From NCBI GenBank assembly GCA_949288455.1, contig CASEKF010000028.1, positions 1 to 49,464 on the forward strand: a stretch of DNA of 49,464 nt, in the 5' to 3' direction. Source of the stretch: an uncultured bacterium. GTDB taxonomy: Bacteria > Vulcanimicrobiota > CADAWZ01. Below are positions 1-49,464 of the stretch, in pieces. The translations under genes were made by a program, and so were the position numbers. The notes beneath the pieces are model-generated. The model was not told the DNA's origin, ran no database searches, and saw only the letters and a list, made by a program, of their open reading frames with translations. Positions within the stretch are counted from its first letter, which is position 1, and each line of letters opens with the position of its first letter.

Positions 1-684
1 AGTTTTGACGGGGCTTCTGAGAAATCTTATGATTATTATAGAGGCAAGGGCACGTATAGACGAGCCGTTAGAGGAATAAAAACTCTTAGAGAACTTTTCG
101 ATTGTCCTCTTATACTTCATTCTGTTATTATGAAGCCTAATATAGGCGAACTTCTCAGTCTTTTCAGGGCAGTTCAGAAGTTTGAGGCCGACGTTTGGAG
201 TCTGGATTTTTTTCGTCGCTCCGGAGGAGCGTCGTCTCTTACTAATTTTTCTCTTACTCCCGCGGACGCGTCTTTGGTGCTGCGCACAGTCCGCAGATTT
301 GCCGAGACTTCGTCTGTTAAGATAAAAATTCCCAGTTTTCCGGAAAGAGCTTCCAAAATAAACCTTTATAGGGGATTCGGCTGTTCCGGAGGCCGGATGT
401 ATTGTTATATAAACGCTAAAGGAGACGTAAAAACCTGCGGTTTTATGCCTGATTCTCAGATTGCGGGAAATATCAGAAGGGCCTCTTTAAAAGATATATG
501 GCTTTACGGGGAGCCTTTTAAAGAACTTCGCGAACTGCAGGGCAACGATATTTGCAACAATTGTCCTTCCTACAATTCATGTAGAGGAGGCTGCAGAGCA
601 AGAAGTTTTGAGAGTCATGATCTTAACGGTCAAGATCCATTGTGTCATTTGATTGAGGAAGATAAAAGTTTTTTGGTAAATTGA
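1..684 (+). CDS. Radical SAM protein with SPASM domain, 5'-truncated by the window edge
   Basis: The reading frame is open from base 1, so the start lies upstream; an internal ATG at 130 is not the real start. The first visible residues (SFDGASEKSYDYYRG) match the strand after the radical SAM core where the usual form is SLDG...D..RG. The C-terminal half is a SPASM domain that would bind auxiliary [4Fe-4S] clusters. Its cysteines are in GCSGGRMYCYI, KTCGF, ICNNCP, SCRGGC and DPLCH. The CxxxCxxC SAM-binding motif must lie outside the window. SPASM enzymes modify peptides (RiPPs), sulfatases or other proteins; the substrate here cannot be told. The next gene, a small Cys protein, starts about 25 bases downstream and may be co-transcribed. 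The family call is secure; the role is unknown. Confidence 0.9.
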   Translation, partial: SFDGASEKSYDYYRGKGTYRRAVRGIKTLRELFDCPLILHSVIMKPNIGELLSLFRAVQKFEADVWSLDFFRRSGGASSLTNFSLTPADASLVLRTVRRFAETSSVKIKIPSFPERASKINLYRGFGCSGGRMYCYINAKGDVKTCGFMPDSQIAGNIRRASLKDIWLYGEPFKELRELQGNDICNNCPSYNSCRGGCRARSFESHDLNGQDPLCHLIEEDKSFLVN

Positions 685-709
685 AACGCCGTCTTTAACT
701 TTGTATAAA

Positions 710-961
710 ATGATGAAATCACAAAGCAGAAAAACTAAGGCTTTAGAGCCTAAGCATATGTATTGTACTTTAATAAAGAAAAGAGTCGCGGTTCTTCAGG
801 AGTATGACGATTATAAAAATCGAAATAACAAAGGTTTTTCAGAAACGTATTATTGCGAGAATATAATTCCTTGTTATAATGTTGGACAGAAATGCAAATA
901 CAGCGGCATTAGTCCTCTTTATCCTAATCCTTTGATTCCGGTAGAATTTGTCGAAGAGTAA
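710..961 (+). CDS. Small conserved-looking Cys-containing protein, function unknown
   Basis: A protein of about 83 residues with four cysteines (MYCTL, YYCEN, IPCYN, QKCKYSG) and a C-terminal ISPLYPNPL segment. It has no signal peptide or membrane segment. The Cys spacing could bind a metal, but there is no CxxC pair. No clear Shine-Dalgarno sequence exists: ATG at 710 or 713 and an in-frame TTG at 701 are all possible, and I chose the first ATG. It sits between the SPASM enzyme and a lipoprotein gene on the same strand. It could be a partner or substrate of the radical SAM enzyme, but nothing in the sequence proves this. Confidence 0.6.
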   Translation: MMKSQSRKTKALEPKHMYCTLIKKRVAVLQEYDDYKNRNNKGFSETYYCENIIPCYNVGQKCKYSGISPLYPNPLIPVEFVEE

Positions 962-1001
962 TTTTTCAGTTTGTCTTAAAAAGGCGAAGCGAGGTTGCGT
1001 T

Positions 1002-1547
1002 ATGAAATCAATTGCATTTGCGTCGTTTATTTTTTTCTTGTCCTTTATCGTTTTCGGATGTACGTCTTTTCCTGAAAAATCGTCGCCTAAATCTGAAGAG
1101 CCGGCACGAAAACAAGATTATTATATAAATTATACGGTAGGATATAAGGTGCCGGTAGACAAGTCTTGGAAACTTGTAGACAATCCGGAAACCGATATTA
1201 TGATGATAAATCTTGACGGAACTTTTACTCCTCCTCCTTCTATAAATATTGTCACTCTTAAGTCGAGCGAATATGATTTATGGGATAAGACTATTCAGAA
1301 ACGTTTAAAAGACGAAATTGACAAAGAACTTGTTACCGCTTCCGAGGAGAATTTGACTCTGCATGACCACAAGGCCTATAAGATTGTTTACGGACTGGAG
1401 AACGACGCCGTTTCAAAAATAGTGACTCAGATTTATCTTTTTCACAACGGATATTTTATGGTTATTACATGCGCGTCCAGAGAGTTGGAATTTAATCGTT
1501 TTGATATGATTTTCACAAATCTTATAAATAAGATTGAATTTGATTGA
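1002..1547 (+). CDS. Predicted lipoprotein with a PsbP/DcrB-like domain
   Basis: The open frame begins upstream, but ATG at 1002 is the likely start. It is preceded by GAGGT at 990-994 and opens directly into a lipoprotein signal: charged MKS, a hydrophobic run, then FGC at residues 16-18 as the lipobox, giving lipidation on Cys18. The mature part (about 160 residues) begins with a Lys/Ser/Pro linker. It continues with alternating beta/alpha segments, including KVPVDKSWKLV and HKAYKIVYGL, that resemble small PsbP/DcrB-like domains. The C-terminus of the TPR protein at 23839 looks built the same way. No catalytic motif is visible. The localisation is well supported; the fold is by eye only and the function is unknown. 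Confidence 0.75.
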   Translation: MKSIAFASFIFFLSFIVFGCTSFPEKSSPKSEEPARKQDYYINYTVGYKVPVDKSWKLVDNPETDIMMINLDGTFTPPPSINIVTLKSSEYDLWDKTIQKRLKDEIDKELVTASEENLTLHDHKAYKIVYGLENDAVSKIVTQIYLFHNGYFMVITCASRELEFNRFDMIFTNLINKIEFD

Positions 1548-1583
1548 CGGTTAATATGATTTTACCTTACGGGAATATTCGCT

Positions 1584-2495
1584 ATGAGTGAAAAGCGCAT
1601 TGGTTTTTTATCGCTCGACGAGCCGTTTTCGGCGGCCGTAGTCGAGGCCGTCAATGAAAGAAAAGTTCGAGGTATAAAAGCGGAGCATATTTCTCCTGAA
1701 GTGATCTCTTCAGAGAGTTCGTCCGGTTGCGTTTTAATTGTAGATAGAATTTCTCATTTGCTCCCTTTTTTCCGTTCTTATCTTAGGTATGAGGTTCTTA
1801 ACGGCGTATGCGTCGTCAATAATCCTTTTAGAGATTATTCTCAGGATAAATTTTTCGCGTGTTCTCTCGCTTCGGAACTAGGTTTAAAGACTCCTAAAAC
1901 TCTATGTTTGCCTCCTTTTGAGTTCCCGGTAGGTTTGTCTGACATTGATCTGCGTCATACGGCCACTTCTATAAATATTGATTTTATTTTGAGTTCGATA
2001 TCGTTTCCTGCCGTATTGAAACCTAATTGCGGTTTTGGGGGAAGGAACGTGAGCCGTATAGACGCTCCTCAGGAATTTCTGAAAGCATACTCCGGTTCTA
2101 AGGATGAGGTTATGCTTTTGCAGGAATTTATAGACTACGATCGTTACGTTAGGTGTCTTGTCATAGGTAAAGAGGACGTGCTTTTGATAAAATATGATCC
2201 TAGAGTTCCTTTTGGCGGTCGGCAGTATATAGCCGCTGAGCCGGCTTATTTGCCCGGTTCTCTTAGAAGTAAAATTGAAGATTCCTGCAGGGCTATAAGC
2301 GGAGCTTTAGACTATGACGTAAATACCGTCGAATTTGCTATTAAGGACGATATTCCATATATGATAGATTGCACTAATCCTGTTCCCGATATCGATCCAT
2401 ATAGAATTCCGGCTGACTATTTTGATTGGGCTGTAGATAAAATGTCTGAAATGCTGTTTGATTTCGTTTTATCGGCTAAAAAAACAGAGAGGTGA
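1584..2495 (+). CDS. ATP-grasp family ligase-like protein (RimK/glutathione-synthetase-like)
   Basis: 303 residues. The N-terminal third (IGFLSLDEPF...) resembles a pre-ATP-grasp domain. The ATP-grasp core follows: PAVLKPNCGFGGRNV is the nucleotide-binding strand and loop, LLQEFIDYDRYVRC is the lid/adenine strand, YDVNTVEFAI precedes the metal-site acid, and MIDCTNPVPD is the terminal Mg-binding region. A conserved Asn in VNNPF sits where RimK-like enzymes have it. Such enzymes join a carboxylate to an amine through an acyl phosphate. The substrate is not identifiable. The stop overlaps the translation start region of the translin-like gene, so the two are probably translated together. Confidence 0.8.
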   Translation: MSEKRIGFLSLDEPFSAAVVEAVNERKVRGIKAEHISPEVISSESSSGCVLIVDRISHLLPFFRSYLRYEVLNGVCVVNNPFRDYSQDKFFACSLASELGLKTPKTLCLPPFEFPVGLSDIDLRHTATSINIDFILSSISFPAVLKPNCGFGGRNVSRIDAPQEFLKAYSGSKDEVMLLQEFIDYDRYVRCLVIGKEDVLLIKYDPRVPFGGRQYIAAEPAYLPGSLRSKIEDSCRAISGALDYDVNTVEFAIKDDIPYMIDCTNPVPDIDPYRIPADYFDWAVDKMSEMLFDFVLSAKKTER

Positions 2496-2497
2496 CA

Positions 2498-3136
2498 ATG
2501 TCTGAAATAACTGATAATCTTGATAAAATAAGTTCGAAAATAGCCGCTAAATTTACGCGTGTAACTAAAGCCAGAGATGAAATATTGCAGGCTCAGAGGG
2601 ATATTATCAGATTTTCCTCTCAGGCTGTTCGATCTATTCATAGAAGCGAGTTTGATAAAGCCGAGGAGTTATTGAATGCCGCCGACTCTATAATCGCCGA
2701 CAAACGTCATATTTTCGAGACGTTTCCGGAGTTATATTTTGCGGGGTATTTTTTGGACGCTCAAAAAGAGCTTGCCGAGGCTAGGATAACGTTTGCGTTG
2801 ACTTCAGGAAAACCGTTGCCTGATCCTGACGAATTGAATATTGAATATTCCGCGTATGTTAACGGTATGGGAGAAGCCGTAGGGGAGCTTAGAAGATATA
2901 TTCTGGATAAGATTAGACATGATTCCTTTGAAGATGGCGAAGTATTTCTTGACGTTATGGAAGAGCTGTATTGCGCGCTTATTTCTTTAGATTTTCCGGA
3001 CGCTATTACGAGAGGCTTAAGGAGAACGACCGACGTAGCGCGATCTATCATTGAGAAGACTAGAGGAGATTTGACTCAGAACATCGCTCAGAAGCGTCTT
3101 GCCAGAAAAATCGACGAAAGTCGGATTATAGGTTGA
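2498..3136 (+). CDS. Translin family protein (nucleic-acid-binding)
   Basis: About 212 all-helical residues. The diagnostic stretch lies at about 120-190: GEAVGELRRYILD, then a Met-Glu-Glu-Leu-Tyr helix, DFPDAITRGLRR, TDVARSIIEKTRGDL. This is the conserved core of the translin/TRAX family (GLxxxxGELRR ... glRrkxDvxRxxxExTRgdl). An earlier conserved helix with the pattern Q-K-E-L-A-E-A sits at about residues 87-93. Translins form ring-like oligomers that bind RNA or ssDNA; with TRAX they form the nuclease C3PO. I do not identify the TRAX catalytic acidic set with certainty, so nuclease activity is open. The start is ATG 2498, spaced 5 bases after AGAGAGG (2486-2492); an overlapping GTG at 2492 is the alternative. 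It directly follows the ATP-grasp gene. Confidence 0.85.
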   Translation: MSEITDNLDKISSKIAAKFTRVTKARDEILQAQRDIIRFSSQAVRSIHRSEFDKAEELLNAADSIIADKRHIFETFPELYFAGYFLDAQKELAEARITFALTSGKPLPDPDELNIEYSAYVNGMGEAVGELRRYILDKIRHDSFEDGEVFLDVMEELYCALISLDFPDAITRGLRRTTDVARSIIEKTRGDLTQNIAQKRLARKIDESRIIG

Positions 3137-3182
3137 TTTTTCTCGTATTTTCAACGTGTTTTAATGGGTTCTATTTAATAAA

Positions 3183-4112
3183 ATGCAAGGTGAAGTTTTT
3201 AAAGATACGGAAGCCGGATATTTTTCTTTCTTTGTTGCCTCCGAGAATTCAGGCGAGCGGCTCGACGCGTTTCTGGCTTACAGTCTGGATCGTTCTAGGA
3301 GTTTAATAAAAAAACTTATAGACGACGGAAACGTTCGTTTGAACTCTCAATCGGCGTCTCCGGCAAAAAAGTTGAAGGCGGGGGATCATATAGCCGGAGT
3401 TTTGCCTATTCCTTCCGACATTGAGGTTTTGCCTCAGGATATACCTTTGGATATAATATATCAGGACTCGTCTTTAGCCGTGATCAATAAACCCAGAGGC
3501 ATGTCTGTTCATCCCGGAGCCGGCAGAAACAGCGGGACTGTAGTTAACGCTTTATTATACTCTTTGGAAGGGCTTTCCGGGATCGGCGGCAAATTGCGTC
3601 CCGGTATAGTTCATAGATTGGATATGAATACTTCCGGCGTTATGATTGTAGCGAAGAATGACAAAGCTCATTTATCTTTGTCCAATCAGTTTGCGGAACG
3701 ACGCGTAAAAAAGGAATATATGGCTATCGTTCATGGCCGTTGCGGGTTTGGATTAAAGAAAATAACGGCTTCTATAGGCCGCCATTTGGAGGATAGGAAA
3801 AAAATGGCGGTAACTCCGTCCGGGAGATATGCCGAGACTGTTTTTAAAACGGAACGCGTTTTCGATAATTATTCTTTGGTCAAGGCTTATCCGCAAACGG
3901 GAAGAACTCATCAGATTAGACTTCATTTAGCGTACGCCGGGTTTCCTATCGTAGGAGATTTTCTTTACGGGGCTCCGAAGAATCCTTGGAATATATCCGT
4001 TCAAATGCTTCATGCATGCAAGATATGTTTTTTGCATCCTGAGACCGGAGCGGAGATGGTTTTTGCGGCTCCTGTTCCTTTTGATATGCTTAATTTACTA
4101 TCATCTTTATAA
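3183..4112 (+). CDS. rluD: RluD-type 23S rRNA pseudouridine synthase
   Basis: 309 residues, the normal length for RluC/RluD enzymes. An N-terminal S4 RNA-binding domain (ERLDAFLAYSLDRSRSLIKKLI, about 20-80) is followed by the RluA-type catalytic domain. The catalytic Asp is D147 in the signature HRLDMNTSG. Further family motifs are INKPRGMSVHPG, KEYMAIVHG and TGRTHQIRLHL. It isomerises uridine to pseudouridine in helix 69 of 23S rRNA if truly RluD; RluC or another paralogue cannot be excluded from sequence alone. There is no clear Shine-Dalgarno before ATG 3183. Confidence 0.93.
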   Translation: MQGEVFKDTEAGYFSFFVASENSGERLDAFLAYSLDRSRSLIKKLIDDGNVRLNSQSASPAKKLKAGDHIAGVLPIPSDIEVLPQDIPLDIIYQDSSLAVINKPRGMSVHPGAGRNSGTVVNALLYSLEGLSGIGGKLRPGIVHRLDMNTSGVMIVAKNDKAHLSLSNQFAERRVKKEYMAIVHGRCGFGLKKITASIGRHLEDRKKMAVTPSGRYAETVFKTERVFDNYSLVKAYPQTGRTHQIRLHLAYAGFPIVGDFLYGAPKNPWNISVQMLHACKICFLHPETGAEMVFAAPVPFDMLNLLSSL

Positions 4113-4173
4113 TTTGTATATACTGGCTGTTAGTTTGATATTTAGAATATTTCTAGACATTTCACGCGATTAT

Positions 4174-4179
4174 AGGAGG
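4174..4179 (+). promoter_or_regulatory. Strong ribosome-binding site of the multi-desulforedoxin gene
   Basis: AGGAGG ends five bases before ATG 4185, in a window where many genes lack a good Shine-Dalgarno. It fixes the start codon and suggests strong translation. Confidence 0.75.
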
Positions 4180-4184
4180 ATTTT

Positions 4185-5051
4185 ATGACTGAAAACAGAT
4201 GCTGCAATTGCGGAGAACATGATGGAACTTACGATTGCGATTGCGTTGACGACGAATTGGTATTTTTACAATGCCCCGTTTGTTATAAGTTAGTTACCGT
4301 TGCCGAAGAACCCGGAAGAGACAATATTTGCGTCGAGTGCTGCGGTAAAAAAATGATTAATTTGAACGAACTTTCAACGTCGGATTCTTATAGATGTTCC
4401 AAGTGCGGAGCCGAGCTTTATATAGGCGATTTTTCTTATCTTAACGGAGATCATGCCGAATTTGTATGCTGCGGTCAAAAGATGGAGCCTATTGACGGCG
4501 TCGCCGAGAATTGCGATACTTATGCTTTTTGCCCCGTATGCAACGTCAGAGTCGCAGTGTCTAAGCCTGAATCGGAAGTCTCCGATATTGAATGCTGCGG
4601 GCATAATTTGATACTTGAAATTGATAACTCGGATTCTATTTACGAATGTTCAAAATGCGGATCTAAGATATTGATTGATATCGATTCGGTTTGCAAAGAC
4701 GCAAATTCATATAAATCTCCGGTATGCTGCGGAGAATTTATGAAATTGGTGAAAAAGGACGTATTTGAAGATGAAGATTTCGATATAGAAGAGAGCGAAG
4801 TTTCTTACGTATGTTTAAATTGTCGCCGTACGATATCTCTTTTACGCGCTGCTGAACATGGCGAGAGCAAAATTGAATGTTGCGGTAAGGAAATGGTATG
4901 CGAGGGCGATGCGCCTGTTCGTTATGGAGAGCTTTATATATGCAAAAAATGCGGTTTGAAACTTATTGTCGAGGAAAGCTGTCTTTGCGATTTAAAAGGC
5001 GCTCCATGTTCCCTCGTATGCTGCGGCGAACAGATGTCGCTGGTAGAATAG
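4185..5051 (+). CDS. Protein of six tandem desulforedoxin-like Cys4 domains
   Basis: 288 residues made almost entirely of six repeats of about 40-45 residues. Each has CxxC, a beta-rich 17-25-residue spacer, then a CCG turn and usually a Met. The cysteine sets are 30/33-52/53, 71/74-95/96, 116/119-137/138, 155/158-181/182, 210/213-232/233 and 253/256-279/280. This is the desulforedoxin pattern (YxCxxCG ... VCCGxxM), in which the four Cys bind a single Fe; zinc is the alternative. An extra Cys-rich head (C6, C7, C9, C18, C20) precedes repeat 1. There is no signal peptide, so it is probably cytoplasmic. No superoxide-reductase domain follows. selB starts 17 bases downstream. Electron carrier, metal store or oxidant sensor are all possible; none is shown. 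Confidence 0.85.
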   Translation: MTENRCCNCGEHDGTYDCDCVDDELVFLQCPVCYKLVTVAEEPGRDNICVECCGKKMINLNELSTSDSYRCSKCGAELYIGDFSYLNGDHAEFVCCGQKMEPIDGVAENCDTYAFCPVCNVRVAVSKPESEVSDIECCGHNLILEIDNSDSIYECSKCGSKILIDIDSVCKDANSYKSPVCCGEFMKLVKKDVFEDEDFDIEESEVSYVCLNCRRTISLLRAAEHGESKIECCGKEMVCEGDAPVRYGELYICKKCGLKLIVEESCLCDLKGAPCSLVCCGEQMSLVE

Positions 5052-5067
5052 TTTTAATATTTCCCTT

Positions 5068-6540
5068 ATGCGTTCCGTAACCGTAGCGGTAGCCGGTCAT
5101 GTCGATCATGGCAAAACTTCTTTGGTAAAAGCTCTTACAGGGATAGACACGGATTCTCTTCCTGAAGAAAAAGCGCGTAAACTTACCATTGAGACGGGAT
5201 TTGCTCCTTTGCTTCTTGAAGATGATTTTTTTGCCGTGTTTGCCGATTTACCCGGTCATGAACATTTTATTGGAAATATGATAGCGGGGTGCGCCGTTTT
5301 TAATTTGGCTGTTCTTGTCGTCGCGGCAAACGAGGGCATTATGCCTCAAACGATAGAGCATATCGATATAATTTCGGCTTTGCGCGACTCGTATCCGCTT
5401 GTCGTCGTGATAACGAAAACGGATTTGGCGGCTCCTGACGTCGTAGAATCCGCGATAGTTCAAGTAGCCGATTTTTTGATTTCAAAAAATATATCCGAGT
5501 TTTATATTCGTCCTTTTTCCGCTAGAACGTTGGAAGGATTATGCGATATTTTAGGGTTAATTCGCGCCTTGGCTGAAAAAACTTGTCTTCCGTCTTCTTC
5601 GGACTCTTTTAGGATGCATGTCGCTCGAGTCTTTTCCGTAAAGGGAGTCGGGGTGGTCGTTACGGGACATGTCGCGTCCGGTTCAGTTAGAAAGGGAGAT
5701 CGTCTTGAAATTTTTCCGGGTTTTCGTTCCTGCGCGGCGAGAAATATTCAAAGATGCGGAATCGACGTTGAGGAAGCTTCGGTCGGAGCCACTCTTGCGT
5801 TAAATATAAAAGGCATCAAGCGGGATAATATATATAGAGGCATGACTATTGTCCAACCTGAGCGTTTTGCTCCGGTTTTAAGAGCGTCGTTTATTTGTAA
5901 GAACGTATCCTCTTCTATTTTGGAAAAAACCGGAGAATTTCTTGTTTATTTAGGAACAAGCAAAGTTTTATCCAAGTTAAAGTTTCATAATCGAATTTTA
6001 CCGGGAGAATCGGGCCCGGCTTCCGTTATTTTTCGGAAGAAAATTATATGTATTGCCGGAGACCGCGTTCTGGTTCGCTCGCTTAATCCGCCTGAGACGA
6101 TAGGAGGGGGAACGATTTTTGAAATTTTTTCAGAATCTTTCGATACTTTTGCGCTTAACGAAAAAAAAACTCGCGTTAGAATAAAAACTCCTCTTTTAAA
6201 TCGCATTTTAAAAGTTGTCGAGCTTGCGGGTTTAAGGGGAATCGCTTTCGGTACGGTAGCGGATTTAACAGGCAAGGATATCGGAACCGTAAGACGACAT
6301 GCCGTTTTTCTTTCTAATAAGTTAAAAATTAAGATTTGCGGTAATTTTTTGGTTTCTTTAAGAGCGTACGACGAACTTAAAAGACAGTTTATTCATTTGC
6401 TTAATACTGGCAGTTCAGGCTCTATAAGCGATATGAGAAATATAATTTCGGCAGGACGTCATTTTCTTGTGGCCGTTTTGGAAGAGTTTGATAGAGAATC
6501 TCTGACTGTCAGAACGGAAAGCGGTCGGCGTTTATTATAA
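5068..6540 (+). CDS. selB: Selenocysteine-specific elongation factor SelB (short form)
   Basis: 490 residues. The GTPase domain begins [17 protein letters not shown] (P-loop), then TDSLPEEKARKLTIETGFAPL. The latter is the SelB-type switch I; EF-Tu differs there. DLPGHEHFIGNM is G3 and ITKTDL is G4. Beta-barrel domains II-III follow to about residue 350. The C-terminus holds only about two winged-helix units. The last, with AGRHFLVAVLEEFDRESLT, corresponds to the SECIS-binding wH4 of longer SelBs, where SRKY..pLLE.lD..gxT is usual. Typical SelB is about 600-640 residues with four wH units, so this one is shortened. It would deliver Sec-tRNA to UGA codons with a SECIS. No selA, selD, tRNA-Sec or selenoprotein is visible in the window. 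Confidence 0.88.
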   Translation: MRSVTVAVAGHVDHGKTSLVKALTGIDTDSLPEEKARKLTIETGFAPLLLEDDFFAVFADLPGHEHFIGNMIAGCAVFNLAVLVVAANEGIMPQTIEHIDIISALRDSYPLVVVITKTDLAAPDVVESAIVQVADFLISKNISEFYIRPFSARTLEGLCDILGLIRALAEKTCLPSSSDSFRMHVARVFSVKGVGVVVTGHVASGSVRKGDRLEIFPGFRSCAARNIQRCGIDVEEASVGATLALNIKGIKRDNIYRGMTIVQPERFAPVLRASFICKNVSSSILEKTGEFLVYLGTSKVLSKLKFHNRILPGESGPASVIFRKKIICIAGDRVLVRSLNPPETIGGGTIFEIFSESFDTFALNEKKTRVRIKTPLLNRILKVVELAGLRGIAFGTVADLTGKDIGTVRRHAVFLSNKLKIKICGNFLVSLRAYDELKRQFIHLLNTGSSGSISDMRNIISAGRHFLVAVLEEFDRESLTVRTESGRRLL

Positions 6541-6558
6541 TATTAAAATTCTTATTTA

Positions 6559-6588
6559 CAAATTTTACGCAAATTTTACAAATTTTAC
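6559..6588 (+). repeat. Three tandem copies of a 10-bp AT-rich repeat
   Basis: CAAATTTTAC occurs at 6559-6568, 6570-6579 and 6579-6588, about one helical turn apart. It lies just after selB and upstream of a possible promoter, so it may be an operator. It could also be simple low-complexity sequence. Confidence 0.55.
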
Positions 6589-6640
6589 ATTTTTTTTTGT
6601 ATAATCTTTTTGTTTTAACCTTATAATAAGAATAGAAAGT

Positions 6641-6670
6641 TTGACAGTTTTTATAAGCCGAATTTATTAT
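6641..6670 (+). promoter_or_regulatory. Candidate sigma-70 promoter upstream of the Met-rich gene
   Basis: TTGACA at 6641-6646 is a perfect -35. TATTAT at 6665-6670 is a one-mismatch -10, with an 18-base spacer. It would start a transcript that soon meets the hairpin at about 6684-6723, so it may be attenuated or serve a short RNA. Confidence 0.45.
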
Positions 6671-6683
6671 CGTCTTTGTAAGC

Positions 6684-6728
6684 GCGGGCCCTGTTTTTCT
6701 CATTTAAATTTTAGCGGGGCTTTTGTTG
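6684..6728 (+). terminator. Possible weak terminator/attenuator hairpin
   Basis: GCCCTG pairs with CGGGGC, with one G-U pair, across a roughly 20-base T/A-rich loop. TTTTGTT follows. The stem is short, so this is tentative. Confidence 0.35.
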
Positions 6729-6755
6729 AAAATATTTAGATAAAACTGTTATAAT
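6726..6755 (+). promoter_or_regulatory. Candidate sigma-70 promoter of the Met-rich gene
   Basis: TTGAAA at 6726-6731 and a consensus TATAAT at 6750-6755 are separated by 18 bases. AGGAGG (6765-6770) and ATG 6777 follow. The leader would be very short. Confidence 0.6.
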
Positions 6756-6776
6756 AATATTTTTAGGAGGTTCGCA

Positions 6777-7697
6777 ATGTTTAATATGGGAATCATGCCT
6801 AACGTTGGAGGAATGTCTTCTTTAGGAATGGGCGGAATGAATTCCATTCCTTCGTCTTTGTCGTCTATGGGAGGCATAGGAAGCATAACTTTTAGTTTTG
6901 GCATAGATACGTCCGCTTTTTCGCCTGATTTGATGGATTCTTTCGGCGGTCTCGGCAATATGTCCAATATGTTTGGGAATAATGGGATTAGTTCCCTAGG
7001 TTTTGGTTCTGTTCCCGGATTCAATACGTCTTGTTATCCTCAAGGAAGCAATTTTGGAGGTCAGGTAAACTCTCAGCAGATGATGCAGATGATGATGATG
7101 CTGCAAATGATGCAGATGATGTTGACGATGCAGATGATGATGATGCTTATGCAATCGGCTAATTCCGGCAACGGAGTTTCCGGAGGCAGCGGCGGAGGCA
7201 TAGGCTCATCCGGTATTCCCGGCAGCAGCGGCAGTTATGCGCCTACGGGAACTGCCGGCTCAAGCGGAAGCTCTGATCTTTCGTCTGTCGGAAGCGGTAC
7301 CGGAGAGGCTTCGGTAGCTCTTGCCGAGAAGTTTTTGAACCAAACTACTCATGATATTCAAGGTTTGGAACACCTCGATAAATCCATCGGTTACAATTTA
7401 AACTGCGCTAATTTCGTGAGCGCGGTTCTTCAGCAGACCGGAAGACTTGACGGTCATTATAATAACTGTAAGGGACTTGAATCCGCTCTCAAGTCTCAGG
7501 GATGGAGACAGGTTTCGGCTTCAGAGGCTCAGCCCGGCGACGTATGGTTTAACGCTAGCAGAGGTCATACTGAACTGGTGAAAAGCGCCGGAAATCCTCC
7601 TACGCTTATAGGTTCTAACAACGGCGGCGACAGCATACAGGAAGTCACAGTCGATAGATCCAGCGGTAAAAGCGGAGTATTCTATCATAAAGATTAA
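6777..7697 (+). CDS. Met/Gly/Ser-rich protein with C-terminal cysteine-peptidase-like (CHAP/NlpC-P60) domain
   Basis: 306 residues in three parts. Residues 1-98 are Gly/Ser/Met/Asn rich. Residues 100-126 are a Met/Gln run with 16 Met among residues 102-125, encoded by imprecise ATG and CAG triplets. Residues 127-180 are a Gly/Ser linker. The last 120 residues look like a papain-fold amidase. The catalytic Cys is in LNCANFVSAVLQQ, PGDVWF is the loop before the His strand, His is in SRGHTELV, and the third residue may be in IGSNNGG. Such domains cleave peptidoglycan peptides or amides. There is no signal peptide, so export, if any, is by a non-Sec route or by lysis. It has its own promoter, a strong RBS and a terminator, so it is a single-gene unit. 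Confidence 0.75.
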   Translation: MFNMGIMPNVGGMSSLGMGGMNSIPSSLSSMGGIGSITFSFGIDTSAFSPDLMDSFGGLGNMSNMFGNNGISSLGFGSVPGFNTSCYPQGSNFGGQVNSQQMMQMMMMLQMMQMMLTMQMMMMLMQSANSGNGVSGGSGGGIGSSGIPGSSGSYAPTGTAGSSGSSDLSSVGSGTGEASVALAEKFLNQTTHDIQGLEHLDKSIGYNLNCANFVSAVLQQTGRLDGHYNNCKGLESALKSQGWRQVSASEAQPGDVWFNASRGHTELVKSAGNPPTLIGSNNGGDSIQEVTVDRSSGKSGVFYHKD

Positions 7698-7720
7698 AAT
7701 TTTAGACATTTTGCGATAAA

Positions 7721-7759
7721 ATGGGGAGCCGGAGATACTTCTTTGGGCTCCCCATTTTT
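7721..7759 (+). terminator. Rho-independent terminator after the Met-rich gene
   Basis: A perfect 10-bp stem (ATGGGGAGCC at 7721-7730 with its complement at 7746-7755) has a loop of about 15 bases and is followed by a T run. A second small hairpin, AACGGC/GCCGTT with loop AGAA, lies at 7781-7796 without a T tract. Confidence 0.9.
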
Positions 7760-7826
7760 CTTTATGATCGTCGTTATCCCAACGGCAGAAGCCGTTGAGA
7801 CTAAATATTGATTATACGGTAGATTT

Positions 7827-10800
7827 ATGGAAAATAGCGTTCTTAATATCCTTATTCAAAAATTACATGGAAACGGTAAAAATTACGTTTCCGGACTGAC
7901 GGCTGCGGCTAAGCCTTTTTTTATTTCGCTTTTATCGGAATTGACGAATAGAAGCGTTCTTTATATAACTTCGGATTTTTCAAATTCGGAAATTGCCGCG
8001 GATTCGGCTTCCGTTTTTTCCGGCGAAGCTTCAGTTATGTTCTTTTATTTATCTGATAACGAAGACGACGCGTCTTGTCTTTTTAATATTCCCGATAGGC
8101 GTATTATAGCTGCGACTGACATCTCGTCTTTTTTAAAGAAATTGCCTTCTCCTTCCGTATTGAATGAAAAAAAGTTGAGCCTGAAGAAAGGAGAGTCTTT
8201 AGAGCTTGAAACTTTGTCGGAAAGGTTTTTTAACGAAGGATTCAAGCGCGTTCCTTGGACCGAGAAGAGAAAAGAATTTTCGGTTAGAGGAGGCGTCGTA
8301 GACGTTTATCCTATTTCCGGTCCTCCTTTGAGAATAGAATTTTTTGCGGATATAATCGATTCTATACGAGCGTTTGATATTGAAACTCAAAAGTCCGTAG
8401 ATGTTCTTAACGAGGTTTCGATTATTTTTAGTCCTCAGTCTGATAATTCGGCTTACATGACTGATTTTTTCCCTGACGATACGATAATCGTTATCGACGA
8501 GCCGTCTCTTTTAAAATTAGCCGCTCTGGAAAATTCAGAGTGGGAATATCTTCTTTCTAAAGACGATTTAGCTTTGGACGAGGAGCCGGTTTTTAGAGAA
8601 GCCGTAGACGCGGATAAGCTTATGAAAGATTTTGATGCGCGTCTTAACGGGCGAAGCGTAGTTTGTTTTGCCGACTTTGGAGAAGTCGCGGAACATCATT
8701 TTGATTTTTCTCATTCGCCTTATTTCGGAAGGAATATCGACGAATTTACTTCGTTTATTAAAAATTCTGCCGTTTCCGTTCGTTTTTTAATAGTTTCTCC
8801 TCAGGCAAATAGGCTTGTTGAAGTTTTGTCGGGAGAAGATATTTCCGTAACTAGATTTTTATCCGGAAACGAATCTTTGGAACAATATTTTTCAGTTTCT
8901 ACAAAGGCGGCTTTAGTTAAAAAAAATTTGACGGAAGGTTTTTGTTGGGACGGATTGTTTTACGTGATTACTGATAGCGAGCTTTTTGGGGCTAAGAGGA
9001 GAAATACAAAAAAGAAAGATAGAAAAATTCCGATAAAATTGGAAGATTTGCAGGAAGGCGATTATGTCGTTCATTCGTCTTACGGCATAGGGCTTTATCA
9101 TGGACTCGAAACGAAATCGACGGAGGGAGTTAAGAAAGAGTTCTTAAAAATCGAATATGCGGGAGGAGATCTTCTTTATTTGCCGATAGACAGGATTTAC
9201 CTTATTGAAAAATACGCGCAGTTTGAAGATATCAAGCCTTCTCTTTCAAATATGAACGGGCGGGAATGGAGGAAAACAAAGACAAAGGTTAAGGAGGAGA
9301 CGGAAAAGTTAGCCGCGGCTCTTTTAGATTTATACGCGAAGCGTTCTTCCGCGTCGGGCTTTGCTTTTTCTAAAGACGTTCCATGGCAGAAAGAGATGGA
9401 GGATTCTTTCCCGTTTGAAGAAACTCCTGAACAGCTTAAGGCTATAGAGGCCGCTAAAAGAGATATGGAATCGCCTCGTCCGATGGAGCGTTTGATATGC
9501 GGAGACGCCGGATACGGGAAAACAGAGGTCGCTTTACGATGCGCTTTCAAGGCTGTTATGGATGGAAAACAGGTGGCGGTTTTAGCTCCTACGACTCTTT
9601 TAGCGGAACAGCATTTCGCAGTTTTTTCCGAGCGTTTCGCGTCGTTTCCTATTCATATTGAGCTTTTATCCAGATTTAAAACAAAGACGCGTCAAGCCGA
9701 GACCGTGTTAAAAACGGCTCTTGGGGAAGTAGATATAGTTATAGGAACTCATCGCCTTCTTTCCAAGGACGTTTCTTTTAAGGATTTAGGTTTGGTAATC
9801 ATAGATGAAGAACAGTATTTTGGAGTCTTACATAAAGAGAAACTAAAAAAAATGGCGGCAGGAGTAGATTCTTTAATCCTTTCCGCGACTCCTATTCCTC
9901 GCACTCTTAATTTAACCATGAGCGGAATAAAGGACTTGTCCGTTATTTCTACTCCGCCTCAAGATCGTCTTCCCGTAAAAACTTATATTATGCCTTTCCG
10001 CAGCGATCTTATAAAAGGCGCTTTAATGAGAGAAAAAGCTAGAGGCGGCCAAGCGTTTTTTCTTCATAATAAAATAGACGGCATTGAGGCTGTAGCAAAG
10101 GATATTGAAAATCTTATTCCGGGAATCAGGGTAGCTTTTGCTCACGCTCAAATGACCGAAGCTAAATTGGAGAAGATTATGAGGGAGTTTATCGAAGGAG
10201 ACTATGACGTTTTAGTATGCACTACGATCATTCAGAGCGGAATAGATATGCCTAACGTAAACACAATTATCATCAATAACGCTTATAATTTCGGTTTAGC
10301 TCAGCTATATCAGATAAGGGGCAGAGTAGGGCGGAGTTCTCGTCAGGCTTACGCTTATTTGATATATCCTCGGCATCGTCTTCTTACTGACGAAGCTAAA
10401 AAAAGAATGGAAATATTGCGCGATTTTACGGAGCTTGGCAGCGGTTTTCATGTAGCTATGAAGGATTTGGAGATGAGAGGAGCGGGCGATATTTTAGGCA
10501 AATCTCAGCATGGCTTTATGCGTTCCGTAGGTATGGGCCTTTATTTAAGAATGTTGTCGGACGCCGTAAGCAAATTGAAGGGAGAGCCTAACGACGACGC
10601 TTTGCAAGGGGATCCTGACATAGATCTGCCCGTTTCGGCTTATATTCCTGATTCGTATATAAGCGATTCCAGACAGAAATTAACCATGTACAGAAAACTT
10701 GCCGCAGTTTCGGTAAAATCCGATTTGGATAATTTGAAGCTGGAGTTAAAAGATAGATTTGGAAGACTTCCTGAAGAAGTATATAATCTTATGGATATAG

Positions 10801-11078
10801 TCCGCGTAAAGTTAATATTGAAGGAATTATATATACCTAAATTAGGTTATATGGCTAAAGATATTTACATGTTGATTCCTTTTGCCGATTTAAGCAAATC
10901 TCAGATCGCTAGAATGCATAAATTGGGAACGCCTTTTGGGATAGACGGAAACAGGCTGACGCTTCATGGATTATTGAAGGATGAATATTGGATGGAGCTG
11001 TTAATAGAGTTTCTTGAGTTTTGTCTGAAAATAAAGGAGAATTTTTATAAAAAAAATGAAATTTCAATAAGGTTGTAA
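7827..11078 (+). CDS. mfd: Transcription-repair coupling factor Mfd
   Basis: 1083 residues, usual length. It removes RNA polymerase stalled at DNA lesions and recruits UvrA. Order: a degenerate UvrB-like N-terminal module (RGGVVDVYP about 155-165), then the RNA-polymerase-interacting domain (EGDYVVHSSYGIGLYHGL, about 410-490). The RecG-like translocase follows, with Walker A GDAGYGKTEVALR (K565), motif Ia APTTLLAEQH, DEEQYFGV (DEEQRFGV in most Mfds), SATPIPRTLN and QIRGRVGRS. A C-terminal TRCF domain closes it. The start has no clear Shine-Dalgarno. It lies alone between a terminator and a secreted-protein cluster. Confidence 0.97.
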   Translation: MENSVLNILIQKLHGNGKNYVSGLTAAAKPFFISLLSELTNRSVLYITSDFSNSEIAADSASVFSGEASVMFFYLSDNEDDASCLFNIPDRRIIAATDISSFLKKLPSPSVLNEKKLSLKKGESLELETLSERFFNEGFKRVPWTEKRKEFSVRGGVVDVYPISGPPLRIEFFADIIDSIRAFDIETQKSVDVLNEVSIIFSPQSDNSAYMTDFFPDDTIIVIDEPSLLKLAALENSEWEYLLSKDDLALDEEPVFREAVDADKLMKDFDARLNGRSVVCFADFGEVAEHHFDFSHSPYFGRNIDEFTSFIKNSAVSVRFLIVSPQANRLVEVLSGEDISVTRFLSGNESLEQYFSVSTKAALVKKNLTEGFCWDGLFYVITDSELFGAKRRNTKKKDRKIPIKLEDLQEGDYVVHSSYGIGLYHGLETKSTEGVKKEFLKIEYAGGDLLYLPIDRIYLIEKYAQFEDIKPSLSNMNGREWRKTKTKVKEETEKLAAALLDLYAKRSSASGFAFSKDVPWQKEMEDSFPFEETPEQLKAIEAAKRDMESPRPMERLICGDAGYGKTEVALRCAFKAVMDGKQVAVLAPTTLLAEQHFAVFSERFASFPIHIELLSRFKTKTRQAETVLKTALGEVDIVIGTHRLLSKDVSFKDLGLVIIDEEQYFGVLHKEKLKKMAAGVDSLILSATPIPRTLNLTMSGIKDLSVISTPPQDRLPVKTYIMPFRSDLIKGALMREKARGGQAFFLHNKIDGIEAVAKDIENLIPGIRVAFAHAQMTEAKLEKIMREFIEGDYDVLVCTTIIQSGIDMPNVNTIIINNAYNFGLAQLYQIRGRVGRSSRQAYAYLIYPRHRLLTDEAKKRMEILRDFTELGSGFHVAMKDLEMRGAGDILGKSQHGFMRSVGMGLYLRMLSDAVSKLKGEPNDDALQGDPDIDLPVSAYIPDSYISDSRQKLTMYRKLAAVSVKSDLDNLKLELKDRFGRLPEEVYNLMDIVRVKLILKELYIPKLGYMAKDIYMLIPFADLSKSQIARMHKLGTPFGIDGNRLTLHGLLKDEYWMELLIEFLEFCLKIKENFYKKNEISIRL

Positions 11079-11189
11079 CATTTCTTTAAAATCTTTTCTT
11101 TATAATTACATTGTAAAAGTAAATTTAATTAAAAAACTCCGCTGTAACTTACGAATAAAACTGCGGAAGTATGTTTCAGGAGGATCTTT

Positions 11190-12209
11190 ATGAGAAAACT
11201 TGTTACAGCTCTGTTTATATTGTCGCTGTGTTTGTTTATTAAACCGGCATACGCAGATAAAAGTTTATATCTCAACAATCTGAATACCGGACAAAAAATT
11301 TTGTTGATACGCGGAACTTCATATATTCCTACGGAGACGCTGGCTGCGCGTTTGGACACATATACCGCTTGGTTCCCGGGTTCGAATACTTTTATTCTTA
11401 ACGGCTCGCAAATTCGGGATTTTATAAATTCCAAAGGAGCCATATATGTTTCGGCCAAAGAGGCTGCTAAAGCTTGCGGAGGTTCTTTGAAATTTAACAA
11501 GCGTTCCAGAGATCTGTATTTTATAGCGGATAAGTCTAAAGTTTCTTATACTCGTTCGCGCTTATCTTCAAATTCCCAGGACATTCAGACTATTGATCTT
11601 TCCTCGCCCGTTTCGTCAAACAAATCTCTGCCGTTGTCTTCTTCTTCTTCTTCGTCTTCGGACGATTTGACTACGGTTTATCCTCAAAGTTCAGCTAAGA
11701 GCGATTCTACTATACTAACTCGGCATGCCGGAGGAACTATTATGGATGGGCTCAGGATCCCCGTAAACGCAACTATCTCCGGGATTCCTGCTCCTAAGAC
11801 TCAATTGACTTCTTATGCCGCTCCTTATACGCAAGGAACCGCTTATTTTTCGCCTAAAACGGCCCAAAATTCGACCTTTCAGGTAACCGTTACGAATATG
11901 GAGGAAATTTCGGTCGTTAAGAATAGATTTAATGCCTCCGCAGGTAATAAATATGTCGTGTTGTATGTCTCTCAGCAAAATATTTCTCCGGAAGTTCAAA
12001 TTTATACAGGAAAATTCACATTTGTAGATGAAAATTCTAAAGTGTACGATTATCTTGAAGGGTTGAGCAATTACTGGCTGTCAATTTTAAAGCCCGGCGG
12101 AGTTAATTACGGTTATTTGGTTTTTGAAATTCCGTCCTATGCGCGTCCTTCCTATCTTGTTTTGAACGCCCTTAATCAGCCTCCTCTCGAGATAAATTTA
12201 ATCAATTGA
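11190..12209 (+). CDS. Secreted protein: copper-amine-oxidase-N-like domain plus DUF4352-like domain (paralogue 1)
   Basis: 339 residues with a clear Sec signal (MRKLVTALFILSLCLF...AYA, cut near residue 23) and AGGAGG (11178-11183) before ATG. Residues about 28-110 form two small beta units typical of copper-amine-oxidase N-terminal-like domains: IRGTSYIPTETLAARL and GAIYVSAKEAAKACGG. These are cell-surface modules, not enzymes. A Ser-rich low-complexity linker follows (about 118-175, with runs of Ser). The last 115 residues resemble DUF4352-type immunoglobulin-like domains: FQVTVTNMEE, KYVVLYVSQQNIS, YGYLVFEIP. The same two domains recur in the gene at 13518, so the pair arose by duplication. 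They flank a solute-binding protein and probably work with it in the periplasm. The function is unknown. Confidence 0.8.
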   Translation: MRKLVTALFILSLCLFIKPAYADKSLYLNNLNTGQKILLIRGTSYIPTETLAARLDTYTAWFPGSNTFILNGSQIRDFINSKGAIYVSAKEAAKACGGSLKFNKRSRDLYFIADKSKVSYTRSRLSSNSQDIQTIDLSSPVSSNKSLPLSSSSSSSSDDLTTVYPQSSAKSDSTILTRHAGGTIMDGLRIPVNATISGIPAPKTQLTSYAAPYTQGTAYFSPKTAQNSTFQVTVTNMEEISVVKNRFNASAGNKYVVLYVSQQNISPEVQIYTGKFTFVDENSKVYDYLEGLSNYWLSILKPGGVNYGYLVFEIPSYARPSYLVLNALNQPPLEINLIN

Positions 12210-12243
12210 TTTATTGGGGAAAAATAAGGAGGTCAAGCTTCTG

Positions 12244-13503
12244 ATGATTAAAAAAATATCCGCATTTTTATTGTGTTTCGTTCTTTTTACGGTTATTCCT
12301 AATTTTGTTTGGGCTGCTGAGAAAGTTTCAATAGAAATGTGGCATGCTATGAAATATGAGAAAAAAGACGCAATAGACGAACTGGTGAAAAAATTTATGA
12401 AGGAAAATCCGGATATTTCCGTTACGCCTAAGGCCATGCTAAGTCCGGACGTCAGGCTTTACGGAAACGATTATTCTTTCCTTTACCGTAAGATTATTCA
12501 GGGATTGGCCGAGAATAATCCTCCGGACGTGGCTCAAGTATATGAAAATTGGACTACTCAGTTCGTCGAAATAAACGCAATCACTCCTTTTTCTCATTTC
12601 GACGGTTCGGAAGCCATGTCCAAAAAAGAGCTGGACGATTTTTTCCCTATTTTTAGAAACGCTTCTTCTTATGACGGCGTTATGTGGACAATGCCTTTTA
12701 ATAAGAGTATTTACGTCTTATATTACAATAAAGATTTGCTTGATAAAAGCGGAGTTAAAATTCCGAAAACTTGGGACGATTTGAAATCTGCCGCGATAAA
12801 AATATCTGAAGACAGCGATATTTACGGAATAGCTTTTTCTCCTACCGTCGATCTTCTTGGGCACATTATATATTCTAATAAAGGCTGGTTTATATCAGAT
12901 AATAAAGCCGTATTTAACGACGACATAGGAGTCGCGTCGTTAAACTATTGGAACGCTCTTGTCAATCATGATAAAGCCGGAGAAGCTACCTTTAATTCTT
13001 ATCAAGAGTTTTTAAAAGGCAACGCCGCTTTTATAATTGAGACTACTTCTCGTATAGGATCTTTGAAAAACGAGTGTAAGTTTAATTATGGCATAACTCT
13101 TCTTCCTACAGGGCGTTCTCAGGCTTACCAATGCGCGGGCACTAATCTCGCTATATTTTCTAAAGACGAAGCGAAGAAATTAGCCGCTTGGAAACTTATA
13201 AAATTTTTTGCCAGAAAAGAAAATAATATTGAACTGTCTATTAAAACAGGCTATCTTCCCACAAGGTATTCTGCTTATAATAGCCCGGAATATCAGAAAT
13301 TCTTAGCTTCTTATCCCGGTTATAAAGTAGGAATAGCCGCGCTGAATTACGGGATAACTCAACCCAGAATATCGGCTTGGGAATCTATAAGAGGTTTTGT
13401 TAACGACGCTGTTTTTGACGCGATATCCGGGAATTTGGATTCTAAAGACGCTTTGAATAAGGCAGCCGATTATTCGAACGGTCTGTTGAAGGGATTTAAA
13501 TAG
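12244..13503 (+). CDS. ABC transporter extracellular solute-binding protein, family 1 (sugar/glycerol-phosphate type)
   Basis: About 419 residues. The frame is open from a TTG at 12214, but ATG 12244 is preferred: AAGGAGG lies at 12226-12232 and the signal peptide MIKKISAFLLCF...VWA starts exactly there. The mature protein has the UgpB/MalE-like fold: VSIEMWHAMKYEKKDAIDELVKKF at the N-terminus, PPDVAQVYENW, MPFNKSIYVLYYNKDL (hinge region) and WKLIKFFARKENN near the end. It would capture a sugar or polyol phosphate in the periplasm. No permease is next to it. The MalK/UgpC-type ATPase at 34412 is the only candidate partner in the window. The ligand is not predictable. Confidence 0.92.
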   Translation: MIKKISAFLLCFVLFTVIPNFVWAAEKVSIEMWHAMKYEKKDAIDELVKKFMKENPDISVTPKAMLSPDVRLYGNDYSFLYRKIIQGLAENNPPDVAQVYENWTTQFVEINAITPFSHFDGSEAMSKKELDDFFPIFRNASSYDGVMWTMPFNKSIYVLYYNKDLLDKSGVKIPKTWDDLKSAAIKISEDSDIYGIAFSPTVDLLGHIIYSNKGWFISDNKAVFNDDIGVASLNYWNALVNHDKAGEATFNSYQEFLKGNAAFIIETTSRIGSLKNECKFNYGITLLPTGRSQAYQCAGTNLAIFSKDEAKKLAAWKLIKFFARKENNIELSIKTGYLPTRYSAYNSPEYQKFLASYPGYKVGIAALNYGITQPRISAWESIRGFVNDAVFDAISGNLDSKDALNKAADYSNGLLKGFK

Positions 13504-13517
13504 GGGAGGAGGAGTTC

Positions 13518-14375
13518 ATGGCTCGAATTTTTACATTTCTCTCAGGCTTGCTTTTATGTTGCGTTATTGTTTCCGGTTCGGGATATGCCGCTATAAAAAC
13601 CGTAGACGTTTTTGCGGGTAATCGTCTTATATCGCAAAAGGGCATAATTAACAAAGGTTCCCTGTATGTTCCCGTGAGGGGATTGTCGGAAGCTTTGGGC
13701 GTTTCTTGTAAATGGGAGCCTTCTAGAAATAGGCTTGTAGTTAATGGAAAAACAGTGTTCGGGAAAGCGATAAAATATCGCGACGCGTTATATATTCCTT
13801 ATTCGTCTTTTGCCAGCTGCTCCGGAATAGCGGTAGTTTACGATGGAAAGGCTTCTAGGGTGGTATTTAATCCTTCGGTTGGAGAACATAATACCGTTTC
13901 GTTTTTTGAGAATAAAGGTTCCGCTTTTCCTATTTCGACTTCATCTCCTTCTTCGTCGGGATATAAGTCTTCTGCATCGGGAAGTTCTAAGGTTTCTTCT
14001 TTTATAGACGAACCGTTTATTCCGGTAATGGGCGAAAACGATATTTTTAAAGTTGCGGTTACAAATATTAAGGATACTTCCGAGGTAAAAGGGCAGTCTG
14101 TTTCCAATCCGGATAATAAATTTGTTATAGTTCACTTGTCTCAACAGAACGTTTCGAACGAGGTTCAAATTTATACTGGTAAATTTGCTCTTATGGATAA
14201 AAGCAGCAGAATTTATGAGTACAGCGAAGGATTAAGTAATTTTTGGCTTATAGTGCTTAGACCCGGAGGTTCCAATTTCGGTTATATTGTTTTTGAAATT
14301 CCTAAAACCGCCGAGCCTTCAAAATTGATACTTTCAACGACTTCAAGACCTCCTTTAGCTTTAAATTTACATTAA
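13518..14375 (+). CDS. Secreted protein: copper-amine-oxidase-N-like domain plus DUF4352-like domain (paralogue 2)
   Basis: 285 residues, signal peptide MARIFTFLSGLLLCC...YA, and a purine-rich GGGGAGGAGG before ATG. The N-terminal module has two repeats: NKGSLYVPVRGLSEALG and YRDALYIPYSSFASCSG. A Ser-rich linker follows at about 145-160. The C-terminal domain is closely similar to the one encoded at 11190: both share EVQIYTGKF, EGLSN.WL and a GY.VFEIP strand. It starts 14 bases after the solute-binding-protein stop, so the three genes probably form one operon. Transcription ends at the long hairpin that begins in its stop codon. No enzymatic motif is present. Confidence 0.8.
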   Translation: MARIFTFLSGLLLCCVIVSGSGYAAIKTVDVFAGNRLISQKGIINKGSLYVPVRGLSEALGVSCKWEPSRNRLVVNGKTVFGKAIKYRDALYIPYSSFASCSGIAVVYDGKASRVVFNPSVGEHNTVSFFENKGSAFPISTSSPSSSGYKSSASGSSKVSSFIDEPFIPVMGENDIFKVAVTNIKDTSEVKGQSVSNPDNKFVIVHLSQQNVSNEVQIYTGKFALMDKSSRIYEYSEGLSNFWLIVLRPGGSNFGYIVFEIPKTAEPSKLILSTTSRPPLALNLH

Positions 14376-14440
14376 CGCTATATAAATAAAACGGCAAGGA
14401 GCTTTATCGCGCCTTGCCGTTTTATTTATATAGCGTTAAT
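14371..14440 (+). terminator. Very long hairpin: 29-bp perfect inverted repeat, probable terminator
   Basis: The left arm 14371-14399 and right arm 14412-14440 are exact reverse complements over 29 bases with a 12-base loop. The left arm includes the TAA stop (14373-14375). GGCAAGG/CCTTGCC forms the GC-rich top, with AAAAC/GTTTT below. It should end the 11190-14375 operon and, being symmetrical, could also act on the opposite strand. Confidence 0.8.
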
Positions 14441-14501
14441 GAAGTCTTTATAGCGAATATTTTATATAGAAAAAGTTTGAATTTTTACGAGCTGCAATAA
14501 T

Positions 14502-17500
14502 ATGAATTTTTGGAAACCTGATTATATAATAGTTCATCCTTCGGTTAACTCGTTGCGTTCGCAGATAAGAAGAGAAGCTAAAAGCGGCAATGTGATCTCA
14601 GGACGCGCAAATATAATATATTTTGATTTTGTAAGCGAAATATTCAAGGGAAGCGGTTTAGACGCAAAATGCAAGCTTTTGTCAAACGCTTCCAGGTTTT
14701 TGTTAACTAAGAGGATTGTTGAAGACGTCAAAAAGAATGACGGCAAGATATTGTCGGATAGTTTCATAAGAGCCGTTATAGATTTAATAACGGAATTACA
14801 GGAAGCCGACATTTCAGTAGACGCTTTTAAGAAGGCTTATCTTTCTCTTTCGGATCGCGCCGACATTAAGACGGGCAATATCGCCGACATAGCTTTATTT
14901 TACGCTTCTTATGAAGACCATAAGAAGAGGAGGAAATTTTACGATCTGTCCGATACAAAAAAGGCAGCGGCCGAATGTCTTCAAAAAAAGAATTGTGAGA
15001 TCACAATTTTATCAGGCGTTAAAAAAATAATTTTTACAAATATTTTCAAGATAACGGAACTTGATTTTAGGATAATTTTATCTCTTGCGAGATATATGGA
15101 AGGTAAAGGCGAAGTAATTTTTAGGCTTCCCTATAATCCGGATAGACAGGACGCTTTTAGATTTCTTGAAAATCGCCTTCGCGCTTTTGAAAGCTCCGCG
15201 GACGATTTCCCCGCTTTAACTTTACATTTTGATTATCCCGACGATTTTTTTGCCGGTTTATCAAAAAAAAGTTTTATCGCTAGAAATATTTTTAAAAATT
15301 ACTCTAGTAATCATGAAATTTTATATGAATCTGAAAAAGACGGCATATCTATTTACGAGTCGGATTATCCCGATGAATCTTTAGAAATTTTTAGGGCTTT
15401 AAATCCTGAAGAAGAGTTAGATTTGGTTTTCAGGCGTATAAAAAAAGAGCTTCAAGCCGGGACAGAGCCTTCTTCCATAGCTTTAGTTTCGGCAGAACCT
15501 GCAAAAATCGCGGAGATTGCGCGGGATAAAGCTGAAAAATATTCTATCCCAATAGTCTATTCCAAGGGTACGGATATGAAGAGAGTTCCTTTAGTCTCGT
15601 TTCTTTTATTGATTTTTGAAGTTTTAGCTTATGGACTTTATCCTGAGTCCGCTTTTAAAATTCTCGTGTCTCCGTTTTTTTATTACAGACTTTTTGTCTA
15701 TGCCGAAGATTGCCCCGAAGTCGGAGTTTGCGCCGACGATATTGATCGCCTCTTTTCGGAAGCGTCCTTATATACCGCCTCTTCCGATACGGTTTTACGG
15801 CGTATCGAGAATTTTATAAAAACATATGAAGAGTCATGCGATTTGTTAAATCTGGAAGTTCAAACGCATAACGACCGAATAGCGAAAAGAGAGCTCGAGG
15901 AAAAATTAGCTTTTCTTCCTAAAATTGTAACTGTTTTTCAAGCTTTAACGCAATTTGACGAAAAGCTTCGGCAAGTGCAGAATATTTCTTCTGAGGATCT
16001 TCCGGACAAGATAAGAGAATTTTTTAAGTCGTTGTGTGATTTTTTAGATATAGAGTCTCGTATTATAAGCAAGAAATCTTTCGACGATATAGAAGGTCTC
16101 GTTTTTATGAACGAAAATCTCGAAGCTTTAAAGAAATTTAATGATATTATGATCGAGGCTTCTGCCGCCTTTAAATTGATATATAAGAGCAATTTTGATT
16201 TTAAGACATACTATGAGCTTTTGATATATGCCGTAGAAACTTCTAATTTAACTGCCGGAATTCAGCATGACGGCATATTTTTTCTGTCTCCTTCAGAGGT
16301 GATAGGCAAGGATTTTAATATCGTTTTTATAACGGGACTTTCAGAGGGTAAATTCCCGGTTTTTACGGCTGAGAATCCTCTTTTTGACGATTTATCAAGA
16401 AAGGCCATGGCTTCGGCTTTAAAAATCGTTTATAGAGAATCTCAAGCTACTAAAAATAGAATATCGAGATTGTCTGAAGACGACGTAAAAAGTATGGATG
16501 AAATTGTCAGAGCTTTTCCTTTTGTCACTTCCAAGATGGAATATTGGGAACAGGCGTTTCTTTTTTTGAACTGTATAACGTCGGCTTGCGAAAAGGTCGA
16601 ACTTTCTTTTTCGAAGACTGACGAGACGGGCGTCGCCATTGCTCCTTCATACTATCTCGATCAAATTTTTTCTTTGTTGGGCATAGTCGACGTTTCGGCT
16701 TTAGACGAGCGTCGGAACTCGGATATTATGTCGCCCGACGACATAATATCCGAACTTGCGCAGCCTCATTCCAACTTTGCTTCAAGAAGTTTGTTTATAC
16801 GAAATATTTTAAAAGAACGTTATTCTGAGTTTTACGATCGTCTAACGATAGTTAACGAAAAAATTTATCAGGCAAACAAGCGCGAGTCGTTGCCGGCCGT
16901 AGATTTATCGTTTCAAGATTATAATGGCCGTGTGCCGCGTCATGAAAAAAGATATTCTGCTTCTGAGCTCGAAGACTACGCCAGGTGTCCTTTTGTGTAT
17001 TTTATAAAATACGTCCTTAAGATTGATAGGGCTTCTGCTTTGCGAAAAGAGTTTAATCCTTTGGCTGCCGGAACTATAATACATGAAATTTTACAGAAAT
17101 ATTTTGAAAAAATGAAGCCCGGCGAAGGTTTTGTAGAAGAAGTTTTTTCTGAGGTTTTTGCTGAAGTCTTCGAAAAAGCCGGGATAATGCAAAATATGGG
17201 AAATTCTATTTTTTTTAAGCGTAATATTGAGAGATTGAAAGCCTCCGCAAAAAATTGGATTATTTCAGATACCTCGGCTCTTTCTTTTGAGAAAACCATA
17301 ACGGAAAAGTCTGTCGATTTAGAATTAAGAGTTAATATCAGAGGAAAAAGAGAGTTAAGAAAAATTTGCGGAAGGATCGATAGGATTGACATAAATGAAT
17401 CGTCCTTTAGAATTGTAGATTACAAAAACGGAAGTTCCGCTTCAAATCAGATTAAGAGCGATCCTTCGGTATCTCTTCAGGCTCCAATATATTACCTTTG

Positions 17501-17822
17501 CGTAAAGAGCTTATACCCTAAGCTTAACGGAACGTTTATTTACGCGTTTTTAAAAAATTTACGGACAATCGAGCCCAAATGTTTTAAAAAATCAAAAGGC
17601 TACGGTATTTACGATTATTATTTTGCAAATGAAGAAGAGATATTTTCATTGAAAGAAAAAGATTCTTTTGCTGAGAAAAGATTTTTTCTTGAGGATATAA
17701 CGAGAGTTTTGGAAGGGATTGAATCGGGGATTTTTCAACCGAATCCTTATAAAAACGATTGCGGAACGTGCGATCTTAAGCCGCTTTGCAGATATGACTC
17801 GGGCGAAAGGCGGGAAGAATGA
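14502..17822 (+). CDS. addB: AddB-like helicase/nuclease subunit
   Basis: 1106 residues. The C-terminal RecB-family PD-(D/E)XK nuclease is clear: YSASELEDYARCPFVYFIKYVL opens it, HEILQKYF follows, GRIDRID and FRIVDYKNG carry the metal-binding acids and Lys, and LQAPIYYLCV is the Q-containing motif. Cys829, Cys1087, Cys1090 and Cys1096 (CxxCx5C at the end) fit the [4Fe-4S] staple of AddB. The N-terminus lacks a Walker A P-loop (IIVHPSVNSL instead of GxxGxGK), so helicase activity is doubtful. With AddA it would resect double-strand breaks. The stop overlaps the addA start by 4 bases (ATGA), which indicates coupling. Confidence 0.88.
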   Translation: MNFWKPDYIIVHPSVNSLRSQIRREAKSGNVISGRANIIYFDFVSEIFKGSGLDAKCKLLSNASRFLLTKRIVEDVKKNDGKILSDSFIRAVIDLITELQEADISVDAFKKAYLSLSDRADIKTGNIADIALFYASYEDHKKRRKFYDLSDTKKAAAECLQKKNCEITILSGVKKIIFTNIFKITELDFRIILSLARYMEGKGEVIFRLPYNPDRQDAFRFLENRLRAFESSADDFPALTLHFDYPDDFFAGLSKKSFIARNIFKNYSSNHEILYESEKDGISIYESDYPDESLEIFRALNPEEELDLVFRRIKKELQAGTEPSSIALVSAEPAKIAEIARDKAEKYSIPIVYSKGTDMKRVPLVSFLLLIFEVLAYGLYPESAFKILVSPFFYYRLFVYAEDCPEVGVCADDIDRLFSEASLYTASSDTVLRRIENFIKTYEESCDLLNLEVQTHNDRIAKRELEEKLAFLPKIVTVFQALTQFDEKLRQVQNISSEDLPDKIREFFKSLCDFLDIESRIISKKSFDDIEGLVFMNENLEALKKFNDIMIEASAAFKLIYKSNFDFKTYYELLIYAVETSNLTAGIQHDGIFFLSPSEVIGKDFNIVFITGLSEGKFPVFTAENPLFDDLSRKAMASALKIVYRESQATKNRISRLSEDDVKSMDEIVRAFPFVTSKMEYWEQAFLFLNCITSACEKVELSFSKTDETGVAIAPSYYLDQIFSLLGIVDVSALDERRNSDIMSPDDIISELAQPHSNFASRSLFIRNILKERYSEFYDRLTIVNEKIYQANKRESLPAVDLSFQDYNGRVPRHEKRYSASELEDYARCPFVYFIKYVLKIDRASALRKEFNPLAAGTIIHEILQKYFEKMKPGEGFVEEVFSEVFAEVFEKAGIMQNMGNSIFFKRNIERLKASAKNWIISDTSALSFEKTITEKSVDLELRVNIRGKRELRKICGRIDRIDINESSFRIVDYKNGSSASNQIKSDPSVSLQAPIYYLCVKSLYPKLNGTFIYAFLKNLRTIEPKCFKKSKGYGIYDYYFANEEEIFSLKEKDSFAEKRFFLEDITRVLEGIESGIFQPNPYKNDCGTCDLKPLCRYDSGERREE

Positions 17823-20800
17823 ATTGGTCTGAGCAAAAACTTGAACTTTTTAAATTTAACGATAACTATTGCGTTAAAGCGGGAGCCGGAAGCGGGAAAA
17901 CCGCCGCTTTGGTTCATTTAAATTCATGTTTTCTGGAGGGAACGGCTTCGATAGGCGAGGTAGGAGTAGATGAAATTCTTGCGATTACTTTTACCGATTT
18001 GGCCGCCGCAGAGATGAAGGAACGGCTATGCTCCATGATAGACGCTCATATACGGATCGCGTCTTGCGAAAGCGAATCCAGAAAATGGAAGCGCATAAGG
18101 ACGATGCTTGCCAGCGCTCATATTTCTACTTTTAACTCATTTTGCCTGAGACTACTTAAAGAAAATCCGGTAGAGGCTAATTTGTCTCCCGATTTTGAAA
18201 CCGTAGATCCGGCTCAGGCTTCCGAATTGCTTGAACGTAGCGTTGCGGACGCTCTTGCGTCGGCTTCTGTTAAGGTCGAATATGACGAACTTTTTCTTGC
18301 TTACGGATTCGACGAGTTAAAAGATAAGATTATTGCGGGAATTGAGATGGCAAGGGATTTTTCCGCCATAGGTTCTTTAAGAGAGATACTTTTTAAAAAT
18401 GTCTATGGCATAAAAAGGGAATTTAAACGAGCCTTAGGCGAGTTGGCTCTTAATTTTGCGTATTTGTCGGAGTATTGCGCTTCTAGATTATCTATGGGAA
18501 AGATTTCTAAATTTGTAGAAGCGTTCGTTTCTTTTCAGTCGTATTTAAAAACTTTCTTTCTAGACGCGGCTTTTAATAAATACGACGATGTTTTTGAAAA
18601 CGATAAAAACGCAAAGATTCGGGAGTCCGATTTTAAGGAAAAATTTCGCAAAGTTTGGGAGTTAAGCAAGATAAGAAATTCTTTGCGCGACGAAGCTAAG
18701 GAAGAATTTGTCAATTTTAAAAATAATGTCGAGCATATCCGCCTCATTATTAATTTTTTCGAAGCTTTGCCTTTGACGTTTAACTTTATTTCTCTTTTTG
18801 AAATTACCGAAAAAAATTACTCCATAAGAAAGAGAAAATTAAATTGCATAGACTTTAGCGATCAGTTGTTAATGGTTAAAAATCTTCTTATGAGGAATAA
18901 AAATTTAAGAAGAAAATATAAGCGTAAATTTAAAGCCGTAGTCGTAGACGAGTTTCAAGACGTAAATAAATTGCAGAAGGACATCATTTTTCTTCTATGC
19001 GAAAGAGACGATTTTGAGGATGATTTTGTTTCTGACGAAGAACTGAGCGGAGTTAATCTTCAGAAAAGAAAACTTTTTGCGGTAGGCGATTTAAAACAAT
19101 CTATTTACGGTTTTAGAGGCGCTGACGTATCCGTTTTTTCCGATATGATCGAGAGCATGGAAAAGAATAAAACGGGTAAAAAATTAGCTTTTAAGGATAA
19201 TTTTAGAACCGTAGCGGAAATTATAGATCCTTTGAACGACTTTTTTTCCCGGATTATGAACGCTTCGGGTAATAAATTTATTTATCCCTTTACGGAGGAC
19301 GACGCGTTGGAAGCTAAAAGGATCGCCGGTACAGATTCCGAAGCTTCTATTGAATTCGTGGTTTCTCCTGGGTTTGGCTTAGATAAGAGCGATATTCCGG
19401 CTACAGAAGCCGAATCTATAGCTTGTTGGCTAATAAACGAACTGCCTAAAGTTCAAATAGAAGAGAACGGAGAGTTTCGCCCCGGCGAATTAAAGGACGC
19501 GGCGATTCTTTTTAAGAGAACTACTAAAATAGACGTTTATTTAAGCGTTTTAAAAAAATATTCTATTCCTTACGCGTTAGAAAACGGCAAAGGTTTTTAT
19601 TCGTCTGCGGAAGTTAACGATCTTATGGCGGTATTTTCTTTTTTATGCGGAAAAAACAAGCGGTTTTCTTTGGCATGCGCGTTACGTTCTCCGTTATGCG
19701 GAGTTTCGGACGACACATTCTATAAAGTGACGGCCAAAACTGAATTTAAGGATTTTATGGAAATGTCGGACGATGAAATTTTTGAACTGGTTTATGAGGA
19801 AGAATTTAACCGAGTTGTAAAATTTAGGGATTCTTTAAAAAAGCTATCCTGTATAGTCAATCTAACTCCGCCTTCTAAATTATTAAAATATATAGTAAAG
19901 GAATTTTCATATCTTTATATTTTAAGGAATACTTTTGCGGGAGCAGTTAAAGAGGCTAACGTAGAAAAATTGATACGGACGGCTTGCGATTATGAGCAAG
20001 GAGTTTTTCGGGACGTATCTTGTTCGGTCTTTGATTTTTTAACTTTTTTTGAGAAGCAAAAGGCTAAGGATATAGAGAGAGAAGCAGCGGCATATACGGA
20101 AAACGCGGTTAGGATTATGTCCGTTCATAAATCTAAGGGCATGGAATTTCCCGTGACTATTTTATGCGATACGGCCTCTAAAGGCAGAGGCAGAGAATTT
20201 GGCGTGTGTTTTTCTCCGGATAGAGGCATAGGCATAAAAAAATATAACGACAAAAGAGAGTTGGAAGAAAATATTCTAACTAGAGAAATATTTTTAGAAA
20301 ATAGACTTAGAGAAGAAGCCGAAAGTCTTAGAGTATTGTATGTCGCTCTTACCAGAGCGCGCGATTACGTCGTCATTTTTCTTCCTTTTGTTTTTTCTAA
20401 GGGAGCTAAGTCCGATGTCGGCGCGTTGCGACAGGAATGCGAGAGTTTTTTTTCAGAGTTATCTTTGGAAAAAAGCGATAATTGGCAGGAGCTTTTCTAT
20501 CTTTTTATCGGATGCGGCAATATGACGCGCGCTTTTTTCGAGTATTACGATAATAAAGCTAATAATGAAAAAGCTTTTTTTCATAAAATCTCCGAGGTTG
20601 GCGAAAATGGAGCTAAGAATAAAATAAAGATTTCGGTAAGAAATTCTGATTTTAAGCCCGGTCTGAATGTTAAAAATCAAGCTATTACGCCTGATGCCGA
20701 TTTTTCGGCCTATCAGGTTGAGAAAGAGGTTTGCGAAAGTCTTGACAATATTAAGAGATACGGTTCTTTATTATACCTTACGCCTACGAAAATTTTATCT

Positions 20801-21538
20801 TGGCATTTATGCAAGCGCCGATATCTTTACGAATCGTTTAGAGAAACGGGAGAAGGTTCTTTTTATGTTTCGCGACTGAAAGGTCCTTACGCTGAGAAGG
20901 CTTTAGAGATCGGCTCTATCGTTCACTATTTTTTGCGGCGTATCGATTTTTCCGATCGTCGTTTATCGCCCGGAAATCAGCTTTTGAGGGTCTTTGAGCA
21001 GGCTAAGGATTTAGCTTTGAGCGCGGATAGTTTGGAAAAGGCTCGATTGTCCGTAGAAAGGTTTTTGTCGGTTCCCGAAGAATTGAGAGATTTTTTTAGA
21101 GCCGATTCAAGTTTTATGCCGGAACATAAACTGTACTTTTCCTGTCGTTCAGATCCATATATCTATATAGACGGTATTATAGATATGCTCATTATAAAAA
21201 AAGACGGAGACATAGCCGTTATTGATTATAAATTTGGCGATATCTCCTCAGGCAAAGTGAAATTTTATGAAAATCAGTTAAAAACTTATATATGCGGAAT
21301 CGCAAAAGCCGTTTCTATCGAGAAGATAAAAGGCTTTATAGTTTTTATGACTCCGGAACGCGTCGACGTTCATAGAATGGTTTTAAGCGCGAGGAAAATT
21401 AATAATTTTGAAAAAAAATTATTAGATATAGGAAGAACTATTTTGAGAAAACCTCTTATAGAAAGCGAATGGACGCCTGACAGGCGTATGTGCGAGGAAA
21501 TAGCTTGTCCTTATATTAAACGATGTTCTGATTTTTAA
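17819..21538 (+). CDS. addA: AddA helicase-nuclease subunit
   Basis: 1239 residues, normal AddA size. UvrD/SF1 motifs in order: Q-motif NWSEQKLELF, Walker A AGAGSGKTAALV (K27), Ia ITFTDLAAAEMK, Walker B VVVDEFQDVN (about 375), III GDLKQSIYGFRGAD, IV NFRT, V MSVHKSKGMEFPVTI and VI LRVLYVALTRARDYV. The C-terminal RecB-like nuclease is at about 1080-1200, with H in SIVHYFLRR and the acid/Lys pair in AVIDYKFGD. With AddB it unwinds and degrades DNA ends for RecA loading. The gene ends tail-to-tail with tex, overlapping by 4 bases. Confidence 0.95.
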   Translation: MNWSEQKLELFKFNDNYCVKAGAGSGKTAALVHLNSCFLEGTASIGEVGVDEILAITFTDLAAAEMKERLCSMIDAHIRIASCESESRKWKRIRTMLASAHISTFNSFCLRLLKENPVEANLSPDFETVDPAQASELLERSVADALASASVKVEYDELFLAYGFDELKDKIIAGIEMARDFSAIGSLREILFKNVYGIKREFKRALGELALNFAYLSEYCASRLSMGKISKFVEAFVSFQSYLKTFFLDAAFNKYDDVFENDKNAKIRESDFKEKFRKVWELSKIRNSLRDEAKEEFVNFKNNVEHIRLIINFFEALPLTFNFISLFEITEKNYSIRKRKLNCIDFSDQLLMVKNLLMRNKNLRRKYKRKFKAVVVDEFQDVNKLQKDIIFLLCERDDFEDDFVSDEELSGVNLQKRKLFAVGDLKQSIYGFRGADVSVFSDMIESMEKNKTGKKLAFKDNFRTVAEIIDPLNDFFSRIMNASGNKFIYPFTEDDALEAKRIAGTDSEASIEFVVSPGFGLDKSDIPATEAESIACWLINELPKVQIEENGEFRPGELKDAAILFKRTTKIDVYLSVLKKYSIPYALENGKGFYSSAEVNDLMAVFSFLCGKNKRFSLACALRSPLCGVSDDTFYKVTAKTEFKDFMEMSDDEIFELVYEEEFNRVVKFRDSLKKLSCIVNLTPPSKLLKYIVKEFSYLYILRNTFAGAVKEANVEKLIRTACDYEQGVFRDVSCSVFDFLTFFEKQKAKDIEREAAAYTENAVRIMSVHKSKGMEFPVTILCDTASKGRGREFGVCFSPDRGIGIKKYNDKRELEENILTREIFLENRLREEAESLRVLYVALTRARDYVVIFLPFVFSKGAKSDVGALRQECESFFSELSLEKSDNWQELFYLFIGCGNMTRAFFEYYDNKANNEKAFFHKISEVGENGAKNKIKISVRNSDFKPGLNVKNQAITPDADFSAYQVEKEVCESLDNIKRYGSLLYLTPTKILSWHLCKRRYLYESFRETGEGSFYVSRLKGPYAEKALEIGSIVHYFLRRIDFSDRRLSPGNQLLRVFEQAKDLALSADSLEKARLSVERFLSVPEELRDFFRADSSFMPEHKLYFSCRSDPYIYIDGIIDMLIIKKDGDIAVIDYKFGDISSGKVKFYENQLKTYICGIAKAVSIEKIKGFIVFMTPERVDVHRMVLSARKINNFEKKLLDIGRTILRKPLIESEWTPDRRMCEEIACPYIKRCSDF

Positions 21539-23670
21539 GCGTTTTGCGCCGGAGTAAGAGAGATTCGTTTTTTGACCGGATCGGCGTTTATAACTTTTAC
21601 TTTTATGATATCTCCGACTTTTACGGATTTTATTCCTTTAGCTCCCAGTTGAGAGATATGGCATAATCCGTCTTGATGAACGCCTATATCTATGAAGGCT
21701 CCGAAATTTGTCACGTTTGTGATTCTTCCTTCCATCTCCATATTTGGCTTCAGATCTTCTATGGAGTCTACGCCTTCAAGAAATTTTACGTTTCTAAATT
21801 TCTTTCTCGGATCTCTCGCCGGATATTTCAGATCTTCAATGAGAGATTCCACATAACGCTTCCCAAGGTTGTCCGAAATATATTTTTCGGGCTTTATAGC
21901 TTCTAGAACGCGCTTGTTGCCTATTAAATTTTTTATAGACGTCTCGTAATCTTTAGCTATTTGCATTATCGTTTCATATGCTTCAGGGTGAACTCTCGTC
22001 GCGTCCAGATAGTTATTTCCTTCTCTGATTCTTAAAAAGCCGGCGCATTGCTCATATGTTTTAGGACCTATGCCTTTAACTTGTCTCAGCTCTTCCCTGT
22101 TTGTAAAAAGTCCGTTTTCTTCTCTGTATTTGACTATATTTTTCGCCGTTTTTTCCGCAAGGCCTGAAATTTTCGCAAGAATAGAATATGAAGCCGTATT
22201 CAAATCTACTCCGATATTATTTACGCATTTTTCGGTTATTCTTTCCAGCTCTTCCTTCAGTCTTTTTTGATCGACGTCGTGTTGATATTGTCCTACGCCT
22301 ATGGAACGCGGATCTACTTTTACTAATTCCGCGAGAGGATTTTGTAATCTTCGCCCTATGCTTATTGCTCCTCTTACGGTAAGATCTAAGTCCGGAAATT
22401 CTTCTCTTGCCGTTTTTGAAGCGGAATATACCGAAGCTCCCGCTTCGTCTACCAGAGCCGTTATTATCTCTTCTCCGCATTTTTCTGCGGCTTCGTTAGC
22501 GAGAGAGAAAGCTTCTTTGGAACCTGTTCCTGTTCCTACTCCTATAGCTCCGATATTATATTTTTTTATAAGTTTTTTAAGGATATCTAATGAAGCTTCC
22601 CGTTCCGGCGGAGTTCTTACATGTAGAACCGTATTTATGATAAATTTTCCGTCTTTATCTAAAATTGCGGTTTTTATGCCCGTACGTATGCCGGGATCCA
22701 TGCCTATTACGTTTAGATATGGGATTGGAGGAGACATAAACAAGTCTTCCAGATTTTTTGAAAAGACTGATATAGCTTCATTTTGCGCCGTTTCAAATAG
22801 TTCTTGATGAATTCTGGTGTCTATAGGAGCTCTCAAATATTGATAATATGCCGTTTCAATCGCCGTTTTTACATATTTTTTATATGCGTGTTCTTTTTTG
22901 AGATACTTTTCGTTAAGAGCTGATATATGAGCCTCTTCGTCTATTTCCGTTTTGACGCTTAGAGCGGATAATTCTTCCCCTCTCCGTAAAGCCAGATATC
23001 TGTGCGAATTTTTAGGAAGTTTGAGAAGGGCTATTTTTTCGGTATACTCGTAATAGTCTTCAAATCTTCTGTCTTCTCCTTCGTATTTTTTCTTTTTTTC
23101 AGATATGATAACTCCGGTTTTCAGAGCCGAATCTAAAAAATATTCCATTAAGCAGTTTTTTTCAACTACGTCTTGAGCCGTTATATAAGTAGCTCCTTCA
23201 AGAGCTTTTTCAGGAGAATCATATCCTTTTTCCGGATTTAAAAAACGCGAAGCTATGACTAGTTCTTCTCCTTTGTATTCATATCCTGAAAGTATTTGAG
23301 CTAACGGTTCAAGTCCGGCCTCTTTTGCCTTTTCCGCTTTTGTTTTCCGTTTTTCTTTATAAGGAAGATAGATGTCTTCAAGTCGTTTGGGATCCCAACA
23401 TGCGTTTATTTGTTCCCGAAGCTCATCCGTTAATTTTCCTTTTTTTTCTATTTCTTCTATAACGAATTCTTTTCTTTGAAAAAGTTCGGAGTAGAGTTTT
23501 ATAGCGTCGTATGCGGCCGCGATGCCCATTTCGTCCATACCCCCGGTTTGATCTTTTCGGTACCTGGAGACGAACGGAACGGTAGCCTTCTCATTATAAA
23601 ATTCAACGATTTTTTTTGCGTAAATCAGCTTGATATCCATTGCTTTAGCAACGAGCTCTTCTATATTCAT
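21535..23670 (-). CDS. tex: Tex-type RNA-binding transcription accessory protein
   Basis: 711 residues, typical for Tex. The N-terminal helical domain (VPFVSRYRKDQTGGMDE) is a strong family signature. The central YqgF/RNase-H-like domain contains IGMDPGIRTGIKTAI. Next come helix-hairpin-helix motifs (KIRGLAEKTA-like and VKGIGPKTYEQCAGFLRI), and finally an S1 RNA-binding domain (GRITNVTNFGAFIDIG ... GLCHISQLG) to the C-terminus. It acts in the cytoplasm on nucleic acid and transcription; the exact role in most bacteria is poorly defined. The start ATG (23670, reverse strand) follows a GCGGAG-type RBS. The gene is divergent from the TPR gene and convergent with addA. Confidence 0.96.
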   Translation of the reverse strand: MNIEELVAKAMDIKLIYAKKIVEFYNEKATVPFVSRYRKDQTGGMDEMGIAAAYDAIKLYSELFQRKEFVIEEIEKKGKLTDELREQINACWDPKRLEDIYLPYKEKRKTKAEKAKEAGLEPLAQILSGYEYKGEELVIASRFLNPEKGYDSPEKALEGATYITAQDVVEKNCLMEYFLDSALKTGVIISEKKKKYEGEDRRFEDYYEYTEKIALLKLPKNSHRYLALRRGEELSALSVKTEIDEEAHISALNEKYLKKEHAYKKYVKTAIETAYYQYLRAPIDTRIHQELFETAQNEAISVFSKNLEDLFMSPPIPYLNVIGMDPGIRTGIKTAILDKDGKFIINTVLHVRTPPEREASLDILKKLIKKYNIGAIGVGTGTGSKEAFSLANEAAEKCGEEIITALVDEAGASVYSASKTAREEFPDLDLTVRGAISIGRRLQNPLAELVKVDPRSIGVGQYQHDVDQKRLKEELERITEKCVNNIGVDLNTASYSILAKISGLAEKTAKNIVKYREENGLFTNREELRQVKGIGPKTYEQCAGFLRIREGNNYLDATRVHPEAYETIMQIAKDYETSIKNLIGNKRVLEAIKPEKYISDNLGKRYVESLIEDLKYPARDPRKKFRNVKFLEGVDSIEDLKPNMEMEGRITNVTNFGAFIDIGVHQDGLCHISQLGAKGIKSVKVGDIIKVKVINADPVKKRISLTPAQNA

Positions 23671-23838
23671 TAAAATTTTCTCCGCAAGGTATATTTTATT
23701 TTCTTGGATTTACTGAAAAATCCGAAATATTAAAAAGAGTTTTTATTAAATAAATAGAATAAAAAAGCGATATGTTCAACGCGTTTGGCGTTTATCGTGT
23801 TTTGCGTATGATTGAATATTAACAGCGGAGTATAAATT

Positions 23839-25473
23839 ATGAATAAATTCTTTGTTTTCCTTCTTATTTATATATTCTTTTTAAGCTCTTCCGCTTTATG
23901 TTCTCAGTCCGGCGAGCTTATGAGGAAAGGCAACGCATTCGCCGCGAAGAAGCAGTATAAGCAGGCGGCCGAATGTTATGAAAAGTTGGTTTCAATGAAA
24001 CCTTCGGATCCTGTTTTAAAAAATAATTTAGGTTTTCTTTACGCCGAGATGGGTTATTACAGACAAGCTTTAGATCTTTACGAAGAAGCTTTAAAATTGA
24101 AACCTTCCTATAAAGACGCGGAAAACAATATTTTGGCAGCTGCGGCCAGATATGCTCAAGAGCTTATAGAAAGCGGGAAATACGACTCCGCCGTATCTAT
24201 GCTTGAGTCTGTGAAGCGGCGCTTCCCCGACGCCGGCGAAATTTATTATTTTTTGGGAGTAGCTTATCAGGCTCAAGGCAAATTTAAAGAGGCCTTGGAC
24301 GAATGGAAAAAGTCCGCCGATATCAATCCTGATTCCAGTATCGCTTTATATGTCGAGGGAATTGAAAAAATAATAAAAGGAGACAAAGAAGGAGCCGTAA
24401 AAGTTCTTAAAGCTTCTCTTGAAAAAATGCCCGATAACGCATACGCCGGCAATATGTTGGGGATCCTTCAAGTCCAGGCCGGGCGTCTCGACGAAGCGCA
24501 AAAAACTTTTGAAACCGTGATTAAGCGTCGTCCGAATTATGTTGAGGCATATTTTAACTTGGCGTATTTAGCCGAGCGTCGTTCAGATATTCAGACGGCC
24601 GTTAAATATTACAAAATGGCTTCCGTGAAAAATCCTTATTCTCTCAAAGCTTTGATGGCGATGGGGAAAATTTATTTTCAAACAAATCGTTTTTTTGACG
24701 CCGAGAGCTGTTATAAGAGAGCCAGCAGACTTTTTCCTTTTTCTTCTGACCTTCATAAATCTTTGGCTTTAACTTACGCTAAACAAAATAAATATCCTCT
24801 GGCCGTCGAAGAATTTGAAACCGCCGCGAGAATGAATCCCGACGACGCCGAGGCCTGGTATGCTCTAGGCGCGTTATATCAGGCCGCCGGGGCTGAGAAT
24901 TCGGAATATCTGAAAAAAGCTGAGCAGGCTTTTCAAAAGTGCGCTTCCGTTAAAGATTCTTCTTACGCTCCTCTAGCGGAATCGAAATTGGCTCAGTTAG
25001 GGGCAGGTTCTTTTTCTTCGAACGATTCGCCTTCTATGGCAAATTCGCCCGGAACTTCCGCTCCCAGAGCCGTTACCGCCGAAAGTCCGGAAGGAGACCT
25101 TTCGCTGTCTATTCCGCCCGAATGGACGGAAGTTCCGGCTTCTTCCGGAGGGGATAAATATTTGTGGTTAATGTCCTTGTTAGAAAAAGGAGCTCTGTTT
25201 ACAGTTTATAGACCTTCGGAGTCTTCCGGAGAATCGGTCGCTTTAGCGGAAGCGGAAAAGCGAATGAACGAACTTACCGATATTAAGAAGTCTACGGCGA
25301 CTTTTTCAGGCCGAGCTTTTTCTGTTTATGAAGGCAAGACTAAATCGGGGCAGATAAGAATCGTTTACGTCGCTTTCAATAAGGGCAAAACTTATATGTT
25401 TGAAGCTGAGATTCCTAAATCTAACGTTCTTTCGGAAATTGAAAAAATTATGAATAGCGTCGTATTGAGGTGA
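23839..25473 (+). CDS. Exported tetratricopeptide-repeat protein with C-terminal PsbP/DcrB-like domain
   Basis: 544 residues. The signal peptide MNKFFVFLLIYIFFLSSSALC is probably cut near residue 21. Residues about 25-380 hold eight or more TPR units, for example QAAECYEKLVSMKPSDPVLKNNLGFLY and EALDEWKKSADINPDS. A Ser/Pro linker follows (about 395-425). The last 120 residues begin LSLSIPPEWTEVP and resemble the domain of the lipoprotein at 1002. It likely scaffolds an envelope complex. The outer-membrane-protein gene starts 4 bases after its stop, so the two are an operon and may work together. No enzyme motif. Confidence 0.88.
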   Translation: MNKFFVFLLIYIFFLSSSALCSQSGELMRKGNAFAAKKQYKQAAECYEKLVSMKPSDPVLKNNLGFLYAEMGYYRQALDLYEEALKLKPSYKDAENNILAAAARYAQELIESGKYDSAVSMLESVKRRFPDAGEIYYFLGVAYQAQGKFKEALDEWKKSADINPDSSIALYVEGIEKIIKGDKEGAVKVLKASLEKMPDNAYAGNMLGILQVQAGRLDEAQKTFETVIKRRPNYVEAYFNLAYLAERRSDIQTAVKYYKMASVKNPYSLKALMAMGKIYFQTNRFFDAESCYKRASRLFPFSSDLHKSLALTYAKQNKYPLAVEEFETAARMNPDDAEAWYALGALYQAAGAENSEYLKKAEQAFQKCASVKDSSYAPLAESKLAQLGAGSFSSNDSPSMANSPGTSAPRAVTAESPEGDLSLSIPPEWTEVPASSGGDKYLWLMSLLEKGALFTVYRPSESSGESVALAEAEKRMNELTDIKKSTATFSGRAFSVYEGKTKSGQIRIVYVAFNKGKTYMFEAEIPKSNVLSEIEKIMNSVVLR

Positions 25474-25477
25474 ATTT

Positions 25478-27415
25478 ATGTTAAGGGTTTTAACATGTCT
25501 CTTTATTGCTTTATTTTTATCGATATCTGCGGTTTCTCTATCTTTTGCTTCCGAAATTAACGGCAAGGCGGTCCAAAATTCTTTGACGTCTTCTGAAAAT
25601 AAGCTTAATTCCAATCGCTCGGCTACGGATTCGGATAAAAAGTCGGATAAAAAAGATCTTGCAATAGACGTTGCAAAGGACTCCGACGAAGACAATTCTT
25701 GGAAATTTGCCGCGGTAAGCCGTAATCTTGCGGTTTTTTCGTCTATTTTCGGCCCGGGGGCTTCTCTCGCTTCCTTATATGACTTTTCTATTTATAATTC
25801 CAGTATGTACAAAAGTATTAAGGTCTCCAACGGTACGGGAATTTCCATGAATTCTAAATATCCTTTGGTTTCAGGATCCGCTTTTACTTCTGAAACTGCT
25901 TTGAGCGGAGCGTATAAGCTTAATTCTAATTTAACCGCAGGTTTTTCTCTTAATTTGTACGCTAATTTGGATTCTGACGACGTAAATTTACCCGGAGAGC
26001 CTATTCAGAGACTTTCAAGAGTCTACGGAGTTAATATTCCTTCGGGAAATTGGACTTCGTTACAGTCTGCGCCTTATTTAGAATCTTCTAAGATTCCCGG
26101 GTTGTTTCTGGCTCTGGATAAAATTTACGTTAAAGGAGAAAGCGAAAGATCTAACTGGGCGTTGGAAGCGGGTTCGTTATATCCTTCCCTAGGCAAAAAG
26201 TATAATAAATATATAAACGTCAATTATTTTTTGCTTCGTTATCCCGTTTCGCAGATGAGCGCTTTTGGACATTTATCGTCTTTGGATTCTATTTACAGCG
26301 GTTTTGACGAAGAAGAATCTACTCCTTCATACGGAGTTCGGTTTTCAGGCAAGTCGAATGACTTTTATTATGAAGCTTTCAGCTGCGCCGTTGACGAGTC
26401 TCCCGTATCTGTAGGGGAATTTTTCCGTTATAGCGGTTTAACGCTTGGATTAGCTTCCGAGAATTTGCGGTTGGGGCTTTCTTTCGCTCATTGTTTTGGA
26501 GGGTTGCTGGGCGAAGAAGCCGAGGAGGCTCAGGCGAATACTTGCAGACAGGATGTTTTCGGATTGCACGGAGAGTATGATTTTAGCGATTGTTTCGGGG
26601 CTTTTTTTATGATGGGAACTACTGATTATAATCAAAATGGCGCTCTGGACGGTCATAGGTATGCGGGCAGGGCTTTTTACGGAGGAGCGTCCTTACATTC
26701 GGCGGATAAGCGTTCGCAGTTTAAGGTTTCTTGGCAACATGTTTCGCCGGATTACGATCCTTTAGGTTTTCATAAAGCTTCGATTTTTCATAATAACTAC
26801 GAAGGTTGTAAATTCGAGGCTTTGAAGTATTGGGGTACTGAAGAAGAGAGAGAAAAAGAACGAAACAAATTTTCAATTTCATATTCTGATTTGAGTCAGA
26901 TTGAGACTGATATCGGAAATCCTGATTTTAAATACAAATATATTTACGGCGATTATTTTTTCCCTGACGGAGCCGTTGGAGCAAGAGGAAAAGTAACCGT
27001 ATTGTCTCCGTCTTTAAACGTATATTTTAGAAATTTGAAACTTTCCGTCGGAGCTGAATATGAAAAGATGCGTCTTTTTAGATCGGAAGATTATCTGGGT
27101 TCAGAATATTTAAAAAACGTAGACAATTATTCTTTTTGGGCGGCTTATGATATAGATAAACACTGGAACGTCGCCGCAGGGTACAGAGAAGTAAATTTTG
27201 GCGGAGAGTGGTCTGTAGACGAAGAGAATATACCGTATTTGCAAAAAGTTTCGATTCCTAAAATTCAAATTTGTTATAAAAATGAAGATTATTCCAAAAT
27301 AAATCTTCAGGCCCAATTTTTAGATTTTAAAGATATGACTCCGTTTGTGCCTTTAGCTTCCGAAAATGATTGGCATGGAGCCGCTCTTTTGCTTGAAACT
27401 TCCCTTATGTTTTGA
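25478..27415 (+). CDS. Probable outer-membrane beta-barrel protein
   Basis: 645 residues with a Sec signal (MLRVLTCLFIALFLSISAVSLSFAS). After a polar, charged segment (about 30-80) the chain alternates short beta strands and Asp/Ser/Gly-rich turns. Aromatic residues line strand ends (SWKFAAVSRNLAVFSSIFG, NWALEAGSLYPSLG, FWAAYDIDKHWNVAAGYREV). It ends in LLLETSLMF; a C-terminal Phe preceded by alternating hydrophobics is the sorting signal for BAM-inserted barrels. No known porin motif is recognisable. It is coupled to the TPR gene, with GAGGTG overlapping that stop as RBS. Pore, receptor or adhesin cannot be told apart. Confidence 0.75.
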   Translation: MLRVLTCLFIALFLSISAVSLSFASEINGKAVQNSLTSSENKLNSNRSATDSDKKSDKKDLAIDVAKDSDEDNSWKFAAVSRNLAVFSSIFGPGASLASLYDFSIYNSSMYKSIKVSNGTGISMNSKYPLVSGSAFTSETALSGAYKLNSNLTAGFSLNLYANLDSDDVNLPGEPIQRLSRVYGVNIPSGNWTSLQSAPYLESSKIPGLFLALDKIYVKGESERSNWALEAGSLYPSLGKKYNKYINVNYFLLRYPVSQMSAFGHLSSLDSIYSGFDEEESTPSYGVRFSGKSNDFYYEAFSCAVDESPVSVGEFFRYSGLTLGLASENLRLGLSFAHCFGGLLGEEAEEAQANTCRQDVFGLHGEYDFSDCFGAFFMMGTTDYNQNGALDGHRYAGRAFYGGASLHSADKRSQFKVSWQHVSPDYDPLGFHKASIFHNNYEGCKFEALKYWGTEEEREKERNKFSISYSDLSQIETDIGNPDFKYKYIYGDYFFPDGAVGARGKVTVLSPSLNVYFRNLKLSVGAEYEKMRLFRSEDYLGSEYLKNVDNYSFWAAYDIDKHWNVAAGYREVNFGGEWSVDEENIPYLQKVSIPKIQICYKNEDYSKINLQAQFLDFKDMTPFVPLASENDWHGAALLLETSLMF

Positions 27416-27536
27416 GAACGCATAATTTAGAGGTTTTTAAAATATAAGTCCGGCATGAAGTTTTTTTGTATTATTAAAGGAATTTAGACTTTTTGTAAAA
27501 AATAGCTTTATAAAGTTTTAATTTTTGTAAAGATAG

Positions 27537-27576
27537 ACGCTTTTTCGGCTGTTAGTTATGAAAACCCGTTAAGCGT
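27537..27576 (+). promoter_or_regulatory. Possible structured 5' leader of the diguanylate cyclase gene
   Basis: ACGCTT (27537-27542) pairs with AAGCGT (27571-27576). An inner CGG/CCG pairing (27546-27548 with 27566-27568) is separated by a small internal loop. The hairpin ends just before the AAAGGCGGA ribosome-binding region, so it could modulate translation. It does not match a riboswitch class I recognise. Confidence 0.3.
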
Positions 27577-27588
27577 AAAGGCGGAAAA

Positions 27589-30318
27589 ATGAATGTCTCG
27601 CGAGCTCAGTCTGCTGCGGCTGTCATATGTTTCTTGCTAGTTGTTAATCTAGTTTGGGTTTCCTTTGCTCTTTTCGGCCGTAACATGCCTTTTGATTTTT
27701 TATGCTTGTTTACTCTTTTGGCTTTAGCTGCGGTATTGGAGCTTTGCGCCGTCGAAGTTCCTTATTACGGCTACGTTAGCGTAGGGCTTCCCGTATATTT
27801 GTTCGCTATGATGTATTCCGACGCAGGAGGATGGGGAGGAGCTTTATTAGCGGCTTCATTTGGCATTTTAGTCAGAACGTTTATAAAGAATAATCAGCCT
27901 ATGCTTTATAAAATAGCCGATCTTGCTTCGTCTTTGCTTGCCGTGACGATAGCGGTATACGCTTTTACTTTTGTTTTGAACGGAATAAACGATAGCCCTT
28001 TAAAAGTTTCTATCAAATTGATTTCCGCTTTTGAGGCATTAAAAACAGATCCGGGTTCCTTTCCTATCGAAGCTTTTACCGTGGCTTTCATTGCTTCGAT
28101 GATAGCCTTTTTTGCCGTAGATTTTTTCTTTACCGTTTCCACGGCTTGTTTTCTAACCGAAGAACATATGCTTGCCTGGAATAAGATACGTAATAAAATT
28201 CGTTTGTTTTATTGCGTGTCTTTTGCCGTCGCGTCTACGGCGTATTTTACAATGGCTTATTCTCCCTATGCATGGATATGGATCGCGCTTCTTATTTTCG
28301 GTTTTTATAAAGCGTTGTTTTATGTTATCGAAGAAGTTTCGACGATGGACAGCGAACAGCTTTCTCAGGATTTAAGATCTTCTGAATCAAGATGCGAACA
28401 ACTGGAAAAATCTTCTCTTCAGCTTAGCGTCGATTTAAAGAAAAAGATAGACGAAATTTCCGTATTATATGAAATGGCAAAAGCGATAGGTAGCAGCATT
28501 AATTTGGAAAGCGCCGTTTCGATAACTATGGCTATGGTTAGAAAATTCGTCAGGTATCAGTCGTTAATCATATTCCTTTTTAAAAAAGGAGTTCTTTCCG
28601 TTTTTAAGGCCGATTCTCCTTATAGAGGCGCTATTTCTAGCGAAGGACTGCCAAATATTAAAGAAACAATCGTATACGAAGCCGTTCAAATGCGTATGCA
28701 GAAATTTATTTCTGAAGATCAGGAAAAAAATCCGGAAAAACTTTTTGAAAATGAAATTTCCGCGATATGCATTCCTTTTTTGGTTAAAGAAAAGATTTTA
28801 GGAGCTCTTTATATAGGCGACATAAAAAGTCGGGCTTATCATCAGGGACATTTAAATATTCTGTCCGCCCTTTCCGTGTTAGCGTCGATAGCTATCGATT
28901 CGGCTCAGCTTTATCAGGAAAAAGAATCTTCTTTAGCCGAAACGAAAAAACTTAACGACGAACTGACTAAAAACCTGAAACGAACTTCTATGCTTAACGA
29001 ACTGGGCAAATATCTTGGAACCAGTTTAAAAGTTGACGATAATCTTGACTTTATATGTTCTAAGATTAAAACTGTAATTGATTTTCAGACGTTTGTTATT
29101 TTTGTGGTTTCTACGCCTGACAAAGATTCTGACGATCCTCCTTTAGTCATTCCAAAGCGCGTCGTAGGACCGTATGCTAAAACTATTTCCGAACTTTCTT
29201 TTAAGCATGATAAGGGGATTTTAGGTTGGGTTATTGCGAATAAGAAACCCGTGAGACTTTCTTCCGAGGAACAAAGCGAATATCCTAACGTTTTTGAAAA
29301 CGAAAAGTCTTCTTTAATCGCTCCGATGCTTGTTGAAGATAAGGTTACCGGAATTTTTTATATGGGAAGCGCAAAGGAAAACTTTTATGACGCTAACTCT
29401 TTAAATCTAATTTCCACGATAGCGTATCAAACCGCTATGGCTATGAAAAACGCCGAGCTTTACGAGAGCATGGTCGCTTTAGCGATAAGCGACGGTCTGA
29501 CCGGCCTTTATACGCATAGGTATTTTCAGGAACGTTTAGTGGAGTTTTGTAAAGAATATGAGAGGACTAATAAGTCATTTTCTTTGATAATGATCGATAC
29601 GGATCATTTTAAGTCTTATAACGACGCTATGGGACATCCTGAAGGGGATAAACTTCTTAAGGAAATAGCAGGTTTAATAAAATCATGTTGCAGAGACGCA
29701 GATTTAGTCGCCAGATATGGAGGAGACGAATTCGTAGTTATTTTAAAGGAATCTGATAAAGCTAACTCCGTAAGGGTAGCGGAAAGAATTAGAGAAGCTT
29801 TTCTAAGGCAATTTTCAGATTATAAAGTAAAAGTGACGGCTAGCATAGGAGTGGCTACTTTCCCTGAGGACGCCGTTAAGAAGGAAGAATTAATCGTCGC
29901 GGTGGACAACGCTCTTTACGAATCTAAGAAGAACGGTAGAAATAGGGTGACCTGCGCTCCTTTAAAAGAGGGCGAAGTTGAAAAAATCGCTAAATCTTCT
30001 ACGCTTAGTAAAACTAACGCGATGAATAAAACGAACGAATTGAATCCGGCGCAGCTTTTTGAAATGCGTCAGAGCTTTTTTCATGAGATGCAGTCTCATT
30101 CCAGCGTTCTTTTAAGCGACGACGAAACGGAAAAAAGAGCGAGTCAGGATTCTTCCGGCAGATTTCATGTTCCCGACGCTCCGTCTGCAAAGGCTTCTCA
30201 GCGACTTGCCAAATCTGAAACTACTCAAGTTTTTCAGCAGCCTTCGGCCGTCGGCGGACAGGCCGGCGAAAATAAATTTATCGACGGCTCTTTTGACACT
30301 AATAAAATGAAAAGATAA
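27589..30318 (+). CDS. Membrane-bound GAF-GAF-GGDEF diguanylate cyclase
   Basis: 909 residues. Residues 1-240 hold about seven membrane segments (ICFLLVVNLVWVSFALFG onward), a MASE-like sensory domain. A coiled segment (about 250-295) leads to two GAF domains (about 295-435 and 470-615). The GGDEF domain (about 630-795) has an intact GGDEF at 711-715, so it should make c-di-GMP from GTP. RDAD at 702-705 is the RxxD inhibitory I-site at the canonical distance, so product inhibition is likely. A polar Ser/Gln-rich tail of over 100 residues follows and is unusual. The response-regulator/kinase pair starts 30 bases downstream, suggesting joint signalling. Confidence 0.93.
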   Translation: MNVSRAQSAAAVICFLLVVNLVWVSFALFGRNMPFDFLCLFTLLALAAVLELCAVEVPYYGYVSVGLPVYLFAMMYSDAGGWGGALLAASFGILVRTFIKNNQPMLYKIADLASSLLAVTIAVYAFTFVLNGINDSPLKVSIKLISAFEALKTDPGSFPIEAFTVAFIASMIAFFAVDFFFTVSTACFLTEEHMLAWNKIRNKIRLFYCVSFAVASTAYFTMAYSPYAWIWIALLIFGFYKALFYVIEEVSTMDSEQLSQDLRSSESRCEQLEKSSLQLSVDLKKKIDEISVLYEMAKAIGSSINLESAVSITMAMVRKFVRYQSLIIFLFKKGVLSVFKADSPYRGAISSEGLPNIKETIVYEAVQMRMQKFISEDQEKNPEKLFENEISAICIPFLVKEKILGALYIGDIKSRAYHQGHLNILSALSVLASIAIDSAQLYQEKESSLAETKKLNDELTKNLKRTSMLNELGKYLGTSLKVDDNLDFICSKIKTVIDFQTFVIFVVSTPDKDSDDPPLVIPKRVVGPYAKTISELSFKHDKGILGWVIANKKPVRLSSEEQSEYPNVFENEKSSLIAPMLVEDKVTGIFYMGSAKENFYDANSLNLISTIAYQTAMAMKNAELYESMVALAISDGLTGLYTHRYFQERLVEFCKEYERTNKSFSLIMIDTDHFKSYNDAMGHPEGDKLLKEIAGLIKSCCRDADLVARYGGDEFVVILKESDKANSVRVAERIREAFLRQFSDYKVKVTASIGVATFPEDAVKKEELIVAVDNALYESKKNGRNRVTCAPLKEGEVEKIAKSSTLSKTNAMNKTNELNPAQLFEMRQSFFHEMQSHSSVLLSDDETEKRASQDSSGRFHVPDAPSAKASQRLAKSETTQVFQQPSAVGGQAGENKFIDGSFDTNKMKR

Positions 30319-30348
30319 AAATAACTCTTATTTATCGAGGTTTGAAAT

Positions 30349-31053
30349 ATGGAGAAATATAAGATTTTAGTGGCGGACGACGAGACTGCTATCGTTGAGT
30401 TTATCGAAATAAATTTAAAGCGCGCCGATTTTGAAGTTTTGAAGGCTTATAACGGAGTAGAGGCTCTTGATTTGATAGAGTCTGAAAAACCGGATTTAGT
30501 AGTCCTGGATTTAATGATGCCGGAAATGGATGGCTTTGAAGTGTGTAAAAAGACGCGTTTGTTTTCCGACGTTCCAATAATTATGCTTACCGCAAAGGGC
30601 GACGATTACGATAAAATCATAGGCTTGGAATTTGGAGCGGACGATTATATGGTGAAGCCTTTTAATCCTTGGGAATTGATAGCGAGAATCCAGGCTATTT
30701 TGAGAAGATCGTCTAAAAAGCCTCTTGACGAAAAAAATGCCAGACTTATTTACGGAAATATGACTATAGATTCTCTCGGTCGAAAAGTTTGGAAAAATGG
30801 ATCTTTGATAGAATTGACTCCAAGAGAATATGATCTGTTGATGCTTTTTTCTTCTAATCCGGGTAAGAATTTTTCGCGCGAAGAAGTTAGAAAAAGGATT
30901 TGGGGGCATGAATTTATTGAAGAAAGAAGCATAGACGTTTATGTTAGGCGTCTTAGAGATAAGATCGAGGATTCTCCGGATTCGCCTTCTATGATTTTGA
31001 CGATTTGGGGGGTAGGTTATAAATCTAATCCGGATATATTTGATAAAAAATGA
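30349..31053 (+). CDS. OmpR/PhoB-family response regulator
   Basis: 234 residues. The receiver domain (1-120) has the acidic pair in VADDE, phosphoacceptor D54 in VVLDLMMPEMDG, Thr in IMLTAKG and Lys in MVKPFNPWEL. The C-terminal winged helix (about 135-230) has LTPREYDLLMLF and RSIDVYVRRLRDKIE, typical DNA-binding signatures. The stop overlaps the histidine-kinase ATG by 4 bases, so they are a cognate pair. The target genes are unknown; the upstream diguanylate cyclase and downstream radical SAM gene are candidates by proximity only. Confidence 0.97.
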   Translation: MEKYKILVADDETAIVEFIEINLKRADFEVLKAYNGVEALDLIESEKPDLVVLDLMMPEMDGFEVCKKTRLFSDVPIIMLTAKGDDYDKIIGLEFGADDYMVKPFNPWELIARIQAILRRSSKKPLDEKNARLIYGNMTIDSLGRKVWKNGSLIELTPREYDLLMLFSSNPGKNFSREEVRKRIWGHEFIEERSIDVYVRRLRDKIEDSPDSPSMILTIWGVGYKSNPDIFDKK

Positions 31054-32495
31054 AAAAAATTATAGATTTTTTCGGCAATATGAGGTGGAAGCTTTTATTA
31101 AGCTATCTGATCCTTATTATCTTTAATATATCTCTTATGGGATGGTTGTTTTATATTTTTACTACGAGCCATTTTTTCTCCACCAGAGAGGAGTATCTTG
31201 CGGCTGCGGCGGACTATTTCGTTAAGTTCGTCGCAGCGAATATGGAAACTGAGAGCGAATTTGTAGGAGCGTCTAAATTTTTTCTGCGTCAGAATTGGGA
31301 AAAGATGGATTATGAACTTGTCGTCACGGATCTGTCAGGAAATATAATCGCGGATTCCAGGTCTCTCGACGAACGTTTAGCCTTATTTTCCGATTCAATT
31401 AATAAAGATCCAAGAGTAAAAGCCGCTTTATCGGAGGGCAAACAATCTTCCTGGCGGGAGATGGGCGAAGACTATCCGATGATTTACGTATGTTTTCCCG
31501 TTTTTTTTGAAACTAAGATAATTGGAGCGGTAAAATTAGGAATGTCAACGGACGATGTGAACGCTCTGTCCAAGATTTTGCGGGATTATTTTATCGTTAC
31601 TTTTATCTTGTCTTCAATCGCGGCGTTATGTCTGGGCCTAATATTTGTGCGCAACATCATGACGCCCGTTCGCAAAATAAGAGATATGGCTTCGGAAATA
31701 TCTTTAGGCAATTTTGACGGTCGGTTAAATTATACGGCCATGGATGAGCTTGGCGATCTCAGCAAAACTATAAATAAGATGGCGGAGGATCTTAAAAAAT
31801 TTGAACAAACTCGGAATTTGTTTTTGGCGAACATTTCTCATGAATTAAAAACTCCTCTTACTATCATTAAAGGTTTTACCATGACCATGGCCGGAGATCC
31901 TGAAACTTCAGATATTCAAAAGCATTATCTCGACACGATCAACAAGGAGGCGGATAGACTTACGAGGCTGGTAAACGAACTTTTAGAGCTTAGTAAGATC
32001 AGAACCGGCCGTATATCTTTAAAGCCAAGCTTATGCAACGTCAACGATTTTTTGTCTTCTATCGTTTTTCAGATGGAATCCAGAGCTTCAGACTGCGGCT
32101 GCGTTTTGTCCTTTAAGCCCGGCGAAGGCGTTCCCGATATTTTTATTGATCAGGATAAAATCAAGGAAGTAATGATAAATCTTATAGACAACGGGTTAAA
32201 ATATTCTAAAGGTCATGGAGAACTTCCCGAAGTTATCGTAGAAAGTTCGTTTACAAATAACTTTGTAGAGATAAGCGTTAAGGATACCGGACCAGGGATT
32301 TCCGAAGAGGATATAGACAAGGTTTTCGAACGCTTTTTCAGAGGAGGAAGCAGGAGTCAAAAGGTAGAAGGGGTTGGCTTAGGTTTAGCTATCGCCAGAG
32401 AAATAACGCTCGCTCATAACGGTAATTTATCCGTATCAAGTCCTAAAAATACGGGCTGTATTTTTACGGTGTCTCTGCCGATAAAATTTGTATAA
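31050..32495 (+). CDS. Sensor histidine kinase (HAMP-HisKA-HATPase)
   Basis: 481 residues. TM1 is at about 12-35, with a periplasmic domain of about 130 residues that looks like a PAS/dCache-type single sensor (ELVVTDLSGNIIADSR, MIYVCFPVF). TM2 is at about 178-202 and HAMP at about 203-255. HisKA carries H264 in FLANISHELKTPLT. The ATPase domain has the N box (INLIDNGLKYS), G1 (DTGPGISEEDIDKVFERFF) and G2 (GVGLGLAIAREI). It autophosphorylates on His264 and passes phosphate to the overlapping response regulator. The stimulus is unknown. Confidence 0.97.
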   Translation: MKKIIDFFGNMRWKLLLSYLILIIFNISLMGWLFYIFTTSHFFSTREEYLAAAADYFVKFVAANMETESEFVGASKFFLRQNWEKMDYELVVTDLSGNIIADSRSLDERLALFSDSINKDPRVKAALSEGKQSSWREMGEDYPMIYVCFPVFFETKIIGAVKLGMSTDDVNALSKILRDYFIVTFILSSIAALCLGLIFVRNIMTPVRKIRDMASEISLGNFDGRLNYTAMDELGDLSKTINKMAEDLKKFEQTRNLFLANISHELKTPLTIIKGFTMTMAGDPETSDIQKHYLDTINKEADRLTRLVNELLELSKIRTGRISLKPSLCNVNDFLSSIVFQMESRASDCGCVLSFKPGEGVPDIFIDQDKIKEVMINLIDNGLKYSKGHGELPEVIVESSFTNNFVEISVKDTGPGISEEDIDKVFERFFRGGSRSQKVEGVGLGLAIAREITLAHNGNLSVSSPKNTGCIFTVSLPIKFV

Positions 32496-32538
32496 TACGT
32501 TTTAATGCGATTAATTATATTAGAAGGGATTTTTATGT

Positions 32539-34341
32539 ATGGCTTTGCAGGACTTTTTTCGTTATATAACCACAAAACATATTGACAATTTAGAGCACGA
32601 CATTGTGTTAGCATATGTGGAAGTCGGGCAATTTTCCGTAAGATACGAATATCCGATGGGAATTTTATCTATCGCTACCGTTTTAAAAAACGATGGATTT
32701 AAAGTAAAATTCGTCTCTTCTAAGATGCTTGTCAATTTGTCTTATAGCGAGAAAAAAGAGTTTTTTAAAAAAGCTAACCCTAAGATCTTTGGTTTATCGT
32801 TAGATTCCGATAATTACGACGCTTCGATCGCATTTGCCAGGCGTTTGCGCAAAACGTTGCCTAATACGATTTTTTTGGTCGGCGGCCCGTTGGTTAACAT
32901 AATAAAGGATAAGGCATTGGATTCCGGAGCGTTCGATTACGCTATAGCGGGCGAGGGCGAATTCTCCGTTAGGGATTTTGCCAGACATGTTATACGCGGC
33001 GAATTGTCTCTTGATGAAGTCCCGGGTCTTATATATTTGAAAGACGGAAAGGTTATATCTAATCCTCTTCCTCCTCCTATAAAGAATCTCGACGATTTGC
33101 CTTCCATAGATTATTCCATGATAGATAACAGCCATGTGTTAAATTACATATCGGGAAGGGGCTGCCCGTTTTCTTGTAGTTTCTGTTGCAGGACTATGCC
33201 TTCCGGGTATAGATTTTTTAGCTCTGAACGCGTAGTTTCCGACATAGTGAAACTGGCTCAAAGAGGAGCTTCTACGATCGTGATCGTCGACGATACGTTT
33301 ATAGCTAATATTGATCGCGCGAAAAAAATATGCGAAGGTATTGAAAGCGCTAAAAAGCAATATAACCTTGATTTTAATCTCTTTTGCGAAGCGAGAGCCG
33401 ACGCCGTATGCCGTCATCCCGAAATAGTTTCTTATTTGAAGAAAGCCGGGTTTACAAAGATGCAGCTTGGCATAGAAAGCGGAGTTCAAAAGATACTCGA
33501 TCTTTATAACAAAAAAGTCACTTTGGAACAGATAGAAAAGGCCGTAGATATAATTTATGAAAATCGTCCTATGATAATTACCGGCAATATTATTCTTTGC
33601 GCTCCTTTTGAGACCGAGCAAGTTTTTCTCGAGTCTCTTGAATTTGCAAAAAAATTGATACGTAAAGCTCCGGGGCTGCTTGAAATTAACTTTCCTTTTT
33701 TATGTCCATATCCGGGTACCGACATAGGCGAACATCCTGAAAACTACGGTTTGGAGATTATAGACGACAAATGGTATTCGGGAATGACCACTCAAGTTCC
33801 GTCCTGCCTTCCTAAAGGCTTAACCAAAGAACAGGCTATTGAGAGAAGACTTTTTGCATGGAATACCGTTCAGAGAGAATATGCGGATATCGTGAAAAAT
33901 TTGCCTTATGATATTATTAAATTTCATATGTTTTCAAAAATAAAGGGAGGAGAGACTCCTTTATATTCCAGCATTATAAGAACTATGCCCATAGTCGATA
34001 AATATTTTTATTTTATTATGCAGCCCGGTTTTATGCGTCTTGACGAAATACCTGCCGACGAACTTTTATTTGCCTCTCCGGTTAGGGTAATGCCTTCTAT
34101 CGTTTACGGCGATTCGGTCAACGTTTATAAGATGATAGATTTGCCTGAAGAAGTAATAATAACTGATCCGCTTGAAATGAGGTTGTACAATTTATGCGCG
34201 GGTAAGATTAATATAGGACAAATAGCTGAAAATTTGAAAAAGGATCTTCCTGATAAGACAGTAAGCGAAATAATAGAACATTTTATGCTTCCGGTATTTA
34301 GGAAATGGGAAAGTTTATATCATTTGTTTTTTATGCTTTAA
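32539..34341 (+). CDS. B12-binding-domain radical SAM protein with PqqD-like C-terminus
   Basis: 600 residues. The N-terminal cobalamin-binding-type Rossmann domain (about 18-150) has IFGLSLDSDNYDASIAFARRL and VGGPLVN but no DxHxxG, so B12 binding is uncertain. The radical SAM core has CxxxCxxC in SGRGCPFSCSFCCR, then GIESG. The last 70 residues (MRLYNLCAGKINIGQIAENL) look like the PqqD/RRE-type winged helix that captures peptide substrates in RiPP systems. The reaction is unknown. AGAAGGGA (32522-32529) serves as RBS. An ATG at 32535, in another frame and better spaced, opens a 16-codon ORF across the chosen start, so initiation here is ambiguous. Confidence 0.85.
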   Translation: MALQDFFRYITTKHIDNLEHDIVLAYVEVGQFSVRYEYPMGILSIATVLKNDGFKVKFVSSKMLVNLSYSEKKEFFKKANPKIFGLSLDSDNYDASIAFARRLRKTLPNTIFLVGGPLVNIIKDKALDSGAFDYAIAGEGEFSVRDFARHVIRGELSLDEVPGLIYLKDGKVISNPLPPPIKNLDDLPSIDYSMIDNSHVLNYISGRGCPFSCSFCCRTMPSGYRFFSSERVVSDIVKLAQRGASTIVIVDDTFIANIDRAKKICEGIESAKKQYNLDFNLFCEARADAVCRHPEIVSYLKKAGFTKMQLGIESGVQKILDLYNKKVTLEQIEKAVDIIYENRPMIITGNIILCAPFETEQVFLESLEFAKKLIRKAPGLLEINFPFLCPYPGTDIGEHPENYGLEIIDDKWYSGMTTQVPSCLPKGLTKEQAIERRLFAWNTVQREYADIVKNLPYDIIKFHMFSKIKGGETPLYSSIIRTMPIVDKYFYFIMQPGFMRLDEIPADELLFASPVRVMPSIVYGDSVNVYKMIDLPEEVIITDPLEMRLYNLCAGKINIGQIAENLKKDLPDKTVSEIIEHFMLPVFRKWESLYHLFFML

Positions 34342-34411
34342 AGGTTTTTTCCCATAATAATAGAAAAAAACTTTAAATTAATTTTCTTTTTTTACTTCGG
34401 AGGGACTTCCA

Positions 34412-35758
34412 ATGGCAAGCGTCAGGATGAATAAAGTGCAAAAAACTTATATAGGCTCTCAGCCTGTAAAGAAAGCCTGGTGGGAATTTTGGAAGAGCGG
34501 TTCCGTTAAAAGAGAGGTTAACGTAATAAAAGACGTTTCTTTCGAAATACGAGACGGAGAATTTTTAGTGCTCGTAGGTCCTTCCGGCTGCGGTAAATCT
34601 ACCGCCTTAAGAATGATAGCCGGACTGGAAGAAGTTACCGGAGGAGAAATTTATATTGACGAAGTTCTTGTAAACGACGTATCTCCCAAAGATAGAGATA
34701 TCGCTATGGTTTTTCAGAGTTACGCTCTTTATCCTCATATGAACGTATATGAAAATATGGCTTTCGGACTTAATATCAGAAAATATCCTAAGGATGATAT
34801 TGACAAAAGAGTTAACGAAGCCGCTGAAATGCTGGGACTTAAAGATTTGCTTCTTAGAAAACCCGGCGAGTTGTCCGGAGGTCAGAGACAGAGAGTCGCG
34901 ATGGGAAGAGCTATAGTTAGAAAACCTAAAGTTTTTCTTATGGACGAACCTTTAAGTAATCTGGACGCCAAATTGAGAGTTCAGATGAGAGCCGAGCTTC
35001 AGAAGATGCACAAGAGACTTGGAGTAACTACAGTATACGTGACTCATGACCAAACTGAGGCCATGACTTTAGGAGACAGGATCGTAATATTAAAAGACGG
35101 CATTGTGCAGCAGATTGATTCTCCTATGAATTTGTATGATTTTCCAGCTAATAAATTTGTCGCCAGTTTTATAGGCAGCCCTTCTATGAATTTTGTACCT
35201 TCAAAAATTGACGCAGAGGCCGAATATGTTCTTATTGAAGATTGGAAATTGAAGATACCTGAAGAAAAACGGCCCGGCATACTTCCTTTTGCGGGCAAAG
35301 AAGTAATTTTTGGAATTCGTCCTGAACACATACAAGACGTCAAATTTACTAAAGATTACGTTAAGGATTATGCAGTAAAGGGAACCGTCGAGGTTGCCGA
35401 GCCTATGGGGTCGGAGATCATGATTCATATTGATTTTTGCGGCAATGTCTTGGCTGCCAGGGTCGATTCTCATTCTTCGGCTCGCCTTGGCGACGAAGTC
35501 GAGCTTTGTCTTGATATGCATAAAATGCATATTTTTGATCCTGAAACAGAGATAAATTTAGTATATCCTAAAAAATCTGATTCGGATGCTGCTAAATCTT
35601 CGAAGAACAAAAGTTCCGGCGGCTCTGAAGTTTTGAAAAAGGCCGATTTAAATACTTCTAAACCTTCGAACGAATCGGATCCCGACGCTTCTGACGTATC
35701 GATGGGGGCTGTTTCAAAGAAAGCGTCAAGTAAAAAATCTTCGAAGAAGAAAAAATAA
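34412..35758 (+). CDS. ABC transporter ATP-binding protein, MalK/UgpC/MsmK type, with basic tail
   Basis: 448 residues. The nucleotide-binding domain has Walker A GPSGCGKST (K62), Q-loop VFQSYALYPHM, signature LSGGQRQRVAMGRAI, Walker B VFLMDEPLSNLD (E179) and the H-switch VTHDQ. TOBE domains follow (FGIRPEHI region, to about 385), as in CUT1 sugar importers. Two oddities: an insertion near residues 15-32 (a Trp-rich stretch, KAWWEFWKSG) before the usual first strand, and a C-terminal tail of about 60 residues rich in Lys, Ser and Asp ending in KKSSKKKK. No permease lies nearby; shared ATPases of this family often serve several importers, and the solute-binding protein at 12244 is a possible partner. 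Confidence 0.92.
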   Translation: MASVRMNKVQKTYIGSQPVKKAWWEFWKSGSVKREVNVIKDVSFEIRDGEFLVLVGPSGCGKSTALRMIAGLEEVTGGEIYIDEVLVNDVSPKDRDIAMVFQSYALYPHMNVYENMAFGLNIRKYPKDDIDKRVNEAAEMLGLKDLLLRKPGELSGGQRQRVAMGRAIVRKPKVFLMDEPLSNLDAKLRVQMRAELQKMHKRLGVTTVYVTHDQTEAMTLGDRIVILKDGIVQQIDSPMNLYDFPANKFVASFIGSPSMNFVPSKIDAEAEYVLIEDWKLKIPEEKRPGILPFAGKEVIFGIRPEHIQDVKFTKDYVKDYAVKGTVEVAEPMGSEIMIHIDFCGNVLAARVDSHSSARLGDEVELCLDMHKMHIFDPETEINLVYPKKSDSDAAKSSKNKSSGGSEVLKKADLNTSKPSNESDPDASDVSMGAVSKKASSKKSSKKKK

Positions 35759-35791
35759 AGAGAATTTATTTAGGCGCTTTATTAAGAAACG

Positions 35792-35841
35792 AAAAAGACC
35801 TTGACCGAGAACTGTACAGCGTTCTTTGCCGAGGTCTTTTT
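35792..35841 (+). terminator. Bidirectional rho-independent terminator
   Basis: AAAAAGACCT (35792-35801) pairs perfectly with 35832-35841. Inside, AGAAC/GTTCT forms a second stem. A and T runs on both sides suit termination of the ABC gene and of the opposing lolA-like transcript. Confidence 0.8.
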
Positions 35842-35880
35842 AATAAAATTTCGTTTATATATACGGTTCAAACGCTGAGC

Positions 35881-35898
35881 TTAAACTTATAAGTTTAA
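35881..35898. repeat. 18-bp perfect palindrome between convergent genes
   Basis: TTAAACTTATAAGTTTAA reads the same on both strands. It lies between the terminator and the end of the LolA-like gene. It may be a protein-binding site or the base of a small AT-rich hairpin. Confidence 0.5.
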
Positions 35899-35916
35899 AT
35901 TTCATGCCGCGGGAGT

Positions 35917-36558
35917 TTATTTAAATATATCGTCTTGTATTCCCGTATTGATATTGTAGTTATAATATTTCACATGAGCTTTAGCCGTAAAGAATTTGGA
36001 TTTAAGCTTCGCTTTTTGAATATAGGGAAGAGAAAATTTAGCGTCTTTAGCGTAATCATTTTCCGTTTCTATAGAGCTGGAGTCATTATATTTAACGATC
36101 GCAAAGTCGGGATAAAGCGTCGCGTCGTTTAACCATAGGTATATCGCTTTTATATTATTTTGTTTTAAAGGCGTTATTTCTATCAGATGAAGAATTTTTC
36201 CGTTGGTTTTTTCCATTCGTATATAACGTTTTTTTGATTCGCCGTAAACGGTTCTACCCGGGGCTAAATTTTCAAAAAGGGATTTATATTCGTTGAGAGG
36301 ATAGGGCAGATTGTCAAATTTCATTTTCATTTTATTTGGATATTTAAAGAAAAATTTTCCTCTCAAAGGGAAAGAAAAGGAGAGATAGTAAACCGTAGCC
36401 GTGAAATTTACCGTAAAATCTTTTATATGTTTATTTTTATTTTCAAGACCGGCCAGCAATTTATTCGCTTTAGTCTCCTGCGTTAAAGAATCTGCGGTTA
36501 TATTTTGAACGGTTAATAAAAAAAAAGCGACAAATAAAGTTAACGATTGTATTTTCAT
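35917..36558 (-). CDS. LolA-like periplasmic lipoprotein-carrier-fold protein
   Basis: About 213 residues. ATG at 36558 (reverse) gives a clean signal peptide, MKIQSLTLFVAFFLLTVQNITA; an ATG three codons upstream is the alternative. The mature region has the LolA/LolB half-barrel pattern: IKDFTVNFTATVYY, a GKFFFKYPNKMKMKF strand pair (LolA: G.f.ykrP.r.R..y) and then successive strands (KRYIRMEK, IKAIYLWLND, FAIVKYND). It would shuttle or bind lipidated proteins or lipid in the periplasm. The sequence is divergent, so it may be a LolA-superfamily relative rather than true LolA. It starts about 27 bases after the sigma-factor stop and is very likely in the same operon. Confidence 0.65.
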   Translation of the reverse strand: MKIQSLTLFVAFFLLTVQNITADSLTQETKANKLLAGLENKNKHIKDFTVNFTATVYYLSFSFPLRGKFFFKYPNKMKMKFDNLPYPLNEYKSLFENLAPGRTVYGESKKRYIRMEKTNGKILHLIEITPLKQNNIKAIYLWLNDATLYPDFAIVKYNDSSSIETENDYAKDAKFSLPYIQKAKLKSKFFTAKAHVKYYNYNINTGIQDDIFK

Positions 36559-36585
36559 AATTATCATTATACAATATTTTCGCTT

Positions 36586-37551
36586 TTAGCGCTTAATTTG
36601 TTTTTGTATTTGTCCGGCGGCTTTTTGTAATTTCTCTATGGCTTTAACTTCTTTTTGTCTGACTCTTTCCTTGCTGACTCCCAATTGGCGGCTGATCATG
36701 TCGAGAGTTTGGCTTTTTATGTTGTTTAAGCCAAAACGTAATTTTATTATTTTTCTTTCTTCGGGCGTAAGATATTTCAGAAGTCTGTTTATTTCGTCTT
36801 TATCCAGAAAATTATCGTTTTCGGGAGCCGCTATAGTGTCTCCAAGCGTAAATTTTCCGTCTCCTATCGACAGCTCGAACGATAGCGGTTCATTCGCTAT
36901 TTTTATGATCGCTTCGAGTTTATTTTTTGCGTTTATTTCTTCCTCCGTTATTGCCTGACGCACTAACGGATCGTCAGAAGCGAGGATCCTCCCATATTTT
37001 TTCGAAAGTTTACGACGTATTTTTTCTTGCGACACCGGATATATAATTCTGCTTATTTCTATAAGTGTTGGCTGTTTGTCGTATTTCTTTCTATAATTTT
37101 CCAGAGTTTGTTTATATAAGCGATATATATTTATTATGTGTATGGGCAATCTTATCGTTCGGCTTCCGTTATAAATCGCGCGTAATATGGATTGTCTTAT
37201 CCACCATGTCGCGTAAGTTGCGAATCTATAGCCCAAACTGCCGTCAAATTTTTTAGCCGCTTCTATTAACCCTATATTTCCTTCCTGAATAAGATCCATC
37301 ATGCTCAGCCCTTTTCCCGCATATTTAGCGGCTATTGATATAACTAACCTCAGGCTTGAGTTTATTAGCCGATTGACGGCTTGTTGATCTCCTTTAGAGA
37401 TTCTTTCGCCGAGTTCTTCTTCTTCTTCTTTGCTGAGCAAAGGGGATCTGCCGACTTCTTTATAGTAATATGAATTTGAAGCGTCTGAAGGTTTTATATT
37501 CGATTCATAGTAATATTCTGTATTAAGATAATTATTATCTATGGCGAACAT
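36586..37551 (-). CDS. Sigma-70 family RNA polymerase sigma factor (RpoD/RpoS group)
   Basis: About 321 residues. GGAGG (37564-37560, reverse) sits 8 bases before ATG 37551, so the upstream in-frame ATG at 37566 is rejected. Region 1.2 (LLSKEEEEELGERI) is followed by region 2 with the core-binding and -10-recognition helix: DLIQEGNIGLIEAAKKFD and YRFATYATWWIRQSILRAI. Region 3 follows (QPTLIEISRIIYPVSQEKI). Region 4 has the helix-turn-helix LDMISRQLGVSKERVRQKEVKAIEKL; primary sigmas have RQIE where this has RQKE. It lacks the long region 1.1 of a housekeeping RpoD, so it is probably a group 2 or related alternative sigma. It is divergent from the ExbB-like gene and upstream of the LolA-like gene. 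Confidence 0.92.
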   Translation of the reverse strand: MFAIDNNYLNTEYYYESNIKPSDASNSYYYKEVGRSPLLSKEEEEELGERISKGDQQAVNRLINSSLRLVISIAAKYAGKGLSMMDLIQEGNIGLIEAAKKFDGSLGYRFATYATWWIRQSILRAIYNGSRTIRLPIHIINIYRLYKQTLENYRKKYDKQPTLIEISRIIYPVSQEKIRRKLSKKYGRILASDDPLVRQAITEEEINAKNKLEAIIKIANEPLSFELSIGDGKFTLGDTIAAPENDNFLDKDEINRLLKYLTPEERKIIKLRFGLNNIKSQTLDMISRQLGVSKERVRQKEVKAIEKLQKAAGQIQKQIKR

Positions 37552-37699
37552 ACGGCGAACCTCCATTATTGTATACTTATATTATATTTCCGTCCGTTTT
37601 GTTTTGCATCATACTTTTAGCGTAATTTTTATATCTGTTTATCGTCTCAAGGCTGATTCTTGCGTTTTGCAAAACGGCGCTTTTCGGGAGAATTGTATC

Positions 37700-38371
37700 A
37701 TGTCGATTTTACCTGATTCTAATAATTATTTATTTTACGTGTTTAAGTCCGGCGGCGTTTTCTTATATATTTTGCTGGTTTGTTCCGTAATTTTTGTAGC
37801 CGTAACAGGAGAAAGACTTTATTTTTATTTTAGAAATAAATTTAATTACGATTCCGCGCTTCGTCGTTTTTCTATTTTGCTGTCTGAAGATAAATTTAAC
37901 GAAATAAACGCCATGCTTGATTCAAGCGATAAAATTCAGCTTTTATGCGCTAGAGCCATTCTTATGAGAAAGACATCTCCTAAAGATGAAATTGAAGACG
38001 CGGTTCAGGCGGTTATGGAACGAGTCCTTTTACAGTTTGAAAAGCGCGTTTTTATTTTGGGAATTTTAGCCGTAATCTCTCCTTTTATCGGTCTTGCCGG
38101 AACCGTAGTAGGGATTATGAGAGCTTTTGCCGATATTGCCGTTTCTTCTTCGGCCGGAGCCGCAGTAGTTGCCGGCGGCGTGTCGGAGGCTTTAATAGCT
38201 ACGGCGGCAGGTTTGTTGGTAGCCATACCGGCGTCCGCTTTTTTTAATTATTTTAGGGCTAAGATTAAAAGCTTGAGAAGCGAATTAGGCGTATTCTGCG
38301 CTGAACTAATAGAATTGGTCGTGAGAATAGAGCGGGGAGACAAGCCTATCGACGTCTTGGAAATATCTTGA
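37700..38371 (+). CDS. MotA/TolQ/ExbB-family proton channel
   Basis: About 223 residues from ATG 37700, which follows GGGAG (37686-37690). An open frame reaches back to 37541 but would overlap the divergent sigma gene and lacks an RBS. Three membrane helices: GVFLYILLVCSVIFVAVTGERLYFYF (about 18-40) and two further on, with the family motif ISPFIGLAGTVVGIMRAF followed by GGVSEALIATAAGLLVAIPASAFFNYF. With an ExbD/TolR partner it converts the proton gradient into motion for outer-membrane transport or integrity. The next gene is that partner. Whether it is Exb-type or Tol-type is unclear, as no TonB, TolA or Pal is nearby. Confidence 0.92.
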   Translation: MSILPDSNNYLFYVFKSGGVFLYILLVCSVIFVAVTGERLYFYFRNKFNYDSALRRFSILLSEDKFNEINAMLDSSDKIQLLCARAILMRKTSPKDEIEDAVQAVMERVLLQFEKRVFILGILAVISPFIGLAGTVVGIMRAFADIAVSSSAGAAVVAGGVSEALIATAAGLLVAIPASAFFNYFRAKIKSLRSELGVFCAELIELVVRIERGDKPIDVLEIS

Positions 38372-38385
38372 AAGGAGCGATTTTT

Positions 38386-38790
38386 TTGAAATTTTTAAAA
38401 ACTTTACCGTCAAATGAAGACGAGTCTTTAAATGAAATAAATATCGCTCCTCTTACCGACTGCATGATTGTGCTTCTTATTATTTTTATGCTCGCCGGAT
38501 CAGTTTTTACTCAAAAAGGTTTTAATATAGATCTTCCGCATGCCAAGAATTCTGTGGATCTTGTAAGGAGCGAAGTTTCTATAACCGTTTATGCCGACGG
38601 TCGGTATGCGGTTAACGGAGAACAAGTATCAAAGTCGGATTTATTTGCCCGTTTATCTAAACTTGAAAATAAGGATACTCCGGTAAGTATAACGGCCGAT
38701 TCAAAGTCTTCTTACGGAGACGTAATTTATGCGCTGGACGCGGCTAAACAAGCCGGCTTGCCTCAGGCCGAATTGGCAGTGGATTCTTAA
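38386..38790 (+). CDS. ExbD/TolR-family biopolymer transport protein
   Basis: About 134 residues. AAAGGAG (38371-38377), right after the partner gene stop, is spaced 8 bases from TTG 38386, which I take as start; an upstream TTG overlapping the stop has no RBS. A single membrane helix (about 22-42) contains the essential protonatable Asp in IAPLTDCMIVLLIIFML. The periplasmic part (SITVYADGRYAVNGEQV, ISLTADSKSSYGDVI-like strand/helix order) fits TolR/ExbD. It forms the proton-driven stator with the upstream channel protein. A tRNA promoter follows without an obvious terminator. Confidence 0.92.
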   Translation: MKFLKTLPSNEDESLNEINIAPLTDCMIVLLIIFMLAGSVFTQKGFNIDLPHAKNSVDLVRSEVSITVYADGRYAVNGEQVSKSDLFARLSKLENKDTPVSITADSKSSYGDVIYALDAAKQAGLPQAELAVDS

Positions 38791-38847
38791 CTGTCGACTT
38801 CTTGTTGGATTCTTTATTGAAAAGATAAAAAAAATATTTATAAGGTC

Positions 38848-38876
38848 TTGACAAATTTTTTTTTTTAGGTTATTAT
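38848..38876 (+). promoter_or_regulatory. Strong sigma-70 promoter of the tRNA-tuf cluster
   Basis: TTGACA (38848-38853), a 17-base spacer and TATTAT (38871-38876), about 35 bases before tRNA-Gly. It is the obvious start for the tRNA-Gly/Thr/Arg-tuf-rpmG transcript. Confidence 0.8.
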
Positions 38877-38910
38877 GTGGTCACGCTAAGACACCAGCGT
38901 AACAACGGAT

Positions 38911-38986
38911 GCGGGGATAGCTCAGTTGGTAGAGCGCTAGCCTTCCAAGCTGGATGTTGCGGGTTCGAGCCCCGTTCCCCGCTCCA
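38911..38986 (+). tRNA. trnG: tRNA-Gly (anticodon UCC)
   Basis: A cloverleaf is readable: acceptor GCGGGGA/TCCCCGC, D arm AGCTCAGTTGGTAGAGC, anticodon stem CTAGC/GCTGG (one G-U) with loop CTTCCAA, and a T arm with GGTTCGAGCC. The 3' CCA is encoded (38984-38986), unlike the other tRNAs here. Confidence 0.95.
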
Positions 38987-39039
38987 AACACAAGGAATTG
39001 CCGTCTGGAGATTATCGGGATATTGCGTCTGTGTCTGAT

Positions 39040-39112
39040 GCTGGGGTAGCTCAGTAGGTAGAGCACATCCTTGGTAAGGATGAGGTCGACGGTTCAATCC
39101 CGTTCCCCAGCT
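39040..39112 (+). tRNA. trnT: tRNA-Thr (anticodon GGU)
   Basis: Acceptor GCTGGGG/CCCCAGC, anticodon stem CATCC/GGATG with loop TTGGTAA, T arm ACGGTTCAATCCCGT. CCA is not encoded; a T run follows. Confidence 0.95.
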
Positions 39113-39150
39113 TTTTTAATTGTATTCTGTCGATTAGATGGGTTTTTCAG

Positions 39151-39223
39151 GCGCTCGTAGCTCAAAGGATAGAGCGGTGGACTCCTAAGCCAAAGGTTAG
39201 AGGTTCGAGTCCTCTCGGGCGCG
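39151..39223 (+). tRNA. trnR: tRNA-Arg (anticodon CCU)
   Basis: Acceptor GCGCTCG/CGGGCGC (one G-U), D arm GCTC/GAGC, loop CTCCTAA giving anticodon CCU, T arm AGAGG/CCTCT around TTCGAGT. The anticodon stem GTGGA/GCCAA has mismatches at 27-43 (G-A) and 31-39 (A-G). CCA is not encoded; a run of T follows. Confidence 0.88.
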
Positions 39224-39374
39224 TTTTTTTTTGCAATTCTGATTCGGCGTTTGTTCTATATGTCGCGCGCTCTTTAATATTTCGCGCCGTTAGTTTAAAG
39301 AAAAATAGTTATGAACGACGATATGAAAGCCGTTTCTATTATTTGCACCGTTTATTTATTTTTAGGAGGAAAAT

Positions 39375-40568
39375 ATGGCAAAACAGAAATTTGAAAGAAC
39401 AAAACCGCATGTCAATATCGGAACTATCGGCCATGTCGATCACGGTAAAACGACTCTTACTGCGGCAATTACCATGACTCTTGCCGAAAAAGGTCTTGCA
39501 AAGGCTCTTGACGTGGATCATATTGATAATGCTCCCGAGGAAAAGGAGAGAGGCATAACTATCGCTATATGCCACGCTGAATATGAAACTGAAAAGAGAC
39601 ATTACGCTCACGTAGATTGCCCCGGTCACGCCGATTATATTAAAAATATGATTACCGGAGCCGCTCAGATGGACGGAGCCATTCTTGTGGTTTCAGCAGC
39701 CGACGGCCCGATGCCTCAGACCAGAGAGCATATTCTTCTTGCTCGTCAAGTCAACGTTCCCTATATCGTAGTGTTCCTTAACAAATGCGATATGGTCGAT
39801 GATCCTGAACTTATAGATCTTGTTGAGCTTGAAGTAAGAGAACTTCTCAGCGCTTACAATTTCCCCGGCGATGACATTCCGATTATTCGCGGTTCCGCTC
39901 TTAAGGTTGTAGAGAACGATCCTGATCCGAAGTGGAAAGCCGCTATTATGGAACTTTGCGACGCGGTAGATTCATATATTCCTCTGCCTGAGCGTCCTGT
40001 GGACAAAAATTTCCTTATGCCTGTTGAAGACGTCTTCACAATTACCGGAAGAGGCACGGTTGCGACCGGCAGAGTAGAAAGAGGCGTTATAAAGGTTGGA
40101 GAGGAAGTAGAGCTTGTCGGTTTCATTGAAAAACCCAGAAAATTAGTCGTAACCGGCGTAGAAATGTTTAGAAAGATTCTTGACGAAGGTCGCGCCGGCG
40201 ATAACGTTGGTCTGCTTCTTCGCGGTATCGATAGAAAAGATATCGAAAGAGGTCAGGTGCTTGCAAAACCCGGTTCGATTAAGGCTCATACGAAGTTTAA
40301 AGCTGAAGTTTACGTCTTATCGAAAGAGGAAGGCGGACGTCATACTCCTTTCTTCAACGGTTACAGACCTCAGTTCTATTTCAGAACGACCGATATTACC
40401 GGTTCAATCAAGCTTCCCGAAGGCGTAGAAATGATTATGCCCGGCGATAACGTTACGATGGAAGTTAATCTTATAACTCCGATGGCTATTGAGAAAAATC
40501 TCAGATTCGCTATCCGCGAAGGCGGAAGAACCGTAGGAGCGGGCGTAGTTTCTGAAATCGAGGAGTAA
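39375..40568 (+). CDS. tuf: Elongation factor Tu
   Basis: 397 residues, full length. It delivers aminoacyl-tRNA to the ribosome. GTPase motifs: [15 protein letters not shown] (G1), [14 protein letters not shown] (G2 and switch I; ICHAEY replaces the usual INTAHVEY), [12 protein letters not shown] (G3) and NKCDMVDD (G4). Domains II and III follow with [12 protein letters not shown] and the C-terminal [20 protein letters not shown] (39364-39369) precedes ATG. It follows three tRNA genes as in E. coli tufB, and rpmG follows. Confidence 0.98.
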
Positions 40569-40607
40569 TAACAAAAGAATCTATTTAGACTGTGAGGTTT
40601 AGATATT

Positions 40608-40772
40608 ATGGCCAAAAAGGAAAATCGCATTACTATCTCGTTGGCCTGTGGAGATTGTAAAAGAAAAAATTATGCTACCAGAAAGAATAAGCAGCATACG
40701 ACGGATCGTCTTTCGTTGAATAAGTATTGTCCTTTCTGTAATAAGCATACGACCCATAAAGAGTCCAAATAG
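40608..40772 (+). CDS. rpmG: 50S ribosomal protein L33
   Basis: 54 residues, start ATG 40608. Basic, with two CxxC pairs ([11 protein letters not shown] and YCPFCNKHT), the zinc-binding (C+) form of L33. YATRKNK and LNKYCPFC match the family. It sits between tuf and secE, its common bacterial position; the tRNA-Trp often found next to it is absent. A terminator follows. Confidence 0.95.
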
Positions 40773-40788
40773 AAATGTATCTGTTTAT

Positions 40789-40813
40789 AGGGCGGGCAGG
40801 CATTGCCCGTCCT
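40789..40813 (+). terminator. Rho-independent terminator after rpmG
   Basis: A 10-bp stem (40789-40798 with 40804-40813, one G-U pair) with a 5-base loop, GC-rich, followed by a T-rich stretch. It separates the tuf-rpmG transcript from secE. Confidence 0.75.
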
Positions 40814-40916
40814 ATTTCAGGATTTTCTGTTTATTTATTTTTGCGTTCGGCTTTTTATATGAGTTTGGCAGTCAGCGGCCGTATGGCTCTCTTACTTGTT
40901 ATAAGCTGAGCGGGGA

Positions 40917-40955
40917 GGATTCGGCGCAATATTGATTTTTTTGCATGATGAATCC
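40917..40955 (+). other. Possible RNA structure upstream of secE
   Basis: GGATTC (40917-40922) pairs with GAATCC (40950-40955), and an inner GCAA/TTGC can also form. There is no T tract. It may be part of the secE leader. I recognise no known RNA family. Confidence 0.25.
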
Positions 40956-41000
40956 GTCGGTTTTTGTCATAGTATGTTTTCATGAAAGGTTGTTATAATT

Positions 41001-41423
41001 TTGGTAACGAGTAAAACTAAAAAAGATAAAAACGCCAAACCCGCTAAAAAAGTCAAAAAAGAAAAGAAAAGCGTAAAGAAAACTGAAAACGCGCAGGTAA
41101 ATGCCGTTGAATCGCAAGTTCAAAACGTCAAAAGCCGCAAAGAACTTGTTAAAACGGAACAGAATAAATCTGATAATTCCCTTGCTAAATCTTCAGAACC
41201 TTTGTCCCAAAAGATAAATAAGCGGTGTCAGCATATAATAGACGCTTTAAAATTATGGTTTAAGGGCATTAAAATAGAGTTTGGAAAAATAATATGGCCG
41301 ACAAGGGAACAGCTTATCGGATATACGATTGTCGTTCTTGTTACTTTGGGGATAGTTTCGCTTTATCTTTTTATTTTGAGTCAGGGATTCGAAGGTTTAT
41401 TCAAGGCAATAGGCATCGCTTAA
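41001..41423 (+). CDS. secE: Preprotein translocase subunit SecE with long basic N-terminus
   Basis: 140 residues from TTG 41001 (AAAGG at 40985-40989; no in-frame ATG upstream). The last 60 residues are SecE: an amphipathic helix with FGKIIWPTREQL (the conserved WPtr motif) and one membrane helix, IVVLVTLGIVSLYLFIL. The first 75 residues are a Lys-rich, low-complexity extension (KKDKNAKPAKKVKKEKK) absent from minimal SecE. It stabilises SecY in the translocon. The position before nusG confirms it. Confidence 0.93.
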   Translation: MVTSKTKKDKNAKPAKKVKKEKKSVKKTENAQVNAVESQVQNVKSRKELVKTEQNKSDNSLAKSSEPLSQKINKRCQHIIDALKLWFKGIKIEFGKIIWPTREQLIGYTIVVLVTLGIVSLYLFILSQGFEGLFKAIGIA

Positions 41424-41472
41424 ATTGTTTTCTTTTTAGTATTCTATTTATTTTTTGAAAAGGATTGTCGCT

Positions 41473-42126
41473 ATGGTTGAGAATGGTGAGCTAAGCCGCG
41501 AGCAAGATGTGAACGATTTATCTTCTTCAGAAACAGAAAGCGCGGCGGAGATTAGTCAAAATTCGGTTTCGTCTGAATTTTCTAAGACTCATGAACAGAA
41601 ATGGTATGTAGTCCATACTTATTCCGGATATGAGAATAAGGTGAAAAATAATCTTCTCAGCAAGGTTAAACAAATGAATATGCAGGAGAAGATTTTTCAG
41701 GTTCTTGTTCCTACCGAAGAAGAAATTGAATTTAAAGATGGAAAGAAAAAAACCGTTCAAAAAAAGCTTTATCCTGGGTATGTTCTTGTAGAAATGATTA
41801 TGAGCGACGATTCTTGGTTCGTCGTTAGGAATACTTCGGGAGTGACAGGTTTTGTCGGCCCTGTAGGTTCCGGCGTTAGACCTATGCCTCTGCCTGACGA
41901 AGAGGTTAAGGTTATTTTGAGGCAGATGGGACTTGAAGCTCCGGCTAAAGTCACTTTAGATATAGACGTAGGTCAAGTGATAAAAATTACCAAGGGACCG
42001 TTTGAGGGATTTAAAGGCGTTGTAGACGAAGTAAGTATTGAAAGAGAAAAAATAAAAGTTCTTCTCACTATTTTCGGCAGGGAAACTCCTGTTGAACTTG
42101 ATTTTAACCAGGTTGAGAAGATTTAA
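41473..42126 (+). CDS. nusG: Transcription termination/antitermination protein NusG
   Basis: About 217 residues. ATG 41473 follows AAAAGGA (41458-41464); an upstream TTG frame extension is unlikely. After an acidic N-terminal leader of about 35 residues, the NGN domain begins KWYVVHTYSGYENKV and includes PGYVLVEM and RNTSGVTGFVG. The C-terminal KOW domain has GPFEGFKGVVDEV. It binds RNA polymerase and links it to Rho or the ribosome. It is 10 bases upstream of rplK. Confidence 0.97.
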   Translation: MVENGELSREQDVNDLSSSETESAAEISQNSVSSEFSKTHEQKWYVVHTYSGYENKVKNNLLSKVKQMNMQEKIFQVLVPTEEEIEFKDGKKKTVQKKLYPGYVLVEMIMSDDSWFVVRNTSGVTGFVGPVGSGVRPMPLPDEEVKVILRQMGLEAPAKVTLDIDVGQVIKITKGPFEGFKGVVDEVSIEREKIKVLLTIFGRETPVELDFNQVEKI

Positions 42127-42136
42127 GAGGTGAATT

Positions 42137-42559
42137 ATGGCAAAGAAAGTAAAGGCAGTTGTTAAACTTCAGTGCCCTGCCGGCAAAGCTAACCCAGCTC
42201 CTCCGGTAGGTCCTGCTTTAGGTCAGCATGGCGTTAATATTATGGAATTTGTAAAGCAGTATAACGCCAGAACCGCTAATCAAATAGGCATGGTTATTCC
42301 TGCTGAGATAACTATATACGAAGATAGAACTTTTACGTTTATCACAAAAACTCCTCCGGTTTCGGCTCTTCTTATTAAAGCCGCCGGCATTGAAAAAGGA
42401 TCCGGCAAGCCGAATACGACCAAAGTAGCTAAAATAACTAAAGCTCAGGTTGAGGAGATAGCTAAAATAAAAATGCCCGATATTAACGCTAACGATCTTG
42501 ACGCCGCCGCTAATATTATTGCCGGCACCGCAAGAAGCATGGGAATTGTTATAGAGTAA
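42137..42559 (+). CDS. rplK: 50S ribosomal protein L11
   Basis: 140 residues, normal length. [29 protein letters not shown] is the N-terminal signature (it contains the PxPP loop). The C-terminal rRNA-binding domain ends with AGTARSMGI. It is part of the GTPase-associated centre. It follows nusG and precedes rplA. Confidence 0.98.
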
Positions 42560-42610
42560 CGCATAAAATAAGTGGGAGAAAGGTTTTTCGATAATACCAC
42601 AGGAGGAAAA

Positions 42611-43318
42611 ATGGCTAAGAAAAACAAAAGAGTCGCGGAGATTCTTAAAACGTACGATAAATTATCTTATTATACTGTTGAAGAAGCTATAGATTTAGTT
42701 TTGAAAAACGCTTCGGCAAAGTTTAACGAAACTATTGAGCTTCATATTCTTCTCGGGATAGATCCCAGAAAGAGCGATCAGACGGTTAGAGGAACCGTAG
42801 TTCTTCCTCATGGAACCGGAAAAACTCCTAGAATCATAGCTTTCGTAAAAGCCGATAAGGAAAAGGAAGCTCTTGAAGCCGGAGCGGTTTTGGCCGGAGC
42901 GGAGGAACTTGTCGAAAAAGTAAAAGGCGGATGGTCGGAGTTCGATATATGCGTCGCTACGCCTGATATGATGGGTATGCTTGGCAAAGGCTTAGGAAGA
43001 ATTTTGGCCGCGAAAATGCCTAACCCTAAAGCCGGAACCGTTACTAAGGAAGTCGGAAAGACGGTTAAGGAACTTAGACTCGGCAAAGTGCAGTATAGAG
43101 GCGATAAACAGGGAGTTCTTCATTCCGCAATAGGCAAGAGAGATTTTGGCCGCGAAAAAATAGCTCAGAATTTAGCTACGCTTCTCGACGCCGTTATAAA
43201 GGCGAAACCGGCGACCGCTAAAGGCACGTATCTTAAGACGGTAACTCTTACTTCGACGATGGGTCCGTCAGTAAGAATTGATCCTTTGAAAATTCCTGCG
43301 TTTTTGCAGAGTAAATAA
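42611..43318 (+). CDS. rplA: 50S ribosomal protein L1
   Basis: About 235 residues. AGGAGG (42601-42606) fixes ATG 42611; the frame open from 42572 is not the start. Signatures: FNETIELHILLGIDPRKSDQ, VRGTVVLPHGTGK, MMGMLGKGLGRILAAKMPNPKAGTV and TLTSTMGPSVRID. It forms the L1 stalk and often autoregulates the L11-L1 operon. Unusually, a terminator follows at once instead of rplJ. Confidence 0.98.
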   Translation: MAKKNKRVAEILKTYDKLSYYTVEEAIDLVLKNASAKFNETIELHILLGIDPRKSDQTVRGTVVLPHGTGKTPRIIAFVKADKEKEALEAGAVLAGAEELVEKVKGGWSEFDICVATPDMMGMLGKGLGRILAAKMPNPKAGTVTKEVGKTVKELRLGKVQYRGDKQGVLHSAIGKRDFGREKIAQNLATLLDAVIKAKPATAKGTYLKTVTLTSTMGPSVRIDPLKIPAFLQSK

Positions 43319-43327
43319 AAATATAAT

Positions 43328-43362
43328 AAAAATGGTTTCGATTCGCTTTCGAAGCCATTTTT
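43328..43362 (+). terminator. Rho-independent terminator after rplA
   Basis: A 14-bp stem with one G-U pair (43328-43341 with 43349-43362), a 7-base loop and a T-rich tail. It closes the secE-nusG-rplKA operon. Confidence 0.88.
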
Positions 43363-43376
43363 ATTTTTATAAAAAC

Positions 43377-43405
43377 TTGACAAAATAAAAATTATAATGT
43401 ATAAT
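43377..43405 (+). promoter_or_regulatory. Consensus sigma-70 promoter of tRNA-Ala
   Basis: TTGACA (43377-43382), a 17-base spacer and TATAAT (43400-43405): a full consensus match 18 bases before the tRNA. A second TATAAT at 43393 is too close to the -35 to pair with it. Confidence 0.88.
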
Positions 43406-43423
43406 CCTGTTGACAATGAAGAC

Positions 43424-43496
<73 letters not shown>

Positions 43497-43510
43497 TATA
43501 GAATAATATT

Positions 43511-43548
43511 AAGCCCGTAAATGCTTCTTATCGGCATGCGGGCTTTTA
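43511..43548 (+). terminator. Rho-independent terminator after tRNA-Ala
   Basis: AAGCCCG (43511-43517) pairs with CGGGCTT (43539-43545), extended by ATGC/GCAT inside, followed by TTTT. The phosphonate-type operon begins just downstream, so some read-through or an internal promoter must serve it. Confidence 0.85.
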
Positions 43549-43571
43549 TCTTATTTTTACCGGAAAAATTT

Positions 43572-44288
43572 ATGAAAGTTACCTCTAACGATTTAATAAA
43601 AAGAGCCGTTATTATGGCCGCAGGGCTTGGAAGCAGAATGAGGCCTATAACTTATTCTATTCCGAAACCTCTTGTTAAAGTGGGAACTAAACCGTTGATA
43701 GAGACGGGGATAGAAGCTCTTTTAAAAGCTTCCGTAAACGAGATTTTTATAGTCGTCGGTTTTTTACATGAACAATTCGACTACCTTATAAAAAAGTATC
43801 CCGGAGTGAATATTATTTTTAATCCCGATTATGAGACTAAAAATAATATTTCGTCAATTTATGCGGCAAGAGAAGTTTTAACTGAGAATTGTTATATACT
43901 AGAGGCCGATTTATTTATTTCGGACGATACTATTTTTTCTTCTGTCATAGATAGATCTCATTATTATGGCGTTTTTAAGAGCGGCTATTCTAACGATTGG
44001 GTTTTTACTGCCGACTCTGACGGAAGAATAATAAAAATCGGCGTCGGAGGAACAGATTTATATAATATGGTAGGTATTTCGGCTTGGTTAAAGGCAGATA
44101 TCGCTTTAATTTCCGAAAAAATAGCCGAAATGATATCTTTGCCTTCGGGAAAAGATAAATATTGGGATGAAGCCGTTAATTCTTCTCTTGATAAGATATG
44201 CGTATACTTAGAACCGATATTAGAAGGAAGAGTAATTGAAATAGACGATATTAAAGAATTAGAGGCTGTAAGGAATCGATACAAATGA
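43572..44288 (+). CDS. LicC/PntC-like nucleotidyltransferase (probable CTP-dependent activation of an amino-phospho/phosphonate head group)
   Basis: About 238 residues from ATG 43572; the frame extends upstream into the tRNA terminator. The N-terminus AVIMAAGLGSRMRPITYSIPKPLVKV is the sugar-nucleotidyltransferase signature. Later motifs follow LicC (phosphocholine cytidylyltransferase) and the cytidylyltransferase domain of PntC: EIFIVVGFLHEQFDYL, YETKNNISSIYAA, YILEADLFI, YYGVFKSGYSNDW and KYWDEAV. LicC makes CDP-choline; PntC makes CDP-2-aminoethylphosphonate. The stop overlaps the PEP-mutase ATG by 4 bases, which favours a phosphonate substrate. There is no aminotransferase domain here, unlike fused PntC. 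Confidence 0.85.
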   Translation: MKVTSNDLIKRAVIMAAGLGSRMRPITYSIPKPLVKVGTKPLIETGIEALLKASVNEIFIVVGFLHEQFDYLIKKYPGVNIIFNPDYETKNNISSIYAAREVLTENCYILEADLFISDDTIFSSVIDRSHYYGVFKSGYSNDWVFTADSDGRIIKIGVGGTDLYNMVGISAWLKADIALISEKIAEMISLPSGKDKYWDEAVNSSLDKICVYLEPILEGRVIEIDDIKELEAVRNRYK

Positions 44289-45586
44289 AAAAAGTTTTTA
44301 TGAGTTTTGCAACGGATATAGTACATAGCGGTCATCTTAATATAATAGAAAAGGCCGCCGAGTTAGGCGAAATTACGGCCGGTATTCAGACTGACGAAGT
44401 TATAGCTTTAAACAATAGATTTCCTATCGTCGACTTAGAAGAAAGACTTCGAATTTTTTCTTCTTTGAAGCATATCGCTAAAGTTGTGGTTCAGGACACT
44501 CTTTCTTACCGTAAACTTTTAACCGAGTTGAAGCCTGATTACGTAGTTCATGGCGACGATTGGATTAATAACGAGCTTTCTTTTGTTCGCAGGGAAGCGA
44601 TAGAAATTCTCGAATCTTACGGCGGAAAATTAGTTGAGTTTCCCTATACTTATAATAACGTTCTTTCTCATTTAAATCATCAGTTAAAAGTCGCTTCAGG
44701 TCTTACGGAGGTCAGGCGACCGAAATTAAAAAGACTTTTAAAGGTTAAGAATCTTCTTTCTTTTTTAGAGGCTCACAGCGGTCTGAGCGGCTTGATAGTG
44801 GAAAATACGGTAGTATGTAAAGGGGACTCTTTAAAATCTTTCGACGGTATGTGGATTTCGAGTCTTTGCGATTCGACTATGAAGGGGAAGCCCGATATAG
44901 AGCTTGTTGATTTAACCAGCAGACTTGGAACGATTGACGAAATTATGGACGTGACTACGAAACCTATTATTCTTGACGGAGATACAGGAGGCATACCCGA
45001 ACATTTTGCTTATAACGTTAAGACTTTGGAGAGAATAGGCGTTTCGGCCGTTATAATAGAAGATAAAATCGGTCTAAAGAGGAATTCTTTATTTGGAACG
45101 GAAGTAGCGCAAACTCAGGATTCCATTCAAAATTTTTCAGAAAAGATTAAGGCCGGTAAGAAAGCGTTGAATTCGCATGATTTTATGATTTTTGCAAGAA
45201 TTGAAAGTTTGATTCTTGAAAAGGGTATGAAAGACGCTTTATTAAGAGCCGAAAAATATGCGGAGGCTGGGGCCGACGGCATCATGATACATTCCAGGCG
45301 TAAATCTCCCGATGAAGTTTTTGAATTTCTTCGTTCGTTTAGAAAAATTTCTTCAGATATTCCTCTCGTTGTGATTCCGACTGTTTATTCTTCCGTAACT
45401 GAGGAAGAACTTGCGGAGCATGGCGCCAATATTGTTATTTATGCGAATCATTTGATAAGAAGCGCGTATCCGGCTATGCTCAATACGGCTAAATCAATTT
45501 TAATAAATTCGCGAGCTAAAGAAGCTTCTGAAGATTTTTGCATATCTATTAAGGACGTTTTGGAAATATTACCCAATAAAGAATAG
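44285..45586 (+). CDS. pepM: Phosphoenolpyruvate mutase fused to an N-terminal cytidylyltransferase-like domain
   Basis: 433 residues. Residues 1-135 form an HxGH nucleotidyltransferase fold: SFATDIVHSGHLNIIEKA and KPDYVVHGDDW. The ISTT-type motif expected after it is replaced by YTYNNVLSHL, so activity is uncertain. Residues about 150-425 are PEP mutase: FDGMWISSL, LDGDTGG (Mg site), the diagnostic EDK(x)5NS as EDKIGLKRNS (259-268), FARIES, GADGIMIHSRR and VVIPTVY. PEP mutase makes phosphonopyruvate from PEP, the committed C-P bond step. EDKxxxxxNS separates it from isocitrate-lyase relatives. No phosphonopyruvate decarboxylase or AEP transaminase is in the window; they may lie beyond the right edge. 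Confidence 0.93.
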   Translation: MKKVFMSFATDIVHSGHLNIIEKAAELGEITAGIQTDEVIALNNRFPIVDLEERLRIFSSLKHIAKVVVQDTLSYRKLLTELKPDYVVHGDDWINNELSFVRREAIEILESYGGKLVEFPYTYNNVLSHLNHQLKVASGLTEVRRPKLKRLLKVKNLLSFLEAHSGLSGLIVENTVVCKGDSLKSFDGMWISSLCDSTMKGKPDIELVDLTSRLGTIDEIMDVTTKPIILDGDTGGIPEHFAYNVKTLERIGVSAVIIEDKIGLKRNSLFGTEVAQTQDSIQNFSEKIKAGKKALNSHDFMIFARIESLILEKGMKDALLRAEKYAEAGADGIMIHSRRKSPDEVFEFLRSFRKISSDIPLVVIPTVYSSVTEEELAEHGANIVIYANHLIRSAYPAMLNTAKSILINSRAKEASEDFCISIKDVLEILPNKE

Positions 45587-45596
45587 GATTTATTTT

Positions 45597-46811
45597 ATGT
45601 TTTTATATATAGATCCGGGCACGGGAAGCATGCTTTTTAGCATATTTATCGGGATTGCCGCCGCTCTTTATTATTTTTTTAAATTAGCCGTTATTAAAAT
45701 TAAATTTTTGCTTACGGGCAAACGCTTAGATCAGTCTGCGACTCATGAAAGGATTGCCGTATATTCTGAGGGTAAACAGTATTGGAACGTGTTTATGCCG
45801 ATACTGGACGAATTAGAGAGGCGGAAATTATCTGCGGCTTATTTTACGTCCGCCGAAGACGATCCGTTTTTTAGTAAAAATTATAAATATATTTGCGGAA
45901 AATATATTAATGAAGGGAACAAGGCGTTCGCTTTTTTAAATTTTTTGCAGGCCGACATATGTTTAACGACGACTCCGGGACTCGACGTTTATCAATTTAA
46001 ACGTTCCAGAGGGGTCAGACATTATTCCCATATTCTTCATTCCGTCGACGACGCTACCAGCTACGAAATTTTTGGATTAGATTATTACGATTCCGTGCTT
46101 CTTTCGGGAGAATATCAGAAAGAAGGCATTAGGGAACTTGAAAAAAAACGCGGAGATAAGCCTAAGGAATTGGTAGTGGTTGGTTCGACTTATCTCGACG
46201 TTCTTAATGCCAGATCGGCTGAGAATTCAGATTCCGGTCGAGGAAATATGACGGTTTTAGTAGCTCCGTCCTGGGGCAGAAACAGTCTTTTAAGCAAATT
46301 TGGCAAAAAACTCCTTGACCCATTAGCCGATTCTGATTTTAACGTTATTATACGTCCTCATCCCCAATCTTTACGTTCGGAATCCGAGATGATAAAAAAA
46401 TTGAAGCAAAGTTATTCGGATCGTTTTTCTTGGGATTTTGCTCCTGATAATTTTTCTTCTCTTTCCGGGGCCGACATAATGATCAGCGATTTTTCAAGCG
46501 TGATTTTTGATTTTTGTTTTCTTTTTGGACGTCCTGTATTTTATGCCGTTCAGAATTTTAACATGGAAATTTACGACGCGGGGGAGCTTGATTCCGAACC
46601 TTGGAAATTTCAGATATTAAAAGAGATAGCGATTGAGATAAAAGAGGAAGATTTTATAAATTTAGCGGCGAGGCTTAAGGAATCGACGAAGGACGTAAAA
46701 CTTCTCGAGGCGGTTCAAAAGGCCAAGGCCATAGCGTGGCAGCATATTGGGGAAAGCGGAGTCAGGTGCGTCGATTTTCTTCAAGGCAAACTTGAAGAAT
46801 TAAAAAATTGA
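45597..46811 (+). CDS. CDP-glycerol glycerophosphotransferase-like (TagB/TagF family) membrane-anchored protein
   Basis: 404 residues. The N-terminal YIDPGTGSMLFSIFIGIAA and following hydrophobic stretch form a membrane anchor with the small PGTGS motif seen before several envelope-polymer enzymes. The rest follows the TagB/TagF GT-B-like fold: DICLTTTPGLDVYQFKRS, RHYSHILHSVDD, VLVAPSWGRNSL, NVIIRPHPQS and GADIMISDFSSVIFDFCFLFGRPVFY. RPHPQ and the SDFSS acid/Ser pair are the family's key C-terminal motifs. It probably transfers a CDP-activated phospho- or phosphono-alcohol to a glycan or lipid. It starts 10 bases after the PEP-mutase gene. Confidence 0.88.
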   Translation: MFLYIDPGTGSMLFSIFIGIAAALYYFFKLAVIKIKFLLTGKRLDQSATHERIAVYSEGKQYWNVFMPILDELERRKLSAAYFTSAEDDPFFSKNYKYICGKYINEGNKAFAFLNFLQADICLTTTPGLDVYQFKRSRGVRHYSHILHSVDDATSYEIFGLDYYDSVLLSGEYQKEGIRELEKKRGDKPKELVVVGSTYLDVLNARSAENSDSGRGNMTVLVAPSWGRNSLLSKFGKKLLDPLADSDFNVIIRPHPQSLRSESEMIKKLKQSYSDRFSWDFAPDNFSSLSGADIMISDFSSVIFDFCFLFGRPVFYAVQNFNMEIYDAGELDSEPWKFQILKEIAIEIKEEDFINLAARLKESTKDVKLLEAVQKAKAIAWQHIGESGVRCVDFLQGKLEELKN

Positions 46812-46839
46812 CGGAAAACTTTTTGCCGTAAAGGGCAAA

Positions 46840-49440
46840 ATGCATATTGGGCAATTCGTTATGGAATTTTTATATCAAATTTTTATATATCCGGTACAGT
46901 TTTTAGTCGAAGTTATTTATTTGACTTTATACCATGCATTCGAGCAGATACAGGGCAGAAGCGGTTTCGCCATCATAGGAGTTAGCGTGGCCGTTTCGTT
47001 TTTAACTCATCCTTTATATATGAAGGCGGAACTGCTGCAGGACGCGCACAGAAAACTTATGAATAAAATGGCTCCGCGCGTAGAGTCTATTAAGCGTAAT
47101 TTTTCCGGCGATAAGAAGTATATGCTTTTGGACGCTTACTATCGGAAGAATAAATATCACCCTTTTATGGCTCTTCGTAGTTTATTAAGCCTTCTTATAA
47201 TGATTCCTTTTTTTCTTGCGGCTTATATATTTCTATCTACGCCGGGACTTTTGGACGGAGAATCTTTTTTTATCTTAAAAGATTTGGCCAAAGAGGACGC
47301 TTTATTAAAAATCGGGCGATTTGAAGTTAATTTTTTACCTGTTTTAATGACTTTAATTAACATAGCGGCGGGATATGTCTATTCGTTTCGCTTTACTAAG
47401 AGCGAGACTGTGCAGACCTACTGCTCCGCTTTGATTTTTTTGATTTTGCTTTATAATTCTCCTTCGGGCTTAGTTTTATATTGGACATGCAATAATATTT
47501 TTTCTCTTTGTAAAAATCTTTGGTTAAGATACGGATTAAAATGTTCGTATGTTTCATATTTATCTCAATTTATTGATAATTATTGTCCTTCTTTTACGTC
47601 TTCTCCAGGTTTGACGGACTCGCTTTTTATTTCTTCTTCTATATTTTTATGGCTGCTTTCCGGCATTGTTTTGCCTTTTAATATGGCGGCTTCTTCCGCC
47701 GTAGAATTTTGCGATTTGTTGGGCGGCTATTCCGTATGGAGTTTATTATCTTATCCTGTTCTTCAATCTTTTGGAATTTTTTTAGTTTGGGGATCTCTTG
47801 TTTATTTTATGTCGGCCCGGAAAACGAGAAATTTGCTTTCGTTGCTTTTTTGCGCTTTTTCTTTGATAGCCATTATTAATATTTATAGATATGACGCGGG
47901 AACGATGTCTCAGGCTTTAAGATTGAATCCTTCCGAACTTACTATGTCAATTCCTACGTCATGGCTTTTGACTTGTTTTTTAACGATAGTTTTATGCGTT
48001 TTGTTCTATTTTATTATTAAGTTCGGCCATATAAAGGCTATAATGTCTGCTTTTTTTATATTGATTATAGCTTGCGCGATAAACGTAGGAGTTAAGGCTC
48101 AGGATATTTACGCCGGAAATTTGAGATATTTGGAGATTACTCGCAAGGAAAGCGACGTTTTAAAAAGTCCTTCGGTATTTAAATTGACGAAGACGGGTAA
48201 AAACGTCGTAATTATTTTTCTTGATAAGGCTATCAGCGCGTATTTCCCTCTTATTTTATATAGCAATCCGGAACTTAACGAGAAATTATCCGGGTTTGTT
48301 TATTATCCGGATACCGCTTCTTTTTACGCTCATACGATCTTGTCCGTTCCTTCTATTTTTGGCGGTTACGAATATACTCCTGATAAGCTGGACGCCAGAC
48401 TTGGTCAAAAAATGAAAGATAAGCATAACGAATCTCTTTTAGTTCTTCCCGTTATGTTTAAAAATGCGGGAGGAGAAGTTTCCGTTGCCGATTCTCCGTT
48501 AAAAAATTACGAGTGGGTTTCAGACAACGATTTATTTTCTGATTTTGGTATTACCGGGGTGAATATTTCGGGAGAGTTTACTCAGAAATTTCTGAGCGAA
48601 GAGTTAGATATAACTTTGCCTCAGTTTATGCATTCGGCTCTTTTGCGTCATGATTTTTTAATTTACAGTTTTATGAAAATGTCTCCGGAAGCTTTAAACA
48701 GGCGTCTTTATAACAGCGGCAAATATCTTAATACCGTTTATATTTCTTCAAAGAATAAGATTCCCGGCGAGAATATGTCTATGCTTGACGCTTATTCGTC
48801 TTTATTTTACCTTTCGTTTCTTACGGACGCGACTTCGCCTTCTTCTTTGACGCTGAATATTATTTCAAACGAATTGACTCATGAACCTTCCTTCCTTCAA
48901 TATCCCGGCTATAAAGCCGCTTTGGAAGTTACCGATAAAGGCCCGAATATTGTCGGTTCGGAAGATGCTTTTAAACATTATCATGTCAACGCTTCGGCGT
49001 TATTGCTTTTGTCTTCTTGGTTTGATTTTCTTAGAGAACAGGGCGTTTACGACAATACTAAAATTATTATAATTTCAGATCATGGCGCTTTTTTACCTAC
49101 TTGGGCTTCTAAAGAGTCTTTGTCTACGTATTATAATCCTCTTTTTCTCGTTAAGGATTTTGGTTCTTCCGGGCCTGTCAGAACTTCCGAAGATTTTATG
49201 ACTACGGCCGACGTTCCTTATTTAGCTTTAAGAGGCGTTGAAGTCGGTTTTGTCAATCCTTTTACCGGGAATCTCATATCTGATTCGGTAAAAGCCGGAG
49301 GAATATATATTGTGCCGGGAAATAAGCATAATCCTCAGGATTTTCAAGGAGACAGGTGTATTTTTTCTGAATATCTGATTAAAGTTACAAAAGATATTCT
49401 TGACATTTCTCATTGGAAGTTGGAACGGGTTGAAAAATAA
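46840..49440 (+). CDS. Fusion of YidC/Oxa1-like membrane domain with alkaline-phosphatase-superfamily (LTA-synthase/sulfatase-like) domain
   Basis: 866 residues. Residues about 1-235 follow YidC: SFLTHPLYMKAE, NKMAPRVESIKRNF, YYRKNKYHPFMALRSLL, MIPFFLAAYIFL and SPSGLVLYWTCNNIFSL (YidC FPSGLVLYyxxsN). The groove Arg of YidC (E. coli R366 position) appears to be Ser here. Residues about 260-430 hold four or five more membrane helices. The C-terminal ectodomain has VVIIFLDK (D462, metal), HTILSVPSIFGG (T499, likely nucleophile), ELTHEPS (H681) and IIISDHG (D747, H748), the layout of LTA-synthase/EptA-type phosphotransferases. It probably transfers a phospho- or phosphonolipid head group outside the membrane. 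ATG 46840 follows AAAGGG; ATG 46861 is an alternative. Confidence 0.85.
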   Translation: MHIGQFVMEFLYQIFIYPVQFLVEVIYLTLYHAFEQIQGRSGFAIIGVSVAVSFLTHPLYMKAELLQDAHRKLMNKMAPRVESIKRNFSGDKKYMLLDAYYRKNKYHPFMALRSLLSLLIMIPFFLAAYIFLSTPGLLDGESFFILKDLAKEDALLKIGRFEVNFLPVLMTLINIAAGYVYSFRFTKSETVQTYCSALIFLILLYNSPSGLVLYWTCNNIFSLCKNLWLRYGLKCSYVSYLSQFIDNYCPSFTSSPGLTDSLFISSSIFLWLLSGIVLPFNMAASSAVEFCDLLGGYSVWSLLSYPVLQSFGIFLVWGSLVYFMSARKTRNLLSLLFCAFSLIAIINIYRYDAGTMSQALRLNPSELTMSIPTSWLLTCFLTIVLCVLFYFIIKFGHIKAIMSAFFILIIACAINVGVKAQDIYAGNLRYLEITRKESDVLKSPSVFKLTKTGKNVVIIFLDKAISAYFPLILYSNPELNEKLSGFVYYPDTASFYAHTILSVPSIFGGYEYTPDKLDARLGQKMKDKHNESLLVLPVMFKNAGGEVSVADSPLKNYEWVSDNDLFSDFGITGVNISGEFTQKFLSEELDITLPQFMHSALLRHDFLIYSFMKMSPEALNRRLYNSGKYLNTVYISSKNKIPGENMSMLDAYSSLFYLSFLTDATSPSSLTLNIISNELTHEPSFLQYPGYKAALEVTDKGPNIVGSEDAFKHYHVNASALLLLSSWFDFLREQGVYDNTKIIIISDHGAFLPTWASKESLSTYYNPLFLVKDFGSSGPVRTSEDFMTTADVPYLALRGVEVGFVNPFTGNLISDSVKAGGIYIVPGNKHNPQDFQGDRCIFSEYLIKVTKDILDISHWKLERVEK

Positions 49441-49457
49441 ATATTTTATGGTATGTT

Positions 49458-49464
49458 AAGGAGG
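49458..49464 (+). promoter_or_regulatory. Ribosome-binding site of the next gene, cut by the window edge
   Basis: AAGGAGG ends the window 18 bases after the fusion gene stop. The next gene of the operon must start just outside. Confidence 0.7.

Follow-up and report, generated by a model that had tools for sequence, protein, structure and literature searches.

What does a membrane domain of the YidC/Oxa1 type do when it is joined, in one polypeptide, to an enzyme resembling those that build surface polymers? The gene that raises this question belongs to a gut bacterium and lies at 46840..49440 on the forward strand of the window, the whole 49,464-nucleotide stretch of DNA that was analysed.

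Anatomy of the fusion protein

The first-pass annotation had described one uninterrupted gene of 866 codons joining a YidC-like core to an alkaline-phosphatase-superfamily domain, with five proposed catalytic residues. The reading frame contains zero internal stops and encodes a YidC-like/LtaS-like fusion of 866 aa, recognised through Pfam, AlphaFold and Foldseek. We recovered 82 full-length fusions from many genomes, and because these homologues are independent of one another they rule out an assembly or frameshift join. The gene had been treated as an isolated case; it belongs instead to a widespread family.

The YidC-like domain spans residues ~1-232 (46840..47535, + strand) and consists of an N-terminal helix, a five-helix core and the C1 helical hairpin (61-103). 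Residues 42-230 match Pfam 60KD_IMP with 79.1 bits (E 4.7e-22, cut-off 35), and the NCBIfam model TIGR03592 scores 78.8 bits, just under its cut-off of 84.3. YidC chains in the PDB were matched by sequence at E 6e-6 with the single sequence and at 3e-13 with a family profile. The helices of the AlphaFold model reproduce the five-helix core with its cytoplasmic C1 hairpin, and the whole fusion was modelled confidently from a 74-sequence alignment (pLDDT 90.5, pTM 0.88).

Five further membrane helices follow at residues 256-438 (47605..48153, +), matching what the membrane part of LtaS/EptA-type enzymes should look like; they are supported by hydropathy and run in the model from 256-285, 299-324, 327-350, 371-394 and 398-438. 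The remainder of the chain, residues 440-866 (48157..49437, +), folds in the model as an extracytoplasmic LtaS-like domain of the alkaline phosphatase superfamily, in agreement with Foldseek and with a profile match to LtaS. The predicted product is a YidC core placed ahead of a complete LtaS/EptA-type enzyme. Helix counts indicate that the YidC core ends inside and that the chain, after five more helices, emerges outside, a consistent topology that would place the catalytic domain beyond the membrane. A BamA-type Omp85 protein encoded in the same genome makes an outer membrane probable, and the enzyme domain would then be periplasmic.

Profile searches of the two halves, suggested by the first-pass annotation, gave a clear YidC match in the first and a Pfam Sulfatase score of 18.1 bits in the second (residues 727-752), below the cut-off of 25, so that assignment of the enzyme half needed structure. 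The best folds found by Foldseek in the PDB were LtaS 2w5q (E 1.1e-7), PbgA/YejM, LtaP and MCR-1, which upholds the LtaS-type and superfamily assignments. A family profile of the enzyme half also finds LtaS, aligning the H681 and D747-H748 motifs. The putative active site comprises the metal ligand D462 (48223..48225, +), the nucleophile T499 (48334..48336, +), H681 (48880..48882, +), the counterpart of the LtaS substrate His in 'TNHYPF', and the metal ligands D747-H748 (49078..49083, +), whose 'SDHG' aligns with the LtaS 'GDH'. These five residues, as the first-pass annotation had proposed, and also K772, are invariant in 82/82 full-length homologues, and such conservation makes activity of the enzyme half very probable. 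The earlier reading stood on its YidC match, its continuous frame and its metal site; the completeness of the five-helix LtaS-type enzyme had escaped it, as had the linkage to a TagF-like gene described below.

With LtaS, LtaP, EptA and MCR-1 the protein shares five membrane helices followed by the superfamily domain, as well as the Thr nucleophile, D/H metal ligands and substrate His motif. It differs from them in the YidC-like domain in front, in its sub-threshold Sulfatase score and in an identity of only about 10-15% in the best structural matches. Could the enzyme half instead be a hydrolase, a sulfatase or phosphodiesterase that trims or recycles surface groups? The Pfam family bears the name Sulfatase, and profile matches include sulfatases and a phosphonate monoester hydrolase. 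However, the nucleophile position holds Thr rather than Cys or Ser in all 82 homologues, the best folds are the membrane-anchored transferases LtaS, LtaP and MCR-1 together with PbgA, and the linked genes are biosynthetic, not catabolic. We consider hydrolysis highly improbable; the Thr nucleophile and the closest folds likewise speak against an ordinary sulfatase.

Divergence of the YidC-like half from the insertases

The known role of YidC in bacteria is that of an insertase. Loss of the conserved groove arginine had been taken to argue against a general insertase role here, and the wider comparison bears out both the loss and the argument. In the window the column of the YidC groove Arg/Lys is occupied by S53 (46996..46998, +). 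Across the fusions it holds N, S or T in 78/79 and G in one, with K or R in 0/79, whereas K or R is found in 27/29 genuine YidCs; six stand-alone YidC-like proteins have N in four cases and F in one, the residue being missing in the last.

The half has also gained residues of its own. N174, N218, N219, Y205, Y214 and W215 are invariant across the YidC-like family, and two of them, N174 and N218, are specific to it, the corresponding positions in genuine YidC being mostly M/Q and S/F/T respectively. Invariant yet family-specific positions of this kind indicate that the core helices are under a new constraint and not in decay. A tree separates the genuine YidCs from the YidC-like family, fusions and short stand-alone proteins together, with 100/100 support. 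Compared with the YidC/Oxa1 insertases, the YidC-like half retains the five-helix core, the C1 hairpin, the SPSGLVLYW-N motif and an above-cut-off 60KD_IMP match, but it lacks the groove Lys/Arg, carries the family-specific N174/N218 and falls in a separate clade. It further differs in a YWTCNN...K signature, in a four-residue insertion carrying A63-D/E64, in the absence of the C-terminal tail and in its fusion or linkage to polymer genes.

A check for a separate, full YidC was also positive: a genuine gene lies elsewhere in the window's genome, beside rnpA- and jag-type genes. The same holds in 18/19 carrier genomes checked, the exception being a MAG that is possibly incomplete. Replacement of the house-keeping YidC by the fusion is ruled out on these grounds. 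The first-pass proposal that the domain does something different from general insertion holds up.

A narrower role in protein biogenesis must still be weighed, in which the domain is an insertase or chaperone specialised for inserting the N-terminal helix of a TagF-like partner protein, or for folding the LtaS-like domain in cis. The helical core is retained, and it is the retained C1 hairpin in particular that keeps this reading alive; moreover, the groove Arg is dispensable in some YidCs. It is countered by the genuine YidC in the same genomes, by the replacement of the C-terminal ribosome-binding tail with enzyme sequence and by the invariant polar residues that are new to its core helices.

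A TagF-like partner and rearranged forms of the module

Directly upstream of the fusion gene lies a TagF-like transferase of 404 aa (45597..46811, +) with an N-terminal 'YIDPGTGSM', one membrane helix and a GT-B-like domain, identified by Pfam, modelling and co-occurrence. It matches Pfam Glyphos_transf PF04464 with 37.2 bits (E 2.1e-9, cut-off 22.1); the best PDB match of its model (pLDDT 88.6) is the fold of TagF 3l7k (E 9.9e-12), and the best by sequence is Cps3D. The TagF fold is shared with the TagF/Cps3D/Bcs3 capsule and teichoic acid polymerases, but the partner is smaller, has the YxDPGTGSM membrane anchor and is linked to CMP-phosphonate or NTP_transf-aminotransferase genes. The segment Y-[IL]-D-P-G-T-G-S-M is strongly conserved at the N-terminus of these partners and is followed by one helix and then by positive residues. 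A signal-peptide-like stretch directly precedes it in several, perhaps many, homologues, which would make the motif outward-facing and the enzyme cytoplasmic; the arrangement suggests a YxDPGTGSM tail that faces out and a TagF-like enzyme that faces in.

This anchor bears on the insertase or chaperone reading, since it consists of a short acidic tail, one helix and positive residues after it. Short-tailed single-helix segments resemble known small YidC substrates. Substrates of YidC are listed in PMC7618853.

GTDB genomes were scanned once with a four-sequence alignment of the fusion. This survey for the same fusion and its neighbours, which the first-pass annotation had called for, returned 78 loci in which the TagF-like partner recurs, and the 82 full-length fusions are mainly from Spirochaetota and Bacillota. 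Carriers include Spirochaetota (mostly Treponema and relatives), Bacillota, Desulfovibrionaceae, Duodenibacillus, one Chloroflexota MAG and others; a search of a plasmid collection gave weak matches to ordinary YidC only. Where a GTDB locus has three or more ORFs on each side of the fusion, a TagF-like gene is present in 32/37 cases and adjacent in 28. In 145 evenly drawn Treponemataceae genomes, the TagF-like gene was found in 87 and the fusion in 90, with both in 87 and neither in 55. The TagF-like gene occurred without the fusion in 0/145 and the fusion without the TagF-like gene in 3 (Fisher p 7e-37, a value that ignores shared ancestry). Between a TagF-like gene and the closest fusion listed for its contig, the median gap in these genomes is 39 bp. 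The fusion and the TagF-like transferase are parts of a three-part module and are tightly linked genetically.

More than one member of the fusion family is present in 25/77 loci. In L048, L041, L045, L056 and L058, three to five YidC-LtaS paralogues stand in tandem arrays. At least one LtaS-like paralogue (L084_4, L084:3664-6318) has no YidC-like domain despite a fused paralogue close by, which counts against the relay reading given below. The 145 Treponemataceae genomes contain 173 fusion matches, fragments included, against 112 TagF-like matches, an excess that indicates that each LtaS-like copy brings a YidC-like domain along with it. In the arrays there is one YidC-like domain per LtaS copy and not per TagF-like copy, which argues for coupling to the enzyme and against a dedicated insertase for the TagF-like helix. 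Overall we regard the insertase or chaperone role as rather unlikely, and a non-insertase function of the YidC-like domain as a strong lead.

The three parts are not always joined in the same way. Two Spirochaetota loci (L094 and L096) encode a separate YidC-like protein of 238-286 aa, then the TagF-like protein, then a separate LtaS-like protein; the last has a significant Pfam Sulfatase match in L094 (E 1.5e-8), while the similar protein of L096 has zero Pfam matches. In Erysipelothrix (L100, which is Erysipelothrix inopinata, and L105) a stand-alone YidC-like gene is followed by one TagF-LtaS fusion protein. L101 keeps this order but has its TagF-like and LtaS-like parts split into two overlapping frames. 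In an Alphaproteobacteria MAG (L106) a stand-alone YidC-like gene adjoins the TagF-like one, with two LtaS-like genes a few kilobases downstream. The fused or split state changes about three times on the tree. That the LtaS-like part is fused to the YidC-like part in one lineage and to the TagF-like part in another, while none of the three is lost, is a classical sign of a shared process.

These rearrangements also bear on whether the YidC-like domain is only a scaffold that docks the TagF-like protein, through YxDPGTGSM, to the LtaS-like enzyme, with neither transport nor insertase function. Strong conservation of the YxDPGTGS motif and of gene adjacency would fit such docking, as would the covalent TagF-LtaS fusion of Erysipelothrix. 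That same fusion should make docking dispensable, yet a stand-alone YidC-like gene is kept directly upstream of it, and a pure scaffold does not sit well with the strongly conserved polar residues of the core helices. We therefore judge this role improbable.

The transferred group and a possible lipid relay

The genes further upstream point to the group that the module may handle. A cytidylyltransferase-like domain fused to PEP mutase, the entry enzyme for phosphonates, is encoded at 44285..45586 (+; TIGR02320 390 bits, over cut-off; PF01467), and a LicC/PntC-like nucleotidyltransferase at 43521..44288 (+; PF00483/PF12804). Elsewhere in the window, the ORFs show by eye a Cys-rich repeat protein (4185-5051) preceding a SelB-like translation GTPase (5068-6540). 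Across the fusion loci the neighbours include NTP_transf, CTP_transf, PEP mutase and AEP-type or class I aminotransferases, in two recurrent flavours: PEP mutase with cytidylyltransferase, as in the window, and a nucleotidyltransferase-class I aminotransferase fusion. For many carriers PEP mutase is absent from the stretch examined. The nucleotidyltransferase-aminotransferase fusion stands beside the module in L034, L056, L062, L068, L073, L082 and L095, and possibly makes another CDP-activated amino compound.

CMP activation of 2-aminoethylphosphonate by PntC is established (PMC6697681), and the window shares with the PntC/Ppm phosphonate tailoring clusters both the PEP mutase-cytidylyltransferase fusion and the LicC-like nucleotidyltransferase; the main text of that paper mentions neither YidC nor sulfatase. 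An AEP transaminase (414.6 bits) is encoded on another contig of the window's genome (G000:C46:7353-8465; L144:7353-8465), far from the PEP mutase locus. No phosphonopyruvate decarboxylase scored over cut-off in this genome, which is 98.9% complete. This makes 2-AEP an insecure identification of the activated group, and we dropped the proposal that the product is specifically this compound. Such groups do reach surface glycans, as shown by a flagellar glycan of C. difficile that bears phospho-N-methylthreonine and on which 2-AEP can occur as well (PMC8861647).

Taken as a whole, the best explanation, to which we give an even chance, is an LtaS/EptA-type phosphotransferase with an added N-terminal YidC-like domain, working in a relay module. 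Nucleotidyltransferases would make a CMP- or CDP-activated small head group, in the window a phosphonate via PEP mutase. The TagF-like protein, anchored by its N-terminal helix, would move this group onto a membrane-bound carrier on the cytoplasmic side. The YidC-like domain, whose groove is without the insertase-type positive charge, would receive, pass or flip the lipid-linked intermediate, and the LtaS-like domain would take the phospho or phosphono group onto its Thr and transfer it to a surface glycan. The chemistry suggested for activation, loading and transfer follows from the protein families; the step assigned to the YidC-like domain is proposed by analogy with genuine YidC, and the carrier and acceptor named here are putative. 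The first-pass idea that the YidC fold may present a lipid-linked acceptor agrees with these observations. It is likely that the module decorates the surface and that its LtaS-like domain is the phospho(no)transferase, while the passing or flipping of lipid by the YidC-like domain is a tentative suggestion.

Phospholipid scrambling by YidC and its Oxa1-family relatives is seen both in vitro and in simulations (PMC10491306), which makes the uncharged polar groove a plausible path for lipid head groups, though non-specific scrambling may be incidental to the YidC fold. It is conceivable, if speculative, that a branch of the YidC/Oxa1 family left insertion and became a lipid flippase or scramblase dedicated to an LtaS-type enzyme, in a one-operon machine with a TagF-like enzyme. 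If true, cytoplasmic CDP/CMP donors would supply the activated phospho- or phosphono-head groups that this flippase machine moves onto surface glycans.

All three folds, YidC, LtaS-type and TagF, are already known; the module of TagF-like, YidC-like and LtaS-like parts is new here. In the open-access literature searched, which takes in few subscription journals, we found neither the fusion nor the YidC sub-clade nor the three-part module described. It seems that an insertase fold has been put to a new use, as an aid in decorating the cell surface. To our knowledge, the lipid scrambling of YidC in vitro has no assigned role in bacteria. A distinct YidC clade tied to a surface-polymer enzyme offers a natural system in which lipid scrambling may be the actual job, and the module yields candidate genes for what follows CMP activation when the surfaces of spirochaetes and gut bacteria are modified with phosphonates or related groups.
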